Shown: one piece after another, positions 1 through 64,000 of the stretch
How positions within the stretch are numbered: position 1 is the stretch's first letter
How the letters are laid out: every line of letters begins with the position of its first letter
Origin: an uncultured Prevotellaceae bacterium
Lineage (GTDB): Bacteria > Bacteroidota > Bacteroidia > Bacteroidales > Bacteroidaceae
Length of the DNA stretch: 64,000 bases
Assembly: GCA_900318115.1 (NCBI GenBank)
Contig: ONJJ01000005.1
Location: 47,043 to 111,042, forward strand
Reading direction: 5' to 3'
Translations under genes and position numbers: made by a program
Notes under the pieces: generated by a model
The model's database searches: none
What the model was told of the DNA's origin: nothing
Seen by the model: only the letters and a program-made list of their open reading frames with translations

Positions 1-391
1 ATCCACCAATATCCACAGGAATAATGACCTTAGTCCTATCTGTTATGGCCTCAGCCAATTGTTTGCCATCCATTTCTAATGTTCCTGGAGCAACATCTAC
101 TAATATAAGCCGAGCTCCTACGTGACATACGACGCTTGCAGTTGCTGTATATGTATATGCAGAAGTTATCACTTCATCACCGGGGCCAACTCCAAAAAGT
201 CTGAGAATAGATTCCATGCAGGCAGTTGCTGAACTAAGGCAAACTGCTGTCTTAGTACCGCAATAAGCCGCTATCTGACGTTCCAACTCTTTTGTTTTTG
301 GACCCGTGGTAATCCAGCCGCTTTCAAGTACTTCGCATACTGCCTGCGTTTCCTGCTTCGTTATATCTGGAGGAGAAAATGGGATTTTCAT
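1..391 (-). CDS. DegT/DnrJ/EryC1 family PLP aminotransferase (N-terminal part, runs off left edge)
   Basis: The reading frame opens at an ATG at 391 and begins MKIPFSPPDITKQE, followed by ESGWITTGPKTKELE and then VGPGDEVITSAYTYTATASV. This is the N-terminal pattern of sugar aminotransferases of the DegT/ArnB fold. The catalytic lysine would lie beyond the window edge, so activity cannot be judged. The gene lies 17 bp downstream of the KdsB-like gene on the same strand, and a Kdo-transferase-like gene lies upstream of that. The context suggests amination of a sugar acid such as Kdo (compare KdnA of Shewanella), but that is inference; perosamine- or bacillosamine-type sugars are alternatives. 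The base composition is clearly AT-richer than the housekeeping genes in the rest of the window. Confidence 0.85.
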   Translation of the reverse strand, partial: MKIPFSPPDITKQETQAVCEVLESGWITTGPKTKELERQIAAYCGTKTAVCLSSATACMESILRLFGVGPGDEVITSAYTYTATASVVCHVGARLILVDVAPGTLEMDGKQLAEAITDRTKVIIPVDIGG

Positions 392-408
392 TACTCTAAC
401 AATCTATG

Positions 409-1143
409 TTATTGATTCATAGAAGCTTGTAAATATTCCTCTACGCCTGCAATATCCTTTGGCGTATCAACACTCAAACTTTTGCAATGGCAATTATAGT
501 AATAGATTGGTACATGGTTCTCAATGAAGCGGAAGGAATCGTTCTCTTCTATCTTTTCTATTGGACCTCGAGGTGTGGTATGATAGAAATCAAGTGCCTT
601 ACGATTGAAAGCACCGACTCCCACGAACTTATGGAACACATAGTTCATGGCACCCTTGGGAAAAGGAATGGGCGAACGGGAAATGAAAAGACAGCGGTCA
701 TCATTAGCTGTGACGATTTTCAGATTTGTGGCATCGACCACTTCCACAGGATTCTCGAAATCGGTCATCAGGTTGGACACATATAGCTCACCCTCTTTGA
801 CTTCGGCAGGGATGCATTGGATGATTGCTTCTCGAGTGAGCAAGGGTTCGTCGCCATTGACCATCACATAGAGGTCGGCGTCCACCTTGGTTGATACCTC
901 GTATAGACGCTCGGTTGCAGTATCATGGTCACTACTAGTCATAATAACTTTAGCCCCAAAGGTTTCTGCTGCCATACGGATACGGTCGCTGTCTGTAGCC
1001 ACATAGACTTCCGAGAATTCAGGCACGGCCTTGCAATGCTCGTACACCCATTGAATCATAGGTTTTTCAAGAATAAGAGCCAAAGGCTTTTCAAAGAAGC
1101 GGCTGCTGCCTCCTCGAGCAGGGATTACGCATACAATATTCAT
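409..1143 (-). CDS. kdsB: KdsB-like CMP-sugar-acid cytidylyltransferase
   Basis: This 244-residue protein has the fold and length of 3-deoxy-manno-octulosonate cytidylyltransferase, which activates Kdo with CTP. It starts MNIVCVIPARGGSSRF, has VMVNGDEPLL in the place of the usual QGDEP nucleotide loop, and carries ISRSPIPFP, a form of the family's SRxxIPxP motif. The P-loop-like start differs from the common ARYASTRLPGKPL, so it is a divergent member and may be a second copy beside a housekeeping kdsB elsewhere. The ATG at 1143 is the natural start. It sits between a DegT aminotransferase and a KdtA-like transferase, which suggests that the substrate could be an amino-Kdo. That specificity is inference; the cytidylyltransferase call is firm. 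Confidence 0.85.
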   Translation of the reverse strand: MNIVCVIPARGGSSRFFEKPLALILEKPMIQWVYEHCKAVPEFSEVYVATDSDRIRMAAETFGAKVIMTSSDHDTATERLYEVSTKVDADLYVMVNGDEPLLTREAIIQCIPAEVKEGELYVSNLMTDFENPVEVVDATNLKIVTANDDRCLFISRSPIPFPKGAMNYVFHKFVGVGAFNRKALDFYHTTPRGPIEKIEENDSFRFIENHVPIYYYNCHCKSLSVDTPKDIAGVEEYLQASMNQ

Positions 1144-1165
1144 AACAAACTTTTATATTTGGTTT

Positions 1166-2449
1166 TTATAATGCTTTATCATTCACTATTCGTTGAACTA
1201 TATCAACTGTTTGGCCTATGTGTTCTCGCATGTAGCATTCGGATTGCTTTTTGACATAAGTCTTATGAACTTCATCTCCTTGTACTTCAGTAAACCAGTC
1301 ATCTAATTCTTTTGGCGTACTAGCAACATGACCAATGCCTAAAGCCATAAGGTCTTGTGCTACTGGCTTGCGCTTGATTTTAGGGCCAAAAGCGACGGGA
1401 ATACCATATACGACAGCTTCCAGAACATTATGCAGATAAGGGGTGAATCCGCCGCCGACATATGCCCATCGAGCGTACCTATATAAATATGTAAGGGAGC
1501 CCATAAAATCAACAATGAGCACTTGCGTCACTGAGAAGTCAGTCTTTTCAGTGCAATCGGAATAGAGGACAGAGCGACCATGGAGTTCCCTAATGATTTT
1601 ATGAAGAATTTCTTCACTTATTTCATGTGGGACAATCAAGAAATGTGTTTCTTGGTGGTGATTGGCTAAGGAAGCTATTAACTGCAAATCCTGGTCATTA
1701 TGAATACTTCCCGCAATGAACACATCATGTTCTCCTACGAAATTCTCTATAATTGTATTGTGGTATGAAGATAAAGATTTCTCTGCCACGTTATCAAAAA
1801 GCGGATCTCCTGTTACAGTGACTTGGTGAATGCCTATTCGGTCTAGCCTCTCCTTGGATTGTGTATTGAGCACAAAGATTTCCTTGAATACATTTAAAGC
1901 CTCTTTATATATACCGCCATACCATCGAAAGTAAGGCTCGTTCCCCTTGATATTCGCAGAGAGGAGATATACGGGGATGTTTCTTTTTCCAAGTTCGAAA
2001 AGATAGTTTAACCAGTATTCAGATACCATAAATAGTACCTTCTGAGGATTTATTATGTCCAGAAATTTGGAAACATTATCGGTAGAATCTAGGGGTAATG
2101 GATACACGGCATCTACCTCTTCAAGAAGAATGGGTTTCATTTGCAGGCCCGTTGGAGAGAAGAACGTCAGTACGACCTTGTAGCTTTTATCTGAGCGCAG
2201 GCTCTTTATGATAGGACGTGCGATATTGTACTCCCCGTAAGACGAGGCGTGTACCCAAATCACAGGACGAGATGAATTTTCTCGTCTGAAAGAGACTCGA
2301 ATGGTTTCAATAAGCCGATGACGTGAAACAATAAATAATCCCAACTTGGAGTTTGATTTTCCAAATATAGGATGTATATATAGCAAGCAGGCATCAATCA
2401 ATTTAAAGGCCTGATTATAAATAATATGTATCGATTTTGACCAACGCAT
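1166..2449 (-). CDS. waaA: KdtA/WaaA-like 3-deoxy-manno-octulosonic acid transferase
   Basis: The 427-residue protein matches the GT30 Kdo transferase layout. Near residue 65 it has WVHASSYGEY, with the catalytic-type Glu of the HAxSxGE motif; in the middle TGDPLFDNV; and in the C-terminal half YVGGGF followed by HNVLEAVVYGIPVAFGP, the CMP-Kdo binding signature. Such enzymes act at the inner membrane on lipid A. The Ser and Tyr in HASSYGEY and the low identity to the textbook motif suggest a paralogue rather than the core enzyme. It is the first gene of the cluster (then kdsB, then DegT), with a good promoter just upstream. The cluster is AT-rich compared with the rest of the window. Confidence 0.85.
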   Translation of the reverse strand: MRWSKSIHIIYNQAFKLIDACLLYIHPIFGKSNSKLGLFIVSRHRLIETIRVSFRRENSSRPVIWVHASSYGEYNIARPIIKSLRSDKSYKVVLTFFSPTGLQMKPILLEEVDAVYPLPLDSTDNVSKFLDIINPQKVLFMVSEYWLNYLFELGKRNIPVYLLSANIKGNEPYFRWYGGIYKEALNVFKEIFVLNTQSKERLDRIGIHQVTVTGDPLFDNVAEKSLSSYHNTIIENFVGEHDVFIAGSIHNDQDLQLIASLANHHQETHFLIVPHEISEEILHKIIRELHGRSVLYSDCTEKTDFSVTQVLIVDFMGSLTYLYRYARWAYVGGGFTPYLHNVLEAVVYGIPVAFGPKIKRKPVAQDLMALGIGHVASTPKELDDWFTEVQGDEVHKTYVKKQSECYMREHIGQTVDIVQRIVNDKAL

Positions 2450-2470
2450 TAATTACTTCCTATTTTTTTG

Positions 2471-2478
2471 CAAAGGTA
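2471..2478 (-). promoter_or_regulatory. Bacteroidetes -7 box for the KdtA-KdsB-DegT cluster
   Basis: Read on the minus strand this is TACCTTTG, an exact TAnnTTTG -7 element, placed 22 bp before the ATG at 2449. No convincing -33 TTTG is visible. Confidence 0.6.
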
Positions 2479-2571
2479 ATACTTTCTTATTGAAGATCAC
2501 GTATCTATGTGTCTAATATATTATCACATTATTGTAAGAATATATTAGAGTTTTGTACCACCTGCTGTGCT

Positions 2572-2626
2572 GGCTCCTGCAGCCTGCTGGGTTGCATCAT
2601 CCTCGCGCGACTAACTATAGTAGCTT
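2572..2626. repeat. Imperfect direct repeat, left copy
   Basis: A tract beginning GGCTCCTGCAGCCTG and running through TCATCCTCG to GACTA and TATAGT resembles 3210-3278. The two copies bracket the DUF4143 ATPase remnant. The first part is the CAGCCTG motif that also recurs at 3150-3240 and 36440-36500. Confidence 0.5.
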
Positions 2627-2640
2627 GAATTCCCCCAAAA

Positions 2641-2675
2641 TAACAACTCAGTCATGTCACATGATTGAGTTGTTA
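2641..2675. repeat. Hairpin-forming inverted repeat
   Basis: TAACAACTCA at 2641-2650 pairs with TGAGTTGTTA at 2666-2675, with TCATGT/ACATGA extending the stem. No gene of its own is seen around it; it could be a decayed terminator or repeat end. Confidence 0.5.
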
Positions 2676-2800
2676 CTTAACTTTAGCACGGAATGTCATT
2701 CAGAAGTTAAAAATACGATACAACATCACAGTTTATGATGGAAAAACAGGTGTTCTTCCAAAAGAAACTAAACCTTAGATATTGTAATGTCGAATACACG

Positions 2801-2850
2801 AAAGCCTGTATTCAGATAACTCTACAGGTCTATTTGGATACAGGCTTTTT
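2801..2850. terminator. Rho-independent terminator-like hairpin
   Basis: AAAGCCTGTAT at 2801-2811 pairs with ATACAGGCTTT (2839-2849), with a T run following on the plus strand and matching A/T on the other side. It lies 21 bp beyond the stop of the minus-strand DUF4143 remnant. The rest of 2450-2871 shows no gene. Confidence 0.6.
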
Positions 2851-2871
2851 GGGGAAACACGTCACATTGAT

Positions 2872-3138
2872 TTAGTTCTTCAAGCAACCAATAGGTACGA
2901 CGAACACACCATCTTCCTTTCGTTGGTATGCAAAATCGCCGGTAGCCGTAAGTACCATGAGGAATGAAGGCTTCTTCATCTTTGTCGTGTCAATCTTATC
3001 GGCAAGAGTTTTCAATGCGGATGCACCGTCGTTGATAAGTTCATCGCCACCGAGTTTAATCTCTATCAACCCATATTGTCCATTTCTTAAATGAAGCACC
3101 GTGTCACATTCCAACCCTGTCTTGTCTCTGTGACTTCC
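2872..3138 (-). pseudogene. C-terminal remnant of an ATP-binding protein with DUF4143 domain
   Basis: The open frame reads RDKTGLECDTVLHL, then GLIEIKLGG and ends VVPIGCLKN. This is the C-terminal nuclease-like tail (D-x-E-x-D and E-x-K residues) of the common Bacteroidetes AAA ATPase/DUF4143 proteins of about 380-400 residues. Only some 85 residues remain. The part before RDKT dissolves into repetitive DNA and has no ATG; the first codon that could start, at 3114, is TTG and would cut the motif in half. I therefore read it as a decayed gene, not a small functional protein. Imperfect direct repeats flank it. Confidence 0.75.
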
Positions 3139-3149
3139 ATGAAGCCTTA

Positions 3150-3278
3150 TGCAGCCTGATGTGTGGCCTCATACAGCCTGCTATGAAGCCTCATACAGCC
3201 TGCCATGTAGGCTCCTGCAGCCTGATGTATAGTCTCATCCTCGTGGGACTATAGTTTCTCACGCGACTGATTATAGTT
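3150..3278. repeat. Degenerate CAGCCTG repeat array and right copy of the flanking repeat
   Basis: Four units carrying the motif CAGCCTG, roughly 25-35 bp apart, are seen between 3150 and 3226. Two of them share CTCATACAGCCTG. The right end (3210-3278) repeats the sequence at 2572-2626. Confidence 0.55.
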
Positions 3279-3364
3279 GCTTTTTTGCCGAATAATGGAT
3301 TTGGATAAAATAGCTTCACCCTTCACCAGAGGGGGTAAACGTGCTGTATATGAGATCGTTCTGT

Positions 3365-3486
3365 GGTGAATCTCTGTTGCGAAGAGATTCACCGGAGATT
3401 CACCGCCCGACTGGGGATTGGAATTAGGGAGGAGTCGTGGGTAGCAGGGTGAAGCTCGGTGAATCTCTGCGCGATAGAGATTCACC
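3365..3486. repeat. Twin perfect hairpins, 93 bp apart
   Basis: GGTGAATCTCT at 3365-3375 pairs with AGAGATTCACC at 3383-3393. The same two arms recur at 3458-3468 and 3476-3486. Both have 7-nt loops with different sequence (GTTGCGA and GCGCGAT). Further half-copies (GATTCACCG near 3397, GTGAATC near 3530) lie around them. The rest of 3279-3640 holds no gene I can support. Confidence 0.75.
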
Positions 3487-3643
3487 ACGGAATCTGTTGA
3501 TAATGATACGATTAGACTGAATGGTGAAAGGTGAATCTTTTTTCGATGAATTTCTTTTTTTGCGCGGGGGCGTTTGTCGGAGAATGATTGAAAAGCTGGC
3601 CCTCGTTTTTTTGCATTTTTGGACGTTTAAAGTCCCAAAATAT

Positions 3644-3674
3644 TTGGCCATTCCAGATTTTTTTCGTACCTTTG
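3644..3674 (+). promoter_or_regulatory. Promoter of the vapE-type gene
   Basis: TTTGG at 3644-3648 and TACCTTTG at 3667-3674, about 19 bp apart, fit the Bacteroidetes -33/-7 pattern. Transcription would begin near 3680. This places any start codon upstream of that inside the promoter and supports the ATG at 3722. Confidence 0.7.
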
Positions 3675-3721
3675 CATCATGATTGGCAGTATTGCCAGTT
3701 ATAACCTTAAACTTTATTACT

Positions 3722-5053
3722 ATGGTAGAAAATTTACCTGTAAATCTAACCGAAGAGAGCATGGAGCGGACCATGCAGAACACGAGTAATGCAGCGCCCA
3801 CTGAGGCGACTGCGACTAACCAAGACTCCCACGATACGGCAGTTAGTGCCGGCTTGGCGATGGGGGTGAATACACAAGAAGACGAGAGCGACGAAGCAGA
3901 GGATCTGCGCCTCCTGCGGCAGTATCTCTCTGAAAATTATGAACTGCGCACGAATGTGGTGGCGGGGCGTGTGGAGTACAGAAAGCTGGATGGTACGGAT
4001 GGGCCTTTTCGCCAATTGACCTTCGAGGCTGAGAACTCTATCGTGCTGGAGGCGATGACGGAACTGGGAAAGGTGAAGGGAGTGAAAAGCATCCTCTCGA
4101 TGCTGCTGCATTCTGACCAGGTGACCGAGTATGACCCCGTGCGCGAGTACCTCACTACCCTACCCCGTTGGGATGGGCAAAACCGTGTGGCTGAGTTGTT
4201 TGGGCGTATTCCGGGCATCTCCACCGAGAACATCCTGCGCTGCAGCATCTGGATGCGCTCTGCGGTGGCTCACTGGCTGAAGATGGATGAGTTGCACGGC
4301 AACGATGTGGTGCCCACCCTGATTGGCGACCAGGGCTGTGGCAAGACGGTCTTCTGCCGCCGACTGCTGCCCGCGCAACTGCAGGGTTACTTCCTCGACC
4401 GCATCAACCTCTCGAACAAATTTGACAAGGACATGGCGCTGACGAACAATATGTTCGTAGTGCTGGATGAGTTCGACCAGTACTCCGTGAGCCAACAGGC
4501 CGCGCTGAAGTATGCCATCTCCCGCTGCGAGGTCAACGCGCGTCCTATCCTGAAAGGTGCTCAGGTGGTGAGGCATCGCTATGCTTCGTTCCTGGCGACG
4601 ACGAACAATCCTCGTCCCCTGACGGATCCTACGGGTTCGCGCCGCTACATCTGCATCCGCATCACTCCGGGTGCCATCATCGACAACACGCTGCCCATTG
4701 ACTATGACCAGCTGTATGCACAATTGGTGGAGGAGGTGTGCGAACGGAAGATGCGCTATTGGTTCGATCCCGGCGAGACGCATCAGCTGCAACTGGACAA
4801 CCTTCCTTTCCAGCACGAAGCTGATGCCGAAGAGATGGTGGATGCTTGTTTCGAGAAACCCGAAAGCGAAGAGCAGGGTAGGGAGTACTCGATGGGCGAG
4901 ATTGTGGAACTCGTGTCCGTGCGCTTTCCTAACGTGAAGTGCACCATGGCGCTGAAGTTGAAGTTGGGCAGTGCGTTGAGGAAGCGCGGTTTTGTCACCC
5001 GACATCGCAAGACGGGCAATTTTTATGTCGTGATGCCTAAGTTGGCTGCTTAG
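3722..5053 (+). CDS. VapE/VirE-family P-loop ATPase (phage/plasmid primase-helicase-like)
   Basis: The 443-residue protein belongs to the virulence-associated E family (PF05272), a D5-like helicase group found in phage satellites and islands. A Walker A motif GDQGCGKT lies near residue 202 and a Walker B motif VVLDEFD near 246; FLATTNNPRPLTDPTGSRR resembles the sensor and arginine-finger region. The first ~60 residues are low-complexity and polar. I chose the ATG at 3722, which begins MVENLPVNLTEES, because an upstream TTG start at 3683 would sit on the transcription start. The gene stands alone with its own promoter and terminators. No primase domain, integrase or phage structural gene is next to it, so it is probably a domesticated or relict island gene. 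Confidence 0.85.
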   Translation: MVENLPVNLTEESMERTMQNTSNAAPTEATATNQDSHDTAVSAGLAMGVNTQEDESDEAEDLRLLRQYLSENYELRTNVVAGRVEYRKLDGTDGPFRQLTFEAENSIVLEAMTELGKVKGVKSILSMLLHSDQVTEYDPVREYLTTLPRWDGQNRVAELFGRIPGISTENILRCSIWMRSAVAHWLKMDELHGNDVVPTLIGDQGCGKTVFCRRLLPAQLQGYFLDRINLSNKFDKDMALTNNMFVVLDEFDQYSVSQQAALKYAISRCEVNARPILKGAQVVRHRYASFLATTNNPRPLTDPTGSRRYICIRITPGAIIDNTLPIDYDQLYAQLVEEVCERKMRYWFDPGETHQLQLDNLPFQHEADAEEMVDACFEKPESEEQGREYSMGEIVELVSVRFPNVKCTMALKLKLGSALRKRGFVTRHRKTGNFYVVMPKLAA

Positions 5054-5080
5054 GTCTGAAATGACTACCTGAATGAAGTG

Positions 5081-5115
5081 AAATCCCCGTCATCGAGGTC
5101 CGATGGCGGGGATTT
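5081..5115. terminator. Terminator hairpin after the vapE-type gene
   Basis: AAATCCCCG and CATCG pair with CGATG and CGGGGATTT across a short loop, about 28 bp after the stop codon, with T residues following. Confidence 0.75.
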
Positions 5116-5172
5116 TCACGTCCGTTAACATTTCTTCTCCAGATTTCAAGAACTTCCATACAGAATTATCGA

Positions 5173-5210
5173 AGCCCAAGTCGCTTGCTTTTAGCGGCTT
5201 GGGCTCTTTT
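5173..5210 (+). terminator. Second terminator hairpin
   Basis: AGCCCAAG at 5173-5180 pairs with CTTGGGCT at 5198-5205, followed by TTTT. It separates the vapE-type gene from the convergent deoC. Confidence 0.7.
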
Positions 5211-5287
5211 CTGACGTCCTGAGAATCGCGCGGATTTGTCTCGCTCGGGCCGTTGACGGGTAAAATCAATTCTCAGAAGCTCTTTTT

Positions 5288-6175
5288 TCAGAAGAACTTC
5301 GTCTCTTGGCCTACGACTTCGGAGAGGAGGAGGTTGGCCAGGCGAGAGGTGCCCAGTCGAAGCCACTGGTTCGTCAGCCACTGTTCGCCGAGCACTTCCT
5401 TGACGATGGTGTAATAGACGAGTGCATCGTGAACCGTGTTCAGACCGCCGGCGGGTTTGAAGCCGATTTGGATGCCGGTCTTCTCATAGTACTCCTTGAT
5501 GGCCTGGCACATCACGTAGGCAGCCTCGGGTGTTGCGGCGGGCTTCTCCTTGCCGGTGGAAGTCTTGATGTAGTCGGCTCCGGCGTACATGGCCAGGATC
5601 GAGGCGCGCTTGATGTCGGTAGGGGAGGGGAGGAGTCCGGTCTCGAGGATGACCTTCATCTTCTTGTCGCCGCAGACGCACTTCAGTTCCTGGATCTCGT
5701 CGCAGACGCTCTCGTAGTCGCCGCTCAAGTATTTTCCCACGCTCATGACGATATCGATCTCAGTAGCACCATCTTTGAGGGCTAAAGCTGTTTCTGCTAC
5801 TTTAACCTCTAAAACGGCTTGTGAGCTCGGAAAACTACCGCTGACGCACGCTACCTCTACGCCTTCGACTTCGAGGCTCTGAGAGACAATCTGGGCGAAA
5901 CAGGGGTAAACACAGATGGTTGCCACGTGCGGCAGATCAGGATATGCTTCTTCGAACTTATTGACTTTCTCCGTGAAAGCCAGCACGCTCTCCTCGGAGT
6001 CGGTGGTCTTCAGGGTGGTCAGTTCCACGCTGCCCAGGAGGAATTTCTTCACCTCGACGGTGTCGTTCTCGGGCACTTTCTCGTCGATGATTCTCTTTAC
6101 GGCAGCGGCCACTTGGGCCTCGCTGATGTTCAGGTTGTACTGTGACAACGCTTGATCGTACTTGTTTTGTTCCAT
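5288..6175 (-). CDS. deoC: Deoxyribose-phosphate aldolase
   Basis: The 295-residue protein is a class I DERA. It cleaves 2-deoxyribose-5-phosphate to glyceraldehyde-3-phosphate and acetaldehyde in nucleoside salvage. Visible family motifs are EIDIVMSVG, MKVILETG and DYIKTSTGK, the last carrying the Schiff-base lysine, and later GFKPAGG with the second active-site lysine. The length is normal for Bacteroidetes DeoC. The gene starts 4 bp after the stop of no other gene on this strand; its upstream neighbours are a small membrane protein and dtd, so it is probably the last gene of a unit that runs apt-uvrC-dtd-(membrane protein)-deoC. Confidence 0.95.
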   Translation of the reverse strand: MEQNKYDQALSQYNLNISEAQVAAAVKRIIDEKVPENDTVEVKKFLLGSVELTTLKTTDSEESVLAFTEKVNKFEEAYPDLPHVATICVYPCFAQIVSQSLEVEGVEVACVSGSFPSSQAVLEVKVAETALALKDGATEIDIVMSVGKYLSGDYESVCDEIQELKCVCGDKKMKVILETGLLPSPTDIKRASILAMYAGADYIKTSTGKEKPAATPEAAYVMCQAIKEYYEKTGIQIGFKPAGGLNTVHDALVYYTIVKEVLGEQWLTNQWLRLGTSRLANLLLSEVVGQETKFF

Positions 6176-6179
6176 TGTT

Positions 6180-6443
6180 TTATCTTTTATTGGTGATTAG
6201 TAAATAGATAATGCATACCCCTGCAAGAAATGCGTAAGGCCACCAGTCTTTCCTTGTCCAGTTTTCCTGTTTCCATTGCTTATAGATTAAGTAGGGTAGG
6301 ATGAGAGTGATACTGAGAATCCACAATATGACGCTGTTCTCCAGCTGGGCAAATAGCAATTTGACAATCAAGCTGAAAGCGGCAATGAGTACGCCAATAA
6401 TGTGCAGCGTAAAGAATAACTTGCGTAAATGCTTTTTCTTCAT
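6180..6443 (-). CDS. Small integral membrane protein of unknown function
   Basis: The 87-residue protein starts MKKKHLRKLFF and has three hydrophobic segments (about residues 9-30, 37-53 and 69-84), with a WTRKDWWP loop between the last two. I do not recognise a family. It lies 17 bp after dtd and 4 bp before deoC on the same strand, so it is probably co-transcribed with them. Positive residues at the N-terminus and before the last segment suggest a defined orientation in the inner membrane. Confidence 0.7.
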   Translation of the reverse strand: MKKKHLRKLFFTLHIIGVLIAAFSLIVKLLFAQLENSVILWILSITLILPYLIYKQWKQENWTRKDWWPYAFLAGVCIIYLLITNKR

Positions 6444-6460
6444 CTTTTGGTTATTAAGGT

Positions 6461-6937
6461 TTACTCCTTGTTATGCGTGTCCATGAATATGGTGACGGGT
6501 CCGTCGTTGCAGAGCGATACCTTCATGTCTGCACCAAATTCTCCATGTCCCACAGGGCGTCCAATGGCCTCAGACAGCTTCTGGATAAAGGCTTCATAGA
6601 GCGGAATGCTAATCTCATGGGAGGCGGCGCGGAGCCAGGAGGGACGATTGCCTTTCTTGTAGCTGGCGAAGAGCGTGAACTGGCTGATTACTATGATGTT
6701 ACCATCCGCTCCTTCGTGCTCTCCTGCAATGTCCAGGATGCTGCGGTTCATGACGCCGTTCTCGTCGTCAAAGACGCGCAGTGCTGCCACCTTTCGCACC
6801 AGCCAATCCACATCTTCTTGCGTGTCGGAGGCTTCGATGCCGAGTAGGATGACGTAGCCAAGTCCCTGAAACTCGGCATTGATTTTTCCGTCTATCATGA
6901 CGTTGGCGCCTTTGGCTCGTTGTATTATTATACGCAT
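6461..6937 (-). CDS. dtd: D-aminoacyl-tRNA deacylase
   Basis: The 158-residue protein hydrolyses D-amino acids (and Gly from tRNA-Ala) off mischarged tRNA. The two family signatures are present: SQFTLFASYKKGNRPS, including the SQFTL active-site segment, and NDGPVTIFMDT, carrying the cross-subunit Gly-cisPro motif. It starts MRIIIQRAKGANVMIDG, a normal N-terminus. It lies 12 bp downstream of uvrC on the same strand. Confidence 0.95.
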   Translation of the reverse strand: MRIIIQRAKGANVMIDGKINAEFQGLGYVILLGIEASDTQEDVDWLVRKVAALRVFDDENGVMNRSILDIAGEHEGADGNIIVISQFTLFASYKKGNRPSWLRAASHEISIPLYEAFIQKLSEAIGRPVGHGEFGADMKVSLCNDGPVTIFMDTHNKE

Positions 6938-6949
6938 TTTTCTGTTTCT

Positions 6950-8803
6950 CTATTCGTTTAATTCGTTATCTTCGTTGTTCGCTGAGGTGTCTTTGCCTTG
7001 TGTGAAGTAGTTTTTTATAGCTTTAGCCTTGGCTTCTCCGATGACTTTTGTGAGTTCATCCTCGCTTGCTTCACGGATGCGTTTCACACTTTTGAAAGCC
7101 TTCAGGAGAGCCTGCTTCGTCTTGGGACCAACGCCGGGAATAGTGTCTAATTCCGAACGCAGTTGGCTCTTGCTGCGCTTGTCTCTGTGGAAGGTGATGG
7201 CGAAGCGGTGGACCTCATCCTGGATCTGTGTGAGCAGGCGGAAGAGGGCACTGTCTTGCTTCAGAGCGATGGTCATCGGCGGGTTGCCATAGAGCAGTTC
7301 GTGGGTGCGGTGGCGGTCGTCTTTGGCCAGTCCCGCGATGGGTATTTGCAGCCCTAATTCATCTTCCACGACGGCTCTGACAACACTCATCTGGCCTGCG
7401 CCACCATCCGTGATGATGAGGTCGGGTAGGGGAGAGCCTTCTTCAACCATGCGGCTGTAGCGCCGCCTGACGACCTCCTGCATGGAGGCATAATCGTCAG
7501 GTCCCACGACCGTCTTGATGTTGTATTTCCGATAGTCGGCTTTGCTGGGCTTGCATTTCTTGAACACCACACAGCCGGCTACCGCATCGGTGCCTGATAT
7601 GTTGGAGTTGTCGAAGCACTCTATCTGGTAGGGTAGGGTAGGGAGCTGTAGGTGATCCTGTATTTCTTTCATCAGGCGGACTGCCTTCTGTTCTGGATTC
7701 AGCTTATCTTGTTGCTTCAACCGATCGACCTTGTACTGACGAACGTTCAGTTCAGACAAAGCCAGAAGTTGTCTTTTGTCACCACGCATAGGTATGGTGA
7801 TTTCCACATCGTTAAGTGGAAGTTCCACGGGGAACGGTAGCACGATTTCTTTGGCCTCTGAGCCCCAACGATCGCGCATATCCATGATACCTCTGACCAG
7901 TAGTTCCTCCTTCGTTTCATCGAGTTTCTTCTTGTATTCGAAGGTGAAAGCCTGGTTGATGGCTCCCTCCACGACATGTAGATAGTTGATGTAGGCTATG
8001 CGTTCGTCGTTGTCGATGCTGAAGACGTCGATGTTGTGGCCTGTGGACGTGATGATTTGGCTCTTTTCCTGATGTGCTGTTATCAGATCATACCTTCTTT
8101 TTATCACCTGCGCCTCTTCGAATTTCATTTCGGAGGACAGCTGCTGCATCTGTGCGAGCATCTCGCGGCGCAAAGCCGCGGTGTCTCCCTTTAAAATTCG
8201 TATAGCCGCATCGATGTATTCCATATATTCTTCGTGACTCTGATAGCCCACACATGGTCCCAAGCAATTCTTCATGTGGTATTCCAGGCAGAGTTTGTAT
8301 TTGCCGCCTTCAACCCCCTCCTTCGACATCGGCTGATGACATCGGCGAATCGGGTAGAGGTTCTTGAATAATTCCAGGAGTCCGTTGATGGTCGGGATGT
8401 GGCTATATGGCCCGAAGTACATGGCACCGCGACGATCGATGTGTCGTGTCTTGAATATGCGTGGCAAGTATTCCTTGGTGACAGCGATGCTTGGGTAGCT
8501 TTTGCCGTCTTTAAGAAGGACGTTATATCGCGGTTGGAATTGTTTGATGAGCTGGTTCTCGAGTAACAGAGCTTCTGCTTCGGTCTTGACCACCGTGTAG
8601 TGGATGTCCCATATTTTGGATACGAGAATGGCGGTCTTACGCGAGTCGTGCTCGCGGTTGAAGTAGCTGCTGACGCGTCGCTTCAGGTTCTTCGCCTTGC
8701 CGACATAGATGACCGTGCCGTGCTCGTCGAAGTACTGGTAGCTGCCGGGCGATTCCGGCAGGCGTTGCAGAATGCTCCTGATGTGTTCCTCTCGTTCGCT
8801 CAT
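6950..8803 (-). CDS. uvrC: UvrABC system protein C (excinuclease subunit)
   Basis: The 617-residue protein makes the dual incisions in nucleotide excision repair. The N-terminal GIY-YIG-type nuclease reads GSYQYF then VIYVGKAKNLKRRVSSYF. A UVR segment for UvrB contact lies near residues 205-240 (MKFEEAQVIKRRYD). The RNase H-like nuclease has ECFDNSNISG and LIITDGGAGQ with its acidic residues. The C-terminus has the HhH region TIPGVGPKTKQALLKAF. The start codon overlaps the apt stop by 4 bp (ATGA), so translation is probably coupled. Confidence 0.97.
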   Translation of the reverse strand: MSEREEHIRSILQRLPESPGSYQYFDEHGTVIYVGKAKNLKRRVSSYFNREHDSRKTAILVSKIWDIHYTVVKTEAEALLLENQLIKQFQPRYNVLLKDGKSYPSIAVTKEYLPRIFKTRHIDRRGAMYFGPYSHIPTINGLLELFKNLYPIRRCHQPMSKEGVEGGKYKLCLEYHMKNCLGPCVGYQSHEEYMEYIDAAIRILKGDTAALRREMLAQMQQLSSEMKFEEAQVIKRRYDLITAHQEKSQIITSTGHNIDVFSIDNDERIAYINYLHVVEGAINQAFTFEYKKKLDETKEELLVRGIMDMRDRWGSEAKEIVLPFPVELPLNDVEITIPMRGDKRQLLALSELNVRQYKVDRLKQQDKLNPEQKAVRLMKEIQDHLQLPTLPYQIECFDNSNISGTDAVAGCVVFKKCKPSKADYRKYNIKTVVGPDDYASMQEVVRRRYSRMVEEGSPLPDLIITDGGAGQMSVVRAVVEDELGLQIPIAGLAKDDRHRTHELLYGNPPMTIALKQDSALFRLLTQIQDEVHRFAITFHRDKRSKSQLRSELDTIPGVGPKTKQALLKAFKSVKRIREASEDELTKVIGEAKAKAIKNYFTQGKDTSANNEDNELNE

Positions 8804-9333
8804 TCGATCTTGATTAGTGTCGTTATCTCTGCGTCTTCAGGGAATACGCTGCGTCCATGCAGACCCTCGATGGAGAGCTCAATGATAAAGTTGATGAAGG
8901 TCTGCTTAGGATTGAATTTCTTCACCAAGTGGTAGGCTGCGAGCATCGAGCCTCCCGTGGCGAGCAGGTCGTCGTGGATAAGAACTACATCCTTTTCCGA
9001 GATGGCGTCCGCATGGATTTCTATGGTGTCCTTGCCGTATTCCTTCATGTAGGTTTCCTGCAAGGTTTCTGCTGGCAGTTTGCCCGGCTTCCTGCACATG
9101 ACAAATCCTGCTCCAAGCCTATAGGCCAATGCGGCTCCTACGACGAAGCCTCGGCTCTCGATGCCCACCACTTTCGTTATGCCTTTGTCTTTGTATAGGT
9201 CATACAGTTCATTGACCATAATCTTTAGGCACTTCGGGTTTTTGTAGAGCGTGCTTACATCTTTAAATTGTATCCCAGGGATGGGGAAGTCGGGCACATT
9301 TCTCAGATTCTTTAAGAGTGTTTCGTTGTTCAT
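8800..9333 (-). CDS. apt: Adenine phosphoribosyltransferase
   Basis: The 177-residue protein converts adenine plus PRPP to AMP. It begins with LRNVPDFPIPGIQFKDVS, has the substrate-loop GIESRGFVVGAALAYRL, and the PRPP-binding motif VVLIHDDLLATGGSM. The length is typical. It lies 48 bp downstream of mnmG and overlaps uvrC by 4 bp on the same strand. Confidence 0.96.
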   Translation of the reverse strand: MNNETLLKNLRNVPDFPIPGIQFKDVSTLYKNPKCLKIMVNELYDLYKDKGITKVVGIESRGFVVGAALAYRLGAGFVMCRKPGKLPAETLQETYMKEYGKDTIEIHADAISEKDVVLIHDDLLATGGSMLAAYHLVKKFNPKQTFINFIIELSIEGLHGRSVFPEDAEITTLIKIE

Positions 9334-9368
9334 TTTAAGGGTGTTGCTTGTTTATAGTTATGATTTAG

Positions 9369-9382
9369 GTTTCACGTGGAAC
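9369..9382. promoter_or_regulatory. parS-like ParB binding site
   Basis: GTTTCACGTGGAAC is, on the other strand, GTTCCACGTGAAAC, the exact 14-bp core of the widely conserved chromosomal parS palindrome. The two outer bases do not match the full 16-mer. It overlaps the first base of the mnmG stop codon and lies in the 48-bp gap before apt. mnmG (gidA) lies near the replication origin in many bacteria, which fits a centromere-like site, but ParB binding here is inference. Confidence 0.7.
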
Positions 9383-11292
9383 TATCTTCCGAGCAGTACC
9401 AACAGGACGTTGATGTCAGATGGTGAAACGCCGGGAATGCGTGAGGCTTGTGCCAGCGTCTCCGGGTCGTGCGAGATGAGCTTCTGTCGTCCTTCGGTGG
9501 AGATGGATTGGAGCGTGGAATAGTCGAACCGGCCTCGGATGCGAATGTTCTCCAAGCGGTGCATCTTCTCTGCTTGCTCGACCTCGCGCTGGATGTAGCC
9601 GCTGTACTTGATTTGTATTTCGGCTTCCTCTACAATTTCGGAGCGCCGTTCTTGAATCTTGTCCAGGAACTCACGCAGTCGAGGAAGGGCAGGGGAGATG
9701 GCGTCAATCGTCAGCTGCGGGCGTCCCAAGAGTTCCATCAGTTTGCACCCGCGAGTGAGCGGTGCGGTGCCCAGCTGCTCGAGCAGCGCGTTCACGTCCT
9801 GCATCTTCACGGAATAGCCATCAGCGAAGTCGATGATTCGCTGGACGGCAGCCTCTTTCTTTTCGAAGCCGTGCAGCCTTCCGCTGCTGGCCAGACCCAT
9901 ATCGAACCCGGTGCGTGTCAGGCGGGCGTCGGCGTTGTCCTGGCGTAGCAGGATGCGATATTCGGCTCGGGAAGTGAACATGCGGTAGGGTTCGTCCACA
10001 CCCTTGCAGACGAGGTCATCGATGAGGACTCCGATGTAGGCTTCGTCGCGCTTCAGCACGAGCGGCTCCTGATTGGTGCAGTGGCGGGCGGCATTGATGC
10101 CTGCAACGAGACCTTGTCCGGCAGCTTCCTCATAACCTGTGGTACCGTTAACTTGACCTGCCAGATAGAGGCCGCTGATGATTCTGGATTCCAGCGAATG
10201 GTGCAACTGTGTGGGGTCAAAGAAGTCGTATTCGATGGCATAGCCGGGACGATAGATTTCGAGGTTGCGGAAGGCAGGAATGAGGCGAAGGGCCTCGATC
10301 TGCACGTTGATGGGCAGGGAGGAAGAGAAGCCGTTGAGATAATATTCCTGGGTGTTCGTGCCTTCGGGCTCGAGGAAGAGCTGGTGCTGATCCTTGTCGG
10401 GGAAGGTGACGAGCTTTGTTTCGATGCTGGGACAATAGCGGGGGCCTATGCTCTGGATTTGTCCATTGTAGAGTGGGGAGTCAGGGAGACCAGCGCGCAG
10501 TCGTTCGTGAACTGCTTCGTTGGTGTAGGTGATCCAGCAGGGGAGTTGGGGGAGGCTGCATGACTCTCTTTGAGCACGAGCCTGAAGAGCGGGCGAGGCT
10601 TCCTCTTCATAGTACGAGAATCTCCGTCCCTCAGTGTCGCCAGGTTGCTCGGTCATGAGGGAGAAGTCCACGGAGCGGGCGTCGATGCGGACGGGGGTGC
10701 CTGTCTTCATGCGAGCTACGCGCAGGCCGTGCTGGGCTATGCTTTCCGAGAGTTCCAGAGAAGGAGGTTCTGCACAACGTCCCCCGGGAAGCTGTACGCG
10801 ACCGATGTGCATCAGGCCGTTGAGGAAGGTGCCGGCGGTGAGGACTATGCTCTTAGCCTTGAAGGTCATGCCCAGATAGGTCTCCACGCCTATGGCGACC
10901 TTGTCTTTCGTAAGGAGCCGGCGCACTTGGTCCTGCCAGATATGCAGGTTGGGCGTGTTCTCCAGCACCTCGCGCCAAGCCCAGATGAACTTAGCTCGGT
11001 CACATTGAGCACGTGGACTCCACATGGCAGGTCCCTTGGAGCGATTGAGCATACGGAACTGGATGCTGGTGGCGTCGGTAACGTGTCCCATGGCACCTCC
11101 GAGTGCATCTATTTCTCTGACAATCTGCCCCTTAGCAATTCCGCCTACGGCAGGATTACAGGACATCTGCGCTATCTTGTTCATATCCATAGTGATGAGC
11201 AGAGTGCGCGCACCTATTTGCGCTGCAGCATGTGCTGCCTCGCATCCGGCGTGACCTGCTCCAATCACGATGACGTCATAATTCAGTTCCAC
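9382..11292 (-). CDS. mnmG: tRNA uridine-5-carboxymethylaminomethyl modification enzyme MnmG (GidA)
   Basis: The 636-residue FAD enzyme works with MnmE to modify U34 of several tRNAs. The FAD-binding start is DVIVIGAGHAGCEAAHA, followed by QMSCNPAVGGIAKGQ and the later LAGQVNGTTGYEEAAGQG. The C-terminal helical region that contacts MnmE and tRNA is present. The start codon is GTG at 11292; the family N-terminus aligns from there and no ATG lies just upstream in frame. No mnmE is in the window. Confidence 0.97.
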   Translation of the reverse strand: MELNYDVIVIGAGHAGCEAAHAAAQIGARTLLITMDMNKIAQMSCNPAVGGIAKGQIVREIDALGGAMGHVTDATSIQFRMLNRSKGPAMWSPRAQCDRAKFIWAWREVLENTPNLHIWQDQVRRLLTKDKVAIGVETYLGMTFKAKSIVLTAGTFLNGLMHIGRVQLPGGRCAEPPSLELSESIAQHGLRVARMKTGTPVRIDARSVDFSLMTEQPGDTEGRRFSYYEEEASPALQARAQRESCSLPQLPCWITYTNEAVHERLRAGLPDSPLYNGQIQSIGPRYCPSIETKLVTFPDKDQHQLFLEPEGTNTQEYYLNGFSSSLPINVQIEALRLIPAFRNLEIYRPGYAIEYDFFDPTQLHHSLESRIISGLYLAGQVNGTTGYEEAAGQGLVAGINAARHCTNQEPLVLKRDEAYIGVLIDDLVCKGVDEPYRMFTSRAEYRILLRQDNADARLTRTGFDMGLASSGRLHGFEKKEAAVQRIIDFADGYSVKMQDVNALLEQLGTAPLTRGCKLMELLGRPQLTIDAISPALPRLREFLDKIQERRSEIVEEAEIQIKYSGYIQREVEQAEKMHRLENIRIRGRFDYSTLQSISTEGRQKLISHDPETLAQASRIPGVSPSDINVLLVLLGR

Positions 11293-11449
11293 GGAAGTTG
11301 CTCTTTTTCAGTTTCACGGCGCGAAGATACATTAATTCTGCGAGAGAAAAAAAAGTTTCCGCGAAAAACTATCGATACATTCCTATTTCGACCTCGGAAA
11401 AGGCCGTAGGCGGCAGTTTTGTTGGCTCTCTGGAGTCTTGAGATGATGG

Positions 11450-12052
11450 TCAGTCATCTTGCTTAGGCATTGAAAACTCGCATCCGCAATAGAGCTGGTT
11501 GTAGAAAGCATATTCTTTCAGCAGTTGGTTGCGCCGTTCCTGCAATCCGCCCTTGCGCCAGTTCTGTGCCCAGAAGTGTGAGCCGGCAACGGATTCTTCT
11601 GCCCGATGTCCAGCTAACTCTATCTGGTCCAGACGTTTCCAGCGTGAGGAGGCCAGAGTGGTCGTGAAGACGTTGATTCCCAGTTCCACGGCTTTCTTTG
11701 CAGCAACCTGAAGCCGAATGTCGAAGCAGCGTTGGCAGCGCAACCCTCGCTCCGGTTCATTCTCTAATCCACAGACTCCCCTGAGCCATTCGTCGTGGTC
11801 CCAGTCGGCGTCTATCCATTTGATTCCCAGACTCTCGGCGTGGCGCTTGCTCTCGGCCTTGCGCGTCTCATATTCCTGACGGGGGAAGATATTCGGGTTG
11901 AAGTAGAAGATGGTTGGATGCACACCCACGTTCAGCATCCATTCCACGATGGCGCTGCTGCAGGGAGCGCAACAGGCATGCAGCAACACTTGCTCCACTC
12001 CTTCTGGCACCTCAATGCCCCGTCCGTAGATCACTTCGCAGTTCGTATTCAT
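11450..12052 (-). CDS. queH: Epoxyqueuosine reductase QueH
   Basis: The 200-residue protein catalyses the last step of queuosine synthesis in tRNA (epoxyQ to Q), as a non-B12 alternative to QueG. Family cysteines are visible: LLHACCAPCSSA near the N-terminus, RCQRCFDIRL in the middle, and YCGCEFS near the end. The ATG at 12052 (MNTNCEVIYGRG) is chosen; an open frame continues about 90 codons upstream but its peptide lies over the preceding hydrolase gene and is not QueH-like. It follows an SGNH hydrolase gene on the same strand, 35 bp away. Confidence 0.93.
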   Translation of the reverse strand: MNTNCEVIYGRGIEVPEGVEQVLLHACCAPCSSAIVEWMLNVGVHPTIFYFNPNIFPRQEYETRKAESKRHAESLGIKWIDADWDHDEWLRGVCGLENEPERGLRCQRCFDIRLQVAAKKAVELGINVFTTTLASSRWKRLDQIELAGHRAEESVAGSHFWAQNWRKGGLQERRNQLLKEYAFYNQLYCGCEFSMPKQDD

Positions 12053-12087
12053 TATCCTATGCGATATGTTTCCTGTAGGTTGACTAC

Positions 12088-13218
12088 TTATTTGGCAAAG
12101 CTCTTCTGATGTTTTTCCTGAGGGAATATCTCGCGGAGCTTCTTGATGTAGGCGTCGGCGTACTGCCGCATGCCGAGGTCGTTGGGATGAATACCCTCGA
12201 CCATGGTATCTTGTGTGAATCCCAGTTCCTCGTGCGTGAGGAGGTAGAGCCCCTGCATACCCTTTGCTTTCAGGGCTTCGAAGGCACGACGCTGTTCGGC
12301 ATTGGAGTGAGAATACCAATCCTTGGACTGCTGGGAACTGGCTCCGTTGGCGTAGTTATGTTCCACGAAGAGGATGGGTGCCTGGCTCCTGGCCCGCAGA
12401 ATCTCTGCTCCCCTGATCAGTCGGTCATAGACGAACTCCGTGCGTTCCGTGGCCATATTGGGCAGGCAGTCGATGATGAACAACTTGGCATCGATTTCCG
12501 CGAGGAAGTTGAAGACCTCCTCCTCGATGAGCCCGTTGCCGGAGAAAGCCAGGTTGATTATGGGGTAGGCGGTCTCGCGATGAACGATGTTGGTCCACGC
12601 CATGCCCGTCCTCGATGCACAGGCTCCTTGTGCGATGGACGTCCCGTACACCACAATAGGTTGTTCCCGCGAGCAGGGGATGAAGTTGATTTCGCACTCC
12701 TCGGGCACACCCACTTCCATCCACTTTACTTCGTTGTACAGCGGCAGGAAGAGTTCGTAGTCGTAGCCTCGTTCCTTTCCTGTGAAGTAGGTGAGGTCCT
12801 TGAACTCGTAGTTGATGGTGTCCTTGAACGAGAGGTTGAATTTGCTGGCACACCAGCGGAGGTTGCCTTCGGCATCGGTGGCATAGAGGTCCAGACCGGA
12901 GACGCCCGTGGTGGGCATGTGGAACATATTCAGTCCGCCGCTGACCTGGTAGCGCACTTTGATGCTGGGGGCGTTGGTGTGAAACACCAGCGAGAGTCCT
13001 GCCGACTGACGCGAGAGGTTCCAGACAGCCTTTCGCACAACGTTCTCTGCCCGTGTCGGCAGTCGGTGGTAGTTATCCTGCAGTTCGTTGTGCCACCACC
13101 GGCCGTGGACGATGGCTTCGCCTTGCGTCAGGGGATTCACCCACTTGGTCTGCGCGCAGAGAGGCAGCATGGGGACAATCGTCAATAGTACGACGAGTAG
13201 GATATTGCGTATCATCAT
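12088..13218 (-). CDS. Secreted SGNH/GDSL-type hydrolase
   Basis: The 376-residue protein begins with a signal peptide (hydrophobic run ending LPLCAQ). A beta-rich N-terminal domain of about 150 residues comes first, as in Bacteroidetes carbohydrate-esterase-like SGNH proteins. The hydrolase part has block I GTSIAQGACASRTG with the nucleophile Ser, block III NLAFSGNG, and the C-terminal Asp-His pair in EGIHPNDLGM. It probably acts on an acylated glycan or peptide in the periplasm; the substrate is not known. It follows the purple-acid-phosphatase-like gene after 116 bp on the same strand. Confidence 0.85.
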   Translation of the reverse strand: MMIRNILLVVLLTIVPMLPLCAQTKWVNPLTQGEAIVHGRWWHNELQDNYHRLPTRAENVVRKAVWNLSRQSAGLSLVFHTNAPSIKVRYQVSGGLNMFHMPTTGVSGLDLYATDAEGNLRWCASKFNLSFKDTINYEFKDLTYFTGKERGYDYELFLPLYNEVKWMEVGVPEECEINFIPCSREQPIVVYGTSIAQGACASRTGMAWTNIVHRETAYPIINLAFSGNGLIEEEVFNFLAEIDAKLFIIDCLPNMATERTEFVYDRLIRGAEILRARSQAPILFVEHNYANGASSQQSKDWYSHSNAEQRRAFEALKAKGMQGLYLLTHEELGFTQDTMVEGIHPNDLGMRQYADAYIKKLREIFPQEKHQKSFAK

Positions 13219-13334
13219 ATTATCTTTTTGTTTCTTAATTGTTTCTTATCGGCAACCTTGGTTTTGCCATCGTGGTTTCCAGATTGCTTTTAGTGTTCTT
13301 CTTGCTTTGTTTCTTTTGTAGCTCCCGGGGGATG

Positions 13335-14756
13335 TTATGCCTTGTCTCTTTTCCTTTTTTTCTTCTGGCGTATCGCTCTGGGTGCAATGGCCAGAGCCTG
13401 CTGCACGTTTCCGCTGAGGAGGTTGTGGATGGTGATGTGGAGCTGCGCGTCATGCACCTCGCCCTCTATGACGGTGGGGTAGAGGCGCGGGTTCTTCTTG
13501 CCGCCTTCTTCCCCCATTTCCGGTCCTCCGCCAACGAGTTGCGCCCACGGACGTTCGGGTGTGGGGGCAAAGTACTGGTAGCGATGTTGGTGGGCGGTGA
13601 TGATGAGCTGGCAGCGGGCTTCTTCGAGCAGGGGCACCCACATTTCTGCACAGGTACGTTGCCACATGGCAAAATCTGTATTGTATTTGGGGTCCTTATC
13701 GGCAGGTGCTATGTCGCCGGGGTTGTGCTTGGGATTGTCGTCGAAGAGTGGTATGTGACAGAAAGCCACGAGGTATGGGGCGCTTGCGATTTCGGGGCGC
13801 TGAAGGGCATCGCGCAGCCATGCGGTCTGTGCCTCGCGGTAGGGCTTCATCTGGAAGATTCCTGCAAACTTCGGATTCGTGTCCAGTTTGTCTTCGCCCG
13901 TGTCCAGTCCTATCAGTGCCACCTCGCCCATACGGACTGCAAAGTTGCGTCCGAGGTCCCAGTCGCGCACCGTGCGCTCTTCGGGTTGGCGATACATCCA
14001 TACGCGTTCCAGGTGCCGGTTGGCCATGCCTCGGAAGTCATGGTTGCCGGGGCAGAAGAGGTAGGGCACCTGGGCGGCATAGTCCTTTCGCTCGATTTCA
14101 GGGTTGAGGAAGATGCGCATCTGTGCTTCTATGGTCTCTTCGACGTTGCTGGCATCTCCGTTCCAGACGACGCATGCCGGCGCCACCTGAGCTATCTTCT
14201 CTATGGCCAGTCCGAATGGTCGCCAGGAGGCATGAGTGTCGTTGATGACGCAGAAATGCGCTTTGGCGCCGGCTCCTGCAGTCGTGAAGTGGTACGTGTG
14301 CGTGTCTTCCTCCGTGCCCAGGTTCTTCATGCTGTAGCCTCCCTTGTACTGAATGCGGTCTGCGCCGATACGATAATAATAGGTGGTGGCTGGCTGGAGG
14401 CCTGTGATGCGCACTTGGCACACGCGGTCGCTCAGTTCCGTGGTGCGGTAGCCACCTGCCAGCACCTTGCGGGCATCGCTGAGGTCAGGCTGAAGTCCGA
14501 TGAGGACGTATCCGTTGGCGAGATCGCTGACGGCAAAGGCGATGCCTATGCTGGTCTCGGCATAATTTTGCAGCATGGGTGCCGAGGCGATGAGGCGACT
14601 CTCCGGCGTCAGGGCAGAGTCCTCTGCTCTCATGGCAGCATCCTCGGGGGCTCCTGCCGGAGACATGTTTATAAGGTTCGCTGCGCGTGAGACCTCCGCT
14701 GCACCTGCGGCAACGGAAATGATAGCGGTTTTTTTGATGAAATCTCTTCTATTCAT
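13335..14756 (-). CDS. Tat-exported purple-acid-phosphatase-like metallophosphoesterase
   Basis: The 473-residue protein starts MNRRDFIKKTAIISVAAG, a twin-arginine export signal. An Fn3-like N-terminal domain (with VRITGLQPATTYYYRIG) precedes the calcineurin-type domain. Metal ligands are visible in VINDTHAS, VWNGDASN, CPGNHDFRG, AFCHIPLF and TAHQHRYQY. The DTH and AHQH forms replace the usual GDxH and GHxH only partly, so a dinuclear site is still likely. It probably removes phosphate from organic esters in the periplasm. The gene has its own promoter. Confidence 0.87.
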   Translation of the reverse strand: MNRRDFIKKTAIISVAAGAAEVSRAANLINMSPAGAPEDAAMRAEDSALTPESRLIASAPMLQNYAETSIGIAFAVSDLANGYVLIGLQPDLSDARKVLAGGYRTTELSDRVCQVRITGLQPATTYYYRIGADRIQYKGGYSMKNLGTEEDTHTYHFTTAGAGAKAHFCVINDTHASWRPFGLAIEKIAQVAPACVVWNGDASNVEETIEAQMRIFLNPEIERKDYAAQVPYLFCPGNHDFRGMANRHLERVWMYRQPEERTVRDWDLGRNFAVRMGEVALIGLDTGEDKLDTNPKFAGIFQMKPYREAQTAWLRDALQRPEIASAPYLVAFCHIPLFDDNPKHNPGDIAPADKDPKYNTDFAMWQRTCAEMWVPLLEEARCQLIITAHQHRYQYFAPTPERPWAQLVGGGPEMGEEGGKKNPRLYPTVIEGEVHDAQLHITIHNLLSGNVQQALAIAPRAIRQKKKRKRDKA

Positions 14757-14781
14757 GGGGCTTATTGATAGTTTCTGGTCG

Positions 14782-14789
14782 CAAAGATA
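14782..14789 (-). promoter_or_regulatory. -7 box for the phosphatase-hydrolase-queH unit
   Basis: On the minus strand the sequence is TATCTTTG, 26 bp before the ATG at 14756. It is divergent from the sdh promoter. Confidence 0.6.
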
Positions 14790-14840
14790 ATCAAAAGTCC
14801 TCAGTTTGGAGGCTTTTGGGTAAACTTTTTGCTCTTTTCT

Positions 14841-14871
14841 TTTGCCGAATCGTTAAAAAGCTTTACTTTTG
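14841..14871 (+). promoter_or_regulatory. Promoter of the sdhCAB operon
   Basis: TTTG at 14841-14844 and TACTTTTG at 14864-14871 lie 19 bp apart and match the Bacteroidetes -33/-7 consensus. The ATG of sdhC is 42 bp downstream. Confidence 0.75.
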
Positions 14872-14912
14872 CGCCAAAATCTCAACTCAAAACTCTTTAA
14901 TTCTATCATTTT

Positions 14913-15599
14913 ATGTGGTTAATTGATTCATCCATCGGAAGGAAAGTCGTCATGTCCGTCACCGGTCTGGCACTGATTCTCTTCCTGACGTTCCATGCGA
15001 GCATGAACGTCGTAGCGCTCTTCAGCGCTGAGGGCTACAACATGATTTGTGAGTTCCTCGGCGCTAACTGGTATGCCGTAGTGGCAACCGTAGGTCTGGC
15101 AGCCTTGATGGCCCTGCACTTCGTCTTCGCCATCATCCTGACCATTCAGAACCGCCGTGCCCGCGGCACCGACCGCTATGAGGTCACCGCCAAGCCCGAG
15201 AAGGTCGAGTGGTACAGCCAGAACATGTTCCTCCTGGGCTGCATCGTCTGCCTGGGCCTGTGTCTTCACCTCTGGGATTTCTGGTACAACATGATGTTCG
15301 CAGAACTCTGCGACCCCATCGCCGCTGCCACGAATATTCCCTCTGCAGCCGATGGCTACGGCTGGATCGTGTACAATTTCCATGACCGTGCCGGTGCTCC
15401 TCTCTATTCGTTGCTGTACCTCGTATGGTTCTGCGCAATCTGGTTCCACATGAACCACGGCTTTTGGAGCGCTATCCAGACGCTGGGCTGGAGTGGCAAG
15501 ATCTGGCACAACCGTTGGCAGTGCATCGGCTTCATCTGGTCGTCCATCGTCGTGCTGATGTTTGCCGTCGTAGTTATTAAGTTCGCCGTTTGGGGCTAA
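14913..15599 (+). CDS. sdhC: Succinate dehydrogenase/fumarate reductase cytochrome b subunit
   Basis: The 228-residue membrane anchor carries b-type haem and passes electrons between menaquinone and the FeS subunit. Five hydrophobic segments can be seen, with histidines in TFHASMN, ALHFVFA, CLHLWDF and WFHMNHGFW placed as in the Bacteroidetes/epsilonproteobacterial di-haem type. It starts MWLIDSSIGRKVVMSVTG, the normal N-terminus. It is the first gene of a C-A-B operon; codon use here is strongly GC-ending, as expected for a highly expressed complex. Confidence 0.95.
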   Translation: MWLIDSSIGRKVVMSVTGLALILFLTFHASMNVVALFSAEGYNMICEFLGANWYAVVATVGLAALMALHFVFAIILTIQNRRARGTDRYEVTAKPEKVEWYSQNMFLLGCIVCLGLCLHLWDFWYNMMFAELCDPIAAATNIPSAADGYGWIVYNFHDRAGAPLYSLLYLVWFCAIWFHMNHGFWSAIQTLGWSGKIWHNRWQCIGFIWSSIVVLMFAVVVIKFAVWG

Positions 15600-15629
15600 C
15601 CTTTTATCAACTATTAAACCGTAATCATT

Positions 15630-17621
15630 ATGGCAACTGAACAAGTAAAGAAAATAGATAGCAAGATACCCGAGGGCCCCGTTGCTGAGAAGTGGACCAA
15701 CTACAAGGCACATCAGCGTCTGGTGAACCCGAAGAATAAACTGAAACTCGACGTCATCGTCGTCGGCACCGGTCTGGCCGGAGCCAGCGCTGCCGCCTCG
15801 CTGGGCGAGATGGGCTTCAACGTCCTCAACTTCTGTATCCAGGACAGCCCCCGCCGCGCACACTCCATTGCTGCCCAGGGCGGTATCAATGCAGCCAAGA
15901 ACTACCAGAACGACGGCGACTCGGTCTATCGTCTGTTCTACGACACCGTGAAGGGTGGTGACTACCGTGCCCGCGAGGCCAACGTGTATCGTCTGGCTGA
16001 GGTGTCTAACAATATCATCGACCAGTGCGTGGCACAGGGCGTTCCCTTCGCTCGCGAATACGGTGGTATGCTGGCCAACCGCTCCTTCGGTGGTGCTCAG
16101 GTCAGCCGTACCTTCTACGCCAAGGGCCAGACCGGTCAGCAGCTGCTGCTGGGCGCCTACAGCTCCCTCAGCGCACAGGTGCAGGCCGGCAAGGTGAAGC
16201 TCTTCACCCGCTATGAGATGGAAGACGTCGTCATCGTCGACGGCCGTGCTCGCGGCATCATCGCCAAGAACCTCGTCACGGGCAAGCTGGAGCGCTTCAG
16301 CGCCAACGCCGTCGTCATCGCTACCGGCGGCTACGGCAACGCCTACTTCCTCTCCACCAACGCCATGGGCTGTAACTGCACGGCTGCCGTTCAGTGCTAC
16401 CGCAAGGGCGCTTACATGGCCAACCCCTCCTACGTTCAGATTCACCCCACCTGCATCCCCGTGCACGGCGACAAGCAGTCCAAGCTGACCCTGATGTCCG
16501 AGTCGCTGCGTAACGACGGCCGCATCTGGGTTCCCAAGAAGCTGGAAGACGCTAAGAAGCTGCAGGAAGGCACGCTGCAGGGCTGGGAGATTCCCGAAGA
16601 AGACCGCGACTACTATCTGGAGCGCCGCTATCCCGCCTTCGGTAACCTCGTGCCCCGTGACGTGGCCAGCCGTGCGGCTAAGGAGCGTTGCGACAAGGGC
16701 TTCGGCGTGAACAACACCGGCCTGGCCGTGTTCCTCGACTTCTCCGAGTCCATCAACCGCCTGGGCCTCGACGCCATGAAGCAGCGCTACGGCAACCTCT
16801 TCGACATGTACGAGGAAATCACCGACGTCTATCCCGGCGACCTCGCCAACGAGATCAACGGCGTGAAGTACTACAAGCCCATGATGATCTACCCCGCCAT
16901 CCACTACACGATGGGCGGCGTCTGGGTGGACTACGAGCTGCAGACCTCCATCCCCGGCCTCTTTGCTATTGGCGAGTGCAACTTCAGCGACCATGGTGCC
17001 AACCGCCTCGGTGCTTCCGCACTCATGCAGGGTCTGGCCGATGGTTACTTCGTCCTGCCTTACACCATCCAGAACTACCTCGCCGACCAGGCTATCTGGC
17101 CGCGCATCTCCACCGACCTGCCCGAGTTTGCCGAGGCTGAGAAGGCTGTCAATGCAGAGCTCGACCGTCTCTTGAACATCAAGGGTAAGCGCTCCGTGGA
17201 CAGCATCCACAAGGAACTCGGCCACATCATGTGGGAGTACGTCGGCATGGGCCGCACCGCCGAGGGCCTGAAGACCGGCATCCAGAAGATGAAGGAGCTG
17301 CAGAAGGAGTTCGACACGAACCTCTTCGTCCCCGGCTCCAAGGAAGGTCTCAACGTGGAACTCGACAAGGCTATCCACCTCCGCGACTTCTTCACCATGG
17401 GCGAGCTTGTGGCTCACGACGCCCTCAGCCGCAACGAATCCTGCGGCGGTCACTTCCGCGAGGAGTACCAGACGGAGGAAGGCGAAGCCAAGCGCGACGA
17501 CGAGCACTACTTCTACGTCGGCTGCTGGGAGTACCAGGGCGAGGGCAAGGATCCCGAGCTCATCAAGGAACCCCTGGAGTACGAAGCAATCAAGGTACAG
17601 ACGCGTAACTATAAGAATTAG
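15630..17621 (+). CDS. sdhA: Succinate dehydrogenase/fumarate reductase flavoprotein subunit
   Basis: The 663-residue catalytic subunit has the FAD fold at the start ([19 protein letters not shown]), the flavin-linking histidine segment [14 protein letters not shown], the substrate region [12 protein letters not shown], and [18 protein letters not shown]. In anaerobic Bacteroidales this enzyme works mainly as a fumarate reductase in the succinate pathway, on the inner face of the inner membrane. It follows sdhC by 30 bp. The third codon position is nearly always G or C, which also creates a long meaningless open frame on the other strand. Confidence 0.97.
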
Positions 17622-17740
17622 GACCCCCTCCTCACTCCCCCTACAGGGGGAGGGTGGTCACCTTAAATAATTATTAACTAAAGTAGAATATGACCCCCCA
17701 AAACATTCTACTCCCTCCCTTAGGGAGGGCGGGGGGAGAG
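17621..17740. repeat. Two GC-rich palindromes between sdhA and sdhB
   Basis: CTCCCCC at 17635-17641 pairs with GGGGGAG at 17646-17652 over a TACA loop. CCCTCCC at 17714-17720 pairs with GGGAGGG at 17724-17730 over TTA. They belong to a family with further copies at 35535, 39200 and 43744. They could weaken read-through or stabilise mRNA segments inside the operon. Confidence 0.7.
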
Positions 17741-17744
17741 TCCT

Positions 17745-18503
17745 ATGGCTAAAAATATCAGTGTTACAATAAAGTTCTGGAAACAGAATGGCCCAAAGGA
17801 GAAGGGCCACTTCGACACACATGAGTTGAAGAATATTCCCGACGACACCTCCTTCCTCGAGGCCCTCGACATCATGAACGAGGAACTCATCGAGGCTGGC
17901 AAGGAGCCCTTCGTCTTCGACCACGACTGCCGCGAGGGTATCTGCGGCATGTGCTCGCTCTATATCAACGGCACGCCCCACGGCAAGACCGAGCGCGGTG
18001 CCACCACCTGCCAGCTCTACATGCGTCGCTTCCACGACGGCGAGACCATCACCGTGGAGCCCTGGCGCTCAGCCGGCTTCCCCGTCATCAAGGACTGCAT
18101 GGTCGATCGCTCCGCCTTCGACAAGATCATCCAGGCTGGCGGCTATACCACCATCCGCACCGGTCAGGCACAGGATGCCAACGCCATCCTCATCCCCAAG
18201 CAGGACGCCGACGAGGCAATGGACTGCGCCAGCTGCATCGGCTGCGGTGCCTGCGTGGCTGCTTGTAAGAACGGCTCTGCCATGCTCTTCGTCAGCTCCA
18301 AGGTCAGCCAGCTCGCCCTGCTGCCGCAAGGCCGTCCCGAGGCCGCTAAGCGTGCCAAGGCCATGGTCGCCAAGATGGATGAACTCGGCTTCGGCAACTG
18401 CACCAACACCCGCGCCTGCGAGGCTGTGTGCCCCAAGAACGAGACCATCGCTAACATCGCCCGCCTGAACCGTGAGTTCATCAAGGCCAAGCTGGCTGAC
18501 TAA
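17745..18503 (+). CDS. sdhB: Succinate dehydrogenase/fumarate reductase iron-sulfur subunit
   Basis: The 252-residue electron-transfer subunit holds three clusters. [15 protein letters not shown] with an earlier acidic stretch and a later Cys (TTCQLY) form the [2Fe-2S] site. [17 protein letters not shown] and [15 protein letters not shown] provide the [4Fe-4S] and [3Fe-4S] ligands. It is the last gene of sdhCAB and is followed by a strong terminator. The 123-bp gap before it is unusually long for this operon and contains two palindromes. Confidence 0.97.
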
Positions 18504-18529
18504 GGTCGTTCATACCGATATTAATTACT

Positions 18530-18578
18530 AAGGTTGCAAGGTTTTGAGGCCACATGCCCAGCCTTGCAACCTTTTATA
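18530..18578 (+). terminator. Terminator of the sdhCAB operon
   Basis: AAGGTTGCAAGG at 18530-18541 pairs with CCTTGCAACCTT at 18562-18573, followed by TTTA. Confidence 0.85.
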
Positions 18579-18591
18579 ACATTCATCTACT

Positions 18592-20007
18592 ATGAAGAAA
18601 CGTTTCTTTTCCCTGCTGCTGACGGCCGTTCTTGCCGTTGCGGCAATGGCCCAGAGCCAGGTGAAGTATGTATTCTACTTCATTGGTGACGGCATGGGCG
18701 TCAACCAAATCAATGTTACCGAGACCTACCTGGCAGCCCTGAAGGGCAAGATTGGCTTCGAACCGATTCTGATGTCCAGCTTCCCCGTGGTGGGCATGGT
18801 GAACACCTACTCCGCCACCAACGGCGTGACAGACTCTGCTGCCGGCGGAACCGCGCTGGCTTGTGGCAAGAAGACCAAGAACGGAGCCATCGGCGTGCTG
18901 GAAGACCTGAAGACCCCCTGCACCAGCATTGCTGTGTGGGCGCAGAAGGCCGGTGCTGCTGTGGGCGTGGCCACGAACGTAGCCATCACACACGCCACCC
19001 CAGCCAGCTTCTATGGTCATCAGCCCAACCGCAATATGTACTACGAGATAGGCCAAGATTTGTGCAAGAGTGGCTTCGACTTCTTCGCAGGCAGCGACTT
19101 CCATCGCCCAAATACCAAGGAGGGCGAACCTACACTCCGCGATCAGGCCAAGGCTGCCGGCTACACCATCCTCACTGGCGGCTACAAGGAGTATGAGAAG
19201 AAAGGTCGCAAGGCCGACAAGCTCATCCTCTTCCAGAGCGACTACCAGAACGAGAAACTGGGCAGCGACCACATCCCCTACGCCCTGGATCAGGACAAGA
19301 ACGACCTGACGCTGGAGCAGATTGTGCGCGCTGGTATCAACTACCTCATGGGCAAACAGAAGAATGGTTTCTTCTTCCAGATCGAGGGCGGCATGATCGA
19401 CTACGCCTGCCACCGCAATGACATCGGCAACGTCGTGAACGAGGTGCTGGATATGGACAAAGCAGTGAAGGTGGCCTACGAGTTCTACCAGCAGCACCCC
19501 GACGAGACCATTATCGTTATCAGTGCCGACCACGAGACGGGCGGACTGGTCATGGGCAAGGGACCCTACGAACTGCACACGGATCTGCTGCGCTTCCAGC
19601 ACAAGAGTATCGATGAACTGAAATGGATTCTGAACGAGCAATACAAGAAGGCTCCGAAGAAGTTCACGAAAGAAGCCGTGGAAAAGCAGCTGAAGCAGCT
19701 CATGGGACTCTGGGATAACATCAAGCTCACCGACGACCAGACGGCTCGCCTGACGCGTCGCTGGAACGATATCGAGAAGGCGATAGCCGGGAACGAGAAG
19801 GTCAACGACCGCATCAGTGATCTCTGCGAGACCGTGAAGCACGTCATCAGCGAGCAAGCACTCATCAGCTGGGCCAGCGGTGGTCACAGCAATGGCTACG
19901 TGCCCGTTTACGCCGTGGGTCCCGGCACTGAGGTCTTCCAGGGCCGCATAGATAACATCGAAATAGCTCCCGCCATGGCGAAAATTGCCGGATGGCAGGC
20001 AGAGTAA
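18592..20007 (+). CDS. phoA: Secreted alkaline phosphatase
   Basis: The 471-residue protein begins with a signal peptide (MKKRFFSLLLTAVLAVAAMA). It then shows the metal-binding start YFIGDGMGVNQ, the phosphorylated-serine segment NGVTDSAAGGTALACG, QIEGGMIDYACH, and SADHETGGLVMG with the zinc ligands. It hydrolyses phosphomonoesters in the periplasm. The C-terminus has GGHSNGYVPVYAVGPG with the last metal histidine. A terminator follows at once, so it is probably a single-gene unit. No PhoB box was recognised. Confidence 0.93.
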   Translation: MKKRFFSLLLTAVLAVAAMAQSQVKYVFYFIGDGMGVNQINVTETYLAALKGKIGFEPILMSSFPVVGMVNTYSATNGVTDSAAGGTALACGKKTKNGAIGVLEDLKTPCTSIAVWAQKAGAAVGVATNVAITHATPASFYGHQPNRNMYYEIGQDLCKSGFDFFAGSDFHRPNTKEGEPTLRDQAKAAGYTILTGGYKEYEKKGRKADKLILFQSDYQNEKLGSDHIPYALDQDKNDLTLEQIVRAGINYLMGKQKNGFFFQIEGGMIDYACHRNDIGNVVNEVLDMDKAVKVAYEFYQQHPDETIIVISADHETGGLVMGKGPYELHTDLLRFQHKSIDELKWILNEQYKKAPKKFTKEAVEKQLKQLMGLWDNIKLTDDQTARLTRRWNDIEKAIAGNEKVNDRISDLCETVKHVISEQALISWASGGHSNGYVPVYAVGPGTEVFQGRIDNIEIAPAMAKIAGWQAE

Positions 20008-20039
20008 GACCTGCTTTCTCCCTTCTGGCAGATATGAAA

Positions 20040-20068
20040 AAGGGCACTGCAATCGCAGTGCCCTTCCT
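20040..20068. terminator. Bidirectional terminator between convergent genes
   Basis: AAGGGCACTGC at 20040-20050 pairs perfectly with GCAGTGCCCTT at 20055-20065 over an AATC loop, with A residues before and T residues after. Confidence 0.8.
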
Positions 20069-20119
20069 TGTGTTCTATGGGGTGATTTCCCTCGGTTATC
20101 TGAAGCTCTGACGTAAATG

Positions 20120-21280
20120 CTATTTGATGTAGACTTTGTGCCCGTTTATGAGGTAAGTGTGCCCGTGCTGCGGTCTGGTTGCCGGACGTCCTTGCAGGTC
20201 AAAAGCAACGCCCTGAGCGCCCTTGGTTACCTTAGTAGTACGAATTCCATCCGCGGGCGCATCCGTGCCGAGGACGATGCCCTTTACGTGTGAGGCATTG
20301 GCAGAGGTGACTTCCTTGATGCCATCAGGGTTGATGTATGCTCGCCCCACCAGCAGACGGCTTTGCCCTGTAGTGGTCAGCCAGAGCTGGTCGCCTTGGA
20401 GGATGTACATACCCGCGGGGACCTCGAAACTGCCATCCTCTTCCGAGCCCGTCAGCGTGCCTACGAGGCCGTTGTGGCTGGTAGCCACGGCTGCGTCGCC
20501 GTGCATGGCCGCAACAATATATGTTGCATCGCTCGCGCGCTTAAATATATAAGGTGTACCTGCTGCGAGGTCGCCCGTGACTTCGTTGAGCACCACTCCC
20601 TTGAACTCCCCATTGTCCATGATTTTAGCTGCAATCTCATAGAATGTAGCACCTGCCACCTCATCGGCGCGAACGGCTTTGGGGAAGCAGATAGTGCCGA
20701 AGTTAGACGAGCCAAGTGTGCGCCAGGTGTGCTCGGCGAGGAAGTAGGGCTTGGCGATGGGGTAGAGGTGGCTTGGATTTGTTATGTAAGAAACGTAATC
20801 TAACTTAAATGAGGATGGCTCCATTATTAAACCAAATGTGGCCTTTGGTTTGGTGGACGCATAAGTGAATGAATAATAATCATTATTGTATTTAAATGCA
20901 GTTCCTGATGCTGGCACGGAGTTTGCTTTTGCTAATTTCCCAGAGCTATTTATATATAACTTTTTGTTGTCATAGACAGAGGTAATATCCACACTGCCTG
21001 ATGTCCCTCCTATTTCCCATAGGATATTTTTTTGGCTTTTAGTCGTTGTTAAATAGACAACTTCATTTTCTTTTGTTATTTTAATCTGTAACTTTGGGTA
21101 AGTTGTAGCTGTTGCTGATCCGTCCATTGCATAGGCAACTCCATCTTTTTGAGCTGCTAATACAACAGTCTTCCCTTTGTAATCATCAAACGTTTGTGCC
21201 TCAACATTTCCATTCAAGGCAAAAGCGCAGCACACTGCCAGGCAATGCGCTCCAAAAAAGTTTCTAAACAGTGATTTCAT
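20120..21280 (-). CDS. Secreted protein with C-terminal GTICxP module and GxYLINGxKV tail
   Basis: The 386-residue protein has a signal peptide ending near NVEAQ. Residues about 30-170 form a beta-rich region of unknown type with many Thr, Lys and Tyr. Residues about 190-320 (NFGTICFPKAVRADE, AAGTPYIFKRASD, NGLVGTLTGSE, AGMYILQGDQLWL, GRAYIN) match the C-terminal part of the 863-residue protein at 48417-51008. The end, YLINGHKVYIK, is the tail seen in several secreted proteins here. The N-terminal half of the gene is AT-rich while the shared module is GC-rich, so the gene looks like a fusion. The function is unknown; surface or outer-membrane localisation is inference. Confidence 0.75.
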   Translation of the reverse strand: MKSLFRNFFGAHCLAVCCAFALNGNVEAQTFDDYKGKTVVLAAQKDGVAYAMDGSATATTYPKLQIKITKENEVVYLTTTKSQKNILWEIGGTSGSVDITSVYDNKKLYINSSGKLAKANSVPASGTAFKYNNDYYSFTYASTKPKATFGLIMEPSSFKLDYVSYITNPSHLYPIAKPYFLAEHTWRTLGSSNFGTICFPKAVRADEVAGATFYEIAAKIMDNGEFKGVVLNEVTGDLAAGTPYIFKRASDATYIVAAMHGDAAVATSHNGLVGTLTGSEEDGSFEVPAGMYILQGDQLWLTTTGQSRLLVGRAYINPDGIKEVTSANASHVKGIVLGTDAPADGIRTTKVTKGAQGVAFDLQGRPATRPQHGHTYLINGHKVYIK

Positions 21281-21356
21281 AATTTATGGTTAATTGTGGC
21301 GCTCCGTGAGGCGTCGAAAGTTTAAAAAGTTTGTGTTATGTGAGTTGAGAGGGAGG

Positions 21357-21791
21357 TTATTTTTTGCCGCTGTGTCCGAATCCTCCAGCGCCACGCTCTG
21401 TCTCGTCCAGCGTGTCGGTGAGTTGCCATTCCGCCTGTTCGTGACGTGCAATGATCATTTGTGCTATGCGCTCGCCGTCGTTGATGGTGAAGGGTTGGTC
21501 GGAGAGATTGACGAGGATGACACAAATCTCGCCGCGATAGTCGGCATCGATGGTGCCTGGGGAATTCAGAACAGTGATGCCGTGCTTGATGGCCAGGCCG
21601 CTGCGTGGGCGCACTTGTGCCTCATAGCCTGCGGGCAGGGCGATGAAGAGTCCTGTGGGAATCAGGGCGCGTTGCAGGGGTTGGAGCTCGATGGGAGCAT
21701 CGAGGTTTGCACGGAGATCCACGCCTGCCGACTGTGGAGTAGCATAGGCGGGCAGGGCGTGATGGGAACGATTGATGATGGGTACTTGCAT
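21357..21791 (-). CDS. dut: dUTP diphosphatase
   Basis: The 144-residue trimeric dUTPase cleaves dUTP to dUMP. The five family motifs are visible in order: [33 protein letters not shown] and the C-terminal [11 protein letters not shown] start it at ATG 21791 (MQVPIINRS) because a TTG start at 21818 would lie inside the -7 box. It is divergent from dgt; both clean nucleotide pools. Confidence 0.96.
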
Positions 21792-21815
21792 GACTTTTTT
21801 CGAAGTTTCTGGGCA

Positions 21816-21823
21816 CAAAGATA
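21816..21823 (-). promoter_or_regulatory. -7 box of dut
   Basis: Minus-strand TATCTTTG lies 25 bp upstream of the chosen dut start. Confidence 0.6.
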
Positions 21824-21930
21824 TATAATTTTGGGCACAGAGAGTGCGGAATACAATGTTTTTTATACTTCTTTGGACTAAATCAGTGAAGAAATCTGCA
21901 TAAGATGTGTCTTCAGTGCCTCTTTTTCAC

Positions 21931-21938
21931 TATCTTTG
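21931..21938 (+). promoter_or_regulatory. -7 box of dgt
   Basis: TATCTTTG is an exact TAnnTTTG element. Transcription would start near 21944, which makes an ATG at 21948 almost leaderless and favours a start at 21969 or 21972. Confidence 0.6.
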
Positions 21939-21968
21939 CACCCCAAAATGAATCAATCATCGCCTCAC

Positions 21969-23330
21969 ATGATGAACTGGACACAATTACTGAGCAGCAA
22001 ACGTCTGGGCCTCGAAAGCAGCGGGCAGCAGCGCGACGACCGCACGGAATTTCAGCGCGACTACGACCGCCTGATCTTCTCCGCTCCCTTCCGGCGTTTG
22101 CAGAACAAGACGCAGGTGTTTCCCCTTCCGGGCAGCATCTTCGTCCACAATCGCCTGACCCATAGCCTGGAGGTCTCCAGCGTGGGGCGTTCGCTGGGCA
22201 ACGATGTCTCGCGCCTGTTGCTTGAGCGCCATCCAGAGTTGCGCGAGACCCATTTCACGGAACTTGGCAGCATCGTCAGTGCTGCCTGCCTGGCCCACGA
22301 CCTGGGAAATCCTCCCTTCGGTCATTCGGGCGAGCGCGCCATCGCCACTTATTTCAGCGAGGGTGCCGGCAGCTGGCTGAAGGACTATGTGGAGCCCGAT
22401 ACCGGCGACCGCCTCACGGCCGAGCAATGGGAGGACCTGATTCATTTCGAGGGCAACGCCAATGCCTTCCGTCTGCTCACCCATCACTTCGACGGGCGCC
22501 GCAAGGGAGGCTTCGTGATGACCTACAGCACGCTGGCCAGCATCGTCAAGTACCCCTTCTCCAGCAACCTGGCAGGTGACCACCAGAAGTTTGGATTCTT
22601 CACCTCCGAGCGTGAGGACTATCAGCGCATAGCCGATGAATTAGGTATCTTGCGTCATCCCAGCCCCGAGGGAACGCTGCGCTATGCTCGCTTTCCGCTT
22701 GTATATCTCGTGGAGGCTGCCGACGATATCTGCTATGAGATTATGGATATTGAGGACGCCCATAAGCTGAAAATACTCTCTACTGCCGACACCCGCGAAC
22801 TCCTGCTGGCCTACTTCACGCCGGAGCGACGCCGCGAGATCGAGGAATACATCGCCCGGTTGGACGTCCACGATGTCAACGAGCAGATTGTCTATCTCCG
22901 TTCCTGCGTCATCAACTGCTTGGAAGGCGAGTGTGTGCAGGCTTTTGTCGAGGCAGAGAAGGAGATCCTGGCCGGCACCTACGAGGGCACGCTCATCCAG
23001 CACATCTCGGACGTGCCGCGGGCTGCCTACGATGCTTGCGTCCGCAAGAGCTACGGACATATCTATCATTCCAAGGATGTGGTGGATATTGAGCTGGCAG
23101 GTTTCCGTGTGATGACGGAGCTGGTGCACTTGATGGTTGAGGCTGTCATGCACCCCAATCGAGCTTATTCCCAGTTGCTGTTGAATCGTGTCTCGCGTCA
23201 GTATCAGATTCGTGCTCCTCGCCTCTACGAACGGCTGATGGCGGTGCTGGACTACATTTCGGGCATGACAGATGTCTATGCCCTGGACCTTTACCGAAAG
23301 ATCAACGGCATGAGCTTCCCCATCATCTGA
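21969..23330 (+). CDS. dgt: dNTP triphosphohydrolase (dGTPase-like)
   Basis: The 453-residue HD-domain enzyme removes triphosphate from dNTPs. The HD metal site is seen as HNRLTHSLEVSSVGR and CLAHDLGNPPFGHSGE, and DDICYEIMDIEDAH supplies later ligands. The family N-terminus RDDRTEFQRDYDRLIFSAPFRR is present. The start is uncertain between ATG 21948, 21969 and 21972; promoter position favours the later ones. It is divergent from dut. Confidence 0.92.
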   Translation: MMNWTQLLSSKRLGLESSGQQRDDRTEFQRDYDRLIFSAPFRRLQNKTQVFPLPGSIFVHNRLTHSLEVSSVGRSLGNDVSRLLLERHPELRETHFTELGSIVSAACLAHDLGNPPFGHSGERAIATYFSEGAGSWLKDYVEPDTGDRLTAEQWEDLIHFEGNANAFRLLTHHFDGRRKGGFVMTYSTLASIVKYPFSSNLAGDHQKFGFFTSEREDYQRIADELGILRHPSPEGTLRYARFPLVYLVEAADDICYEIMDIEDAHKLKILSTADTRELLLAYFTPERRREIEEYIARLDVHDVNEQIVYLRSCVINCLEGECVQAFVEAEKEILAGTYEGTLIQHISDVPRAAYDACVRKSYGHIYHSKDVVDIELAGFRVMTELVHLMVEAVMHPNRAYSQLLLNRVSRQYQIRAPRLYERLMAVLDYISGMTDVYALDLYRKINGMSFPII

Positions 23331-23342
23331 GCGTGCTATACT

Positions 23343-23400
23343 ACGAATATAGGCGGATTAATATGGCCTTTTCAGCCCGTATTAATTCGCCTATATTCGT
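23343..23400. terminator. Long hairpin between convergent dgt and acyltransferase genes
   Basis: Two 24-nt arms (23343-23366 and 23377-23400) pair at 22 of 24 positions around a 10-nt loop. Such a long stem is probably a bidirectional terminator or a small repeat element. Confidence 0.75.
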
Positions 23401-23434
23401 TGTTCTGGTCGAACCGAGGACCAAACAAGTCTTC

Positions 23435-24412
23435 TCAGCTGATGACGACATTTGCGCCGCTGGTGGGAGCCACGGCTTCAGGATGCTCTCGTGCGAAGCT
23501 GTCGATGTGGCGCACGCGCTTCTCGTCGAGAATTTCGTCCACGGCAATCAGGATTCCCGTTTCCTCTACATCACCGAAACCATAGTTGATGGCCGTGCCG
23601 AACATTTTCATCGTTGGCGACAGACACATGTAGGCGTTCACTAAGGGAGGAATATTGTAGCCGCGGGCACGTACTTCTCGGTTGAGGATGCGGTAGTCTG
23701 CCTTGAACTCCTCCTCGCAGAACAGGCGTTGCATCTCCTGACGATCCTGCTCGATTTCCAGAGGCTTCATGGGCAGGATGAGTCCCTCGGAGTCGCCGAA
23801 GTGTTTCTCGAGGAAGAAGAGAATCATGTCGCGCGCCACGCGGTCGTAGCTGGGATACATCGTCATCTTGCCGAAAAGGTAGCGCACACCGGGCTTGACC
23901 ACGGTGAGAGCTCCCAGTCCGTCCCAGAGGTTGTCCAGGGCAAAGAGCGCTTTCGCGCCTGCGCGCGTATTCTGATATTCTAATGTGACCCAACTTCGTC
24001 CGAGCTCAATGGTGTAGGGAAGGTAGTCATGGATGAATCGGTCGGAGAAGTGGAACATATGGGATGTGGCGAGTATGGGCTGTCCCTGCTCGTCGAAGCG
24101 GGCCTCGGTGCCCAGCAGATAGCGATAGCCTCCGATGATTTCTTCGGCCTCAGGATTCCATACGATCAGCTGCTTGTAGGGGTTCTCCATCGTGTCGAAC
24201 TCATCAAGGTCCATGGCCTTGCCCGTACCTCCCCCCGCCGCACGAAAAGCTATTTCGCGCAGTCGTCCGATTTCGCGCAGGGTGTTTGGGGCATCCTGCC
24301 AGGTGACGATGTAGATTTCGTTGTTGCTCTTGTTGGTGAAGCGCAGGCGCTTCTCCTCTGTGAGCTCGCTCTTGAGCAGTTCCACGGGAACAGGAGCTAT
24401 GATGGGTTCCAT
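23435..24412 (-). CDS. glsB: GNAT-type N-acyltransferase of glycine-lipid synthesis (GlsB/OlsB-like)
   Basis: The 325-residue protein matches the hemolysin/OlsB-type acyltransferase family (Acetyltransf_5). NEIYIVTWQDAPNTLREIGRLR is followed by AFRAAGGGTG, EEIIGGYRYLLG, and ELGRSWVTLEYQ, the family's central motif. In Bacteroides the GlsB protein transfers a beta-hydroxy fatty acid to the amino group of glycine. Here the partner GlsA-like acyltransferase lies 41 bp upstream on the same strand. The pairing makes the glycine-lipid role likely; an ornithine substrate cannot be excluded from sequence alone. The last residues are Ala/Ser-rich. Confidence 0.82.
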   Translation of the reverse strand: MEPIIAPVPVELLKSELTEEKRLRFTNKSNNEIYIVTWQDAPNTLREIGRLREIAFRAAGGGTGKAMDLDEFDTMENPYKQLIVWNPEAEEIIGGYRYLLGTEARFDEQGQPILATSHMFHFSDRFIHDYLPYTIELGRSWVTLEYQNTRAGAKALFALDNLWDGLGALTVVKPGVRYLFGKMTMYPSYDRVARDMILFFLEKHFGDSEGLILPMKPLEIEQDRQEMQRLFCEEEFKADYRILNREVRARGYNIPPLVNAYMCLSPTMKMFGTAINYGFGDVEETGILIAVDEILDEKRVRHIDSFAREHPEAVAPTSGANVVIS

Positions 24413-24453
24413 GTGATAGGGTATTTACGATTTAGGAATAAACAAATAGAGTG

Positions 24454-25266
24454 CTATATCTTGTAGACTTCGTCCTGCACCCATTGTGCCCATTCATTGG
24501 GAGTGCGTGAGTGGTCGAATGTAGTGTAGGGAATGGGTTTTCCGAAGCGTACGATGTAGTGCTTGCCTTGGGATCGATACATCTCGTCGGGCAGCAGTGT
24601 CATGGCGAAGTTGAACTTCAGGTGGAGCCGCTTGCACCACTGTGCCACGCGGTAGAATCGGGGTGAGTTCTCGCCGATGAAGTGCACAGGCACGATGTCA
24701 CGCTGGTTCTGGATGCTCTTCTGGATGAATGCCTTGCGCCAGGGGATGTCATGAATCTCGCCGTCGATGAGGCGTGAGCACAGCCCGGCGGGGAACATGA
24801 TGATATGGTTGTCGGATCGGAAGGCACCCTCTACCTGCTGGGGGAAGTTGCGTGCCTGGGCACCCAATTTGTTGATGGGAATGCACAAGGGAGCCAGCCC
24901 CTTGAGATTCATCAGCAAGTCGTTGACGAGGTACTTGACCCGGCCTCCGGAGGCCCTGCCGATGACGGCACCGAGGGTGACGCCATCGATGGCACCGAGG
25001 GGATGGTTCGAGACGAAGGTCAGCGGACGGCCATTGAAGGGGACATTTTCCGTACCTTCAACGGTGATGTCAACGCCGAGATACTCAATCACTCCTTCGC
25101 AGAAGTCCACACCCTCACGCCCCTGGCGAAGGTAACCGTTGATGTAGTCCTGATGAATGAAGTTCTCCAACCAACGTGTGAGCCATTTGGGAATCCATTT
25201 AGCCTTCTTCCCGGCACGTTCGCGAACTATTTTGTCTATGTCTATTTCGAGTCCCTTGGTATCCAT
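24454..25266 (-). CDS. glsA: PlsC-type O-acyltransferase (GlsA-like)
   Basis: The 270-residue protein has the acyltransferase HX4D motif in FVSNHPLGAIDGVTLG and a later FPAGLCSR in place of the FPEGTRS block. It probably adds the second fatty acid to the hydroxyl of N-acylglycine made by the adjacent GlsB-like enzyme, at the inner membrane. Its start codon overlaps the stop of the upstream small protein (TGATG), so translation of the three genes appears coupled. Confidence 0.83.
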   Translation of the reverse strand: MDTKGLEIDIDKIVRERAGKKAKWIPKWLTRWLENFIHQDYINGYLRQGREGVDFCEGVIEYLGVDITVEGTENVPFNGRPLTFVSNHPLGAIDGVTLGAVIGRASGGRVKYLVNDLLMNLKGLAPLCIPINKLGAQARNFPQQVEGAFRSDNHIIMFPAGLCSRLIDGEIHDIPWRKAFIQKSIQNQRDIVPVHFIGENSPRFYRVAQWCKRLHLKFNFAMTLLPDEMYRSQGKHYIVRFGKPIPYTTFDHSRTPNEWAQWVQDEVYKI

Positions 25267-25655
25267 CAGTTAATAGTGTAGCGTTGGTTGTTAATCATAT
25301 AGGCTCCGCGAGGCAGTCCTGTCAACCAGTTGGTGCCCTTGGTCAGGCGCATGGAGGAGTAGTAGGTGCCTCCGGCAGTGTAGATGGGGAGCATCTGGTT
25401 GTACTGGCTCTTGATGCAGAGCTGGCGACCCTGCTGGCGAATCTCCACTGGCAGCGGGGAAGTCATCATACGCGAGCGGAGTTGGGGCACCTCCATCCGA
25501 CGAACCATCAGATAGGAGGAGTCTTGGTTAATGCGCCGACGAATGATCTGACCTGTCTGCTGGTGGTCGGCCAGGAGGTCGACTGTCAGGACGGGTGCGA
25601 ATAGCAGTACGAGCACCAGCGCATAGCTTCTTATGTAAAGAAATAGCGTCTTCAT
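25266..25655 (-). CDS. Small exported or membrane-anchored protein of unknown function
   Basis: The 129-residue protein begins with one hydrophobic segment (SYALVLVLLFAPVLTV), then a basic region with many Arg and Gln, and ends GAYMINNQRYTIN. I do not recognise a domain; the end is a loose version of the GxYIxNGxKVxI tail of other secreted proteins here. The ATG at 25655 is preferred since it begins MKTLFLYIRS just before the hydrophobic segment. It is the first gene of the unit with glsA and glsB, so a link to lipid synthesis or envelope is possible. Confidence 0.65.
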   Translation of the reverse strand: MKTLFLYIRSYALVLVLLFAPVLTVDLLADHQQTGQIIRRRINQDSSYLMVRRMEVPQLRSRMMTSPLPVEIRQQGRQLCIKSQYNQMLPIYTAGGTYYSSMRLTKGTNWLTGLPRGAYMINNQRYTIN

Positions 25656-25682
25656 TGCGTAGCAAATGAGTAAATTTGGGGT

Positions 25683-25690
25683 CAAAAGTA
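25683..25690 (-). promoter_or_regulatory. -7 box for the glycine-lipid unit
   Basis: Minus-strand TACTTTTG lies 28 bp upstream of the ATG at 25655. Confidence 0.6.
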
Positions 25691-25849
25691 CAAAACAATC
25701 CCCGTTCCGCCAAATTTTTTCCTCAAGAATTTCTATGCAGGGCCTAAAAGGGGGTACTTTAGCCCCTCGCAGAAGTCAATTCGCAGTACTTTTTGCATCA
25801 TTTTAGCCACAAAAATCAAAAAGTCCTTGCACGGGTGGAATAAAAAGTG

Positions 25850-25857
25850 TACTTTCG
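25850..25857 (+). promoter_or_regulatory. -7-like box of the flippase gene
   Basis: TACTTTCG differs from TAnnTTTG at one position and lies 33 bp before the ATG at 25891. Confidence 0.45.
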
Positions 25858-25890
25858 CGCCGTAAAAGTGATAAAAACAGCAAATTCCCC

Positions 25891-27342
25891 ATGGCAGATC
25901 TCAAATCCTTGGCCAAAGACACAGCCATCTATGGCCTGAGCAGTATTGTCGGACGTTTCCTGAACTACATGCTTGTGCCGCTCTATACACGTTGCATCTC
26001 GGCAGAGAGCGGAGGCTACGGCATCGTCACCAACCTCTATGCCTACACGGCACTCTTGATGGTCCTCCTCACCTTTGGCATGGAGACTACATTCTTCCGC
26101 TATGCCAACGATGATCGGGAGCAGCCGGACACCGTATTCTCCACCGCAATGGCGGTCGTTGGTGCGCTCACGGCGCTGTTCCTCGTGCTGGTCTTCGGCT
26201 TCATAGGCCCCATTGGGGAGCTCATCCACTACACAGAGCACCATGACTACATCCAGATCATGGCCGTCGTGGTGGCTTTGGATGCCCTGCAGGCCCTTCC
26301 CTTCTGCTATCTGCGATTCCAGAAGCGCCCCATTCGCTTTGCAGCACTCAAGCTGCTGTTTATCTTCCTGAACATCGGTCTGAATCTGCTCTTCTATGTT
26401 GTCCTCGGCAAGGACACGCCCGGATATGTGTTCATGCTCAACCTTGTCTGTACGGGCATCATCACCTTCCTGTTCGTGCCTTATATGGCCAAGATTCACT
26501 GGCACTTCGACGGCGCGCTACTTCGCCGTATGTTCTCCTACTCCTGGCCCATCCTGGTACTGGGCATTGCAGGCATTCTGAATCAGGTGGCAGACAAGAT
26601 CATCTTCCCGCTGGTCTATCCCGATAGTGCTGAGGCCAACGTGCAGCTGGGCATCTACGGAGGCTGCGTGAAGATAGCCATGATTATGGCCATGATCACC
26701 CAGGCCTTCCGCTATGCCTACGAACCTATCGTCTTCGCCAAGTCCAAGGATGCCGACAAGAGCGAGTACTACGCCGTGGCGATGAAGTACTTCTTGATCT
26801 TCACGCTGCTGGCGTTTCTCTGTGTGGTGGGCTGGATGCCGCTGCTGCAGTACATCATCGGTGCCGGCTACCGCGAGGGACTCGGCGTGGTTCCCATCGT
26901 GATGGTGGCCGAGATCATGATGGGAGTGTATTTCAACTTGTCGTTCTGGTACAAACTCATCGACAAGACCATCTATGGTGCTCTGTTCTCGCTGGTAGGC
27001 TGTGCAGTGCTGCTGGCCGTCAACCTCCTCTTCATTCCCAAGTTCGGCTACTGGGCTTGTGCCTGGGGAGGTGTTGCAGGCTACGGCACGTCTATGATCC
27101 TGAGCTACTTCGTCGGCCAGCACCTGAATCCCATCAACTATCCGATGAAGGAGATTGGCATCTACGTCGCTCTGACCGCTGCCTTCTACGGCTGCATGGT
27201 GCTGACGGCTGACTTGCCCGACTGGGCACAGGTCCTGCTGAACACCGTGCTTATCGCCCTCTTTGTGCTCTACATTATTAAGAAGGACCTGCCGCTGGCA
27301 GCACTGCCCGTGGTGGGGAAGTATTTCAGGAAAGTGAAATAA
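25891..27342 (+). CDS. Polysaccharide/oligosaccharide flippase (Wzx-like, MOP superfamily)
   Basis: The 483-residue protein has about 14 hydrophobic segments across its length. It begins KSLAKDTAIYGLSSIVGRFLNYMLVPLYTR, the typical start of polysaccharide biosynthesis exporters (Polysacc_synt), and keeps the ESGGYGIVTNLYAYTALL loop. It probably moves a lipid-linked glycan across the inner membrane. No glycosyltransferases are next to it, which suggests a housekeeping role such as a lipid-linked envelope precursor rather than a capsule locus. The next gene starts 2 bp after its stop. Confidence 0.88.
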   Translation: MADLKSLAKDTAIYGLSSIVGRFLNYMLVPLYTRCISAESGGYGIVTNLYAYTALLMVLLTFGMETTFFRYANDDREQPDTVFSTAMAVVGALTALFLVLVFGFIGPIGELIHYTEHHDYIQIMAVVVALDALQALPFCYLRFQKRPIRFAALKLLFIFLNIGLNLLFYVVLGKDTPGYVFMLNLVCTGIITFLFVPYMAKIHWHFDGALLRRMFSYSWPILVLGIAGILNQVADKIIFPLVYPDSAEANVQLGIYGGCVKIAMIMAMITQAFRYAYEPIVFAKSKDADKSEYYAVAMKYFLIFTLLAFLCVVGWMPLLQYIIGAGYREGLGVVPIVMVAEIMMGVYFNLSFWYKLIDKTIYGALFSLVGCAVLLAVNLLFIPKFGYWACAWGGVAGYGTSMILSYFVGQHLNPINYPMKEIGIYVALTAAFYGCMVLTADLPDWAQVLLNTVLIALFVLYIIKKDLPLAALPVVGKYFRKVK

Positions 27343-27344
27343 GA

Positions 27345-29624
27345 ATGAATAACAATAAACAGAATCGTATGAAACAAATGAAATTGATGTTGGCGCTGCT
27401 GATGTTGGCGCTATTGAGTGTGAACTATGTGCGCGCCGACGAAGGCATGTGGCTGCTGGGTCGTACGGATCCGAAGGCCATGGCCGTAGCACGCTCTCTG
27501 GGATTGCAACTGACAGATGCAGAACTCTACGGCGAGGACGGCACGAGTCTGAAGGACTGCGTGGTGGACTTCGGTGACTTCTGCTCGGGCGTCATTGTCT
27601 CCAAGGACGGACTCGTCTTCACCAACCACCACTGCGGTTTCGGTGCCATTCAGAAGTTGTCGACTCCCGAGGACGACATTCTCGGCAATGGTTTTGTGGC
27701 TCGCAGCTACGAGGAAGAGCGTCCTGCCCAAGGACTTTACGTGAAGATCTGGCAGCGCAGCGAGGACGTCACCGAGGAGGTGAACGCCGAGTTACAGAAG
27801 ATTTACTCCGATGAATCTCAGGGTCGCAAGCTGGGCCGCAAGCGCGAGGCAGTGCTCTACAACCAGTTCCTCGGCAGCATCCTCAGCCGCATCGCCAGCC
27901 GTGCGGAGCGGAAGGCAGAGCAGGACAGCCTGAAGGGCATCGTCTGCGAAGCCAAGTCTTTCGAGGGCGGACGTGTGTACCTGCTGAACTACTACCGCCA
28001 GTACAGCGACATCCGTCTCGTCTTCACCGTGCCTCAGACCCTCGGAAAGTTCGGCGGCGACACGGATAACTGGATGTGGCCGCGCCAGACGGCGGACTTC
28101 AGTGTCTTCCGCATCTATGCCGACAAGAATGGCGAGCCCGCAGAGTACAGCGAGGACAACACTCCCCTGCATCCCAAGCGCTGGGTCAAGGTCAGCATCG
28201 ACGGCTTCGACCAGGGCAGCTACTGCATGACCATCGGCTATCCCGGCAGCACCAGCCGCTACCTCTCGAGTTATGGTATCGAGGAGCGCACCCAGGTGAC
28301 CAACATCCCGATGATTCAGGTGCGTGGTGTCAAGCAGGACATCTGGACCAAGTGGATGCGGGCCGACCGTGCCATCGGCATTAAGTATGCCTCCAAGTTT
28401 GCCTCGTCCAGCAACTATTGGAAAAACTCCCAGGGCATGAATGAAGCCGTGCAGCGTCTGGGCATCATCCAGCAGAAGCAGCAGCGCGAGCAGGAACTGC
28501 GTCGCTGGTTCTCGGAGGACAAGGCGCGCCGCGCCCGCTTCTCGCGTATGTTCCCCACCCTCTACTCGGGCTACAAGGCTCGCCACGATGCCCGCTACGC
28601 TCAGGGCTTCGTCAACGAGACCTTCTATCGCGGCATCGAACTCTTCGGCTTCGCCCGTATGGCCAAGCGCTTTGCTGAGGCACATCCCAACTACCGAGGT
28701 GTGCTGGAAGAGTATATCCAAGGTCAATACAAGGACTACGACGCCCGCGTGGACGAAGAGGTCATGGCGGCTCTCCTGGAGAACTATGCTCAGCAGGTAA
28801 GCTCGAAGTACCTGCCCCGCTTCTATGGCGACATCCGCAAGAAGTACAACAACGACTACAAAGCCTTCGCCCACGACATCTTCCAGCAGACGAAACTCAC
28901 CAGCTACGAAGGATGGTACGGACTCACTCACGCCAAGGTGCGCGCTGCCGTCACCCTCAACGACTCCTTGGAGCAGTCGCTGGCCGACGAGAAAGCTTAT
29001 CAGCAATACGTCTCCTCCGACGCCGTAGTGCGCCTGGCCGATGAACTGGAGCAGATGGTGCAGAAGGTCATCACACCTGCGATGCGCAAGGTCAGCTCCT
29101 CCATTGCCTACAACGAGAACCTGCTGACGCAATGTGTGCTGGAGAAAGAGATGGATCAGCCCCACTACTCCGATGCGAACTTCACCATGCGCATGAGCTA
29201 CGGCATCGTCAGTGACTACACCAACGCCGGCACGCACCACGACTTCCTGACCACCATGCCCAGCCTCATCGAGAAAATCGAGAAGGGCACAGCCAACCCC
29301 GACTACGCCATGCAGGCAGATATCCTGAAGCTGCTGAAGTCTGGCGACTACGGTCGCTATGTGGATCCCAAGAGCCATCAGCTGCCCCTCTGCTTCCTCA
29401 CCACCAACGACATCACGGGGGGCAACAGCGGCAGCCCCATGTTCAACGGCAAGGGCGAACTCATTGGTCTGGCCTTCGACGGCAACTGGGATGCCCTCTC
29501 CAGCGACATCTCCTTCGATGCCAGCCTCACCCGCTGCATCGGCGTCGACATCCGCTTCGTCCTCTGGCTGATGGAGAAGTGGGGCCATGCAGACCACCTC
29601 GTCGGCGAAGTCTTAGGGATATAA
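27345..29624 (+). CDS. S46-family dipeptidyl-peptidase (DPP7-type)
   Basis: The 759-residue protein has a signal peptide ending near YVRA, giving mature DEGMWLLGR. The S46 triad is visible: His in GLVFTNHHCGF, Asp in GGDTDNWMWPRQTADF, and Ser in TGGNSGSPMFNGKGELIG. The residue 18 positions after the nucleophile is Gly (AFDGNW). In this family Gly there fits DPP7 specificity for hydrophobic P1, and Arg would mark DPP11. It releases dipeptides in the periplasm for amino-acid fermentation. Starts at 27345 or 27369 are both possible; either gives a complete signal peptide. It is translationally close to the flippase gene. Confidence 0.93.
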   Translation: MNNNKQNRMKQMKLMLALLMLALLSVNYVRADEGMWLLGRTDPKAMAVARSLGLQLTDAELYGEDGTSLKDCVVDFGDFCSGVIVSKDGLVFTNHHCGFGAIQKLSTPEDDILGNGFVARSYEEERPAQGLYVKIWQRSEDVTEEVNAELQKIYSDESQGRKLGRKREAVLYNQFLGSILSRIASRAERKAEQDSLKGIVCEAKSFEGGRVYLLNYYRQYSDIRLVFTVPQTLGKFGGDTDNWMWPRQTADFSVFRIYADKNGEPAEYSEDNTPLHPKRWVKVSIDGFDQGSYCMTIGYPGSTSRYLSSYGIEERTQVTNIPMIQVRGVKQDIWTKWMRADRAIGIKYASKFASSSNYWKNSQGMNEAVQRLGIIQQKQQREQELRRWFSEDKARRARFSRMFPTLYSGYKARHDARYAQGFVNETFYRGIELFGFARMAKRFAEAHPNYRGVLEEYIQGQYKDYDARVDEEVMAALLENYAQQVSSKYLPRFYGDIRKKYNNDYKAFAHDIFQQTKLTSYEGWYGLTHAKVRAAVTLNDSLEQSLADEKAYQQYVSSDAVVRLADELEQMVQKVITPAMRKVSSSIAYNENLLTQCVLEKEMDQPHYSDANFTMRMSYGIVSDYTNAGTHHDFLTTMPSLIEKIEKGTANPDYAMQADILKLLKSGDYGRYVDPKSHQLPLCFLTTNDITGGNSGSPMFNGKGELIGLAFDGNWDALSSDISFDASLTRCIGVDIRFVLWLMEKWGHADHLVGEVLGI

Positions 29625-29657
29625 CCCCAATGAATCATATTAGAATGATATAGTTTT

Positions 29658-29714
29658 TAGGACACAGAGGTACGGAGCCACAGAGCCATCTTCTTCTCCG
29701 TACCTTTGTGCCTA
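29658..29714. promoter_or_regulatory. Inverted repeat containing the Nudix gene -7 box
   Basis: Arms at 29658-29677 and 29696-29714 (cores GGTACGGAG and CTCCGTACC) can pair with only one or two mismatches. The right arm contains TACCTTTG at 29701-29708, the -7 box of the next gene. The structure may end transcription of the peptidase gene and start the next. Confidence 0.6.
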
Positions 29715-29768
29715 AATTCTTATAACCGGATTGTAAGCATCTACTTATTTTATCTCTCCCTTCTCCCT

Positions 29769-30305
29769 ATGCACCCTCTTCACCAATTCAGATACTGTCC
29801 CAAGTGCGGCTCGCCCCGTTTCGTGGATCACAACTTCAAGTCCAAGCACTGCGAGGCTTGCGGCTTCACATACTACTTCAATCCCTCTGCTTCCACCGTG
29901 GCATTGATAGAACGCGAAGTTGAGGGCTTGGAATGGCTTTGTGTGCGCCGGGCCAAGGAGCCTGCTAAGGGAACGCTGGACCTGCCCGGTGGTTTTTCGG
30001 ATATGTTCGAGACCAGCGAGGAGGGCGTGTGCCGCGAAGTGAAGGAAGAGACAGGACTGGAGGTCGATCGCACCGAGTTCCTCTTCTCGCTGCCCAATCA
30101 GTATGAGTACTCCGGCTTCCTCGTCCACACCATCGATATGTTCTACCGCTGCCATGTGACGTCCACCGAGGGCGCCCGTGCTGCCGACGACGCCGGCGAA
30201 CTCCTCTGGCTTCGCCCTGAAGACATCCGCCCAGAGGACTTCGGACTCATGAGCATCCGGAAAGGCGTCCAACAGCTGCTGGCGATGTACAGGAATCAGA
30301 TTTGA
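29769..30305 (+). CDS. Nudix hydrolase with N-terminal zinc ribbon
   Basis: The 178-residue protein starts MHPLHQFRY, which lies after the predicted transcription start; a longer frame upstream begins inside the promoter. A zinc ribbon is formed by YCPKCGSP and CEACGF. The Nudix box begins GGFSDMFETSEEG and continues REVKEETGLEV with all the metal-binding Glu residues. The pairing of ribbon and Nudix box resembles NADH pyrophosphatase, but the N-terminal NudC domain is missing. The likely role is cleavage of a nucleoside diphosphate derivative. Confidence 0.85.
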   Translation: MHPLHQFRYCPKCGSPRFVDHNFKSKHCEACGFTYYFNPSASTVALIEREVEGLEWLCVRRAKEPAKGTLDLPGGFSDMFETSEEGVCREVKEETGLEVDRTEFLFSLPNQYEYSGFLVHTIDMFYRCHVTSTEGARAADDAGELLWLRPEDIRPEDFGLMSIRKGVQQLLAMYRNQI

Positions 30306-30503
30306 CAAAAAACGAAACACCCATGGGGTTGGAACTGACGCAATTCGCCTCTGCCGCCAGTTTCCAGTTTGTTCATTGGTTCTCAGCGTTTCTTTATTCC
30401 CGAAGCGGGTATAATCGCCGCTGCAAATCCCCAAAGTGTCACTAAATGAGGCGGAATGTTGAAAAAAGTCGCTGATTTTCTTGGAGGAATCAGAATTTTG
30501 CTG

Positions 30504-30511
30504 TACTTTTG
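30504..30511 (+). promoter_or_regulatory. Promoter (-7 box) of the rimP-nusA-infB operon
   Basis: TACTTTTG fits TAnnTTTG, with TTGG about 20 bp upstream at 30481. It leaves a 5' leader of about 160 nt that contains the 8-bp repeat tract. The remainder of 30306-30680 has no gene. Confidence 0.65.
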
Positions 30512-30587
30512 CACCGCTGAAATGAAGCGAGGGGCCCACAAGGTTCTTCGCTTCACGCTTAAAATAAGGCTTTCATCAAATCTAAAA

Positions 30588-30675
30588 TACGTAACGTAAA
30601 TCAGTACATCTGTTCATACGTAAATCTGTAAATCTGTTCATACGTAAATCTGTAAATCTGTAAATTCGTAAATTA
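30588..30675. repeat. 8-bp tandem repeat tract (AAATCTGT type) before rimP
   Basis: About ten units of period 8 follow the pattern AAATCTGT or TCATACGT, ending five bases before the rimP start codon. The same repeat type occurs at 32456-32590, 40580-40617 and 56941-56972. Confidence 0.8.
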
Positions 30676-30680
30676 AAACG

Positions 30681-31148
30681 ATGATTGACAAGGCAAAAGT
30701 AAAAGAGCTGGTCGACCAGTGGCTCGACGGCAAAGACTACTTCCTGACGGACCTCACGGTGACTCCCGACGACTGCATTACCGTGGAAATCGACCACGCC
30801 GACGGTGTGTGGATTGAAGACTGCGTGCAGCTCTCCCGCTACATCGAAGAACACCTCTCGCGCGATGAGGAGGACTACGAACTCGAAGTGGGCAGCGCCG
30901 GACTGGGACAGCCCTTCAAGGTGCTGCGACAGTGGCAGAACCACGTGGACAAGCAGGTGGAGATCATCACAGCCGACGGACGCAAGCTCAAGGGCATCCT
31001 GCGCGAGGCCGATGCCGAACACATCGTGCTCACCACGCGCCAGAAGGTGCAGGTCGAGGGAAAGAAACGCCCTGTGCTCCAGGACGTGGACGTCAACCTG
31101 CCGATGGCTGAGGTGAAGTCCGGACGCTACATCATAGACTTCAAATAA
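30681..31148 (+). CDS. rimP: Ribosome maturation factor RimP
   Basis: The 155-residue protein takes part in 30S subunit maturation. It shows the family's N-terminal alpha/beta domain (ITVEIDHADGVWIEDCVQLSRYIEE, with EDYELEVGSAGLGQPF) and the C-terminal SH3-like part (GRKLKGILREADAEHIVL). It is the first gene of the classical rimP-nusA-infB operon. The start codon directly follows the 8-bp repeat tract. Confidence 0.95.
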   Translation: MIDKAKVKELVDQWLDGKDYFLTDLTVTPDDCITVEIDHADGVWIEDCVQLSRYIEEHLSRDEEDYELEVGSAGLGQPFKVLRQWQNHVDKQVEIITADGRKLKGILREADAEHIVLTTRQKVQVEGKKRPVLQDVDVNLPMAEVKSGRYIIDFK

Positions 31149-31159
31149 AAAACATATCT

Positions 31160-32458
31160 ATGGCAAAGAAAGCAAACAACGCACTCATTGAAACCTTCGC
31201 AGAGTTCAAGGAGACCAAGAACATCGACCGCTCCACGCTGGTGAGCGTGCTCGAGGAGAGCTTCCGCAGTGTCATCGCCAAGATGCAGGGAAGCGACGAG
31301 AACTACGACGTCATTGTCAACCCCGACAAGGGTGACTTTGAAATCTATCGCAACCGCACCGTGGTGGAAGACGGCGAGGTCACTGACCCCAACATGCAGA
31401 TCAGCCTCAGCGAGGCACAGCAGATTGCCGATGACTACGAGGTCGGCGAGGATGTCTCCGAGCCCGTGGACTTCTCGAAGTTCGGCCGTCGTGCCATCCT
31501 CACCCTGCGCCAGACCCTCGCTTCGAAGATCCTGGAGCTGGAGCACGATGCGCTCTACAATAAGTATAAGGAAAAGGTGGGCGAGATCATCTCCGCCGAG
31601 GTCTATCAGGTATGGCACAAGGAAGTGCTGCTGCTGGACGAGGAAGGCAACGAGCTGCTGCTGCCGAAGAACGAGCAGATTCCCGGTGACTTCTTCCGCA
31701 AGGGCGAACCCGCTCGTGCCGTGGTGGCTCGTGTGGACAACTCCACCGGCAACCCCAAGATCATCCTCTCCCGCACCAGTCCCGTCTTCCTCCAGCGTCT
31801 GCTCGAAGGTGAGGTGCCCGAGATAGCCGAAGGCATCATCGCCGTGCGCAAGATTGCCCGCATCCCCGGCGACCGTGCCAAGATTGCCGTTGAGAGCTTC
31901 GACGACCGCATCGACCCCGTAGGAGCCTGCGTGGGTGTCCGCGGCAGCCGTGTCCATGGCATCGTCCGCGAGCTGCGTGGCGAGAACCTCGATGTCATCC
32001 AGTGGAGCAACAATCCGCAGATCCTCATTGCCCGTGCCCTGGGTCCCGCAGAGATCAACAGCATCAACCTCGACCTCGAGAGCAAGCATTGTGAGGTCTA
32101 TCTCAATCCCGACCAGGTCTCGCTGGCTATCGGTAAGGGAGGTATGAACATCCGCCTGGCTTCCATGCTCACCGACACCGTCATCGATGTCTATCGCGAA
32201 CTGCCCGAGGGCGAAGAAGATGAGCTGGAGGACGACATCCACCTCGATGACTTCAGGGACGAGATCGACGACTGGGTGATCGACGAACTGAAGAAGAACG
32301 GATGGACCACAGCACGTTCCGTGCTCGAAGCCCCGCGCGAGATGCTTGTGCAGAAGGCTGACCTCGAAGAGGAAACCGTGGACGAGGTGCTGCGCATCCT
32401 GCGTCAGGAGTTCGCCGACGAAGAGGCCCCCGAAGGCGGAGCGCCAGCAGAGATTTAA
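31160..32458 (+). CDS. nusA: Transcription termination/antitermination factor NusA
   Basis: The 432-residue protein has the N-terminal RNA polymerase-binding domain, an S1 segment, and KH domains with ARIPGDRAKIAVES, GACVGVRGSRVHGIVRELRGE and VSLAIGKGGMNIRLAS. The C-terminus is acidic (EEDELEDDIHLDDF) and carries a helix-hairpin-helix-like stretch. It controls pausing and termination. It follows rimP by 11 bp. Confidence 0.97.
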   Translation: MAKKANNALIETFAEFKETKNIDRSTLVSVLEESFRSVIAKMQGSDENYDVIVNPDKGDFEIYRNRTVVEDGEVTDPNMQISLSEAQQIADDYEVGEDVSEPVDFSKFGRRAILTLRQTLASKILELEHDALYNKYKEKVGEIISAEVYQVWHKEVLLLDEEGNELLLPKNEQIPGDFFRKGEPARAVVARVDNSTGNPKIILSRTSPVFLQRLLEGEVPEIAEGIIAVRKIARIPGDRAKIAVESFDDRIDPVGACVGVRGSRVHGIVRELRGENLDVIQWSNNPQILIARALGPAEINSINLDLESKHCEVYLNPDQVSLAIGKGGMNIRLASMLTDTVIDVYRELPEGEEDELEDDIHLDDFRDEIDDWVIDELKKNGWTTARSVLEAPREMLVQKADLEEETVDEVLRILRQEFADEEAPEGGAPAEI

Positions 32459-32590
32459 GGATTTACGGATTTACGAATTTACGGCTCGCCAGCTGAGAGC
32501 CGTGAGCCGTAAGTCCGTAAATCAATGATAATACAAACCCTTGAGTAAAAAGTAATTTTGTAAATCCGTAAATCCTAAAATCCGTAATTC
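32456..32590. repeat. 8-bp repeat units and hairpin between nusA and infB
   Basis: Units of GGATTTAC/GTAAATCC with period 8 occur at 32459-32483 and again at 32515-32590 in the opposite sense. ACGGCTC at 32481-32487 can pair with GAGCCGT at 32497-32503 or 32504-32510. The first unit overlaps the nusA stop codon. Confidence 0.7.
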
Positions 32591-32596
32591 GATATT

Positions 32597-35527
32597 ATGC
32601 CAATAAGAATCAATAAAGTCACTAAGGAATGCAGCGTCGGTCTCCAGACCCTCGTTGATTTCCTCAATAAGAAAGGATTCCACGATGTGGAAGCCAATCC
32701 CAATGCCAGCCTGACGGACGAACAGTACGCCATTGCCCTGGCCGAGTTCAAGAAAGGACAGAGCCCCCGACCCCTGATTCCTCCCGTGGCCACACGCAAG
32801 CCCAAGGAGAAGAAGGAGACCATCGTCCTCACCGAAGATGGCGAGGCACTGCCTCTGACCGAGGTGAAGAAGCCTAAGATCGTAGGCCACATCGACCTCG
32901 ACGGCAAACCCAAGGCTGCTCCAAAGCCTGAACCCAAACCTGAAGTCAAGCCCGAGCCTAAGGCCACTGAGGCCAAGCCCGAGCCGAAGCCCGAATCCAA
33001 GCCAGAGCCGAAGCCTGAGCCCAAGGCCACTGAGTCCAACCCTGAACCTCAACCCGAGGTGAAGCCCGAGCCTAAGCCCGAACCCGTGGCCGAAGTCGCA
33101 ACGCCCAAGGAACCCCAACCGGCTGCCCCAGAGGTGCAGAAACAGGCGGAAGAGACTCATCCCGAGAATGTGTCCGAGCAGAAAGAGGCTCAGAATGACG
33201 TCCCCGCTGTGGATGAGGCACCACGCCAGGAGAAGAAAAAGAAGAAGGGTGGGGTAGAGCTCGAAGAGGTGGACGGCGTCTATCGCGTGAAGACCTCCGC
33301 AGAGCCCGTGCTGAACCTCCAGATCAAGGGACACATCGACCTCGATGCCCTCAACCAGAGCACACGCCCGCCGCGCGGAAAGAAGCGCAAGAAGGGCGGA
33401 AATGCCAATGGCGCTGCCGAAGGAGGCAAGGGGAAGAAGAAGGGCGAACGCGTGGATATCAAGGCCGAAGCCGCCAAGCAGCAGAACCAAGGCGGCCAGC
33501 AGCAGTCCAAGAAGAACAAGGGCGGCCAGCAGAACCAGCAGCAGTCCCAGCCCGCGAAGGGCGAAGGCAAGCGCCGCAAGAAGAACCAGCCGAAGGAACC
33601 CGTCGTCATCGTCGAGCAGAGCGAAGAGGAAGTTGCCAAGCAGGTCCGCGAGACCCTGGCACGCCTCACCGCCGGCAAGAACAAGACCCTGGGCAAGGGC
33701 GCCAAGTACCGCCGCGAGAAACGCGACAGCATCCGCGCAGGTATCGAGGCGGAGATGGAACTGCAGGAGCAGGAGTCCAAGATCCTGAAGCTCACCGAGT
33801 TCGTCACCGCCAACGAGTTGGCCAGCATGATGAACGTGCCCGTCACCCAGGTCATCGGCACCTGCATGAGCCTCGGCGTCATGGTCAGCATCAACCAGCG
33901 CATGGACAAGGAGACCATCGACCTCGTGGCCGATGAGTTCGGATTCCAGACCGAGTACGTCAGTGCCGACGTCAGCGAAGCCGTGCACGAGGAAGCCGAC
34001 GATGAGGCAGACCTCGTGCCGCGCGCTCCCATCGTCACCGTCATGGGTCACGTGGACCACGGTAAGACTTCGCTGCTCGACTACATCCGCAAGACCAACG
34101 TCATCGCCGGCGAGGCTGGTGGCATCACACAGCACATCGGTGCCTACAACGTACGTCTCGAGGACGGACGCCACATCACCTTCCTCGACACCCCTGGCCA
34201 CGAGGCTTTCACCGCCATGCGTGCCCGTGGTGCACAGGTCACCGACGTCGCCATCATCATCATCGCTGCCGACGACGACATCATGCCGCAGACCAAGGAA
34301 GCCATCAACCACGCCGTGGCTGCTGGAGTCCCCATCGTCTTCGCCATCAACAAGATAGACAAGCCCGCTGCCAACCCCGAGAAGATCAAGGAGCACCTCG
34401 CTCAGATGAACTTCCTCGTCGAGGACTGGGGCGGCAAGTACCAGAGCCAAGACATCAGCGCCAAGAAAGGCATAGGCGTGCCCGAACTCATGGAGAAGGT
34501 GTTGCTCGAAGCCGAGATGCTGGACCTCAAGGCCAACCCCAACCGCAAGGCCACAGGCTCCATCATCGAGTCCTCGCTGGACAAGGGTCGTGGCTACGTC
34601 GCCACCGTCCTCTGCTCCAACGGCACCCTGCGCGTGGGCGACATCCTGTTGGCAGGCACCAACTATGGCCGCATCAAGGCGATGTTCAACGAACGCGGCC
34701 AGCGCATCAAGGAGATCGGTCCTGCTGAGGCTGCCACCGTCCTCGGACTCAACGGCGCTCCGCAGGCTGGCGACACCTTCCACGTCATGGACACCGACCA
34801 GGAAGCCCGCGAGATTGCCTCCAAGCGCGAGCAACTGCAGCGCGAGCAGGGCATCCGCACCCAGCACCACCTGACGCTCGACGAAATCGGCCGTCGCATC
34901 GAGCAGGGCGGATTCCAGGAACTCAACGTCATCGTCAAGGGCGACGTCGATGGCTCCATCGAGGCCCTCAGCGACTCCCTCATCAAGCTCTCCACCGAGA
35001 AGATTGCCGTCAACGTCATCCACAAGGCCGTGGGTCAGATTTCCGAGAACGATGTCTCCCTCGCCGCTGCCTCCGACGCTATCATCGTCGCCTTCCAGGT
35101 GCGTCCCTCTGCCCAGGCCCGCAAGGCTGCCGAGCAGCAGGGCGTGGAAATCCGCACCTACAGCATCATCTACGATGCCATCGAGGAAGTCAAGGAGGCC
35201 ATGGAAGGTATGCTCGCTCCCGAACTCAAGGAGGAAATCACCGCCCAGCTCGAGGTGCGTCAGGTCTTCCACATCTCCAAGGTCGGAACCGTGGCCGGTG
35301 CCTACGTCCTCGACGGCAAGGTCAGCCGCACCAACAAGGCGCGCGTCATCCGCGACGGCATCGTCATCCACACCGGTCAGATCGACGCCCTCAAGCGCTT
35401 CAAGGACGACGTCAAGGAAGTCAGCACCAACTTCGAGTGCGGTATCTCCCTCGTGGGCTACAGCGACATCCGCGAAGGCGACACCATCGAGACCTTCCAG
35501 GAAATTGAAGTTAAGGCCAAATTGTAA
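32597..35527 (+). CDS. infB: Translation initiation factor IF-2
   Basis: The 976-residue GTPase delivers initiator tRNA to the ribosome. The N-terminal IF2_N segment ([20 protein letters not shown]) is followed by about 300 residues of low complexity, including Lys-Pro-Glu repeats near residues 110-175 and Lys/Gln-rich stretches. The G domain has [21 protein letters not shown] and NKID, and the C-terminal domains are complete. The long repetitive spacer is common in Bacteroidetes but length is likely to vary between strains. Confidence 0.97.
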
Positions 35528-35534
35528 AAAAAGG

Positions 35535-35582
35535 CCCACCCCCAGCCCCTTCCGTCAGGGAGGGAAGCCTGCGGGGTGGGGA
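35535..35582. repeat. GC-rich palindromic element between infB and cvpA
   Basis: CCCACCCCC at the left pairs with GGGGTGGGG at the right, and CCCCTTCC with GGGAGGGAAG in the centre. It is the same family as 17621-17740, 39200-39234 and 43744-43775. Confidence 0.7.
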
Positions 35583-35589
35583 CCTCATT

Positions 35590-36075
35590 ATGAACGGTTT
35601 CGATATACTCTTCATCGTCATCCTCGCCATCGGAGCATGGCGGGGATGGAGCAATGGTCTGCTGAAGGAAGTGCTGGGACTCATCGGCGTTTTCGTAGGT
35701 TTCTACGTGGCCTACAAGCTCTATGAGCAGGTCGGTTGCCAGCTGGCACCCCACATCGGCACCTCACCCAGTGTGGCCAGCATCCTCGCTTTTGCCCTCA
35801 TCTGGATGGGCGTCCCCATCCTGCTCGGGCTCGTCGGTGCACTGCTGACGAAAGTCCTGGAGTGGGCCGGCCTGGAGGGACTGAACAACCTCGGCGGCGT
35901 CCTCGTCAGCCTCATCAAGTATTGGCTCATCCTCGGCGCCTTAGCCAACGTGCTCTCCATCACCAGCCTCGTGCCCGAGGAAACCCAGAAGCAATCCATC
36001 CTCTTCGAACCACTCAAGCAGAGCACCTCCGTCGCCTTCGACCTCGCCAAGAGACAATGGCAGCAGGCGAAATAA
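35590..36075 (+). CDS. CvpA family membrane protein
   Basis: The 161-residue protein starts MNGFDILFIVILAIGAWRGWSNGLLKEVLGLIG, the characteristic CvpA/colicin V production N-terminus, and has four hydrophobic segments. The C-terminus is polar. The molecular role of the family in envelope stress is not settled. It is the last gene of the rimP-nusA-infB unit and is followed by a terminator. Confidence 0.88.
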   Translation: MNGFDILFIVILAIGAWRGWSNGLLKEVLGLIGVFVGFYVAYKLYEQVGCQLAPHIGTSPSVASILAFALIWMGVPILLGLVGALLTKVLEWAGLEGLNNLGGVLVSLIKYWLILGALANVLSITSLVPEETQKQSILFEPLKQSTSVAFDLAKRQWQQAK

Positions 36076-36150
36076 CATCCTTGCGCCACGGAATAGCTTC
36101 CTACGCCGCAGAATAGCATCCTTGGTCATTTAGACTGAACCCTAAATAGA

Positions 36151-36194
36151 AATTCTCACAGGTTTGTGCCCCACAAATTTGTGAGAATTCTTTT
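36151..36194 (+). terminator. Terminator of the rimP-nusA-infB-cvpA operon
   Basis: AATTCTCACA at 36151-36160 pairs with TGTGAGAATT at 36180-36189 and the stem continues to GTTTGTG/CACAAAT, followed by CTTTTATT. Confidence 0.85.
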
Positions 36195-36290
36195 ATTGCG
36201 TCCAAATAATCGTTTTAACAACAACGAGTTTTAGGCGGATTATCTCTCGCTCTGCATCAGAGGACATATCAGGACGATGCCTCAACTTTG

Positions 36291-36383
36291 CTTTGACGTC
36301 CCTTGGGTCGTCAAGCAACACATCAGGACGTGTTGCCCATAAGATCCGCATCTTTCCTTTGACGTCCCTTGGGTCGTCAAGCA
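36291..36383. repeat. 27-bp perfect direct repeat, two copies
   Basis: The 27-mer at 36291-36317 recurs without change at 36357-36383. Inside, TTTGACG and CGTCAA are inverted, so each copy also forms a small hairpin around CCCTTGGGT. Confidence 0.8.
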
Positions 36384-36439
36384 CTGCATCTGCCTCTTTG
36401 CCGTCCCTCGCCCTGATGTGTACCAAGATACAGCCGCTG

Positions 36440-36515
36440 TATCTTTTCCTGCAGCCTGCTCTCCCCTTCCCTGCAGCCTGCTCTACCCGTCTCCACGCGG
36501 CCTGCTCCACCTGCC
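36440..36515. repeat. CAGCCTGCTC repeat tract
   Basis: Three units CAGCCTGCTC, CAGCCTGCTC and CGGCCTGCTC occur at 20-30-bp spacing. The motif matches 2572-2600 and 3150-3226. Its reverse complement resembles the first codons of sufB. Confidence 0.6.
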
Positions 36516-36710
36516 TCCTCTTCGATCTTTTCTGTGCAGCCGCCCACGATTGGCACCCCGTTATACGATTCATCGGAACAGCGTGATTTATTGGCGACAG
36601 GGCGGGCTGAGTGCTTGATATTTGTCACATTATTAAAGGTTTTTTTGTACCTCACTGCGCTCGGAAATGATAATTGATGTGAAAAAGAGATTGTTCTCAG
36701 ATATTTTATG

Positions 36711-36718
36711 TATCTTTG
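36711..36718 (+). promoter_or_regulatory. -7 box of the suf operon
   Basis: TATCTTTG lies 24 bp before the ATG at 36742; TTGTTC at 36691 may act as the -33 element. The position rules out the longer open frame beginning at 36667. Confidence 0.65.
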
Positions 36719-36741
36719 CCGCCGAAAAGCGAATAAAGAGA

Positions 36742-38289
36742 ATGATAAATACCGACGATATAGAGCAGAAGGCAGGCGAGCAGCAGCCCTCAGCAAGGCC
36801 TGATGCAGCAGAACTGCAGGCGGCAGGCGAGCGGCAGCCCGAAGGGCAGAATGCGTTTGTGCGCTCGGTGGTGGACAAGACCTATGAGTACGGCTTCACC
36901 ACGGACGTGGAGACGGAGGTCATCGACCGCGGCCTCACGGAGGACACCGTGCGCCTGATCTCGCAGAAGAAAGGCGAGCCGGACTGGCTGCTGGAATTCC
37001 GCCTGAAGGCGTTCCGCTACTGGCTGACGCAGGAGCAGCCCACCTGGGGCCACCTGAAGATGCCGGAGATAGACTATCAGGCCATCTCCTACTACGCCGA
37101 CCCGACCGCCAAGAAGAAGAGCGGCCCCAAGAGTCTGGAAGAGATTGACCCGGAGCTGATGAAGACGTTCGACAAGCTGGGCATCCCCCTGGAGGAGCGC
37201 CTGGCACTGAGCGGCACGGCGGTGGACGCCGTGATGGACTCGGTCTCCGTGAAGACCACGTTCCGCGAAAAGCTGGCCGAGCAGGGCATCATCTTTTGCT
37301 CGATCAGCGAGGCTGTGCGTGAGCACCCGGAGCTGGTGCGCAAGTACCTGGGCTCCGTGGTCCCCTACCGCGACAACTTCTTCGCCGCCCTGAACTCGGC
37401 GGTGTTCTCCGACGGCTCGTTCGTTTATATCCCCAAGGGTGTGCGCTGCCCCATGGAGCTGAGCACCTACTTCCGCATCAACGCCCAAGGCACGGGTCAG
37501 TTCGAGCGCACGCTCATCGTCTGCGACGAGGACGCCTACGTCAGCTACCTCGAAGGCTGCACGGCACCCATGCGCGACGAGAACCAGCTGCACGCCGCCA
37601 TCGTGGAAATCGTGGTGGAGGCGCGAGCCGAGGTGAAGTACTCCACCGTGCAGAACTGGTACCCCGGCGACAAGGACGGACGGGGAGGCGTGCTGAACCT
37701 GGTGACCAAGCGCGGACTGCTGCGCGGACAGGACAGCAAGCTCAGCTGGACACAGGTGGAGACGGGCAGTGCCATCACCTGGAAATACCCCTCCTGCGTG
37801 CTGGCAGGCGAAGGCTCGCAAGCGGAGTTCTACTCCGTGGCCGTCACCAACAACCACCAGCAGGCGGACACGGGGACGAAGATGATTCATCTGGCTCCGC
37901 GCACGCGCTCGACCATCATCAGCAAGGGCATCAGCGCCGGCCGCTCCCAGAACTCCTACCGCGGACTGGTCCGCGTGGCTGCCAAGGCGGAGGGAGCGCG
38001 CAACTACAGCTCGTGCGACAGCCTGCTGCTCAGTTCCGCCTGCGGTGCCCACACCTTCCCCTACATGGACGTGCAGAACCCCACGGCGGTGGTGGAGCAC
38101 GAGGCCACAACATCGAAGATCAGCGAAGACCAACTCTTCTACTGCCAGCAACGCGGCATCCCGCAGGAAGAGGCCGTGGGACTCATCGTCAACGGCTACG
38201 CCAAGGACGTGCTGCAGAAACTCCCGATGGAGTTCGCCGTGGAAGCCCAGAAACTCCTCAGCGTCTCGCTGGAGGGGACCGTGGGATAG
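36742..38289 (+). CDS. sufB: Fe-S cluster assembly scaffold protein SufB
   Basis: The 515-residue protein is the SufBC2D scaffold subunit. The core begins at [22 protein letters not shown] and includes [39 protein letters not shown] and CSSCD-region residues [21 protein letters not shown]. Residues about 6-33 (Gln/Ala/Glu-rich, [20 protein letters not shown]) are an extra N-terminal extension that resembles the translated CAGCCTG repeat. The ATG at 36742 follows from the promoter. Tandem 10-bp repeats separate it from sufC. Confidence 0.95.
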
Positions 38290-38293
38290 AAAT

Positions 38294-38353
38294 CCTAGGA
38301 AAACCTAGAAGAACCTGGGAAACCCTAAGAAACCCTAGGAAGTCCTAAGAAAC
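38294..38353. repeat. Six tandem copies of a 10-bp repeat between sufB and sufC
   Basis: Units CCTAGGAAAA, CCTAGAAGAA, CCTGGGAAAC, CCTAAGAAAC, CCTAGGAAGT and CCTAAGAAAC follow without gaps. The consensus is CCTARGAAAC. The array begins 5 bp after the sufB stop. Confidence 0.9.
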
Positions 38354-38375
38354 AAAACCAGAAACCCAAAGAACT

Positions 38376-39134
<759 letters not shown>

Positions 39135-39169
39135 GCGGGCGGAAATTACCTTAAAAGTAACAGACTCCT

Positions 39170-40582
39170 ATGCAGAATAGCCAATCAGCAACAGTGACAG
39201 CTCCCTCTCAGGAAGGGAGGGCAGGGGGCGAGGCTCAGTACATCGACCTCTTCCGCAGCGAGCGCGCCCTGCTGGATGCCCACTCCACGCCCTTCTTCAA
39301 CGAACGGCGCGAGGCGGCGCTGGCAGCCTTCGAGCGCATGGGGTTCCCCTCGCGGAAGGTGGAGCGCTACCGCTACACGGACGTGGCAGCAGCCTTCGCC
39401 CCTGACTACGGGCTGAACCTCTCGCGCCTGCGCATCCCCGCCAATCCCTACGAGGCCTTCCGCTGCGATGTCCCCAACCTCTCCACCTCCGTCTATTTCG
39501 TGGTCAACGACCAACTCTTCAAGGAAGCACTGCCGAAGGCCAAGCTGCCCGAGGGAGTGGTTGTGGACTCCTTGGCCGCTCCATTCTTGGAGGACTCTCC
39601 ACTCGAACTTGGCCGCTCCGTCCTTGGTGGACTTTCCGCTCTCGACTCCGACCCCATCAGCGCCCTCAACGCGATGCTGGGCCAGGAAGGACTCCTTATT
39701 TATATCCCCGCCGGCGTGCGCGTGGAACGTCCCATCCAGGTGGTGAACATCCTGCGCTCCGCCGTGCCTCTGATGGTGAACCGCCACGTGCAGATCATCG
39801 TCGAGGCCGGGGCGGAGGTGCAGCTACTCTTCTGCGACCACGCAGCCGACGACCAGGATTTCCTGGCTACACAGACGGTGGAGGTCCGTGTGGGCGAAGG
39901 TGCCCGTGTGGAACTCTATGAATTGGAAGAGACGCATGCGCGTTGCCGTCGGTTCTCTAATCTGACGGCGGACGTGGCCGCTGGCGCTCATCTGACCCAC
40001 GCCACGCTGACGCTGACCTGCGGCATCACGCGCAACCAGACGGACGTCGTCCTCTCCGGCCGGGGAGCATCGGTGAACCTCTATGGCTGCGCCATCGCCG
40101 ACGGGGAACAGCATGTGGACAACAATACGCTCATCGACCATCGCGCCCCTGGCTGCAAGAGCCGTGAGCTATATAAATATGTGGTGGACGAGCAGAGCAC
40201 AGGCGCCTTTGCCGGACGTGTCCTCGTGCGCGAGGAAGCACAGCAGACCGAGTCGCAGGAGACCAATGCCAACCTCGTCTGCACCCCCGAGGCACGCATG
40301 TACACCCAGCCGATGCTGGAAATCTACGCCGACGACGTGCAGTGCAGCCACGGCAGCACCGTGGGACAGATGAACGACGACGCTCTCTTCTACATGCGCC
40401 AGCGTGGCATCAGCGAGGCCGAAGCCCGCCTGCTGCTGAAGCAAGCCTTCGCCAGCGAGGTCATCAACCAGATCACCCTCACTCCCCTGCGCGACCGCCT
40501 GCATTACCTCATCGACAAACGCTTCCGTGGCGAACTCAGCCATTGCACCAGCTGCCGGATGTGCGGAAAAGGGAGCCTATAA
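39170..40582 (+). CDS. sufD: Fe-S cluster assembly protein SufD
   Basis: The 470-residue protein is the partner of SufB. The core has LLIYIPAGVRVERPIQVVNIL, RHVQIIVEAGAEVQLLFCDH and HGSTVGQMNDDALFYMRQRGIS, the last with the conserved His. Residues about 6-22 (APSQEGRAGGEA) are encoded by a GC-rich palindromic element of a family otherwise found between genes. The C-terminus ends with CTSCRMCGKGSL, rich in Cys. No sufS or sufU follows; ybeY does. Confidence 0.94.
   Translation: MQNSQSATVTAPSQEGRAGGEAQYIDLFRSERALLDAHSTPFFNERREAALAAFERMGFPSRKVERYRYTDVAAAFAPDYGLNLSRLRIPANPYEAFRCDVPNLSTSVYFVVNDQLFKEALPKAKLPEGVVVDSLAAPFLEDSPLELGRSVLGGLSALDSDPISALNAMLGQEGLLIYIPAGVRVERPIQVVNILRSAVPLMVNRHVQIIVEAGAEVQLLFCDHAADDQDFLATQTVEVRVGEGARVELYELEETHARCRRFSNLTADVAAGAHLTHATLTLTCGITRNQTDVVLSGRGASVNLYGCAIADGEQHVDNNTLIDHRAPGCKSRELYKYVVDEQSTGAFAGRVLVREEAQQTESQETNANLVCTPEARMYTQPMLEIYADDVQCSHGSTVGQMNDDALFYMRQRGISEAEARLLLKQAFASEVINQITLTPLRDRLHYLIDKRFRGELSHCTSCRMCGKGSL
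39200..39234. repeat. GC-rich palindromic element inside the sufD 5' end
   Basis: GCTCCCTCTC pairs with GGAAGGGAGG-type sequence, followed by GCAGGGGGCGAGG. It matches the reverse complement of the copy at 43744-43775 and codes for part of the SufD N-terminus. Confidence 0.65.
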
Positions 40583-40617
40583 ATCCGTAAATCTGTAAAT
40601 CTTTAAATCCGTAAATT
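40580..40617. repeat. 8-bp repeat tract between sufD and ybeY
   Basis: Units AAATCCGT, AAATCTGT, AAATCTTT, AAATCCGT and AAATT follow in phase. The tract fills the whole gap between the sufD stop and the ybeY start. Confidence 0.85.
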
Positions 40618-40620
40618 CCC

Positions 40621-41049
40621 TTGATTTCGTTCCAGACCATAAACGTAGAGATGCCCGCCATCGATGAAGCAAAGATCGTGGCGTGGGTGAAGGCTGTGGC
40701 TGCCACCTATGGCCGCAGCGCTGGCGACATCAACTACGTGTTTGTCGATGACGAGGAGATCCTGCGCGTCAACCGCCAGTTCCTCGGTCACGACTACTAC
40801 ACGGACATCATCACCTTCGACAACGGCACCTCAGCCCCAGGCACCTCGCACACCCTCTGTGGCGACCTGTTCATCAGCCTGGACACCGTGCGCACGAACG
40901 CCGAGGGCCTCGGCGTCGTCTATGCTCAGGAGCTGCATCGCGTGATCATCCACGGAGTGCTGCACCTCTGCGGCCTCAACGACAAAGGACCCGGCGAGCG
41001 CGAGCAGATGGAAGCTGCCGAGAACCGTGCCCTCGCCATCCTGCCGTGA
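40621..41049 (+). CDS. ybeY: Endoribonuclease YbeY (rRNA maturation factor)
   Basis: The 142-residue metalloprotein takes part in 16S rRNA 3'-end processing. The family zinc motif is HGVLHLCGLNDKGPGERE with two of the histidines; ADINYVFVDDEEILRVNRQFLGHDYYTDIITF precedes it in the usual order. The only start giving the full N-terminus (ISFQTINVEMPAID) is a TTG at 40621; a stop codon lies just upstream at 40612 and the next ATG (40651) would remove ten residues. The TTG lies next to the 8-bp repeat tract. Confidence 0.9.
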   Translation: MISFQTINVEMPAIDEAKIVAWVKAVAATYGRSAGDINYVFVDDEEILRVNRQFLGHDYYTDIITFDNGTSAPGTSHTLCGDLFISLDTVRTNAEGLGVVYAQELHRVIIHGVLHLCGLNDKGPGEREQMEAAENRALAILP

Positions 41050-41262
41050 TATAGCGGCGTCGTGCTGGCTTCCGTGCCGCGATGTAGCGGTGCCCTTGCC
41101 CTCTTGCCGTGCCGTAGCAGTGCTTTCGGCTGTAGTGCCTGTCCCTGCTGGCTGTGGTGCCTGACCCTGCCGGCTGTGGTGCCTGACGGTTCCCCGTCAG
41201 GTCCCTTCTCCCCTCCAGAAAAATAACCCTTCTCAAATAACCCTTCAAAAAACAAAAGCAAA
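41050..41262. repeat. Intergenic repeats and hairpin after ybeY
   Basis: GGCTGTGGTGCCTGACC and its neighbour GGCTGTGGTGCCTGACG form a 23-bp direct repeat near 41150-41190. CCTGACGG at 41182-41189 pairs with CCGTCAGG at 41194-41201. AAATAACCCTTC occurs twice near 41220-41247. No gene is seen. Confidence 0.55.
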
Positions 41263-42360
41263 ATGAAGAAATTACTCTCTCTCGCTGCGCTGGCACTGAT
41301 GCTGTGCGTGGCAGCCTGCCAGAACGGCGGCTACAAACTCACGGGAACCGTCAATGGTAGTCAGGACGGCGACACCGTAGTCCTCATCAACACGCAGAAC
41401 GACACGCTGCAGACGGCTGTCATCAAAGGCGGCAAGTTCGTCATGGAAGGTGTGCAGGACACCGCACAGGTGTGCTACATCCTTTGGAAGTCCAACGAGA
41501 ATCCCGACCAGATCATGGGTGCTGCCCTCGCTCTGGAGAATGGCAACATCACGCTGAAGCTGGACACTGCCGAGAACGTGCCCTCTGAAGTCACCGGCAC
41601 TCCCGCCAACGATGCCCTCACCGCCCTCAACAAAAAGGAGCAGGCCATCAACGAAGAGGCCCGCACCATCTTCGCCGTGCTCGGCGATACCGCTGCCACG
41701 CAAGAGGCTCAGGCTGAAGCCCAGAAGCAGCTGGAAGGACTCCAGGAACGTGCCACCGAGCTCTACAAGCAGTTCGTGAAGGAAAACATCAAGAACATCG
41801 CCGGACAAACCTCTCTCGTTCAGTACTCCAGCCTCTTCGACGACGAGTTTGTCCTGGAGCAGCTGGCTGCCGTGCCCGAGAGCGCTATCAGAGGAGATTT
41901 GGCTACACTCAAGGAGAACTACGACCTTAAGGCCGCTACGGCTGTGGGTCAGGACTTCAAGGATATCAAGGCTGCCACACCTGAGGGCGGAGAGCTCAGC
42001 GTCAGCGAGGTTGCTGCCAACGCCAAGGTGCTGCTCATTGACTTCTGGGCAAGCTGGTGCGGTCCCTGCCGCGCTGAGATGCCTAATGTGAAGGCTGCCT
42101 ACGAGAAGTTCCATCCCCAGGGCTTTGAGATCATCGGCGTCAGCCTCGACAGCGATGGCGAAGCCTGGAAGAAGGCTATTGCAGACCTGGGTATGACCTG
42201 GCCGCAGATCAGCGACCTGCAGGGCTGGGACTGCGAAGGTGCTGCCACCTATGTCGTGCGTGCTATCCCTGCTACCGTGCTCATCAAGGACGGTAAGATT
42301 GTTGCTCGTGACCTCCGCGGCGAGAAGCTCGCAGAGAAGGTCGAGGAACTGCTGAAATAA
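41263..42360 (+). CDS. TlpA/ResA-like thiol-disulfide oxidoreductase lipoprotein
   Basis: The 365-residue protein starts with a lipoprotein signal (MKKLLSLAALALMLCVAAC). Residues about 25-120 form a DUF4369-type beta domain (YKLTGTVNGSQDGDTVVLIN). A helical linker follows, and residues about 225-365 are a thioredoxin fold with the active site FWASWCGPCRAEMP near residue 265 and the cis-Pro in RAIPATVLI. It probably keeps periplasmic cysteines reduced. Its stop codon overlaps the start of the next gene by one base (TAATG). Confidence 0.9.
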   Translation: MKKLLSLAALALMLCVAACQNGGYKLTGTVNGSQDGDTVVLINTQNDTLQTAVIKGGKFVMEGVQDTAQVCYILWKSNENPDQIMGAALALENGNITLKLDTAENVPSEVTGTPANDALTALNKKEQAINEEARTIFAVLGDTAATQEAQAEAQKQLEGLQERATELYKQFVKENIKNIAGQTSLVQYSSLFDDEFVLEQLAAVPESAIRGDLATLKENYDLKAATAVGQDFKDIKAATPEGGELSVSEVAANAKVLLIDFWASWCGPCRAEMPNVKAAYEKFHPQGFEIIGVSLDSDGEAWKKAIADLGMTWPQISDLQGWDCEGAATYVVRAIPATVLIKDGKIVARDLRGEKLAEKVEELLK

Positions 42361-43766
42361 TGAACGACGCCACGCTTGACTATATCCGCCGCCACGCCTC
42401 GGACGACGTGCGCCAGTTGGCACTGCGTCCCGTTCCGGACGGAGTAGTCTTGCGTCAGGCTCTCACTCAAATCGAAGGTCGTCAGTTGGCTGCCCGCAAG
42501 CTTCCTGCTTGGGCGGCCACTGACGGCCTCCTGTTTCCGCCCCGCCTCTCGCTCGAACAATGTTCCAGCGAAGCCACGGCGCAGTACAAGCAAGCCCTCG
42601 TTCGCCGCCTCCTCGCCTCTCTTCCTCCTGCTTCATCCCCCTTTCTCCCTCCCGCCTCCTCCCCCTCTCTTCCTTCCGCCTCCTCCTCCGTCCCGTCCCC
42701 CTCTCTCCCTTCCGTCTCCTCCTCTGTCCCGTCCCCCTCTCTCCCTTCCGTCTCCTCCTCCGTCCCGTCCCCCTCTCTCCCTCCCGCAGCAGTGGCCGTC
42801 GCTTCAGCGACGGTTCCTCCAGTCTGCTTTGTCGACCTCACGGCAGGCTTCGGCGTGGACTTCGCCTCCCTCGCTCCGCTGTTCGCCCGTGCGACCTATG
42901 TCGAGCGGCAGGAAGTGCTCTGCGACATCGCACGCCACAACCTCCCCCTGCTCGGGTTGCCGGAAGCCGAGGTGCGCTGCTCCAGTGCCGAAGAGGTGCT
43001 GCAGGAACTGGCCGACAACCCCGTCACCTTGCTCTTTCTCGACCCCGCCCGCCGTGATGCTACCGGGCGTAAGGTGGCACTCATAGAAGACTGCACGCCC
43101 GATGTCTGTGCGCTGCAAGACCAACTGCGTGCCGCTGCCCACTATGTGCTCATCAAGCTCTCGCCCATGCTCGACCTCACGGCTGCCCTGCGTTCGTTGC
43201 AGGGAGTCGTGGAAGCGCACGTCGTCAGTGTGGACGGCGAGTGCAAGGAACTTTTGCTGCTCTTGGCTGCCGAAGCGTCCGCAGCCGAACCCCTCATACA
43301 TTGTTCCTACAGCCCTACCGTGCCTCCCCTGACATTCCGAATGTCCGAGGAAAGGTCGAGCAACGCCGTGATGGCTGCGGGCTTGCAGCAATACCTCTAC
43401 GAACCTGATGCGGCGATTCTGAAGGCGGGTGCCTTCAAGGTGCTCTGCCAGCGTTATCCTGTCAGCAAGCTGGCACCCGACACCCACCTCTACACAAGCG
43501 ACGAACCCGTGGTCGATTTCCCCGGCCGGCGGTGGAAGGTGATGGACAGTTGTTCCTTTGCCAAGAGCGAGCTGCGACGCCTCCTGTCCGATGTGCCCGC
43601 AGCCGACCTCACCCTCCGCGGCTTCCCGGGTTCCGTGGCTCAGCTGCGCAAGCAACTCCACCTGCGCGAAGGCGGTTCCGCCCACTTCATCGCCACCACC
43701 CTTGCCGACGGCTCACGTCACTTGATCCGGGTTGAAAGGGAAGCTCACCCCCTGCCCCTCCTATAA
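42360..43766 (+). CDS. THUMP-like SAM-dependent methyltransferase (PG_1098 type)
   Basis: The 468-residue protein has class I methyltransferase motif I in FVDLTAGFGVDFASLAP and motif IV in LLFLDPARRDATGRK, and a C-terminal THUMP-like region (LTLRGFPGSVAQLRKQL). It resembles the Porphyromonas PG_1098 family, thought to modify RNA; the substrate is unknown. Residues about 85-150 are a Pro/Ser insert made of 12-residue repeats (SVPSPSLPSVSS), which the family does not need. The last residues (EAHPLPLL) and the stop codon come from a GC-rich palindrome. The start is coupled to the previous stop. Confidence 0.82.
   Translation: MNDATLDYIRRHASDDVRQLALRPVPDGVVLRQALTQIEGRQLAARKLPAWAATDGLLFPPRLSLEQCSSEATAQYKQALVRRLLASLPPASSPFLPPASSPSLPSASSSVPSPSLPSVSSSVPSPSLPSVSSSVPSPSLPPAAVAVASATVPPVCFVDLTAGFGVDFASLAPLFARATYVERQEVLCDIARHNLPLLGLPEAEVRCSSAEEVLQELADNPVTLLFLDPARRDATGRKVALIEDCTPDVCALQDQLRAAAHYVLIKLSPMLDLTAALRSLQGVVEAHVVSVDGECKELLLLLAAEASAAEPLIHCSYSPTVPPLTFRMSEERSSNAVMAAGLQQYLYEPDAAILKAGAFKVLCQRYPVSKLAPDTHLYTSDEPVVDFPGRRWKVMDSCSFAKSELRRLLSDVPAADLTLRGFPGSVAQLRKQLHLREGGSAHFIATTLADGSRHLIRVEREAHPLPLL
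42681..42788. repeat. 36-bp tandem repeat inside the methyltransferase gene
   Basis: Three nearly identical in-frame copies lie at 42681-42716, 42717-42752 and 42753-42788, preceded by a degenerate one. The strand is almost pure pyrimidine. Copy number could change without a frameshift. Confidence 0.85.
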
Positions 43767-43775
43767 GGAGGTGAG
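43744..43775. repeat. GC-rich palindromic element at the end of the methyltransferase gene
   Basis: CTCACC pairs with GGTGAG and CTCCT with AGGAG over a TATA loop that contains the stop codon. It belongs to the family also found at 17621, 35535 and 39200. C/T-rich tandem CTTCTCGCCCC units follow at 43795-43855. Confidence 0.7.
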
Positions 43776-43905
43776 ACCTTAATCCTTCTCACCTCTCGCC
43801 TCTCCCCCTTCTCGCCGCACCCCTTCTCGCCCCCCTTCTCGCCCCCCTTCTCTCTCATCACTTTTATTTTTTCATTTTTTCATTTTTTTATTTTTCTCAT
43901 TTCCC

Positions 43906-44472
43906 GTGCTCTCCCTTCCTACATCCTATTTGGCACCCGTCTCCTGGTATCGCGCCCTTGCTGCCGCCGACTCAGCTGTCGTCGATCAGCACGAGCATTA
44001 CGTGAAGCAGACGTGGCGCAACCGTTGCCGCATCGCCATGCCCGATGGTCCGCAAGACTTGGTGCTGCCCGTGCAGGCCGCTTCTTCCCATGTTCCCATC
44101 CGCGACATACGTCTCAGCGACCACGGCAACTGGAGGCATCACCACTGGAGTGCACTGCGCACGGCCTACGGCAAGAGTCCTTTTTTCGAATACTACGCCG
44201 ATGACTTTGCTCCCTTCTACCTCGAACGGCGCTATGACTTCCTGCTGGACTTCAACCTCGCCCTGCATGAACTCGTCTGTGAGCTGATAGACCTCAACGT
44301 GCCCCTCGCTCGCTCCGAGCAATACACGGGAGCGCAGTTCCCCGTTGCCGAAGAACTGCGCCCGTACTATCAGGTCTTTGCCCAGCGATTAGGCTTCCTG
44401 CCGGACCTGAGCATCGCCGACCTGCTGTTCAATATGGGACCCGAGAGCCTGCTGGTGCTGACGGCAGGATAA
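43906..44472 (+). CDS. WbqC family protein
   Basis: The 188-residue protein matches the WbqC-like family (PF08889): LPTSYLAPVSWYRALAAADSA, the motif QTWRNRCRIA, LVLPVQ, WRHHHWSALRTAYGKSPFFEYY, then DLSIADLLFNMGPES at the end. Members lie in O-antigen and other loci, but their reaction is not established. The start is a GTG at 43906, since no ATG occurs in the short T-rich leader. Confidence 0.85.
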   Translation: MLSLPTSYLAPVSWYRALAAADSAVVDQHEHYVKQTWRNRCRIAMPDGPQDLVLPVQAASSHVPIRDIRLSDHGNWRHHHWSALRTAYGKSPFFEYYADDFAPFYLERRYDFLLDFNLALHELVCELIDLNVPLARSEQYTGAQFPVAEELRPYYQVFAQRLGFLPDLSIADLLFNMGPESLLVLTAG

Positions 44473-44488
44473 GTCCTCCTTCGCTTCC

Positions 44489-47400
44489 TTATCTGATTAC
44501 CACCTTTCGCCCATTGACGATATAGATACCTTTGGTCAGGGGGCGCTGCACTTGCACACCTTGCAGGGTGTAGGTGGCAGTGTCCTTCGTGGTGTGGTCG
44601 TCAGTCAGACCGCCGACTCCCACCGGAGCCGTCACTCCGAGGCAGATGAGGCGGAAGTTGTCCACCAGCGTCCAATCGTAGGTGCGCGAGAGGTTCTTCT
44701 TCACGGCCAAGGTCAGGATGCCTCGTTCGCCGACCTCAAACTCCTCGCTCTCCACGAAGTAGCAACCGTTCTGGAAGTACTCCACGGCATCGTGTGCTAC
44801 GTCTGCCCACTCGCCCGCTTCGCCTTTCCATCCCACGCCGGGAAGCATGTTCGCCGCCTCGTGGATGCCGGGCAGCACGGCAATCTCAGCGTTGTTGGCA
44901 TAGACCTTGGCAGGCTGCTTGGGCGTCTCACCCTTCATGAGGATGGCGGTGTGGTTCTCCTTGCCGCCTTCGCGGTAGAAGCCGTTCAGCGTGACCTTGT
45001 AGCGCCCGGGGGGAACATTCAGCTGCTGCGTGAGGTTCAGCGGGTTGGCATTCCAGCACTGGAAGGCAAAGTCGGGGAAGCAGCCGCCACGTTCGGAGAT
45101 GGTGATGTTGCCGGCATCGCCCACCGTGTTGTGTTTCCAGGCACCTTTGCTGCCGTCCCATCCGCCTTCCACTTCGTCGTACTCGCGCTGCGAGAAGTTG
45201 GGCATCTTGATGTAGTGCGAGGCGTCGATGGGATGCTCCTCCGAAGCCTCGTTCAGCAGTATGTCGCGCTGCTCGCGGCTGACCAGCATCCATTGGTTAT
45301 TCGGATCCTTGGTGTCGCCATTGCTGATTTGTGCCACGTGGTCGTAGAAGTACTCGCCTTCCAGCATCTGGTAGGGTGCAAAACCCAGCATGAGCTTGCT
45401 GTCCACGGCTCGGATGACATAGCATCCGTTGGACTGCCGCTCGAAAGCCCAGGCGTAGGTCGAGGCATCGTGGTCGCAGTAGGCATTCTCGTTGAGCCAG
45501 TGGCTGTCGCCGCTACCCAGATGGGTGTCTATGGCAAAGCTGTTGTTGGCGGCGCTGATGCGCTTCAGGGTGACTTCGATGCCAGGCCATCCTAATGCAG
45601 CGTGTGCGCCCCACTTGGCACCGCCGCAGAAGAAGCGGTGTTGCCCTACATTATATAGATAGCACGTCTTGTTGGCGGCTGTCACCTCCGGCGTGAAGGG
45701 GTAGTCGTGGCTCTCGGCATGCAACAGCTTGCGCCCCACCTTCAATGTGTTTATGGCCGTGTTCACCGCGTTCATGTCTTTCGCTTCATGCAGTGCTTCG
45801 GCTGCTTCTTTCATGCCATCGCCCGTGTAGCCCGCAGTCTGACAACCGGCATAGACAGTCTTCAGGACGGAAACGTCCACGAAGCGGGCATCGCCCAGCG
45901 CACGGCTCAGGGCGGCAGTAGCGGCAGCCTGGGCTGTCTTGTCGGAACTTCCGACCAGAGCGCGTGCCTTCGTCAGTGCCTCGTCCAGGGCGTTCTGCAG
46001 CACTTCTGAGGTCTGCTGATCGAAAGCTTCGGCGGCAGAGATGACTGCTTGCAGGCGTGCCTGCTCGTCGGGGACATCGTCCTTCACCTCCACCTTGCGA
46101 TAGAGGGTGTAGGGAGCCAGCTGGGCATTGACTTTCACGTTGTTGATGACGCCCGAACGGTTGTAGTTCTTCATGCGCATCTCCACGCGGTCTGGATAGA
46201 CATAGACCATCAGCGCCTGCACGATGTTGGGCGTCTCAATGGGCATATCGCCCGGGTCTATGGTGTTGAAGTAATAGCGCATGGAGCCCATGAAGGCCGA
46301 GACGAAGCTGGGTTCGGCTTCGGGCACGTCATGCAGCGTCCAGACGAGGTCGGTGCGGGACTTGGCAAAGGTGATGGTGCCTTCCTTGTCCGTGACCTTC
46401 AGTCCGTTGAGGCGGCAGCTGGAGGGCGAGGCTGAGTAGATAGCGTTGGTCAGGGCGTACAGCTCATTGGTATTCTTCTGGTTCTGGGCAACGAAAATCA
46501 CCTGGTCGCCATCGTGCAGTTCTGTGGTTCTGGTAGCCGTGATGCGGCTGCCGGAAGCATCGTCCACGCGGTAGATCCAGGTGGGGTTACGCTCCGTGCT
46601 GCACGAGAAACGTCCGTCGGTGCTCGACACGATGTAGCTGCCTGCGGCCTCAGAGCCGCTGCCGCTGACGGCAACCGTGAACTGCTTGGTCTGTTCGCTC
46701 TGCAGGTCCATGGTGACCAGGTTCTCGTAGTCCACGGTAGTGAGGTTCACGTTGTTGAACCCTAAATAGCGCTGGTCCTTGTTGTTCTGTACGTACCAGC
46801 GTGTGGTGCTGGCAGGAACCTTGGCTGCAGATTCGAAAGTCCACTCTAATAATTTGTTCGTGGCGACGGTCAAGGTCTGTTTGTTGCCCGCCATCGTCAC
46901 GCGTGTGCCCTCCAGTCGCTGTTCTGCGCTGCCAGGGCTGTAGAGTTCTCCGGACAAGGCATACCAGATGCCGTTGTACTGAGTCACCATGAGGTAAGTC
47001 TTTCCGTCCTCTGGATGCGCAACTCGTGAGGCCTGGATTCCGTCGGCGTCGGAGGTCACCTCATAGAGATAGATGTTCGAAGGGTCGCCGCTGGAGAAAC
47101 GTGCATTGGTGCCTACGTGCACGAACTTTGAAGACATGCCGTTCAGGATCTCCACATCTGCGCTGAAGGCATTGTTGGTCAGCGGAGTGAAAGTCACGGC
47201 CGTGCGTGCCGCCAGGGCGGTGAGGTTGTAGCTGTCGAGGCCCAAGAACATCTGAGTACCCTCGTTGCGGAGATAGAATTGGTTGTCGTCGTTCTCCGGA
47301 TCCTGGGTGGCACCGTCCACGTGCGTGGCATCCGTCGTTGCGATGACATGGCCCAACTTGTCGTAGTGTGTCACGCGCTGCGACGTCTTGCGGCGGGAAT

Positions 47401-48241
47401 AGGCCGTGTTGCGTCCGTGGTCGTGTCCATAAAGCATGATCAGGTTGGGATATTTGCTCAGGGTCTGCTTCAGCAGTCGTTCTCCGGGCGAGCGGTAGAA
47501 ACCTTTCTGCGGGCTGCTGATGCTATTGCTGTCGCCGAAAGGAATATGCAGGGCGAAGAACACCGTCTTGTCCGGCTGCCCGGCATAGATTTGTGCCAGT
47601 TTATTTGCCACCCACTGCACGGACTCTTCGCTGTAGATATAGTCCCAGGCAGAGGCGAAGAAGTTCTTGCCGCAGTTCAGCACCACGAAGTCAAAGCCTT
47701 TCACCTTATAATGATAGGCGGCGAGCAGCGTCATCTGTCCCAGGGCGCCATTGGGTGCCTGCTCGTAGAAGGCGTCGTCGAAGTCCAGTGCTCCCACGTC
47801 TTCGCGCATAGGAAACGTGTAGTAGTCGCCTGCGTTGTAGGGTTTGGGCAGACGGTCCCAGTTGGCGACCTCATAGTCGTGGTTGCCCGTGGCATAGAGT
47901 ACTGGGGTAGGGTGCTCGTCCGGGAATGCGCCGCGGGTGGCGGTGGCCATCAGCTCGCGCACTCGCATCCAGTTCTGCATGGAAATCGTGGCGTCGCTGG
48001 TGCAGTCGCCGCCGAGCACCATGACATCGATGTTTTCTTCTTTCTTGATGCGCTTCAGCGTCTGTTCAAACGAGCCGCGCAACTTAATCTTGCTTATATC
48101 ACTCTGGTCGATGAGCGAACGTTCTGCGTGGCAATCCGAGAGACAAGCGATGGTCAGCAGGGGCTCTTCCTGTGCCTGAAGGGGAGATAAAGTGCACAGT
48201 CCTAATAGTAGTGTTAGGGTTAGATTTCTACGGGTTTTCAT
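44489..48241 (-). CDS. Very large secreted metallophosphoesterase with C-terminal adhesive or binding domains
   Basis: The 1250-residue protein has a signal peptide (MKTRRNLTLTLLLGLCTLSPLQAQ). Residues about 25-320 are a calcineurin-type phosphoesterase with LSDCHAE, LGGDCTSD, ATGNHDYE, FALHIPFGDS and YGHDHGRN metal motifs. The remainder is beta-rich, with one helical stretch near residues 755-830 (QARLQAVISAAEAFD, Ala-rich, FIVAR-like), and ends KGIYIVNGRKVVIR. I start it at the ATG at 48241 because the longer frame begins inside the promoter. The substrate may be a surface or host phosphoester; this is inference. Confidence 0.8.
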   Translation of the reverse strand: MKTRRNLTLTLLLGLCTLSPLQAQEEPLLTIACLSDCHAERSLIDQSDISKIKLRGSFEQTLKRIKKEENIDVMVLGGDCTSDATISMQNWMRVRELMATATRGAFPDEHPTPVLYATGNHDYEVANWDRLPKPYNAGDYYTFPMREDVGALDFDDAFYEQAPNGALGQMTLLAAYHYKVKGFDFVVLNCGKNFFASAWDYIYSEESVQWVANKLAQIYAGQPDKTVFFALHIPFGDSNSISSPQKGFYRSPGERLLKQTLSKYPNLIMLYGHDHGRNTAYSRRKTSQRVTHYDKLGHVIATTDATHVDGATQDPENDDNQFYLRNEGTQMFLGLDSYNLTALAARTAVTFTPLTNNAFSADVEILNGMSSKFVHVGTNARFSSGDPSNIYLYEVTSDADGIQASRVAHPEDGKTYLMVTQYNGIWYALSGELYSPGSAEQRLEGTRVTMAGNKQTLTVATNKLLEWTFESAAKVPASTTRWYVQNNKDQRYLGFNNVNLTTVDYENLVTMDLQSEQTKQFTVAVSGSGSEAAGSYIVSSTDGRFSCSTERNPTWIYRVDDASGSRITATRTTELHDGDQVIFVAQNQKNTNELYALTNAIYSASPSSCRLNGLKVTDKEGTITFAKSRTDLVWTLHDVPEAEPSFVSAFMGSMRYYFNTIDPGDMPIETPNIVQALMVYVYPDRVEMRMKNYNRSGVINNVKVNAQLAPYTLYRKVEVKDDVPDEQARLQAVISAAEAFDQQTSEVLQNALDEALTKARALVGSSDKTAQAAATAALSRALGDARFVDVSVLKTVYAGCQTAGYTGDGMKEAAEALHEAKDMNAVNTAINTLKVGRKLLHAESHDYPFTPEVTAANKTCYLYNVGQHRFFCGGAKWGAHAALGWPGIEVTLKRISAANNSFAIDTHLGSGDSHWLNENAYCDHDASTYAWAFERQSNGCYVIRAVDSKLMLGFAPYQMLEGEYFYDHVAQISNGDTKDPNNQWMLVSREQRDILLNEASEEHPIDASHYIKMPNFSQREYDEVEGGWDGSKGAWKHNTVGDAGNITISERGGCFPDFAFQCWNANPLNLTQQLNVPPGRYKVTLNGFYREGGKENHTAILMKGETPKQPAKVYANNAEIAVLPGIHEAANMLPGVGWKGEAGEWADVAHDAVEYFQNGCYFVESEEFEVGERGILTLAVKKNLSRTYDWTLVDNFRLICLGVTAPVGVGGLTDDHTTKDTATYTLQGVQVQRPLTKGIYIVNGRKVVIR

Positions 48242-48265
48242 AAGCATTGCATTCAAAATTCTCCA

Positions 48266-48273
48266 CAAAGATA
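48266..48273 (-). promoter_or_regulatory. -7 box of the large phosphoesterase gene
   Basis: Minus-strand TATCTTTG lies 25 bp before the ATG at 48241. Confidence 0.6.
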
Positions 48274-48333
48274 GACCTTTTCTATGAAACGCGCAAAAAA
48301 AACTGCAAAAAAAAGGATTTTCCTCCTCTATTC

Positions 48334-48365
48334 TTTGTTCAATCGAAAGAAAAGAGATAATTTTG
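48334..48365 (+). promoter_or_regulatory. Promoter of the 863-residue secreted protein gene
   Basis: TTTG at 48334-48337 and TAATTTTG at 48358-48365 are 20 bp apart. The start codon is 52 bp downstream. Confidence 0.7.
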
Positions 48366-48416
48366 CGGCGAAAAAAACGATTGTAAACTTTAAATAACTC
48401 TTAAACTAAAATTCCT

Positions 48417-51008
48417 ATGAAACAATTATCGAGGGCAGCACTCGCCCTGAACCTAAGAGCACTCCTGCTCGTCAGTCTTCTGATGGGAGCAGTGAGTGGA
48501 GTGCAAGCAGAAAATTACAAATTGTATTCTGGAGAGTTAACCCCTGGCGATTATTTGGTGGTGTATAATGGTGGCGCCATGAAAGCTTCTGTCAGCAGTA
48601 ACCGTTTAGGTTTCGCCACTGTCACCGTCGTGGATGATGTGATTAGTAATTCCGAAGCAAGCCTAATTTGGACAATTGCCGCTGATGGAAACTACTTTAC
48701 GTTGTATAATACATCAACTAAGAAGTATGCAGCAAGTACTGGTACTAAGAATCAAGCAAAATTAGAATCTTCTATTACTGATAATTCAAGATGGACAGCA
48801 AGTGGTGAAAGCACATACGAATTTGTGAACAAAGCAAATGCCGCCCAAAGTATTAATTGTAATTTACGCAAGAATGGCACGTATGGCTTTGCTTGCTATG
48901 CCACAAGTACTGGAGGTGCTTTGAGTTTATATAAATTGGTGGAAGCCGGTGAAAATGACTCAGAGGAACCGACCATCACGGGTGATGCGAATCCGTTCTT
49001 CTCATCCAAGACCGTGACCATTACTGCAGCTGAAGGAGCTGCTATCTACTATACTCTTGATGGTAGCAATCCTACAACATCTTCCACAAGATACACACAA
49101 CCATTCGAGATAACTAACACAACGATAGTCAAGGCCATTGCCGTGGAAAACGGAAAGAATGCAAGTTCCATTGCCTCGGAGACTTTCGAAAAAGATATTA
49201 TTTACACTCTTGGTGAATTGACAACTCAGGCAGCGGGTTCTTACTACGTTAATTTCCAGAATGCAGTCGTAACCTATGTCGATGGTTCCTACTGTTATAT
49301 AGAAGATGCTACCGGTGCAATCTTATATTTCTCCGCAAGCAATGGTCGTAAGGTAGGTGATACAACAAATGGCGTTGCACAGGTAACATATACTGTTTAC
49401 CAGAGTCTTCCCGAGATAACAGCCATCAATGGTGCTACTTTCACGGAAGGAACAGCTCCCAGTCCCGTTGTTGTAACACTGGCAGATCTCACGGCCAACT
49501 TCACCTCCTACCTTTCAAAATTCATTAAGGTAGAGGGGGTGACAGTGACCTCAGCTCTCGAGAACAAATCTGCAACCATTGAGCAAAATGGCACAAGCAT
49601 CGCCCTTCGTCAGAATGGGGACAAGACAATCGAACATCTGACAAAAGATGCGATACTCAACCTTACTACCTTCCCTACCATGCACGGAACCACGCAGCAG
49701 CTGGTGGTTTATTCAGATGATTTGATAGAGGTCCTTTCTGAAAAAGCTGATCCCGAATTAGCTTTTGCAGCAGCCTCCTACACCGCAAACCTTGGTGAAT
49801 CTTTCACAGCCCCCACGCTGACCAACCCTCATAATCTGGTTGTAACCTATTCAAGCAGTGCTCCGGATGTCGCATCTGTTGATGAAGCTACTGGTGCTGT
49901 GACCATTAAGGCGGCAGGTGATGTCGTCATCACCGCTACTTTCGCAGGCAACGATGACTATTGGTCTGATGCCGTTTCTTATAAGCTCCTTGTCGAAGAT
50001 CCCAGTGTGATCTACTATGCATTGGTGGCAGAATACAACGGCAACTATTTTGCTTTAAAGAACTTGCTTAAGGATGGTGGTGCGTATTCAGAAGAACAAG
50101 TTGAAGCGGTTGTCAATGGAAAGGTCATTGCTAAGGCTACTGACGCTATCTCTTGGGAGATATTAGATGGGAAAACCGTTCGTATCAGGAATAAGGCAAA
50201 AGATAAGAATGGATACTATCAGTATATAGGTCATGGAAGTAGCACGAACTTAACCCGTCAGAATGCAACATCCGATGAAGCCTCAAAGTGGAGTGCAGAT
50301 ACAGAAAATGCCAGCTGGGTTTATGATTCACGTTCCTTCATTTATAAGAGTGGTACAGGCTTCAAGAACTATGCTGTTAGCAATATAGGAAACTCTGGCT
50401 ACGCCACTTCCTACACCAAGGCCTACACCTTTGCCTCTGGCTACACTCGCACAGTCACCGCAGGTGCTTGGGGAACCATCTGTCTGCCCAATGATGTTGC
50501 TGCAGACGATTATTCAGGAGTGAAGTTCTACAGCATTGCCGGTAAGGACAAGGCCGTGGATCCCACCTCCATCACGCTGCAGGAAGTCAGCGAGCTGGAA
50601 GCTGGAGTACCGTACATTTTCCAGGCCAACGAGGATGTTACTAAGCTGGTGGCTGCTTATGGTAAGCAGAGCGTTGCCACCGCAGGCAGCAACAATGGTC
50701 TCACCGGCTCCCTCGAAGGTCAAGAGGTCAATGAGGGTATGTACCTGCTCTCTGGCGGCAAGATTGTGCTGTGCGGCACAGGGTGCTCCATCGGTGCCAA
50801 CCGCGCTTACATCGATATGAGCCAGGTGCCCGTCGTCAGCGCTGGTGTCAAGGGCGTTACCTTCTTCTTCAACGGCCAAGTCGGAGTCAACGGTCTCGAG
50901 GCAGACAGTCAGAACAACGCTCCCGTCTTCGATCTCACGGGTCGCCGCGTCAGCAAGACGCAGCACGGCCTGTACATCGTCAACGGAAAGAAAGTGATCG
51001 TTAAGTAA
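48417..51008 (+). CDS. Large mosaic secreted protein (CHB_HEX-like, OB-like, Ig-like and GTICxP modules)
   Basis: The 863-residue protein has a signal peptide ending near GVQA. Residues about 25-180 resemble a lectin-type repeat region (YFTLYNTSTKKYAAS). Residues 182-260 fit a chitobiase C-terminal-like domain (IYYTLDGSNPTTSSTRY). Residues 262-440 look like an OB-fold (YCYIEDATGAILYF). Residues 441-525 look like a BIG2-type Ig fold (ADVVITATFAGND-like). The C-terminal part from about residue 677 (AWGTICLPNDVAADD) is shared with the protein at 20120-21280, and the end is LYIVNGKKVIVK. The DNA is AT-rich up to about 50390 and GC-rich afterwards. It has no visible enzyme motif; glycan binding at the surface is likely. 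Confidence 0.75.
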   Translation: MKQLSRAALALNLRALLLVSLLMGAVSGVQAENYKLYSGELTPGDYLVVYNGGAMKASVSSNRLGFATVTVVDDVISNSEASLIWTIAADGNYFTLYNTSTKKYAASTGTKNQAKLESSITDNSRWTASGESTYEFVNKANAAQSINCNLRKNGTYGFACYATSTGGALSLYKLVEAGENDSEEPTITGDANPFFSSKTVTITAAEGAAIYYTLDGSNPTTSSTRYTQPFEITNTTIVKAIAVENGKNASSIASETFEKDIIYTLGELTTQAAGSYYVNFQNAVVTYVDGSYCYIEDATGAILYFSASNGRKVGDTTNGVAQVTYTVYQSLPEITAINGATFTEGTAPSPVVVTLADLTANFTSYLSKFIKVEGVTVTSALENKSATIEQNGTSIALRQNGDKTIEHLTKDAILNLTTFPTMHGTTQQLVVYSDDLIEVLSEKADPELAFAAASYTANLGESFTAPTLTNPHNLVVTYSSSAPDVASVDEATGAVTIKAAGDVVITATFAGNDDYWSDAVSYKLLVEDPSVIYYALVAEYNGNYFALKNLLKDGGAYSEEQVEAVVNGKVIAKATDAISWEILDGKTVRIRNKAKDKNGYYQYIGHGSSTNLTRQNATSDEASKWSADTENASWVYDSRSFIYKSGTGFKNYAVSNIGNSGYATSYTKAYTFASGYTRTVTAGAWGTICLPNDVAADDYSGVKFYSIAGKDKAVDPTSITLQEVSELEAGVPYIFQANEDVTKLVAAYGKQSVATAGSNNGLTGSLEGQEVNEGMYLLSGGKIVLCGTGCSIGANRAYIDMSQVPVVSAGVKGVTFFFNGQVGVNGLEADSQNNAPVFDLTGRRVSKTQHGLYIVNGKKVIVK

Positions 51009-51014
51009 AAGTAA

Positions 51015-51180
51015 AAGAGAAAAAAGAAAAATAAAGTAAAGGAGAATAAAAGAAAAGAGAAAAATGATGTAAAAAGGAAAAGTTAAGGAAACGATGATGG
51101 GAACGAATTGCCGTTATGATTATAACCTTTATCTTTTATCTCATCTTTCTCTTTTCTCTTTTAATCTTTAAATATTTAAA
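51015..51180. repeat. Purine-rich/pyrimidine-rich imperfect inverted repeat
   Basis: An AAAAGAGAAAAG-type tract at about 51015-51095 is matched by a TCTTTTCTCTTTT-type tract at about 51128-51172 on the same strand, so a long imperfect stem can form in the gap before the small peptide gene. Confidence 0.55.
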
Positions 51181-51194
51181 TATTTATTCGCATT

Positions 51195-51368
51195 ATGAAA
51201 AAGACATATATCCAACCCACGCTCTCCGTGGTGACCATCGCGCAGAGTCTGCCCATCGCAGTCAGCCTCGGTGTCGATAACAACAAGCAAGACGGCATTG
51301 TCGGCGATGTCAAGGTCAATGATGACTGGGACATCTGGGGCGACGATGCCGTCCTCGACGAAGAATAA
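51195..51368 (+). CDS. 57-residue peptide of unknown function
   Basis: The frame begins MKKTYIQPTLSVVTIAQ and ends with an acidic tail containing NDDWDIWGDDAVLDEE. It uses the GC-ending codons typical of real genes here, and a strong terminator begins 12 bp after the stop. It resembles the numerous small Bacteroidetes proteins with an MKKxYxxP start, none of which I can assign a function. The leader-like first part and D/W-rich end could be a precursor peptide, but no modifying enzyme is adjacent. It lies 187 bp after the large secreted protein and 95 bp before the TPR lipoprotein. Confidence 0.7.
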   Translation: MKKTYIQPTLSVVTIAQSLPIAVSLGVDNNKQDGIVGDVKVNDDWDIWGDDAVLDEE

Positions 51369-51379
51369 AAAAAACTTTT

Positions 51380-51413
51380 GCCTCTCCCGGGCACTCGCCT
51401 GGGAGAGGCTTTC
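51380..51413 (+). terminator. Terminator after the 57-residue peptide gene
   Basis: GCCTCTCCC at 51380-51388 pairs with GGGAGAGGC at 51401-51409, followed by TTTCT. Confidence 0.85.
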
Positions 51414-51463
51414 TCTCCTTCTCATACTGGGAATACATCATTAGAATTTATAGAAATCAGAGA

Positions 51464-53305
51464 GTGAAGAATATAGGATCCTTGAACCATTGTGTATGTC
51501 GCTGTGTGGCAGCGACCTTGTTTGCTGTCGCTCTTGCGGCTTGCCATTCTTCCAAGACAGCCCGGCAGGCAGCCCCCGCGGCTCCTGCTCCTGTCCCCGT
51601 TGTTCAATCCCGTCTGACTTCGCTTTCTGCGAGCGATCGTGCACGTCTGGACTACATCTATCAGGAAGCCACGCGCCAGAAGCTGGTGGAGAACCACTCC
51701 GGCGCCTTCGACCTCCTCTGCCATGCCTATGACATCTGCCCCGATGCGCCGGAGGTCCTCTATGACCTGGCACTCTATCGGCTGGCTCTGCGTCAGGACT
51801 CCCTGGCCGAACGCCTCTTTGTCCGTGCTGCCGCGCTCGATCCCCAGAACACCTATTACAAGGAAGCCCTCGCCTCGTTCTACCTCCAGCGACGTCGCAC
51901 CGAAGAGGCGCTGCCGCAGCTGGAGACGCTGGCGACCTTGCAACCCAAGCGCACCGACGTCCTCTCGCAATTGGTGACTATCTACTCCAACCTGGACCGC
52001 CCCGCCGATGCCATCCGCACCCTCGACCGCATAGAACTCCTCGATGGTAAGATGGCCAGCGTCAGCTACCGCAAGTTCGCCCTCTACAAATCCATGGAGA
52101 AGGAGCAAGAGGCGTTTGCGGAACTCGAGTCGCTCTGCGAGGAATATCCCCACGAGATGAGCTACCGCCTGGCCATCGGCGATCAGCTCCTGACAGCCGG
52201 GCGCATCGATGAGGCCGAGAAGGTCTATGACGAGGTGCGGCGCACCGAACCGGACAACCTCGGACTCAAGCTGTCCATGCTCGAACTCTACCGCCAGACC
52301 GAGCAGGACTCCCTCTTCCGCGCCACGCGCGACTCGCTCCTCTATGCTCCCAAGACCGAGTCCGATACCCGGGCTGCCCTCCTCCGCGACCTCATCTCCT
52401 CCGAGATGAAGGACGATTCCATCGGGCGGCAGCGCGTGGAGCAGGCCTTCGCCCGTCTGGACGAAGCGTTCCCCCAAGACCTCGCGCTGCTGCAGCTGCG
52501 CGCCGCCTACCTCGCCACCTACGACAAGTCCAACGACTCCGCCTTCGTGGCCGTCATGGATAGGGTCAACGAACTCGAACCCGCCAACACGCAAGCCCTC
52601 TTCTACCTCATTCAATACTATGCCGAACACCAGGACTTCGAACACCTCGAGAACATCTGTCGTCGAGCCGTGCTGACCCATCCCGAAGAACTCCTCTGCC
52701 ACTACTTCCTCGGGGTGGCACTCTATCAGCAGGACAAGAAGCGCGAGGCGCTGGCTGCATTCCGGGCCGGCATCGTACAGAAGAACGAGGACAGCCGACC
52801 CGCGATGGTGGCAGACCTCTACAGCGTCATGGGCGACATCCTCCACGAGATGGGCTCCGAGCGCGAGGCCTATGCTGCCTACGACTCCTGCCTCGTCTAT
52901 CAGGACGACAATGTCCAGTGCCTGAACAACTACGCCTACTACCTCTCGCTCCAGGAGACGGACCTCGACCGCGCCGAGGAGATGAGCTACCGCACCATAC
53001 GTCTCCAACCAGACAACAAGACCTACCTCGACACCTACGCGTGGATCCTCTTCATGAAGCAGCGCTACAGCGAGGCGCAGATCTACATCGACCGCGTCTG
53101 TCCGCCAGACTCTGCCGACGCCGAGCTACTGGCCGACCCCGAGATCTCGGGTGTCGTCTTCGAGCACGCAGGTGACATCGCCGCCTGCAACGGTAACTTG
53201 GACCAGGCGCTCCGCTTCTGGCAACTGGCGCAGCAGGCTGGTGGCAATGGACTCACCGCCCTGCTTCCCCGAAAGATAAAACTCAAAAAATATATCGCAA
53301 AATGA
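51464..53305 (+). CDS. TPR-repeat lipoprotein
   Basis: The 613-residue protein has a lipoprotein signal with LAAC near residue 27. The rest is helical TPR-like repeats, for example APEVLYDLALYRLALRQDSLAERLF, QALFYLIQYYAEH and DNVQCLNNYAYYLSLQETDLDRAEEM. The start is GTG at 51464. The stop overlaps the start of the DUF4292 gene by 4 bp (ATGA). In Bacteroidetes this trio (TPR lipoprotein, DUF4292 lipoprotein, EnvC-like) is a recurring cluster, which suggests an envelope assembly complex; the exact role is not known. Confidence 0.88.
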   Translation: MKNIGSLNHCVCRCVAATLFAVALAACHSSKTARQAAPAAPAPVPVVQSRLTSLSASDRARLDYIYQEATRQKLVENHSGAFDLLCHAYDICPDAPEVLYDLALYRLALRQDSLAERLFVRAAALDPQNTYYKEALASFYLQRRRTEEALPQLETLATLQPKRTDVLSQLVTIYSNLDRPADAIRTLDRIELLDGKMASVSYRKFALYKSMEKEQEAFAELESLCEEYPHEMSYRLAIGDQLLTAGRIDEAEKVYDEVRRTEPDNLGLKLSMLELYRQTEQDSLFRATRDSLLYAPKTESDTRAALLRDLISSEMKDDSIGRQRVEQAFARLDEAFPQDLALLQLRAAYLATYDKSNDSAFVAVMDRVNELEPANTQALFYLIQYYAEHQDFEHLENICRRAVLTHPEELLCHYFLGVALYQQDKKREALAAFRAGIVQKNEDSRPAMVADLYSVMGDILHEMGSEREAYAAYDSCLVYQDDNVQCLNNYAYYLSLQETDLDRAEEMSYRTIRLQPDNKTYLDTYAWILFMKQRYSEAQIYIDRVCPPDSADAELLADPEISGVVFEHAGDIAACNGNLDQALRFWQLAQQAGGNGLTALLPRKIKLKKYIAK

Positions 53306-54261
53306 CAACAAGAAACTGCTTCCGGCTGACCTCCGTCGCCCTCATGGCTATGGCTCTCGCACTCGCGTCATGCCGCTCCAGCAAGCGTGCCGCCCGCGAG
53401 TCGGAACCTGACACCACGACCGCTGCCTCGCCGCAGGTGTCCGTGGACGAGAATGGCATCACCGTCACCAACCCCAAGACCGATGAATCCGCCAAAGACA
53501 AGAAGTCCGGTAAGGCGGCCAAGTCCGGCAAGAGCAAGAAGAGCTCGGTCGTGGCACGCATCAATGAGAACCGCCAGACCGCCAGCGGCATCCGCGGCAA
53601 GATGAACATCAGCCTCCGTCTGGGCAACGGCAACACCCTCAGCGCATCGGGCAGCATCAAGATGAAACGCGACGAAATCATCCAACTCTCCATCACCGCC
53701 TTGGGACTGGTGGAACTCGGACGCATGGAACTGACCCCCAAGTACCTCTTCATCCAGGACCGCTACCACAAGCGCTATCTCAAGTCCGCCTGGAGCGACA
53801 TACCCTCGCTGAAGAGTGCCGGGGTGGATTTCAACACCTTCCAGGCCCTGTTCTGGAACGAGCTCTACGTGCCAGGGCGCAGCGCAGAGCCCTCCGAGAG
53901 CGACTTCCTGCAATCCTCTTCCGGATTGAGGGCTAAGCTGGAACCCAAGGACGCACCTGAGGCTGCCAGTCTGCTCTTCTATACGGATGAGGACCAGAAG
54001 CTGGTCTATCAGACCACCCTCATTGCCCGAAACGGGAAACTGCGCTTCGACGGTAACTGTTCGTCGTGGAGCCAGCTGGATGGCAAGCAGTTTCCAGCGG
54101 CCTTGCGACTGGCAATCTCCGTGACCAAGGAATATGTGGCAGAACTCACATTCACCCGTCTGCAGGTCGACGAGTCCATGGGAAATATCGCCACCACACT
54201 CTCCGACGGAAAGTACACACAGGTCTCCCTCGAGGAAGTGCTGAAGGGACTCCACATGTAG
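53302..54261 (+). CDS. DUF4292 lipoprotein
   Basis: The 319-residue protein has a lipoprotein signal (LASC), then a charged Lys/Ser-rich linker to about residue 90, then the DUF4292 beta domain with IRGKMNISLRLG, SGSIKMKRDEIIQLSI, GLVELGRMELTPKYLFIQDR and LFWNELYVPG. The fold resembles LolB/LppX-type lipid-binding proteins by family knowledge, so lipoprotein or lipid handling at the outer membrane is plausible. It is translationally coupled to the TPR lipoprotein. Confidence 0.9.
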   Translation: MTTRNCFRLTSVALMAMALALASCRSSKRAARESEPDTTTAASPQVSVDENGITVTNPKTDESAKDKKSGKAAKSGKSKKSSVVARINENRQTASGIRGKMNISLRLGNGNTLSASGSIKMKRDEIIQLSITALGLVELGRMELTPKYLFIQDRYHKRYLKSAWSDIPSLKSAGVDFNTFQALFWNELYVPGRSAEPSESDFLQSSSGLRAKLEPKDAPEAASLLFYTDEDQKLVYQTTLIARNGKLRFDGNCSSWSQLDGKQFPAALRLAISVTKEYVAELTFTRLQVDESMGNIATTLSDGKYTQVSLEEVLKGLHM

Positions 54262-54379
54262 GGAGATCCCTAAAAGAGTGTTCCAAATGTACAAAAAAAG
54301 TTCACCAAAAGTACACCTGTACACATCGGAAACACATCAAAAATCCATCCAAAATCCACCAAACAGAGCTTAGAAGCCG

Positions 54380-55687
54380 ATGAAATCGAAGTTTTTTGCA
54401 ATCCTTCTCTTACTGTTAATATCGGCCAATTCCGGCACCCTTGCCGACAGTAAGAAAGTCAAGGACCTCAAGAGCCAGAAGGCCAAGATAGAACGTGGCA
54501 TTCAGCAGTCCAAGAACGAGCTGCAGAAGACCCGTCAGCAGACCGTGAAGAAGGAACAAACGGCCGATTTCATCGAAGACCAGCTGCAGAACCGACTGGA
54601 GTATATCCATCGCCTTGAGAACGAGATAGACACCCTTCAGGCCAATGTTGACCGGTTGGAGAAGGAAGTGGGCCAGCTGGAACTGCAGGTCAACGACCGC
54701 AAGCAGAAGTACATCACCAGCCTGCGCCAGGCTCGCAACTCTCAGTCTCTGCGCAATCCTCTTCTCTTCATGTTCTCTGCCGAGACCTTTCCGCAGATCT
54801 ATCGGCGTATGCGGTATGCGCGCGAGTTCGCTGCCCTGCAGAAGAACCTCGGCATACAGCTCATCGACAAGCAGAACCGCGCTCGCGACAAGCAGAACGA
54901 ACTCTTGGCGGCCAAGCAGAAGATGAGCGAACTCGTGCAGGAGGTCATACGCCAGCGCAAACAGCTGGCAGCCGAACACTCCGTCGTCAAGGCCAATGTG
55001 GCACAGCTCCAGAAGCGGCAGAAGGAAATAGAGAAGCAGGTGGCAGAGCAGCAGAAACAACTCAACGCCCTGACCAAGAAGATTGATGAACTCGTGGCCT
55101 ACGAATTGGAGCAGGCCCGCAAGCGTGCCGAGGCTGAGGCCCGTCGCAAGCGCGAAGCAGAACTGGCCAAGGCCAAGAAAAACGCCAAATCAAATACTAA
55201 GGACAAAGGAGGAAAAGGTACGGCCGCAGGAAAGAAAACACCGCCTCCCGCCAAATGGCTGACTGCCGAGGATCAGAAGCTTAATGGCAATCTGGAGCAG
55301 AACAAAGGGCGTCTGCCCGTGCCTATCACTGGGCCCTATCGCATTGCCCGCCGCTTCGGGCTTACCCAGGTCACGGCCGGCGTCACCCTCGACAACAAGG
55401 GTACCAACTACATGGGGCAGTCCGGGGCTCGTGCACGTGCCATCTTTGATGGCGAAGTCTCTGCCGTTTTCCAGCTCGGTTCGCTGAAGAACGTACTCGT
55501 CCGCCACGGTTCCTATATCTCCGTCTATTGCAACCTCTCCTCTACCATCGTCACCCGAGGGCAGAAGGTAAAGGCACGCGACATCCTCGGCACCGTGGCC
55601 GACGACGGACAGGGCAACTACGTCCTCCACTTCCAGCTCCGCAAGGAAACTGCAAAACTCAATCCGGAGGTGTGGATAGGGAAGTGA
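54380..55687 (+). CDS. envC: EnvC-like murein hydrolase activator (degenerate M23/LytM domain)
   Basis: The 435-residue protein has a signal peptide (MKSKFFAILLLLLISANSGTLA), a long coiled coil to about residue 260, a basic Lys/Ala linker, and a LytM fold from about residue 315. The zinc ligands of active M23 peptidases are mostly gone: the first site reads DNKGTNYMGQSG without His, the second reads SVYCNLSS, and only HFQLRK keeps one His. This is the pattern of EnvC/NlpD-type activators, which switch on amidases during division. It lies 118 bp after the DUF4292 gene on the same strand. Confidence 0.88.
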   Translation: MKSKFFAILLLLLISANSGTLADSKKVKDLKSQKAKIERGIQQSKNELQKTRQQTVKKEQTADFIEDQLQNRLEYIHRLENEIDTLQANVDRLEKEVGQLELQVNDRKQKYITSLRQARNSQSLRNPLLFMFSAETFPQIYRRMRYAREFAALQKNLGIQLIDKQNRARDKQNELLAAKQKMSELVQEVIRQRKQLAAEHSVVKANVAQLQKRQKEIEKQVAEQQKQLNALTKKIDELVAYELEQARKRAEAEARRKREAELAKAKKNAKSNTKDKGGKGTAAGKKTPPPAKWLTAEDQKLNGNLEQNKGRLPVPITGPYRIARRFGLTQVTAGVTLDNKGTNYMGQSGARARAIFDGEVSAVFQLGSLKNVLVRHGSYISVYCNLSSTIVTRGQKVKARDILGTVADDGQGNYVLHFQLRKETAKLNPEVWIGK

Positions 55688-55706
55688 TATCTCTCACACT
55701 TTCTCC

Positions 55707-56201
55707 CGCGCGCGTAATAATTTTCGCGAAAAATGCCACAATCTTACGCATTTAGCATCTTATTCACTGATTGCTAATGCGTTACGCTGCGTAAGATTAT
55801 GCGTAAGATTCCTGTTTTTGCGTAACATTTTTTGGCGAAACGCGAGAATCAGTGCCAATCTGTATGAATTTCCCCTTGCTTGGAAGGGCAGACGGAACAC
55901 GAGTACCAGCAGAATTCCACTGCTGGTACTTATTTGTACCACTGCTGGTACTTTTGTGTACCACCGCTGGTACTTTTGTGTACCACCGCTGGTACAACCC
56001 CACCTGTTCCGTTCTTGTCCGGCCTGCATCAGCCAAGATTGAGCATTCTGAAATGTCCTTCCGCGCAAATGGACTAAAATCCCACGCAATCACATGGAAT
56101 GTCACGCAAAATCTTACGCAACGTAACACGTTGATATACAGCAAGAAACATGCATTTTGCGTAAGATTGTGGCATTTTTCACAAACTTTCTTACGCGCGC
56201 G
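55707..56201. mobile_element. 495-bp non-coding element with 44-bp terminal inverted repeats (MITE-like)
   Basis: The ends 55707-55750 and 56158-56201 are inverted copies matching at 39 of 44 positions, beginning CGCGCGCGTAA and ending AATCTTACGCA. A second inverted pair inside (55779-55804 with 56104-56129) matches at about 22 of 26. The motif GCGTAAGAT recurs at least five times. A third level is the palindrome array at the centre. No convincing target-site duplication or transposase is seen, so mobility is inference. Open frames through it are repetitive and not gene-like. It fills most of the 633-bp gap between envC and the next gene. Confidence 0.75.
55903..55995. repeat. Four GTACCA-N4-TGGTAC palindromes at 22-bp spacing
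   Basis: GTACCAGCAG/CTGCTGGTAC at 55903-55929, then GTACCACTGCTGGTAC at 55936-55951, and GTACCACCGCTGGTAC at 55958-55973 and 55980-55995. Spacers are TTTTGT-like. ACGGAACA at about 55892 and TGTTCCGT at about 56005 bracket the array as a further inverted pair. Confidence 0.9.
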
Positions 56202-56299
56202 TGAATGAATGATACTGTAAAGCTCTGCGAACATCAGGGACTTTTTCCGCTTATATGCAGAAAAAGGGCAAAAGATTTGGCTGATTGAATGATTTCGCC

Positions 56300-56307
56300 T
56301 ACCTTTG
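56300..56307 (+). promoter_or_regulatory. -7 box of the broken gene at 56321
   Basis: TACCTTTG lies 14 bp before the ATG at 56321. Confidence 0.55.
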
Positions 56308-56320
56308 CAGCCGAAAGACA

Positions 56321-57060
56321 ATGAAGAAAGGTCTCATCATAGGAATCATCGTGGTGACTGCGTGCTGCGCAGTCGCCTTCGGCGTACACCATGAGATGCG
56401 GAGGACGGCGCAGATGCGTGCAGCGCTGGCAATATATGCCAGAGAATCTGTTGGAGGTGCAGAACCAGCTCTGCAAATCAAACAAGACTTTTCTTAGAAG
56501 GTGATAAGGAACCCAGATTGGCTTTCAACTTCGGTGCAGAGATAGGCGACACCATCATAGCGCAATCCATAGAAGGGCTTTATATCAACTATTATTGGAA
56601 ATATCTGTCCGAAAAATATGAGTATGCAAATCTTTGGAGTGACACGTTGTGTATCAAGTCCATAGAAAAAATGAATGTGGGTGGTCGCGAACAAAAGGTT
56701 TTCTATTATACAAGCCATCTCTTCAATGAAGAACGATTTATGAAAAACGTCTATCTTATGGAAGGAATAGGTAGCAACGAGACTTCCGTACAGAATATAG
56801 GTCCAAATATAATATCCTGGAATGGTATTGCCCAGTTGATTTACTGTACATTAGGCGATGAAGTTCTTTATTTCGATCCTGAAGGAGCCACCAAATACGG
56901 CCTTCCTCTCCCCACCTCCATCAACTCCCCTACTCAAAAATTGGTAAATCGTAAATCCGTAAATTTTAAAATCCATGACCTCTCCGGCCGCCGCCTCCCC
57001 TCTCTGCCCACGCAGAAGGGCATCTACATCAAGGACGGAAGGAAGGTTTTGATTAAGTGA
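56321..57060 (+). pseudogene. Frameshifted secreted protein gene with GxYIxDGRKVLIK tail
   Basis: The first frame reads MKKGLIIGIIVVTACCAVAFG, a signal peptide, but stops at about 56497. A protein-like continuation is found in another frame (LEGDKEPRLAFNFGAEIGD from about 56494) and runs to GIYIKDGRKVLIK at 57060. The intervening 56420-56495 reads plausibly in the third frame (PENLLEVQNQL), so two small indels seem needed. The longest open frame alone has only a TTG start and no export signal. Near the end the DNA includes an 8-bp repeat tract (56941-56972). A sequencing error instead of decay cannot be excluded. The function is unknown. Confidence 0.6.
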
Positions 57061-57257
57061 GCGGCATGCAAGCTCGCTTGCAGATGTCCGAACGGAAAAA
57101 ACGTATGGAAGGTTTTGATAAATAGCGGGCTATTTGTTAAAGAATGATAAAAGTTTCGCGATGATGTAATATCACTGGGCGGAGTCGTGTATATATGATA
57201 AATGCCGAATCAATATAATAAATACAATATTCATCCAAACATTTAAAACGTAGTAGT

Positions 57258-57812
57258 ATGAAAAAGTTGACTTGTCTGTTATTATCCTTGCTGATTCTCT
57301 CGTCCTGCAGAGATAAAGAAGAACCGGAGACTCATTGGCTTGGCGACCCGGTGCCTTGTGACGTTATCTTCCAGATTCTGGACGAGGAAGGTCATGATCT
57401 GCTAGACCCGTCAAACCCGGATGCTTTCGGCGAAAACGATGTGGCTGTCACTTGCCGCAACAAACATACAGGTGAAATACAGACCTACTATTTCGGAGCC
57501 TATTCGGAAGAGAAACTTCACTCCTTATTCCAAAAGGGCACCTACGGTTTATTCCTTGGGGCATACGTCTGGAAAAACGAGTATGATGCTTATTACAAGG
57601 TGACGATAGGCGATTTCTATCAAGGTAAGGAGATTGAGGATGAGAGAATCGTTCTTCGGTGGCCTGATGGGACAGAGGACATCCTCCATCTCTATTTCAA
57701 ACAAAGCTTAAGCCAAAAGACGGGCAAAATCGATGTTGAACAGCACATCTTCTTGAATGACAAGGAAGTGGAATTGCGGAATGGTGTATTCACCATCGTG
57801 AAGAAAGCATAG
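57258..57812 (+). CDS. Lipoprotein of unknown function
   Basis: The 184-residue protein has a lipoprotein signal (MKKLTCLLLSLLILSSC). The mature part has VIFQILDEEGHDLLDP and later a C-terminal beta-strand stretch (HIFLNDKEVELRNGVFTIV). No family is recognised. The composition is AT-richer than the housekeeping genes. It is the first of three small exported-protein genes in a row (57258, 57851, 58237), the last of which is broken. Confidence 0.75.
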   Translation: MKKLTCLLLSLLILSSCRDKEEPETHWLGDPVPCDVIFQILDEEGHDLLDPSNPDAFGENDVAVTCRNKHTGEIQTYYFGAYSEEKLHSLFQKGTYGLFLGAYVWKNEYDAYYKVTIGDFYQGKEIEDERIVLRWPDGTEDILHLYFKQSLSQKTGKIDVEQHIFLNDKEVELRNGVFTIVKKA

Positions 57813-57850
57813 AAACTTTTGCATCGTCAAATTTTTAAATCGACCTAACT

Positions 57851-58240
57851 ATGAAAGTAAAATTGTTCTCTTTGTTAGCCGCCATCGCTATGTTGGCAAC
57901 TAGTTATGCCTCGTGTAATGATGATAATGACGAATCACCATTCAAGAACCTGGATGCCGTAGGGGAATTCATTGGCAGCCAAAACAATTTGAGTGGCATC
58001 ATCAGCTACAATGAGAACCTCGATAAATGGTTCATACTAGCGCCTGTTCCAGGTTCTATTGACAACGTCGGATGTTATTATCCCGTTCAGATGGATAAGT
58101 CATTCCGTGCCGCGAACACTCCAGTCAAGTTTTCCGGGAAAGTGTTTCTGCTTGATGAAGCTATGAAACAACAGATTCCTCAATTAGGAGGATATGAGTA
58201 CTATGCAATTGATTTATCAGAATTGAAAAGGGGTTTATGA
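57851..58240 (+). CDS. Small lipoprotein-like protein of unknown function
   Basis: The 129-residue protein has a signal sequence ending ATSYASC, then an acidic NDDNDE stretch and a beta-rich domain (FIGSQNNLSGIISYNENLDKW, YYPVQMDKSFRAA, VKFSGKVFLLDE). I do not recognise a family. It lies 38 bp after the previous lipoprotein gene and overlaps the next start by 4 bp (ATGA), so the three are probably one unit. Confidence 0.72.
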   Translation: MKVKLFSLLAAIAMLATSYASCNDDNDESPFKNLDAVGEFIGSQNNLSGIISYNENLDKWFILAPVPGSIDNVGCYYPVQMDKSFRAANTPVKFSGKVFLLDEAMKQQIPQLGGYEYYAIDLSELKRGL

Positions 58241-58447
58241 TGAAACGACTCTTTCTTATTCTTTTACTTATCTATTGTGCAACAAAAGGTTTTGCACAAA
58301 TTTTAAAGATAGATGATGGCCCTATTTATGACCATCTAAGATATGTGCCTTCTGGTGCAAGGTGGAATAAATTACAACTCACATATTTTATATAGCCTGA
58401 TTGCTGACGGCAAGGTGGTGGAGACCCGCAGGATGATTGTGGAATAA
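58237..58447 (+). pseudogene. Collapsed secreted protein gene (signal peptide joined to a C-terminal tail)
   Basis: From ATG 58237/58240 the frame reads KRLFLILLLIYCATKGFAQ, a signal peptide, then GPIYDHLRYVPSGARWNK and stops at 58395 after 52 codons. In another frame directly after, SLIADGKVVETRRMIVE runs to a stop at 58447. That string is the usual C-terminal end of longer Bacteroidetes surface proteins (pattern GxYxYSLIADGxxVxTxRM). The middle of the gene is missing and the join is out of frame, so an internal deletion is likely. Confidence 0.7.
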
Positions 58448-58497
58448 TAACACTCGTGTACTTCAAGTGGATAGTGTAAGACATGATGGAAGTACAA

Positions 58498-58535
58498 CGA
58501 GAGCCGGGGCACAGTAGCCTCGGCTCTCGAAGTTA
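58498..58535. terminator. Terminator after the small lipoprotein genes
   Basis: CGAGAGCCG at 58498-58506 pairs perfectly with CGGCTCTCG at 58521-58529. It also serves the convergent gene at 58603. Confidence 0.75.
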
Positions 58536-58602
58536 ATAGAGGTTTGGTCATGCAAGCATGGCCAGTCGTGTAACTTGCAAATGACCGAGTGTCAAAAGCG
58601 CC

Positions 58603-59508
58603 TCAGAACGTGTAGCCGTTCACGCTGTCCCAGTCGGGGTCGGCGGTGAGGCGGATGGTGCCGTCGGACGAGCCGCCGCTGCCGCCGCTACCGAAAAAAC
58701 TGCCGGTGTAGCGGGTTATCTGGTTGCGGGTGACGGGGACGTTCTCGAAGACCTTCTCCTTGATGATGTTGTCGTTCTGGTCGAGGGCGGTGACGGTGAG
58801 CTTGGTCAGCACGTCGTCATCTGTGTGCGGCAGGGTGAAGATTTCGTAGATGCCGTCGTCGCTGACAGGGCGTATTTCCGTCTGCTTCGAGTTCACACAG
58901 CCGCAGCCGTCCTTCGGGCTGAACGTGCTGGAGCCGCCGAGGTAGTAGAATTTCATCTTGGCGACGTTCGCTGGCATTTCATCGTCGGTCAACACCAGGC
59001 GGAACATGGCGACAGCACGGGTCAGTGTGAGGTCATAGCTCTGTATTTCTGTGGTCACCACCAGGTCGCCATAATAATAAAAGGTGTCGGTCACTTTATT
59101 GTTGGGGAACGTCACCTTTTCCGTCGAGGTAATCGTGGCCGAGCCTTCGCCGTTATGGGCGATGACTACCAGCTGGTACGTCCCGGCGGCAAGTGTTAGG
59201 GCGACAGTCCCGTAGCCTGCATCGCTCTCCTTTTGCGCCACGGTCTTGACCTTCGTGCCGTCAGCGTCGAAGATGGCGATGTTCAGGCGCGAGCACAGTT
59301 CCGTGATGTCGGTGGCGGCGCGAGTAGCGGCAGTGGCGGAAATGCTATTGCCGCATATGGAACCAGTACGACTGAATGCCTCTTGCCCAAACTGTGTGAA
59401 GTGCAGAATGACATTGGCATCTTTCTTTCCTGAAATATCCTCGTCGAGGATAATCTTCTCGCACGCTGTCATGAGCAGGGCGAGCGCAAAAAACAGAATC
59501 TTCTTCAT
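58603..59508 (-). CDS. FimB/Mfa2-like fimbrial accessory lipoprotein
   Basis: The 301-residue protein has a lipoprotein signal (MKKILFFALALLMTAC). The mature part has the beta-sandwich pattern of the Mfa2/FimB anchor family: LNIAIFDADGTKVKTVAQ, VALTLAAGTYQLVVIAHNG, YYYGDLVVTT, and SYDLTLTRAVAMFRLVLTD. A Gly/Ser linker (GSGGSGGSSDG) precedes a short C-terminal end. The ATG at 59508 is used, as the longer frame begins at a TTG. It lies 32 bp after the next gene upstream and forms a pair with it. Confidence 0.72.
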   Translation of the reverse strand: MKKILFFALALLMTACEKIILDEDISGKKDANVILHFTQFGQEAFSRTGSICGNSISATAATRAATDITELCSRLNIAIFDADGTKVKTVAQKESDAGYGTVALTLAAGTYQLVVIAHNGEGSATITSTEKVTFPNNKVTDTFYYYGDLVVTTEIQSYDLTLTRAVAMFRLVLTDDEMPANVAKMKFYYLGGSSTFSPKDGCGCVNSKQTEIRPVSDDGIYEIFTLPHTDDDVLTKLTVTALDQNDNIIKEKVFENVPVTRNQITRYTGSFFGSGGSGGSSDGTIRLTADPDWDSVNGYTF

Positions 59509-59540
59509 AAACAATTCGTTCAATTTGTGAAATTCGTGGT

Positions 59541-60872
59541 TCAGTCTTTGGTGATGGATACTACGGCGACGGGACGGAGGCGGTAGCTGTCCGTCGTATT
59601 GGCGGTGGGCCAGGCAGTCTCTGCAGCACCGAGGGCGCGGTAGCCGAGGCCGTCGTTGCTCTTGCGGTAGAGGTATTTTTCCCCTGCGAGCGATGCATCG
59701 TCGGCCAGGAGCTTTGCCTCCACGAGCTGCATCTGCGCCTTGGTGGGTACGGCCCAGTCGCTGATGCCTACTGCGCCGAGGGCGGCAAGGGCGGCATCGG
59801 CATTCCCAGTGGTCGTTGCTGCCTGTTCGTTGGGCGAGAGCAGCGTCAGTTCTGCCGAGGTCTCATCAATCGTTGATACCGCCAGCACATAGCATCCCTG
59901 ATAGGTGTCGCCCACGGCGGGGAAGTCTGACGACGGCTCAGAGGGCTCGCTCGGGTCGGATGGATTATTGGGTTCACTCGCTGACGAACCGCTTTCGTCG
60001 AACTCAAAGCTGATAGTCCTTTCGCCCAGCCATGAAGCACCGGTGATGGTGCCCGAGAGGCTGACGCCCACAGCCTCGGTGTAGGTGCCGTCGATGTTGA
60101 TCTTGTAGCCTGCCTCCAGTTGGTCGCTGCACGAATAGGTGTAGGTCTTGGTGGCGCCGTCAATGGTGATGTTTACCGAAACGCTGGCGGGCTGGCTGCT
60201 GGGGGGCAGCACGTGCTCGCCGCTTTCCCCGGCGAGAATCCACGTGCGCCCGTCGCTCTGCTTTGTCAGGGCGATGGTCTGACTTTGCCCAGCCGTGCTA
60301 TACGTCCCGCTCACCGTCAGCTCCTGCCACAGTGGGGCAATGGTCACGCTCACCGCCGTTGCCGCCGTGGGCACCTTCTTCACCACCACGCTTTGGATGA
60401 GCATTGTCTTGCGCGTCATGCCGAGGGTGACGGTGTTGGTGCCGCCGTCCGTGAGCGTTGCCGTTGCCTGTGCCGCCATCAGGTCGCCGTGGCTGTGACC
60501 CTCGCGAAGCGCAATGGCCGATGTCGCCAAAGCATCATCAGCTGTCTGCAGCACGTAGTCTGAAGAAGAGGCGCCGCCGATGGCATAGACCGTGTACGTC
60601 CCTTCCGTCAGCCCGATGTTCAGCGTCTGCCCCTCGTCGCCGATGGTCTGCACCGCCCGGCATTCCTCGCCGCTGAACACATACACCGTCACGGGGTACG
60701 CCACCGTCGCCTCCCCGCCAGCCGAACCGCCGGAGCGCGTTCGCACCTGCAGCACCGAGTTCGCCGCCTGACCCGCCGGAGCGACATCCGCGACGCCGTC
60801 CACGAGCCCTTTCTCACACGCCGTCAGCAGCACCGCCGCCAACGGCCAGAACAAAACTTTTCTGTTCATCAT
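59541..60872 (-). CDS. Fimbrillin-like lipoprotein with C-terminal FISUMP-like region
   Basis: The 443-residue protein has a lipoprotein signal (LAAVLLTAC near residue 18). The first part is a fimbrillin-type beta domain (VTVYVFSGEECRAVQTI, LTEGTYTVYAIGGASS). A Pro/Ser/Glu linker (EPNNPSDPSEPSEPSS) follows, then a domain ending WAVPTKAQMQLVEAKLL, KYLYRKSNDGLGYRALG and SYRLRPVAVVS, as in FISUMP/DUF1566-type surface proteins. Start at 60872 or 60869. The pair with the FimB/Mfa2-like gene suggests a small surface appendage, but typical fimbrial neighbours are missing. Confidence 0.68.
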   Translation of the reverse strand: MMNRKVLFWPLAAVLLTACEKGLVDGVADVAPAGQAANSVLQVRTRSGGSAGGEATVAYPVTVYVFSGEECRAVQTIGDEGQTLNIGLTEGTYTVYAIGGASSSDYVLQTADDALATSAIALREGHSHGDLMAAQATATLTDGGTNTVTLGMTRKTMLIQSVVVKKVPTAATAVSVTIAPLWQELTVSGTYSTAGQSQTIALTKQSDGRTWILAGESGEHVLPPSSQPASVSVNITIDGATKTYTYSCSDQLEAGYKINIDGTYTEAVGVSLSGTITGASWLGERTISFEFDESGSSASEPNNPSDPSEPSEPSSDFPAVGDTYQGCYVLAVSTIDETSAELTLLSPNEQAATTTGNADAALAALGAVGISDWAVPTKAQMQLVEAKLLADDASLAGEKYLYRKSNDGLGYRALGAAETAWPTANTTDSYRLRPVAVVSITKD

Positions 60873-60961
60873 TTTAATAGAATTTAATTGTTTTCTGGGA
60901 CTATTCCCATACATAATATAACGGCTTCCGTGAAAAAAGGAACATTTTTTGTGCGCAAACA

Positions 60962-61034
60962 GTATTAATATCCTCAAAAATGCGTGCTATTTGCAAAAAA
61001 AGTTGTATCTTTGCACGCATAGCGTGCGAAAAGC
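60962..61034 (+). promoter_or_regulatory. Promoter-hairpin module of the zeta toxin-antitoxin locus
   Basis: TATCTTTG at 61006-61013 is the -7 box. GCACGC at about 61013-61018 pairs with GCGTGC at 61022-61027, so the RNA would begin with a small hairpin. TTAATATCCTC and AAATGCGT upstream are also present in the module at 62358-62429. Confidence 0.7.
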
Positions 61035-61066
61035 AACAACAGATAATTCATAACAACAATACAGAT

Positions 61067-61237
61067 ATGAGCATCGACACTTACAAACTGACCAGCATGG
61101 ATGAGCCTACCGACGAGGTGCTCTCGCAACTGATGCGCGAGGCCGCCGAGGAGGCTGCCTGGAAAAGAGCCGAAGCCACGGCACAGTTCTTTAACCAGCT
61201 GAAAAGCGACGCACAAAAGATTGAAGCCGTATGGTAA
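61067..61237 (+). CDS. Antitoxin of zeta-type toxin-antitoxin system
   Basis: The 56-residue protein (MSIDTYKLTSMDEPTDEVLSQ, then a helical Ala/Glu stretch) is small, acidic-helical and overlaps the start of the zeta toxin gene by 7 bp, as expected for a type II antitoxin. It does not contain a recognisable DNA-binding motif. The ATG at 61067 is used because an upstream frame would start inside the promoter. Confidence 0.75.
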   Translation: MSIDTYKLTSMDEPTDEVLSQLMREAAEEAAWKRAEATAQFFNQLKSDAQKIEAVW

Positions 61238-61833
61238 AGGAGAACCACAAACCCGTACTCATCGTGATAGCCGGCCCAAACGGGTCGGGCAAGACCACGA
61301 TTACCTCGAAGATTCTCAAGCATGAATGGTTGGAGAATGCGCTCTACGTGAATCCTGACCAGGTGGCGCAGGACCGCTTCGGCGACTGGAACTCGCCCGA
61401 GGCCGTGCTCAAGGCCGCCCGTTACTGCGAGGAGCAGCGCGAGGTGTGTCTGCGACAGGGCCAGAGCCTCATCTTCGAGACAGTGCTCTCTACCGACAGC
61501 AAGGTTGACTTCATCCGCCGCGCTCACGAGGCAGGCTATTTCATCCGCATCTTCTTCGTTTCTACCGCTCACCCCGCCATCAATGCCGCGCGCATTGCCC
61601 AGCGAGTGATGGAAGGCGGTCACGACGTGCCGATTTCCAAGATCATCTCGCGCTACCAGAAGTCGATACTCAACTGCAAGCGCGTGGCGGCCATCGCCGA
61701 CCGTGTGTACATCTATGACAACTCCGTGGATGATGCCGAGGCCCGCCTGCTGTTCCGCATGACCGACGGGCGGCCCTTCAAGCGCTACACCGACGACATC
61801 CCGGAATGGGCGTTAACCATATTGAATTTTTAA
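61231..61833 (+). CDS. Zeta toxin family P-loop kinase
   Basis: The 200-residue protein has the zeta motif GPNGSGKTTITSKIL near residue 15, VNPDQVAQDRF as the substrate-side acidic region, FETVLST and HPAINAARIAQRV. By family knowledge such kinases phosphorylate UDP-sugars of peptidoglycan synthesis. The Walker A Lys and acidic residues are intact, so it may be active. It overlaps its antitoxin. Confidence 0.87.
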   Translation: MVKENHKPVLIVIAGPNGSGKTTITSKILKHEWLENALYVNPDQVAQDRFGDWNSPEAVLKAARYCEEQREVCLRQGQSLIFETVLSTDSKVDFIRRAHEAGYFIRIFFVSTAHPAINAARIAQRVMEGGHDVPISKIISRYQKSILNCKRVAAIADRVYIYDNSVDDAEARLLFRMTDGRPFKRYTDDIPEWALTILNF

Positions 61834-61866
61834 CGGGGAAAGAGAACAATAATTGAAAATAATGTG

Positions 61867-61874
61867 TACCTTTG
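61867..61874 (+). promoter_or_regulatory. -7 box of the RelE-type antitoxin gene
   Basis: TACCTTTG lies 73 bp before the ATG at 61940. CTGCGCTTGGCAGC-type complementarity near 61885-61905 may form a leader hairpin. Confidence 0.55.
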
Positions 61875-61939
61875 CAGTGCAGACGCGCTGCCAAGCGCAG
61901 CAGTATCTCATATTCAAAACAAAAATAAAAATACAGATT

Positions 61940-62197
61940 ATGGCAACAATGACATTACCACAGACATCCCAAATAATAGTGACGCTGGAAGACAATGCGC
62001 TCGTGGCCGACATCAAGCGGGCACTGAAAATGATACGCGGCATAGCCTCAGTGCGTACCGCCACCATCAGTGATGACCACACCATCACCCCCGCCATGCG
62101 CCGCTCCATCAACAAGGCTCGCCGCGAATATGCTAAGGGTGAGACCATCAAATGCAGCACCCCGGAGGAGATGCAGCGATATTTCGACAGCCTATGA
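61940..62197 (+). CDS. Antitoxin of a RelE/YoeB-type locus
   Basis: The 85-residue protein (MATMTLPQTSQIIVTLEDN, DIKRALKMIRGIASVR, then a basic middle and EEMQRYFDSL) has the size and position of a type II antitoxin. Directly after it, in another frame, is only the tail of a RelE-like toxin. The ATG at 61940 is used because the longer frame starts inside the -7 box. Confidence 0.72.
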   Translation: MATMTLPQTSQIIVTLEDNALVADIKRALKMIRGIASVRTATISDDHTITPAMRRSINKARREYAKGETIKCSTPEEMQRYFDSL

Positions 62198-62276
62198 CCG
62201 CATCATATACGACATCTACGACGACCGCGTCACGGTGCTTGTAGTTCAAGCCGAGGAACATTACAACGACAAGTAA
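62193..62276 (+). pseudogene. C-terminal remnant of a RelE/YoeB-type toxin
   Basis: The frame reads YDRIIYDI followed by DDRVTVLVVQAEEHYNDK and a stop at 62276. This is the conserved last third of RelE/YoeB-like mRNA interferases (YRIIY...V.V.V..A..HY). Upstream in this frame there is only the antitoxin's overlapping sequence, so the first two thirds of the toxin are gone. Confidence 0.75.
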
Positions 62277-62579
62277 TTTTAACCTCTATTTCCCTCCCAA
62301 AGCCATCCTCAATATAAAGCTTCTCTTGACAAAATGCACACTTTAGTGTGGAAATCGTGTTAATATCCTCCCCAAATGCGTTTTTTGAATTATTTTCCGT
62401 ACCTTTGCACGCGAAAGCGTGCGAAAGGCTACGGGTAGGCGACCAGCGGTCGGGAATGACTGCTCCCGCTCGGCAATTGATGCAAGCATCATTGCTCTCG
62501 CTCCGATCGGCTTTGCCGCTTGGCTTGTCCAAGAACCGCAGTTTTGGCCCCCGAAATTTCACATAAATACGTATTTATT
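62277..62579. other. 303-bp leader region of the GNAT toxin-antitoxin locus
   Basis: Apart from the promoter-hairpin module at 62358-62429 I see no feature or gene here. The sequence between the hairpin and the ATG at 62580 is an unusually long 5' leader of about 170 nt. Confidence 0.5.
62358..62429 (+). promoter_or_regulatory. Promoter-hairpin module of the GNAT-type toxin-antitoxin locus
   Basis: TACCTTTG at 62400-62407 is followed by GCACGC and GCGTGC (62407-62422) as a hairpin over GAAA. TTAATATCCTC and AAATGCGT upstream match the module at 60962-61034 closely. Confidence 0.7.
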
Positions 62580-62735
62580 ATGGCCAGACCGATTAAAGAA
62601 ACACCCATCCTCTACGGTGAGGACGCACGACGCTTCGAGGCACGCATGAAGGAGCGCCGCCGCATATCGCCCGAAGAACGGGCTGAAATGAAGGCCACTT
62701 ATGAGGCATTGAAAAGCGTTTGCGACTTCATGTGA
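62580..62735 (+). CDS. Antitoxin-like protein of a GNAT toxin-antitoxin pair
   Basis: The 51-residue protein starts MARPIKETPILYGEDARRF and continues with a basic helix (KERRRISPEERAEMKATYE). This is a widespread small Bacteroidetes protein usually encoded directly upstream of a GNAT-like gene, as here (1-bp gap). The role as antitoxin is inferred from that context. Confidence 0.72.
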   Translation: MARPIKETPILYGEDARRFEARMKERRRISPEERAEMKATYEALKSVCDFM

Positions 62736-62736
62736 T

Positions 62737-62955
62737 ATGGAAGACAAGGAGTTTACAGAACGATATACCATTCACAGAATGGCTGAACAGGAAATCGTCG
62801 CCGCATTCGATTGCGGCGATGACGATTTGAACGGCTTTATCTTGACCGACGCACCGTTGTACCGGAAAGAAAAACTGGCTGTCACATATACGGTTTTCGA
62901 GAAAAGCAACCACAATCATATTGTTGCGTTCTTCAGCCTGCTTTTTTCCCAATGA
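62737..62955 (+). pseudogene. Truncated GNAT-type acetyltransferase toxin
   Basis: The frame MEDKEFTERYTIHRMAEQEI, CGDDDLNGFILTDAPLYRKE, AVTYTVFEKSNHN, IVAFFSL has the start of TacT-like GNAT toxins, but stops at 62955 after 72 codons. The acetyl-CoA binding motif (R-x-x-G-x-G/A) would follow and is absent. In another frame PNEVFKLVAFTDSF continues briefly. The convergent AraC-type remnant begins right after. Confidence 0.65.
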
Positions 62956-62989
62956 AGTTTTCAAACTCGTTGCGTTCACCGATTCATTT

Positions 62990-64000
62990 CTAACCTTCCA
63001 GGTTTACCTGTTCCTGCCACTTGCTGACGCTGATGCCAGTGCATGAGACGAAAGCACGTGAGAAAGTGTTGTAGCTTAAGAAGCCGCTGTCTTTTGACAA
63101 CTGCTGCAGGGTGAAGGTGGTGCTTTTAGAGGCCCAGGTAGGTACGGTTAGTGTGGCAGGCCTGAGCCAGCGTTTTGAGCGACAGGTCACGCTGCAGGTA
63201 TAGTTGCGCCTCCTCACAGTACTTCCGCAGCAGTTCACCCGTCTTATAGATGATGATGTCTTTCCTCGAAGCAGGAACCTCATGGGTATTCATTGTTTCC
63301 ATAGCCTCCGTTTCCATGGTTCCCGGTTCCATAGCCTCCGTTTCCACAGCCTCTGCTTCCTGACTCTTTTGCACTTCCTCAACCGACTCCTCTGCCAACG
63401 GCTCCAGCACTTGCTGGCGGTCTATGTGCCAGACGATGAGGGCGATGAATATGGTGTCGGCAAGGTGGATGGCATACGTGCAGACAACAATGGTATGCAT
63501 GTCGCTCTGGAACATTGTCAGCAGATAGTTGATGGTGGAGAGAAATATAGAACTCAGAATCATCCAACTCCATACAAGCTCCTTATGCTCCAGGTCGGCG
63601 TAGTTGTCGGCCAGAAAACGATGGTAGGCCTTCGTTGCCCTGACGTACCAGACGATGAAAGTGACCAGTTCAGTCAGGTACAAACCATACAACACCCCAA
63701 TCCACCATGACCAGTGGGTGAGAAGCCACCCCGTCAGGGGCATCACCGCAAGCAGACTAAGCCACCACAGCCGGTTGTCCCAGCGCCGGCGGTCTTGCAG
63801 CAAATCAAGCATGAAGTACAACACCGTGGGATAAGTCACCATCATATCGAGCGTTACGGACACCATCTCCAAAAGCTGCTGGTTGTCGGAAAGCCAGAAA
63901 CAGAGCGGAATGTTTGCCAGATAGACAAGTACATAAATGAGTATCATCCAGCCCGCCCTGCGCCGCAGACGCTGGTCGGTGACTATCTCACTTCCGAAAG
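62990..64000 (-). pseudogene. Membrane-anchored AraC-family regulator with internal deletion (5' end outside window)
   Basis: The coding strand enters from the right edge in frame (FGSEIVTDQRLRRRAGW before the first Met at 63947). Several hydrophobic segments form a multi-span membrane part, followed by a linker rich in Glu, Thr and Met and then an AraC domain start (DLSLKTLAQACHTNRTYLG) with a stop at 63126. The AraC domain end (FTLQQLSKDSGF, then YNTFSRAFV and VSKWQEQ) is found in a different frame down to 62990. The middle of the DNA-binding domain (about 25-30 residues) is missing at the junction, so the regulator is probably non-functional. Confidence 0.75.

Follow-up and report, generated by a model that had tools for sequence, protein, structure and literature searches.

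Initiator proteins that bear a helicase and work on repeats lying beside a palindromic terminal structure are familiar from AAV, with its Rep proteins and ITRs, and from geminivirus-type origins. Among bacterial mobile elements, the PICIs are described as having an origin in which an AT-rich stretch is flanked by two sets of short repeats (PMC6092414), and the Rep helicases of the SaPIs are described as recognizing iterons through their C-terminal domain (PMC7581432). As for the protein families, the BT4734-like proteins are a listed family of archaeo-eukaryotic primases and the VirE ATPases (PF05272) are predicted helicases of mobile elements, both as presented in PMC5862659. On the side of short repeats, the BrickBuilt MITE of Porphyromonas gingivalis is described as having a 23-nt minisatellite, 12-bp TIRs like those of the IS5-family element ISPg1, and 4-bp duplications (PMC4596501). 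No description of BT4734/VapE elements bounded by inverted repeats (IRs) was found in the open-licence literature searched, preprints lying outside this search, and the term 'inverted repeat' occurs 0 times in PMC5862659.

Here, we examine a short element found at 55707-56201 of the window, i.e., the whole stretch of 64,000 nucleotides that was analysed. In our best explanation, to which we give a probability of roughly 0.6, it is a copy, MITE-like and non-autonomous, of a mobile element that in its longer form encodes a BT4734/VapE primase-helicase, alone or together with DUF6078, between like ends, each end being an origin-like module. A class of elements that is bounded by such modules, and in which no recombinase is recognized, is apparently undescribed. 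The layout of the window copy is as follows:

55707-56201, no strand: whole element, tip to tip, with 39/44 terminal identity and 109-nt arms at 76%
55707-55714, plus strand: left CGCGCGCG tip, one of just 2 in the window
55740-55750, minus strand: left end, outer motif site (TGCGTAAGATT on the minus strand), from motif scans
55751-55787, plus strand: left end, 37-nt AT-rich spacer, from the end alignment
55768-55776, plus strand: core position of the left spacer, TGATTGCTA, with no strict TGATn1-3CA match, from the core scan
55788-55798, plus strand: left end, inner motif site 1, from motif scans
55800-55810, plus strand: left end, inner motif site 2, from motif scans
55819-55829, plus strand: left end, inner site 3, decayed (TGCGTAACATT), from arm pairing and the end alignment
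55903-55995, plus strand: central GTACCA-N4-TGGTAC array of 22-bp period, also in the other ten copies read
56098-56108, minus strand: right end, inner site 2, decayed (TGCGTGACATT), from the end alignment
56110-56120, minus strand: right end, inner motif site 1, from motif scans
56121-56157, minus strand: right end, 37-nt spacer, from the end alignment
56132-56140, minus strand: core position of the right spacer, TGTATATCA, with no strict TGATn1-3CA match, from the core scan
56158-56168, plus strand: right end, outer motif site, from motif scans
56194-56201, minus strand: right CGCGCGCG tip, the other of just 2 in the window

The 44-bp inverted termini (55707-55750 and 56158-56201), which a sequence-only reading of this DNA had reported as matching at 39 of 44 positions, were confirmed by re-alignment: their local IR score is 99, and the highest score among 500 dinucleotide shuffles is 27. 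The pairing continues into 109-nt arms of 76% identity (55704-55812 and 56096-56204), and the inner 26-bp pair noted by the same reader falls inside them. GCGTAAGAT is found 5 times in the 64-kb window, every copy being in the element (0.38 expected; 0 of 100 shuffles got to 5). CGCGCGCG occurs exactly twice in the window, once per tip, a count that equals chance (mean 2.46) and is notable by location alone. The palindrome array reported at the centre proved to consist of GTACCA-N4-TGGTAC units at a 22-bp period, and all ten other copies read have it. Two of the inner sites of the window copy are decayed. Arrays of GTACCA-N4-TGGTAC type are also seen alone in intergenic DNA, at at least five places of the same genome outside the elements (L036-L040, on contigs C72, C28, C26 and twice on C34). 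The element had been said to lack coding capacity; this holds in the sense that no gene is recognized in it, and not as an absence of open frames, since it contains frames of up to 134 codons, and three ORFs (109, 118 and 174 aa) are located in it or span it. A folded non-coding RNA, which had also been proposed, receives no support, as an Rfam covariance search of the window gave 0 families at gathering score. To the left of the element, an open frame ends at 55687, which we take from its sequence to be an M23-type peptidase, and more open frames are found to the right.

The element is not alone. In the 3.33-Mb assembly from which the window comes (its own assembly), TGCGTAAGATT has 41 sites, 40 of which fall within six elements, the window one included, and the remaining one in apparent coding DNA; the reversed-motif control gave 0 matches. 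One of the six is a left end only. When 139 genomes of the genus were searched with the paired motif at up to 2 mismatches, it was found in 2, namely this one and the rumen genome RUG11694 (G111), and the exact motif pair gave 0 matches in viral contigs. In G111 the ends lie at five places, on contigs C31, C29, C79, C69 (where one end is seen within the 4 kb read) and C16; the ends are dispersed over 11 places in total across these two related genomes. Two of the places are judged orthologous between the genomes from their shared flanks and the likeness of their ends: C31 of G111 corresponds to C37 of the own assembly (ends 93-97% alike) and C29 to C38:122576 (ends 85% alike). The two ends of one element were also compared with other pairs of ends, and the left-right identity (mean 0.64 versus 0.58, permutation p = 0.054) leads us to make no claim that they are more alike.

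The window site differs between the two species. Of 26 genomes searched, G111 is the one that matches most closely at the neighbouring gene. At its orthologous site, the neighbouring gene is 94% identical and the element is absent; the contig concerned, C4, has no GCGTAAGATT match. The converse case is that of the C16 copy of G111, whose upstream flank is 90% identical at C34 of the own assembly, where there is no element and the DNA beyond differs. The sequence-only reading would have been abandoned had there been no second copy and no empty site: second copies exist, and G111 has a site without the element, although neither a target duplication nor an exact empty site is readable at either between-species site, because the spacer is too diverged between the species. 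As for strain pairs, none was found in the named records searched: when the regions from B. finegoldii and P. distasonis were submitted to megablast, the only matches were the query records, and MT838283 has one flank in common with MT838091, with no match continuing beyond this flank. These distributions bear on another reading, according to which the ends are not mobile units but scattered sites for binding or regulation by element-encoded proteins: it is at odds with a site that is without the element despite such a similar neighbouring gene, and with a paired motif that was found in just 2 of the 139 genomes searched in the genus.

One copy bears genes between the same ends. It is the C16 copy of G111, in which ends of the window type span ~3.1 kb and enclose DUF6078, the TACCA array and a primase-helicase. 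The DUF6078 protein has 145 aa and matches PF19555 at 1.6e-30; the primase-helicase, of 703 aa, joins BT4734_N (PF08800, 3e-17) to VapE (PF05272, 3.5e-32) and has a DUF3874 match below the cut-off. These proteins have no match in NCBIfam, their PHROGs matches are DNA helicase and primase families, and the profile of the partner protein matches, in its VapE part, PDB chain 7pds (3e-20), which its depositors named 'Similar to D. nodosus vapE'. Among the aligned proteins that are flanked by IRs, the acidic pair of AEP motif I is not conserved, and their primase domain may accordingly be inactive or serve otherwise, for example in DNA binding. PF08800 (BT4734-like) genes were found in 32 of the 61 genomes searched. 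VapE relatives lie at six places of the own assembly, none of which overlaps the 41 TGCGTAAGATT sites, and DUF6078 was not found in this assembly. The window copy is probably a relic, since the own assembly (~87% complete) contains no primase-helicase with GCGTAAGATT ends. The window also encodes, at 3683-5053, a 456-aa VapE + DUF3874 protein without the primase domain, for which no flanking inverted repeat is reported.

The window element is short, has no recognized gene, has inverted ends and exists in several copies, as a MITE does, and it shares its ends with the C16 copy of G111, whose primase-helicase and DUF6078 have a putative mobilizing role. The earlier suggestion of a MITE moved by the transposase of another element agrees with the dispersed ends and with the G111 site without the element, but not in its enzyme, as the gene between the same ends is no recognized transposase. 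A further suggestion, that of a DNA site for a repeat-recognizing recombinase, came close to our best reading, in which a replication initiator takes the place of the recombinase.

Inverted repeats are also found around other genes of this type. At first look, 4 of the 6 VapE loci of the own assembly had IRs holding a repeated short motif. For the 29 BT4734/VapE genes that were tested (16 fetched, 8 from public records, 1 from a viral contig and 4 seen earlier), a flanking IR of at least 45 bits was found in 8, versus 0 of 86 control ORFs (Fisher 7e-6), and the loci that were fresh, i.e., unseen before the idea arose, gave 6 of 25 versus 0 of 86 (Fisher 8e-5). At 32 bits or more, the counts are 10 of 29 and 1 of 86. 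The controls are mechanical ORFs of at least 300 aa from the window and the fetched loci, with 19 ORFs of a more distant BT4734 set excluded; 1 of the 19 genes tested in this distant set has an IR of 45 bits within 1 kb. This sole case is a BT4734_N gene on C42 of the own assembly (L174:1684-4059), with a 39-nt IR that holds GCTGACCGC repeats. Out of 40 further PF08800 loci that were fetched, 20 had a VapE-type ORF by blastp and 16 of these had both flanks (four were dropped), 3 of the 16 reaching 45 bits. The eight public records, picked from the top-ranking ones among 62 plasmid and 227 phage records, gave 3 of 8 (L189, L191 and L193). In viral contigs, single-protein queries found 0 relatives and an alignment query found 5 loci, the tested one of which (L256) has no IR. 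The pattern is strong, yet it is confined to a minority of BT4734/VapE genes: for 21 of the 29, no IR within 1 kb on either side reaches 45 bits, and such genes may be decayed, may belong to elements longer than the flank tested, or may be of another kind.

Each IR-bounded BT4734/VapE gene has its own motif. Among the ten loci at 32 bits or more, the primase-helicase is accompanied by nothing but small frames in five (L161, L166, L193, L076 and L077) and by DUF6078 in the other five (L058, L171, L163, L189 and L191). DUF6078 is a recurrent companion, though not in every element; it lies beside BT4734/VapE and inside the inverted repeats at L171:1162-1599, L163:4323-4766, L189:2268-2705, L191:631-1077 and L261:593-1033, and the P. 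distasonis locus, whose IR is weak, has the DUF6078 and primase-helicase pair too. In the nine IR-bounded loci listed, the ORFs of at least 50 aa outside the primase-helicase are DUF6078 (four loci) or small unassigned frames, and no transposase or integrase was recognized in their ORF lists and Pfam matches, the small frames being outside the family search. It is in this light that one has to consider a MITE of the ordinary kind, which a conventional transposase encoded elsewhere in the genome would move in trans and for which the primase-helicase genes would be cargo only. The size, the dispersal and the intergenic placement agree with it, and a MITE with an internal minisatellite and IS5-type ends is published in another Bacteroidales species (BrickBuilt, PMC4596501). 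However, the genes recognized in the IR-bounded loci and in the C16 copy of G111 are the primase-helicase and DUF6078, and cargo does not predict that the same kind of gene recurs between ends of unrelated motifs. We consider such a MITE unlikely.

Most ends follow a common plan, in which inverted motif sets flank a spacer of 36-51 nt that is mostly AT-rich. In the window family, the distance from the outer site to the first inverted site is 36-37 nt in 20 of 20 aligned ends, with a mean spacer GC of 0.33, so that the spacer is near-constant in length while its sequence varies; inner sites begin at +47/48, with a further one at +77 to 79 in 18 of the 20 ends. The spacer measures 36/38 nt in the GGTGAC (eight ends, four copies) and GTGAAGG families, 38-40 nt in the GTGCT family, 41-42 nt in two TTGCAG families, 48 nt in one AGTGTA end and 50-51 nt in two GTGTAG families, and the script delimited no clean spacer for L191, L193 and the left end of L169. 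TGATNNNCA is often found inside the spacer. The core pattern TGATn1-3CA is present in 24 of 52 script-delimited spacers (mean 3.1 and maximum 10 in 2000 shuffles), a statistic that is to be read with single-base shuffles, with spacers that are not independent within a family and with a pattern chosen after some spacers had been seen. Of the 9 families, 8 have the core in one spacer or more, and there is no strict match to it at either end of the window element. When 45 spacers were aligned by hand, with a few offsets set by eye, the consensus read TGATWATCA. In the B. finegoldii element both ends follow the plan by eye, with spacers that hold TGATTATCA and TGAATATCA, and the right end of the P. 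distasonis element looks truncated. Many, not all, ends of several families have a CG-rich tip ~20-45 bp beyond the outer site, sometimes on one side only.

The same end plan is found around primase-helicase genes with unrelated motifs, and three of those families have short end pairs. Inverted end pairs of 557 bp (GTGTAGT family) and 447 bp (GTGCT family) are present in the own genome, both by position only, and the GGTGAC family has, in genome G019, three two-ended copies of ~300 bp each that were read and that carry the CG-rich tip on one side only. The CTTGCTAAC family, which has a VapE without primase and forms the ends of the C53 VapE locus, has, by position, six close inverted pairs of 129-147 bp in the own genome (C40:144248, C34:25786, C34:104991, C30:6859, C17:74381 and C74:10495), one of which was read. 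The GTGTAGTTT family has many matches in genome G003, mostly single ends with no nearby partner among the matches listed, and ten loci were read; the ends of a second pair (L247) lie 2.6 kb apart, and no primase-helicase was seen in the 1.5 kb read there. Across L238-L255 of this genome, many single GTGTAGTTT ends have CG-rich tips, and several are alike beyond the tip. The single ends that are common in G003 speak for dispersed binding sites, and a constant end geometry with varying spacer sequence suggests selection on protein binding; set against the between-species distribution described above, the reading of the ends as binding sites nevertheless appears improbable to us.

We return to the mobile element of our best explanation. 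By analogy with the PICI Rep proteins, each end would be an origin-like module made of family-specific motif sets, inverted around an AT-rich spacer that often contains a TGATNNNCA-like core. The primase-helicase would bind the motifs of its own family, melt the spacer and start replication there, and this replication would underlie the spread of both long and short copies. Cutting and joining might be performed by the same protein, by DUF6078 or by host enzymes. The movement and the origin activity are what we infer from the dispersal, the presence and absence at the window site, the gene-bearing copy and the shared end plan. A more ambitious version can be put forward only tentatively, as possible but doubtful: a new class of transposons with the primase-helicase as main enzyme, which would read the motif sets at both ends, open or cut at the TGATNNNCA core and spread by replication, with no recombinase of the DDE, serine, tyrosine or HUH type involved. 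In this version the short copies would be parasites of the replication.

The short element and its relatives with replication genes suggest that DNA spreads among Bacteroidales of the gut and rumen by a route so far unrecognized. The VirE/VapE partners are predicted helicases of mobile elements in PMC5862659, an account that, in the part concerned, describes no element of this build. If the BT4734/VapE proteins are initiators of elements bounded by origin modules, then this gene family gains a role and unexplained intergenic repeats gain an origin. Mobility without a known recombinase would also become testable, with the motif, gene and short copies of each family as a built-in control for the others.

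It remains to place these elements among the known systems. They resemble the origin of the PICIs and SaPIs with its Pri-Rep, as described in PMC6092414 and PMC7581432, by their repeat sets and AT-rich stretch, by a vapE-type helicase and by a primase and helicase that are sometimes fused; the arrangement of two iteron sets around an AT-rich region is present here as a plan of sequence alone. This origin plan, together with the match to a solved vapE chain, would fit the remains of a phage satellite (a PICI-like island) reduced to two origin copies. However, the module here stands at both ends, inverted, in a small element, whereas the PICIs are described with one origin after rep (PMC6092414, PMC7581432); moreover, no second large gene, integrase or packaging gene was recognized in the listed IR-bounded loci, and neither was an integrase with attachment site in their ORF lists and Pfam matches. 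We therefore hold a satellite origin to be very improbable. The AAV and geminivirus-type systems have unrelated hosts, and no HUH nuclease was recognized here. The BT4734-like family of PMC5862659 corresponds to the N-terminal domain of the partner protein. As for BrickBuilt (PMC4596501), compared by its description, it is likewise multi-copy, intergenic and found in Bacteroidales, with a minisatellite between inverted ends, but our elements differ from it by ends of ~110 nt with repeated motif sites and by the primase-helicase of the longer copy. Among the systems as published, BrickBuilt is the nearest in form, and the PICI origin is the nearest in working.
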